Shown here: in pieces, positions 1-7,878 of the stretch | Layout of the letters: each line of letters starts with the position of its first letter | Numbering within the stretch: position 1 is the stretch's first letter | Origin: JAGLHV01 sp023132075 [NCBI: bacterium] | GTDB taxonomy: Bacteria; CBDUZB01; JAGLHV01 | Reading direction: 5' to 3' | Assembly (NCBI GenBank): GCA_023132075.1 | Contig: JAGLYT010000069.1 | Location: 1 to 7,878 of the forward strand | DNA length: 7,878 bases | Program-made: the position numbers and the translations under genes | The notes under the pieces: generated by a model | Seen by the model: only the letters and a program-made list of their open reading frames with translations | What the model was told of the DNA's origin: nothing | Database searches by the model: none

Positions 1-3000
1 AATGGAATAAAGCCTTAAAACAAGCAGGTCTGGAAGAATACGAGGCAGAAACGATTGAGCAGATACTTCAAAATATAATACAAACCAAAAATGTCCCACA
101 AGATTTAATAAAAGAAATAAAAGAAGATAAAAAAAATCAGCGGGAGTTGGGACAGATAGCGAAAACAGTATTACATTTGTCGGATGATGAGGGCGAACAA
201 AAATTGGATGTAGTTAAGTTGGAAAGGACAATAAAATTATTGGAATTGTTAAATATGATCATAAATAAATTAGATAGTTTAAGCAGTGATGAACTTATAA
301 ATGCGGCAGAAGCGGTTAAAGCATTTTGCAATGCGGGATTGATTGATAAAGAAAAGGCAAAAGAGAAAATTTCTCCGTGTTTAGATAAGCTCATAATTAA
401 ATTAGATGATTTAGATGATATTGTATGTATGAATGCAGCACAATCACTCAAAGCGTTTGCTGAAGCAGGATTGATTGATAAAAAGAAATTTTCCCTATAT
501 TTAGATAAACTCAAAGCTAAATTACCAAATGCAGATAGTTATGTCTTTATAACAACTGCAAGAATACTTAAAGGACTTGCTGAAGCAGGATTGATTGATA
601 AGAAAGAAACAAGAAAGGAAATTTCTCCATATTTAGATAAACACATAAATAATTTTGTTACTTTGGGTCATTGGGAATTTCTATGGGTTGCAGAGGCGCT
701 TAATGTTCTTACCAAAACAGGGTTGATTGATAAAGAAGGGACAAAAAAGAAAATTTCCCTGTCTTTAGTTTTAGATAAACTTATGGCTGAATTAAATGGT
801 TCAAACAGGATTGGGAATATGAATGCAGCACAAGCGATTAAAATGTTTGTCGAAGCAGAGTTAATTGATAAGGAAAAAACAGGCGATAAAATTTTTTGGT
901 CTTTAGTTTCGGATAAACTTATGGCTGAGGTAGATGGTTCAAACAGGCTTGGGAAAATGAATGCAGCACAAACCATCAAAATGCTTGTCGAAGCAGAGTT
1001 AATTGATGAAAAGGAAACAGCAAAGAAAATTTCTCTATATTTAGATAAACTCATAGTTGAATTTGGTGATCGGAATAGTGCTGTATGTAGAGATATGACA
1101 GAAGCACTCAATGTGTTTGTTAAAGCAAAGTTGCTTGACAAAGAGAAAACAGCAGAGAAAATTTCTCCATATTTGGATGAACTCATAGTTAAATTGAATG
1201 ATCCACATAGCGATGAATATTTGAATGCATCAAAAGCAATTACGGCACTTGCCGAAGCAGGATTGGTTAATAAAGAGAAAACAGCAGAGAAAATTTCTCC
1301 ATATTTGGAACAACTCATAGTCAGATTAGATGATTCGGAAAGTGCTGTGTGTAAAGATACAGCAGAATCACTTAAAGCCTTTACCAAAGCAGGGTTGATT
1401 GATAAGGAAAAGACAGCTGAAAGAGTTCTTCCATATTTGTCTAAATTTATTACTGATTTAGATAGTTCCGACAAGTATACGCGTAGAAATGCAGCAAGTG
1501 TGATTAAAATGTTTGCCGAAACAGGATGGATTGAGATTGATTATAGTGTGGGAGACATAAAAGAATTATATAAGAACAAAGACGATGCACAGCTCAATAA
1601 TGTGTTTAGAGCGCTTATTATTAAAGCATACTTCCTTTTAAACATAAAAGGCAAATTATTGCCAAAAGATGCAGGATATATAGGGAGTCTCATAAAGAAG
1701 ACGGATGATATAGATGCTCTAAAAGTCATTCTTAATGTAATGGTGTATTTTACTTACCGGAAATCTCCGGAAGCTCAGGATTGGCTGGATAAACAGATGA
1801 GAAATATTTTGGAGAAATCTAAGCAAGAAGGGGAAGGATATATTTCCATAAGTGATAAGGAAAAATTAATTATCGGGTTTACCTCTAAAAGTGCCCGCCA
1901 GAGATCTTTAATGACGTTTGTAGTTAGAGAAAATATTGAACCTGAATTAAGAGTTTTTTGTATAAGGGAACTATCTAAAACAGGGATGATTGATAGTGAA
2001 TATTTGGAGATGTTTTATAAAGGAATAGAAGACAAACAAATGAAAAAACATCTAAAAATTATTTCTGATGTATATAATCAATTAAAAGATGAGATTTCTT
2101 CTGATTTTATACCACCTGTTATTTTAATCGAAATGGTAGAAAAAGGAGAGATAGATATAAAGACTTTAAAACAAAATTATAAAGGAATTAAAAAATTAGA
2201 AGAAACTAAAGATGTTACTGTAATTATTCGTGGATTAGCGAAAGACGATGAATTATTGCTTGCCTACTATTGTTTTAGTCGTCCGGACTTTATTTATCCC
2301 GGAGTAGTTTTTATGAGTTTTGAACGATTTAAAAAAATTATTGAGGATGCATATAATAATCTTTCTAAAGTGGATGAAAGCGTAATTAATGATATATTAA
2401 AAGATGCTTTTATTAAAGCCGGTGTATCTAAAAAAGAAGCGGAAGAAATAGCAGAAAGTTTAATAAAAGGTGGTCCGCCTTTACCGAAAAATTCAAAATA
2501 TTTAGATAAAAAAGGCAATTTTATTCCTCAGAAAATAGAATTGGGACAAAGAATGCCTGACAGAATCCCAGAGCTTAAGAAAGCAGAAGAAAGCTTTGAT
2601 TTGGCGAAAGAGAGTATAATAAAGATTCTCAAGATAAATTTTTTATTAAAGAGCATAAATAGAGGGCTGGAAAAAATAGTGGATGGAGAAAAAAGAGATA
2701 TTAAAGAAAAGTACGATACTATCTTAGAATCCTTGAGCAGTATAGGAGATATAACAGAAGTTTTTGAAGAACTTATTAAATTAAATAATCAAATTTATAC
2801 CGCTTCAGATATTGTAGTTGAAGAAAGATTAGAGAAAGATGTGAAAAGAATAATAAAGAAAGCGGATAAATTAAGATATTCTAATGTTATAATGAAAAAA
2901 ATAAAGGAAGATGGAACAGAAAGGCAGGATTTTAGTTTTGATAATATAAATATAGGATTATTAAGGAATGCTATGGAGAGGATGGTTAAAAAGTTTAATG

Positions 3001-6000
3001 CATATAAAAAAGGTAAAAAACTTATTGAATTAGAGGAAAGAGTATTGAAGAAAGAGAAGGATCCAAATTCGGAAGAAATAACAGCACAGGATATATTAAG
3101 ATTTATGTTCAGAGGTATTGAGGGAGAAGCGAATATTGAGAATAAGGGGCTTAGAGGAATATTTAATGAATCTTTGGGAGATTTGGTGGGAAGTTTCGGC
3201 AATTATGAAGTTATTTTTAGGGATGAAGGAGTAGATTTCTTCAGAGGTAGTGTGGTGGTATGGCTTGATTATGTAAATAAGTGGAATATATTTGAATCGC
3301 TAAAATTTTCAGATGGGGCACAATGTTGTAACAGTTCGGATCCAAAAATAAACAGTATTTATGGTGGGGGGATATACGATAGAAATGCTCATCGTTGGAT
3401 TTTAGATATGCCAACAGGATTTTTTCAAATAAGTACGGAGTCAAGAGGGGGGGAACATTTAGGTTGGTTAAAAGAGTGGATGGGATTAGATGAAGAAGGA
3501 TTACCCTTTGTTGGTTCAAATTATATTTATCTTAAATCCGGGTATCAGGTTGAAGAGCTTAGCGGTGCTCTTTGGGATAAAATAGAGGAGATATTTAATT
3601 CAATAAAAATATCAAAACTTGCCCAGGCGAGACCAGGACATCCAGCTACTAATTCTTCCCGTCCGCCCAGTGATTATAAGGAAGAATGGTTAAGTTTTAT
3701 TAGATTACAGAGTTTAAAAGATGGTATGCCTATTCAGGCAGATGTAAAATTCACAGGGAATGAACCAATCGAAGGTTCTTTTTTTGTTAAGAAATTAGAA
3801 GCGACCGTTTCTGAGGACAAATTAATGGCAGCTTTTGGCTATAATATAAAAACCTTAATACAGGTTGTCTTAAATATAACGGATGCAGTATTAAACCCGA
3901 TAAACATAATCAATCTGTTTTTAGGGGAGAAGAAGGAAGGAGAAGGAAAAAGAGAATACGAAGTAGAAGTCTCGGAAAAGATAAAAGAAATGATAATAAA
4001 AAACATTCCCCCGGAATTTTTAGAACAGGCAGGGGCAAAAAAAGTACAGGTAAGGGCAAGTACGAGAGAAGATTTGGTAAGTATGAAAGAAATGTGGGCA
4101 ATGGCGGGGTTTGCGAAACACCCTGATAAAGACGATACGTTGGTATTCTATATACATCAGGAATATTTAGATGAGTTAAAAGCATTGGGAACAGACAGAG
4201 ATAATATGCTTGCTGCTTTGGCGAGGCATGAGGTTTGGGAGTATAAATTAGTAAATATATATGGTATATCGCAAAATATAGCCCACCTGATTGTTTCTTC
4301 AAATATAAACAAAGATACGAATGAATGGATTAGAGAAATAAAAAAATCAGGGTTTAGCGAATCAGAAATTAGAGAATTTAAAAAAACAGAAACAGTGAAG
4401 GATATAATTACAAAGATAGCAAATTACAAGAATGTTCCAACAGAACTAATAAGTGAAATAAGAAAAGATAGAGTTTTTCAATGGGGGTTAGAATGGGTTG
4501 CAATGGATATTACAGAAGTAAGAGAAAAAATTCTTAATACCCAAGGTGGGGAAGCTCTGATGCATATAGCCGGTGAGGGAGGAAAAGAGTGTGTTCGTAA
4601 GATGCTTACCTGGCTTTGTAAAGATAAAAGATTAAAGATAATTGCTGAAAGAAAAATCGGGTTTGTGGATTGGAACAATGTTGTTTATGAAGCAATTAAT
4701 GGAAATGCCCTTGATAAACTTCTTGCTTGGTTTGGTCGAGATGATAGATTTGAGATAGTTGCTAAAGGTAAAGATAGTTTTAAAGATTGGCCGAGGTCTA
4801 TTTACAGGGCGAATACAAATAAAATACTTGATAAAATTCTCGGTTTGCTTGGAAATGAAAAAGTACTTAAGAAAATATCTGAGAGAGGAGCTTTGGATGA
4901 ATTAGTAGAGTTTTTAAGCATTACTGCTGCCAGGGATAAAGAACAAATAGATGAAATTTATATTAAAGAGATTTTAATTCGGCTAAATAAAAAAGAGGTA
5001 ATTAGTGATGAAGAATTGCGTTTACTAAATAAAGAACTAATTACTATTTCAAAGACAATTGAAGAAAATATAATAAAAGTAGAGGATCTCCTGGCAAAGT
5101 TATTAATGGAAGAGGTAACAGTTTCACAAACAAAGACAGAGATAGTAGATTTGCCCGGGCGGTTACCGTTACAGGTTAAAGAAGATGAACTTTCACCAAC
5201 TGATAAGATCAAGCTGCAAGTTCTAAGAAAAGTGTTTGCAAAAAAAGAAGTTACCGGTGATGATATTAATAATTATGAGAATATTATTTCAGAAAATGTG
5301 AAAACGCTGATAGAAAAGCAACGAAAGATTAAAACCCCACTTGAAATTTTAAAAGATTTGGCAAAAATAGAAACTACAGCTGAAACAATCAATGTTGTCT
5401 GCTACGTTTATAAAATGATGTATATTCGTATTTCTTTACAGCCAAAAGATTTTTTGCGGGGGGATAATAAGAAATTAAAATTAAAGATTATGGAGATATT
5501 GAGGGAAAACGGTTTATACAAAGACAAATTTTTAAAAGATGTTATAAAATATATTTTTAAGATGCAAGGTATTTGTTACGAATGCGGTGTTATGAACATT
5601 TTAAATGATGCAGAAAGTAGGCAAATCAATGAGAATTCCATAGGATTTATAATTAATACACTTAAAGAGGTTTATGAGGATGAAAGAACCGAGGATATTT
5701 ATATAAAAGAAAATGTCATTAAAACCTTACAAAGAATAGGAACTTATAGTAGGAAGGAATTTGCAGATATAACAATCAGTAAAGTTTTAGACGAGATAGG
5801 AGTTTCTGATAAGATAACTAAAATTCTTGAAGATCTTAATAAAACCGAAGAAAGTAGTTTTCTTAAACTGAAGATTATACGTTCTTTAATAAAAATGGGT
5901 CAAATTGAAAAAGATGAAGCACTTAGTCGGCTTAAAGATTTATTTAATAAGATTCACCATGACTTATTTGACGGTAAAGACATTAATAAAAGTGAGTATT

Positions 6001-7878
6001 CCTGTATGTTGGCGGAAATTGTTTATATTTGTGATAACGAAATTCTTCACATTTCGCAGGGTAAAGGGCTTCATTATTGGCTTTATAATACTTTAAAACT
6101 TTCTATTTTGAGATATATACCCACCCTCAAAGAAGCAAATGAATTGTTATCTATTCAGGAAACCGGAAATGAACCGATAGAGGTTGACATACAATATCCA
6201 AATAGAGACAAAAAGCTAAAAGATTATGTCAGGGGAATAATGACAATATTTGAAGAAGAACTTCTTTCTAAAAAGAATAGATTGACAGAAGAGGAGTTAA
6301 CAGAAATATACACGATAATTGGTGGACAAGCAGGGTTTAAAGACAAATCTGTATTAATATTAGATGAAGAGGAAGAGACAGATCTTTATAATATTTATAA
6401 CGATTTTAGTGTGGGAATATATGCGTTGGAAGAATTAAAGACAAAGTTATTTCTTTATGGAACATTAGCTCATGAGTATGTTCATAATATTCTACATACG
6501 AAATTTAATTTTTTCACTAAAGAGGGAGAAGATAGTGCAGCCATACATGAATTAATAGCAGATTTAGGAGAATCTGCTTTCTTCCACAAAAAATTAAGCA
6601 AAGAAGATGCAATTACGGCAATTAAAAGAGAAACAAAAGAATTGAAATATGGGATATTATGGAGACAGTATGAGAGTGAAAATAAGTCCACATTTATTGT
6701 TAATAAAAGAGATGAACATAAAGTTCCCAAAGCACAATTTTTCTGGATTCTTAAGGGATTAAGAGAAATTGGCGGAGAAGATATCGGAGATGTTGACTTT
6801 AGTAAATTATTTAATAATGCTTTGGAAATTATAGATAAAACTCCTAAAACAGATTATGATAATTTGACACTTAAAGAATTTACAGAAAGATTAATTAAAA
6901 GGTATTATGATATAGAGGTAACTGATGAAGCAATCACAGTAGAAAAAGCAGAGCAAGGTGTAACAGTGTTAACCTATAGAGAAATAAAAAACCTCATTAG
7001 AAAAATAATTGACTCCAAATATAGTGCAGGTGGAGATAATCAGCAGAAATTAAAAGAAATGACAGAGGTGCAGGATAAAATTCTTACCATCCGAGGTGGG
7101 GAAGTCCTAATGTATATAGCCGGTGAGGGAGGAGACGGGTGTTTTGAGAAAATGATTACATGGTTTAGTGTAGGCAATAGATTAAAAATAATTGCTGAAA
7201 GAAAAATCGGGTTTATGGATTGGAATAATGTTATTTATGAAGCAATTAATGGAAATGTCCTTGATAAAGTTCTTGATTTGTTTGGTAAAGATGATAAATT
7301 GGAGATAGTTGCCAAGGACAAAGATGGTTTTAACGACTGGTCGAGGTCTATTTACAAGGCGAATAGAAATAAAACACTTGATGAAATTATTAGTTTGCTT
7401 GAAAATGAGCGAATATTCAATCAAATATCGGAGAGAGGAATTTTAGGTGAATTGGTAGATCTTTTAAACATTGCTGCCGGTGAAGATGGGAAAATAGATG
7501 AAAATGCTATTAGGGCAATTTTAATTAAACTAGGTTTAGAGATTAAAGAAGAAGAACTATCGTTATCTGGATTTTCCGTTTTTGCGCGTAATTTTAAAAC
7601 CTTAATGCAGGTTGTCTTAAAGATAACGGATGCAGTATTAAATCCGATAAACATAATCAATATGTTCTTAGGGGAGAAGAAGGAAGGAGAAGAAAAAAGA
7701 GAATACGAATTTGACGTACTAAAAGAAGTAAGCGACGAAATAATAAAAAAGATACCGGAAGAATTTTTAGTACGGACAGGAATAAAAGAAGTACAAGTAA
7801 GAGGAACTACGAGGGAAGATTTGGTAAATACCGAAAAAATGTGGGCAATGGCCGGATTAGCCAAACATCCTGATAAAA
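1..7878 (+). CDS. Internal part of a giant multidomain protein, open at both ends
   Basis: One reading frame, with codons starting at base 3, runs through the window without a stop: 2,625 complete codons plus one trailing base. Neither a start nor a stop is present, so the true protein is longer than 2,625 residues. The sequence is Lys/Glu/Ile/Leu-rich, predicted mostly helical, and shows no obvious membrane segment; a signal peptide could lie upstream. Residue numbers used here are base/3. In order it holds a helical linker (1-46), ten 44-residue helical repeats (93-515), more solenoid (516-846), a charged helical stretch (847-1023), a Cys-containing compact domain (1057-1202), module A (1278-1433), a second linker (1442-1493), module B (1503-1661), a HEAT-like region (1662-2053), a zinc metallopeptidase-like domain (2054-2286), module B again (2353-2510) and module A again (2527 to the edge). 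Repeated modules and a single protease domain suggest a surface, secreted or predation-type giant protein like those known in Omnitrophota. That role is inferred. The reading frame itself is certain. Confidence 0.95.
3..140 (+). repeat. Helical linker L, copy 0 (follows an unseen module A)
   Basis: Residues 1-46 begin at a Trp and contain KQAGLEE, then NVPQDLIKEIKEDK. The same pattern recurs at 4326-4481: a Trp start, KKSGFSE, then NVPTELISEIRKDR, with about six extra residues between the two motifs. At 4326 the segment directly follows the HEVWE part of module A. Its presence at the very start of this window therefore suggests that another module A ends just upstream. Two short helices and a connector are the likely structure. 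Similarity is modest outside the NVPxxLIxEI core, so homology is probable rather than certain. From here to 278 the sequence continues as charged helix leading into the repeat array. Confidence 0.55.
279..1547 (+). repeat. Ten tandem ~44-residue helical-hairpin repeats (HEAT/ARM-like solenoid)
   Basis: Units start at 279, 411, 531, 663, 801, 939, 1071, 1203, 1335 and 1467, with lengths of 44, 40, 44, 46, 46, 44, 44, 44 and 44 residues; the tenth is truncated after its first helix at about 1547. Each unit has a first helix of the type NAAQxxKxFxEAGLIDK, then a second of the type EKTAEKISPYL followed by DKLIxKLDD. The strongest positions are the Ala pair, the Ala/Gly-Leu-Ile-Asp turn, and the Ile-Ser-Pro-Tyr-Leu of helix two. 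This is an alpha-alpha solenoid pattern like HEAT or ARM repeats, normally a protein-binding surface; I cannot assign a named family. Units 7 and 8 share a 38-base identical stretch, and units 4 and 5 share an unusual 46-residue form with an inserted S-L-V, so some units were copied recently. A similar hairpin recurs singly near 1965-2035 and 5857-5950. Confidence 0.9.
1548..2540 (+). other. Irregular helical solenoid region ending in a Pro/Gly-rich break
   Basis: Residues 516-846 of the giant protein are almost entirely amphipathic helix with no recognisable enzyme motif. Pieces still resemble the preceding repeats: RELSKTGMIDSEYLEMF (from 1965) and KDAFIKAGVSKKEAEEI (from about 2400) follow the same helix, Ala/Thr-Gly-hydrophobic turn, helix scheme. 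They may be diverged members of the same solenoid. The helical run is broken by GGPPLPKNSKYLDKKGNF (from 2469), a likely boundary before the next domain. No family is recognised. Confidence 0.5.
2541..3070 (+). other. Long charged helical, coiled-coil-like stretch
   Basis: Residues 847-1023 are dominated by Lys, Glu, Leu and Ile with few Gly or Pro. Examples are ELKKAEESFDLAKESI, the following KIVDGEKRDIKEKY, and EERLEKDVKRIIKKADK. The pattern fits long surface helices or helical bundles, possibly a spacer between the solenoid and the compact domain that follows. The heptad regularity was judged by eye only. No catalytic or binding motif is seen. Confidence 0.4.
3171..3606 (+). other. Compact alpha/beta-like domain with a Cys-Cys pair, possibly GNAT-like
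   Basis: Composition changes here: Trp, Gly, Tyr and Phe rise and the lysine-rich helices stop. Notable elements are FFRGSVVVWLDY, SDGAQCCNSSDP with adjacent cysteines at residues 1108-1109 (3324-3329), a strand-like WILDMPTGFFQISTES, GWLKEWMGLDEEGLPFVGSN, and a closing helix VEELSGALWDKIEEIF. Alternating strand-like and helix-like pieces after a Cys-bearing loop recall N-acetyltransferase-like (GNAT) folds seen in large proteins of candidate phyla. I do not see a certain acetyl-CoA-binding loop, so activity is unproven. The domain ends at a Pro/Ser linker. A fold assignment needs structure prediction; the existence of a separate folded domain is the firmer statement. Confidence 0.35.
3630..3773 (+). 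other. Pro/Ser linker and TGNEPIE segment
   Basis: RPGHPATNSSRPPSD (3630-3674) is a flexible Pro/Ser/Asn-rich linker, the clearest one in the window. It is followed by a short stretch ending in TGNEPIE (3753-3773). The same seven residues occur again at 6162-6182, just before the metallopeptidase domain, with differing third-position bases. The shared heptapeptide may mark the edge of a small beta-strand element that precedes folded modules. Confidence 0.45.
3834..4299 (+). repeat. Module A, copy 1, with HEVWE metal-site-like motif
   Basis: Residues 1278-1376 align without a gap to the end of the window at a constant offset of 3,747 bases; I count 69 of 99 identical residues. The most conserved parts are ITDAVLNPINIIN, FLGEKKEGE, TREDLV and MWAMAG followed by AKHPDK. 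The second half, present only here, reads LVFYIHQEYLDELKALG, then AALARHEVWEYK, then a short loop and AHLIVSS. HEVWE (residues 1409-1413) with a second His at 1428 (4284) looks like a metal-binding or degenerate peptidase helix (HExxE, not HExxH). A strand, helix, HExx-helix order resembles small zinc peptidases, but the second motif His is replaced by Glu, so catalysis is doubtful. I recall similar ALARHE..E motifs in Omnitrophota proteins; that is memory, not a search. Confidence 0.8.
4326..4481 (+). repeat. Helical linker L, copy 1, between modules A and B
   Basis: Residues 1442-1493 start at a Trp, carry IKKSGFSESEIREFK, and then NVPTELISEIRKDR. This matches the segment that opens the window (3-140), with about six residues more in the middle. 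Here it sits immediately between the HEVWE half of module A and module B, which defines it as the element following A. Two or three short helices are likely. No function is recognised. Confidence 0.55.
4509..4985 (+). repeat. Module B, copy 1: ankyrin-like 39-residue repeats
   Basis: This module of about 159 residues recurs at 7059-7532. Over the 138 residues I compared, about 90 are identical. Inside it are two units of exactly 39 residues: 4629-4745 (RLKIIAERKIGF, then DWNNVVYEAINGNALDKLLAWF) and 4746-4862 (RFEIVAKGKDSF, then DWPRSIYRANTNKILDKILGLL). They are flanked by a partial unit before (LMHIAGEGGKECVRKMLTWL) and one after (ISERGALDELVEFL). The helix, Ala-x-x-Gly/Asn-Asn, helix pattern resembles ankyrin repeats, which are usually protein-binding, but the classic TPLH motif is absent and the unit is longer than the usual 33. 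A separate solenoid type is equally possible. Confidence 0.75.
4986..6161 (+). other. HEAT-like helical region between module B and the peptidase domain
   Basis: Residues 1662-2053 are helical throughout. Recognisable helix pairs include ENVIKTLQRIGTYSRKEF (from about 5710) and LKIIRSLIKMGQIEKDEALS (from about 5869), the latter very like the 44-residue units at 279-1547. A short low-complexity stretch near 5100-5200 (VTVSQTKTEIVDLPGRLP) probably separates module B from this solenoid. One C-Y-E-C pair (5574-5585) could bind metal only with partners elsewhere; no second CxxC is visible. No enzyme motif is seen. Confidence 0.45.
6162..6860 (+). other. Gluzincin-like zinc metallopeptidase domain
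   Basis: The domain carries LAHEYVHNILH with the zinc-binding HExxH at residues 2157-2161 (6471-6485), then HELIAD with Glu 2183 (6549-6551) 22 residues after the second His. It ends with DEHKVPKAQFFWIL, His 2239 (6717-6719). This order matches the gluzincin clan, in which HExxH and a downstream Glu bind zinc. In thermolysin the motif NExxSD supplies that Glu, and a later His before a helix stabilises the transition state. Spacing is close to, but not the same as, thermolysin. A strand-like KSVLILDEEEE precedes the active-site helix, and FSKLFNNALEII resembles the C-terminal helices of such peptidases. All expected catalytic residues are present, so an active protease is likely. Family (M4-like or another gluzincin) and substrate are not determined. 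It lies between a HEAT-like solenoid and module B; self-processing of the giant chain is possible but speculative. Confidence 0.7.
7059..7532 (+). repeat. Module B, copy 2: ankyrin-like 39-residue repeats
   Basis: This is a second copy of the 4509-4985 module at a constant offset of 2,550 bases up to about 7475, with one single-residue gap near the end. The 39-residue units lie at 7179-7295 and 7296-7412. The first unit is 32 of 39 identical to its counterpart, the second 25 of 39. Exact nucleotide matches reach about 27 bases around 7185-7215, including synonymous positions, which points to a fairly recent duplication or gene conversion. Here B follows the peptidase domain and precedes module A, the reverse of the first occurrence. 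Confidence 0.8.
7581..7878 (+). repeat. Module A, copy 2, cut by the window edge
   Basis: Ninety-nine residues align without a gap to 3834-4130. They include ITDAVLNPINIIN, FLGEKKEGE, TREDLV and the MWAMAG end; 69 of 99 residues are identical. Both copies carry a 34-base all-purine tract (3923-3956 and 7670-7703) encoding the GEKKEGE-KRE part. The HEVWE half expected from copy 1 would fall just past the window end. The reading frame is still open here, so the protein continues. Confidence 0.85.

What the first reader, a model, noticed from the sequence alone, without database searches (positions are those of the whole stretch)
1..7878. Window is wholly internal to one giant gene (>2,625 codons, no start or stop seen)
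A single stop-free frame spans the window in A+T-rich DNA, where stops occur often in the other frames. Bacterial proteins this large are rare; the known classes are mainly nonribosomal and polyketide synthases, adhesins/RTX proteins, and the giant proteins of Omnitrophota and related candidate phyla. None of the synthetase or adhesin hallmarks is seen here, and the helical, shuffled-module design fits the last class best.
Basis: partly seen in the sequence, partly recalled or inferred. Interest (0 to 1): 0.85.

Follow-up and report, generated by a model that had tools for sequence, protein, structure and literature searches.

The report
Fragment of a giant bacterial gene
This DNA is an inner piece of a very large gene from an uncultured bacterium; a related piece of the same genome reads on for at least 11,769 amino acids without a stop, and how such giant proteins of poorly studied bacteria work is not established.

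Summary
The window is a whole contig (C356); frame +3 is open over 2,625 codons while the other frames hold 62-335 stops. Seven contigs of the same genome, the window included, are stop-free end to end in one frame (28,916 codons, 86.8 kb); one, C1, holds 11,769 codons. In a sister genome, sequence matching C1's 3' part runs in frame into the window's module. Both window ends fall inside copies of that module, so the assembly, not the gene, probably ends there.

Both sister genomes show a giant-gene start: signal peptide plus an unnamed ~500-aa head. The head occurs in 11 further genomes of 10 families; in five of these I checked frames of 6,657-10,690 codons. The window is not proven to lie behind a head.

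The class is known (giant ORFs of Omnitrophota and neighbours); here it sits in a phylum with three held genomes, one genus. Best guess: a membrane-tethered multi-enzyme giant protein or polyprotein, the window being a soluble stretch of helical repeats and spacers with two zinc-peptidase-like motifs. That function is inferred. Structure models were too poor to use.

The parts
3..7877 (+). single uninterrupted reading frame, 2,625 codons, open at both contig ends
3..191 (+). tail end of a spacer module (called M6 here) whose body is not on a contig found; resembles the module tails of C141 (88% DNA identity over 169 bases) and C168 (43% protein identity over 60 aa)
315..1517 (+). nine helical-looking repeats of about 44 aa (HEAT/ARM-like by pattern; no Pfam HEAT hit)
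   Evidence: limits approximate, the HEAT/ARM label is my reading
3393..3803 (+). domain X, shared weakly (29% over 133 codons) with the 5' end of contig C141, directly before the module there too
3804..4337 (+). spacer module M1: linker with conserved ...TD.VLNP.N..N.FLGEKK... followed by a HExxE region; copies in C141, C168 (two, one truncated), at the window's 3' end and in sister genome G001
4227..4241 (+). HEVWE motif (HExxE, zincin-like but with Glu for the second His)
   Evidence: HExxE as such is no commoner than some shuffles give (7 against mean 3.11, maximum 8)
4506..5024 (+). repeat R1 (aa 1502-1674)
6471..6563 (+). HEYVH ... HELIAD: HExxH followed by ExxxD, pattern of a gluzincin-type zinc peptidase (pattern recalled; no family hit)
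7056..7565 (+). repeat R2 (aa 2352-2521), copy of R1, directly before module M2
7566..7877 (+). spacer module M2, cut by the contig end

Best explanation
The window is an internal, soluble stretch of a giant protein-coding gene, very probably over 10,000 codons, in an uncultured bacterium of a small candidate phylum. Shown: one open frame under selection, recurring modules, six sibling contigs that are also wholly open, and, in a sister genome, C1-like sequence running in frame into the module. Inferred: the order C141 - C1 - window, and that the gene starts with the signal-peptide head seen in the two sister genomes. How it works (inferred): the head sends the chain to the membrane; paired hydrophobic helices in sibling segments tether it; between them hang enzyme domains (glycosidases GH15 and GH130, alpha/beta hydrolase, methyltransferases, SecA-like ATPase parts, zinc-peptidase-like sites) joined by helical repeats and the LGEKK spacer modules. 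It would act at the cell envelope as a multi-enzyme tether or coat, possibly cut into pieces, for binding and breaking down polymers or neighbouring cells.
For: Open frame and coding signal. Seven wholly open G000 contigs: C356 2,625, C168 3,569, C141 1,031, C13 4,548, C301 3,269, C387 2,105, C1 11,769 codons; C1 has no N. Sister contig L024 (G001:C105): aa 1-193 and 181-698 are 76% and 77% identical to C1 aa 10,532-10,724 and 11,217-11,738, and the same frame then runs into the window's module (aa 1048-1140, 70% to window aa 2525-2614). C141's 3' end matches C1 aa 493-534 (62% over 42 aa). Conserved start: G001 and G002 heads 83% identical over about 620 aa, with a signal peptide. G002:C178 reads at least 7,624 codons from that start. 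C301 is 49% identical to it over 1,830 aa. Domains. Five HExxH sites in eight own-genome segments against a mean of 0.27 (maximum 2) in 300 shuffles. Published giant ORFs have the same character: >20 kb, few annotated domains, TM helices (PMC10066038, passages).
Against: No contig physically joins the window to a start, a stop or a hydrophobic hairpin; the window has no hydrophobic segment. L024 lacks a counterpart of C1 aa 10,725-11,216, so the two are not collinear throughout. The chain order is inferred from orthology and from which module ends lack a partner. G002 has two large genes in a row (4,235 and at least 7,624 codons) and G001 the same order, so the G000 pieces may belong to more than one gene. 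The head was not found in G000. G002 (97% complete) lacks the window's module. There is no expression or protein data. Several domains are cytosolic-type enzymes (iPGM fragment, methyltransferases), which does not suit an outside role. HExxE is not clearly enriched (7 against mean 3.11, maximum 8). A general test for signal-peptidase-like AxA at helix ends was negative (14 of 88 at C ends, 13 of 88 at N ends), so cleavage is unsupported.
Confidence: 0.5

Rival explanations
1. Giant surface adhesin or predation protein: one intact chain on the cell surface that binds and digests prey or host cells, as proposed for Velamenicoccus archaeovorus.
For: Signal peptide on the conserved head; glycosidase and peptidase-like domains; published proposal for Omnitrophota giant ORFs (PMC10066038, passages; PMC12057145, passages).
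Against: No adhesin family in the Pfam hits listed for the segments scanned (C92 was not scanned); cytosolic-type enzymes and hydrophobic hairpins along the chain; the window has no secretion or surface feature of its own.
Confidence: 0.25
2. Internal scaffold or store of metabolic domains: the chain is mostly cytoplasmic, anchored by hairpins, and holds enzymes together.
For: iPGM_N fragment, methyltransferases, F420_oxidored, alpha/beta hydrolase, SecA-like parts; the window has no hydrophobic segment.
Against: The conserved gene start carries a signal peptide; glycosidases acting on polymers are often outside (general knowledge).
Confidence: 0.2
3. Several large genes (about 2,600-12,000 codons) rather than one; the window's own gene could be only a little longer than the window.
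For: G002 has two separate large ORFs in a row, and G001 the same order; no contig overlaps the window; a frame that ends in a stop exists on C92.
Against: None of seven contigs (86.8 kb) has an in-frame stop; both window edges lie inside module copies, which are mid-frame in the copies seen; L024 links C1-like sequence to the module in frame.
Confidence: 0.12
4. Assembly or code artefact: chimeric contig, or a reassigned stop codon.
For: Fragmented bin, 389 contigs, 86.7% complete; no reads were available to check.
Against: TAA, TAG and TGA are each absent from the frame while each other frame has 62-335 stops; a separate bin, G001, carries the same module in an open frame; dN/dS 0.21-0.41.
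Confidence: 0.02

Closest known systems
Giant ORFs (>20 kb) of Omnitrophota, e.g. the 39,678-aa protein of Ca. Velamenicoccus archaeovorus
   Same: Uninterrupted frames (35.3 kb in C1), few recognisable domains, hydrophobic helices in sibling segments, modular design (PMC10066038 passages)
   Different: This genome lies in a phylum with only 3 held genomes, one genus; the LGEKK/HExxE module was found in 2 of 386 genomes, both of this genus; sequence comparison with V. archaeovorus was not made
Ca. Menyafoubacter ~6,000-aa extracellular protein (soda lake, sibling lineage of Omnitrophota/Elusimicrobia)
   Same: Large protein with signal peptide in a small PVC-side lineage (PMC12057145 passages)
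   Different: Described with no transmembrane helix; here sibling segments carry several hydrophobic segments; sequences not compared
NRPS/PKS megasynthases and giant adhesins
   Same: Size
   Different: No NRPS, PKS or adhesin domain hit on the window

Membership tests
Giant ORFs of Omnitrophota-like candidate phyla | single open frame longer than 20 kb | tested here: inconclusive
   Window 7.9 kb, cut at both ends. Met by C1 of the same genome, 35.3 kb, 0 stops; C1-like sequence is in frame with the module in G001, but C1 and window are not physically joined
Giant ORFs of Omnitrophota-like candidate phyla | few annotated domains, low conservation | tested here: met
   No Pfam or NCBIfam hit at cut-off in 2,625 aa; no PDB hit at E 0.1; module in 2 of 386 genomes
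Giant ORFs of Omnitrophota-like candidate phyla | multiple transmembrane helices | tested here: inconclusive
   0 hydrophobic segments in the window and in C141; 6, 13, 11 and 4 in C168, C13, C301 and C387
Giant ORFs of Omnitrophota-like candidate phyla | genome belongs to phylum Omnitrophota | tested here: inconclusive
Head-bearing giant genes (family defined here) | signal peptide plus ~500-aa head with conserved D-x-H, Q, E and GGFH residues, on a giant frame | tested here: inconclusive
   Head in G001, G002 and 11 genomes outside the phylum, on frames of 1,000 codons or more in 9 of those 11; no match in G000 itself, whose C301 corresponds to the part just behind it
NRPS/PKS | condensation, adenylation or ketosynthase domains | tested here: not met
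RTX or Ig/cadherin-type adhesin | RTX or Ig-like/cadherin repeats | tested here: not met
   No such hit in Pfam; the tandem repeats have 44-46-aa units
HEAT/ARM repeat proteins | match to a HEAT/ARM profile | tested here: not met
   No Pfam hit, although the ~44-aa spacing would suit; it may work like one
Gluzincin-type zinc peptidase (window aa 2157-2187) | HExxH plus downstream glutamate and matching fold | tested here: inconclusive
   HEYVH...HELIAD pattern; AlphaFold model pLDDT 37.9, unusable

The most novel reading that the evidence does not exclude
Giant genes of several candidate phyla share one ancestry: a ~500-aa secreted head protein (small head-only frames of 523 and 575 aa exist) was extended in frame again and again by whole enzyme domains, membrane hairpins and lineage-specific spacer modules such as LGEKK/HExxE, giving polyproteins of up to tens of thousands of residues; the window is the spacer-rich middle of one of about 30,000 codons, and its embedded zinc-peptidase-like domains may cut the chain into working pieces.
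Probability: 0.3. Interest if true: 0.82.

Novelty: new member of a known kind. Interest (0 to 1): 0.58.

Why it matters
Giant bacterial genes are reported as a puzzle of Omnitrophota and some other groups (passages). Here one is placed in a separate phylum with three held genomes, with a giant-gene start conserved in the two sister genomes and the same head on large frames in 9 of 11 matching genomes outside the phylum. A shared head makes the origin and export of such proteins testable. The repeated spacer module at both window ends also suggests why assemblies of these genes fall apart.

Tried and rejected
Module search in 41 genomes gave a third hit in G012 (24.6 bits); it lies in a 493-aa frame that looks unrelated by eye and the profile does not recover it, so I dropped it (my notebook calls it antisense, which is wrong). 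IMG/VR scan with the module: no relative. No 16S found in the bin. HExxE module against the HELLE domain of C301/G001/G002: hhalign E 0.074, probability 0.8%, not significant; one random control stretch scored E 0.049. Signal-peptidase idea: a strict motif chosen after looking occurs 6 times, each between two hydrophobic stretches, but an unbiased AxA test showed nothing (14 of 88 against 13 of 88), so I do not claim it. AlphaFold on the HEYVH region and on the module: pLDDT 37.9 and 46.6; no fold search was made with them. PDB searches: head profile of two rows, best E 0.22; of 28 rows, 23 matches up to E 10, mostly helical EF-hand-type proteins, best E 0.0008, taken as chance; module profile, none. 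One weak head match outside the phylum (G342, E 7.5e-4, two stops inside) was left out of the count of 11. In some searches only part of the candidates was scored for several genomes, so the number of heads per genome is not a full count. The longest head-bearing frame listed there turned out to be almost wholly masked (24,001 of 24,620 positions) and was discarded; frames listed only (up to 13,907 aa) were not fetched and not checked for masking. The paper search for the sister bin's name listed 20 of 767 papers, all on unrelated SNPs. The bioRxiv paper on giant genes (West-Roberts et al. 2023) is not held; I saw it only as a citation.

Full report
Observation. The window is the whole contig C356 of a 1.87-Mb, 389-contig, 86.7% complete bin. 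Frame +3 is open over 2,625 codons; the other frames hold 62 to 335 stops, and TAA, TAG and TGA are each absent from the open frame. 500 simulated sequences of the same dinucleotide make-up never exceeded 227 aa. G is commonest at codon position 1 in 14 of 14 blocks, and five module copies show dN/dS of 0.21-0.41 in ten pairwise comparisons. The frame is a real coding frame and the contig ends are not gene ends.

Anatomy of the window. After the tail of a module (aa 1-63) come nine ~44-aa repeats, a long helical-looking part, domain X (aa 1131-1267), spacer module M1 (aa 1268-1445, with HEVWE at 1409), repeat R1 (1502-1674), another helical-looking part, a HEYVH...HELIAD region (2157-2187), repeat R2 (2352-2521) and module M2 cut by the contig end. 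The linker of the module, with the invariant stretches T-D, V-L-N-P and F-L-G-E-K-K, is present in six copies from two genomes. R1 and R2 differ more freely (dN/dS 0.58). No Pfam or NCBIfam family reaches its cut-off on the window, no PDB chain matches at E 0.1 and there is no hydrophobic segment.

Sibling contigs. Searching the own genome with the window and with pieces of C168, G002:C178 and C13 found six more contigs that are open from end to end: C168 (3,569 codons), C141 (1,031), C13 (4,548), C301 (3,269), C387 (2,105) and C1 (11,769, no N). With the window they hold 28,916 codons in 86,756 bp. C92 holds an 875-codon frame open at the 5' contig end and closed by a stop, followed by a PadR-like gene (label by eye). 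It resembles part of C13 (45% over 272 aa) and is a candidate 3' end. C141, C301, C387 and C1 were not used as queries, so more such contigs may exist.

Why the pieces may belong together. L024, a 3,422-bp contig of sister genome G001, is wholly open. Its aa 1-193 and 181-698 are 76% and 77% identical to C1 aa 10,532-10,724 and 11,217-11,738 (about 490 aa of C1 between them have no counterpart), and it then continues in the same frame into the window's module. C141, whose module follows a weak copy of domain X (29% identity), ends in a segment 62% identical over 42 aa to C1 aa 493-534. The window starts with a module tail whose body was not found, and C1 stops a few hundred residues before a module by comparison with L024. 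The simplest order is C141 - C1 - missing short contig - window. This order is inference. No two of the eight own contigs overlap exactly by 12-300 bases (56 ordered pairs).

Gene start and class. In G001 and G002 a giant frame starts with a signal peptide (by eye) and a head 83% identical over about 620 aa. In front lies a signal-peptide-like gene (376 aa in G002, 360 in G001, 62% identical) and, before that, another large frame (4,235 codons in G002; the part seen in G001 matches its 3' end, 42% over 567 aa). G002's head-bearing frame runs at least 7,624 codons. C301 of G000 matches it from residue 1160 on (49% over 1,830 aa). The head was not found in G000. In a sample of 386 genomes the head matched 14: G001, G002, 11 others at E 1.8e-28 or better in 10 families, and one doubtful. 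In 9 of the 11 it sits on a frame of 1,000 codons or more; in G028 and G077 only small frames were listed (575 and 607, the latter match with two stops). Frames that I fetched and found free of N: 10,690 and 7,037 codons, closed at both ends, and 10,168, 7,325 and 6,657, cut by contig ends, in five genomes of four families. Head-only frames of 523 and 575 aa, closed at both ends, exist. In the phylum of G230, 9 of 44 held genomes carry heads. Over 28 heads from 13 genomes (one duplicate locus dropped), D90, H92, Q98, E120, E157, G171 and E173 are invariant and H504 nearly so, which looks like an enzyme site. Five head sequences gave no Pfam or NCBIfam hit at cut-off. A resemblance to EreA/TIKI/ChaN-type enzymes is my recollection, not a test.

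Place in phylogeny. The phylum of the genome has three held genomes, all one genus. The window's module occurs in two of them and in none of the other genomes among the 386 searched. G002, 97% complete, lacks it, so the module is young or easily lost, or lies in a gap.

Function. Segments other than the window hold a GH15 domain (2e-47), an alpha/beta hydrolase and an F420_oxidored domain, GH130 (3e-35), an iPGM N-terminal fragment and a GNAT match below cut-off, methyltransferases and SecA-like ATPase parts, with hydrophobic segments, often paired, between. HExxH occurs five times in eight own-genome segments (mean 0.27, maximum 2 after shuffling); HExxE is not clearly enriched (7; mean 3.11, maximum 8). 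I read this as a membrane-tethered multi-enzyme chain or polyprotein at the envelope. Published proposals for Omnitrophota are surface attachment and polymer breakdown during predation (PMC10066038 and PMC12057145, passages seen), and later cutting of giant proteins has also been suggested (PMC13104272, passage). None of this is shown here. My own test for signal-peptidase-like sites was negative.

Verdict. The finding is true and understated: the window is part of a giant-gene system. That the head is unreported cannot be claimed: the main preprint is not in the library, and only the paper searches were made.

Noticed in passing
G002:C178 3040-15744 (L046): A second giant ORF (4,235 codons, signal-peptide-like start, own stop) lies upstream of the head-bearing giant frame, with a 376-aa gene between; G001:C386 shows the same order.
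   Followed up: partly
L045 (G000:C13), 5' end of the frame, aa 1-48: A piece of phosphoglycerate mutase (iPGM_N, 1e-13) inside a giant frame, cut by the contig end. G001:C396, which matches C13, looks phosphoglucose-isomerase-like at its 5' part by eye only; Pfam gave nothing there.
   Followed up: no
genomes of the phylum of G230: Some genomes list dozens of head matches (up to 45, some genes counted twice), so giant genes may come in large families there.
   Followed up: no
window 4506-5024 and 7056-7565: Repeats R1 and R2 diverge with less preference for silent sites (dN/dS 0.58) than the module copies.
   Followed up: partly
L022 (G000:C141), middle of the frame: Hsp90/GHKL-like ATPase look (IELIANAVDA...IGRFGIGAFQ) by eye; Pfam gave nothing.
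   Followed up: no
L023 (G000:C363): Ordinary-length genes with a LamG-like/FlgD-like tail and an outer-membrane-type protein, by eye.
   Followed up: no
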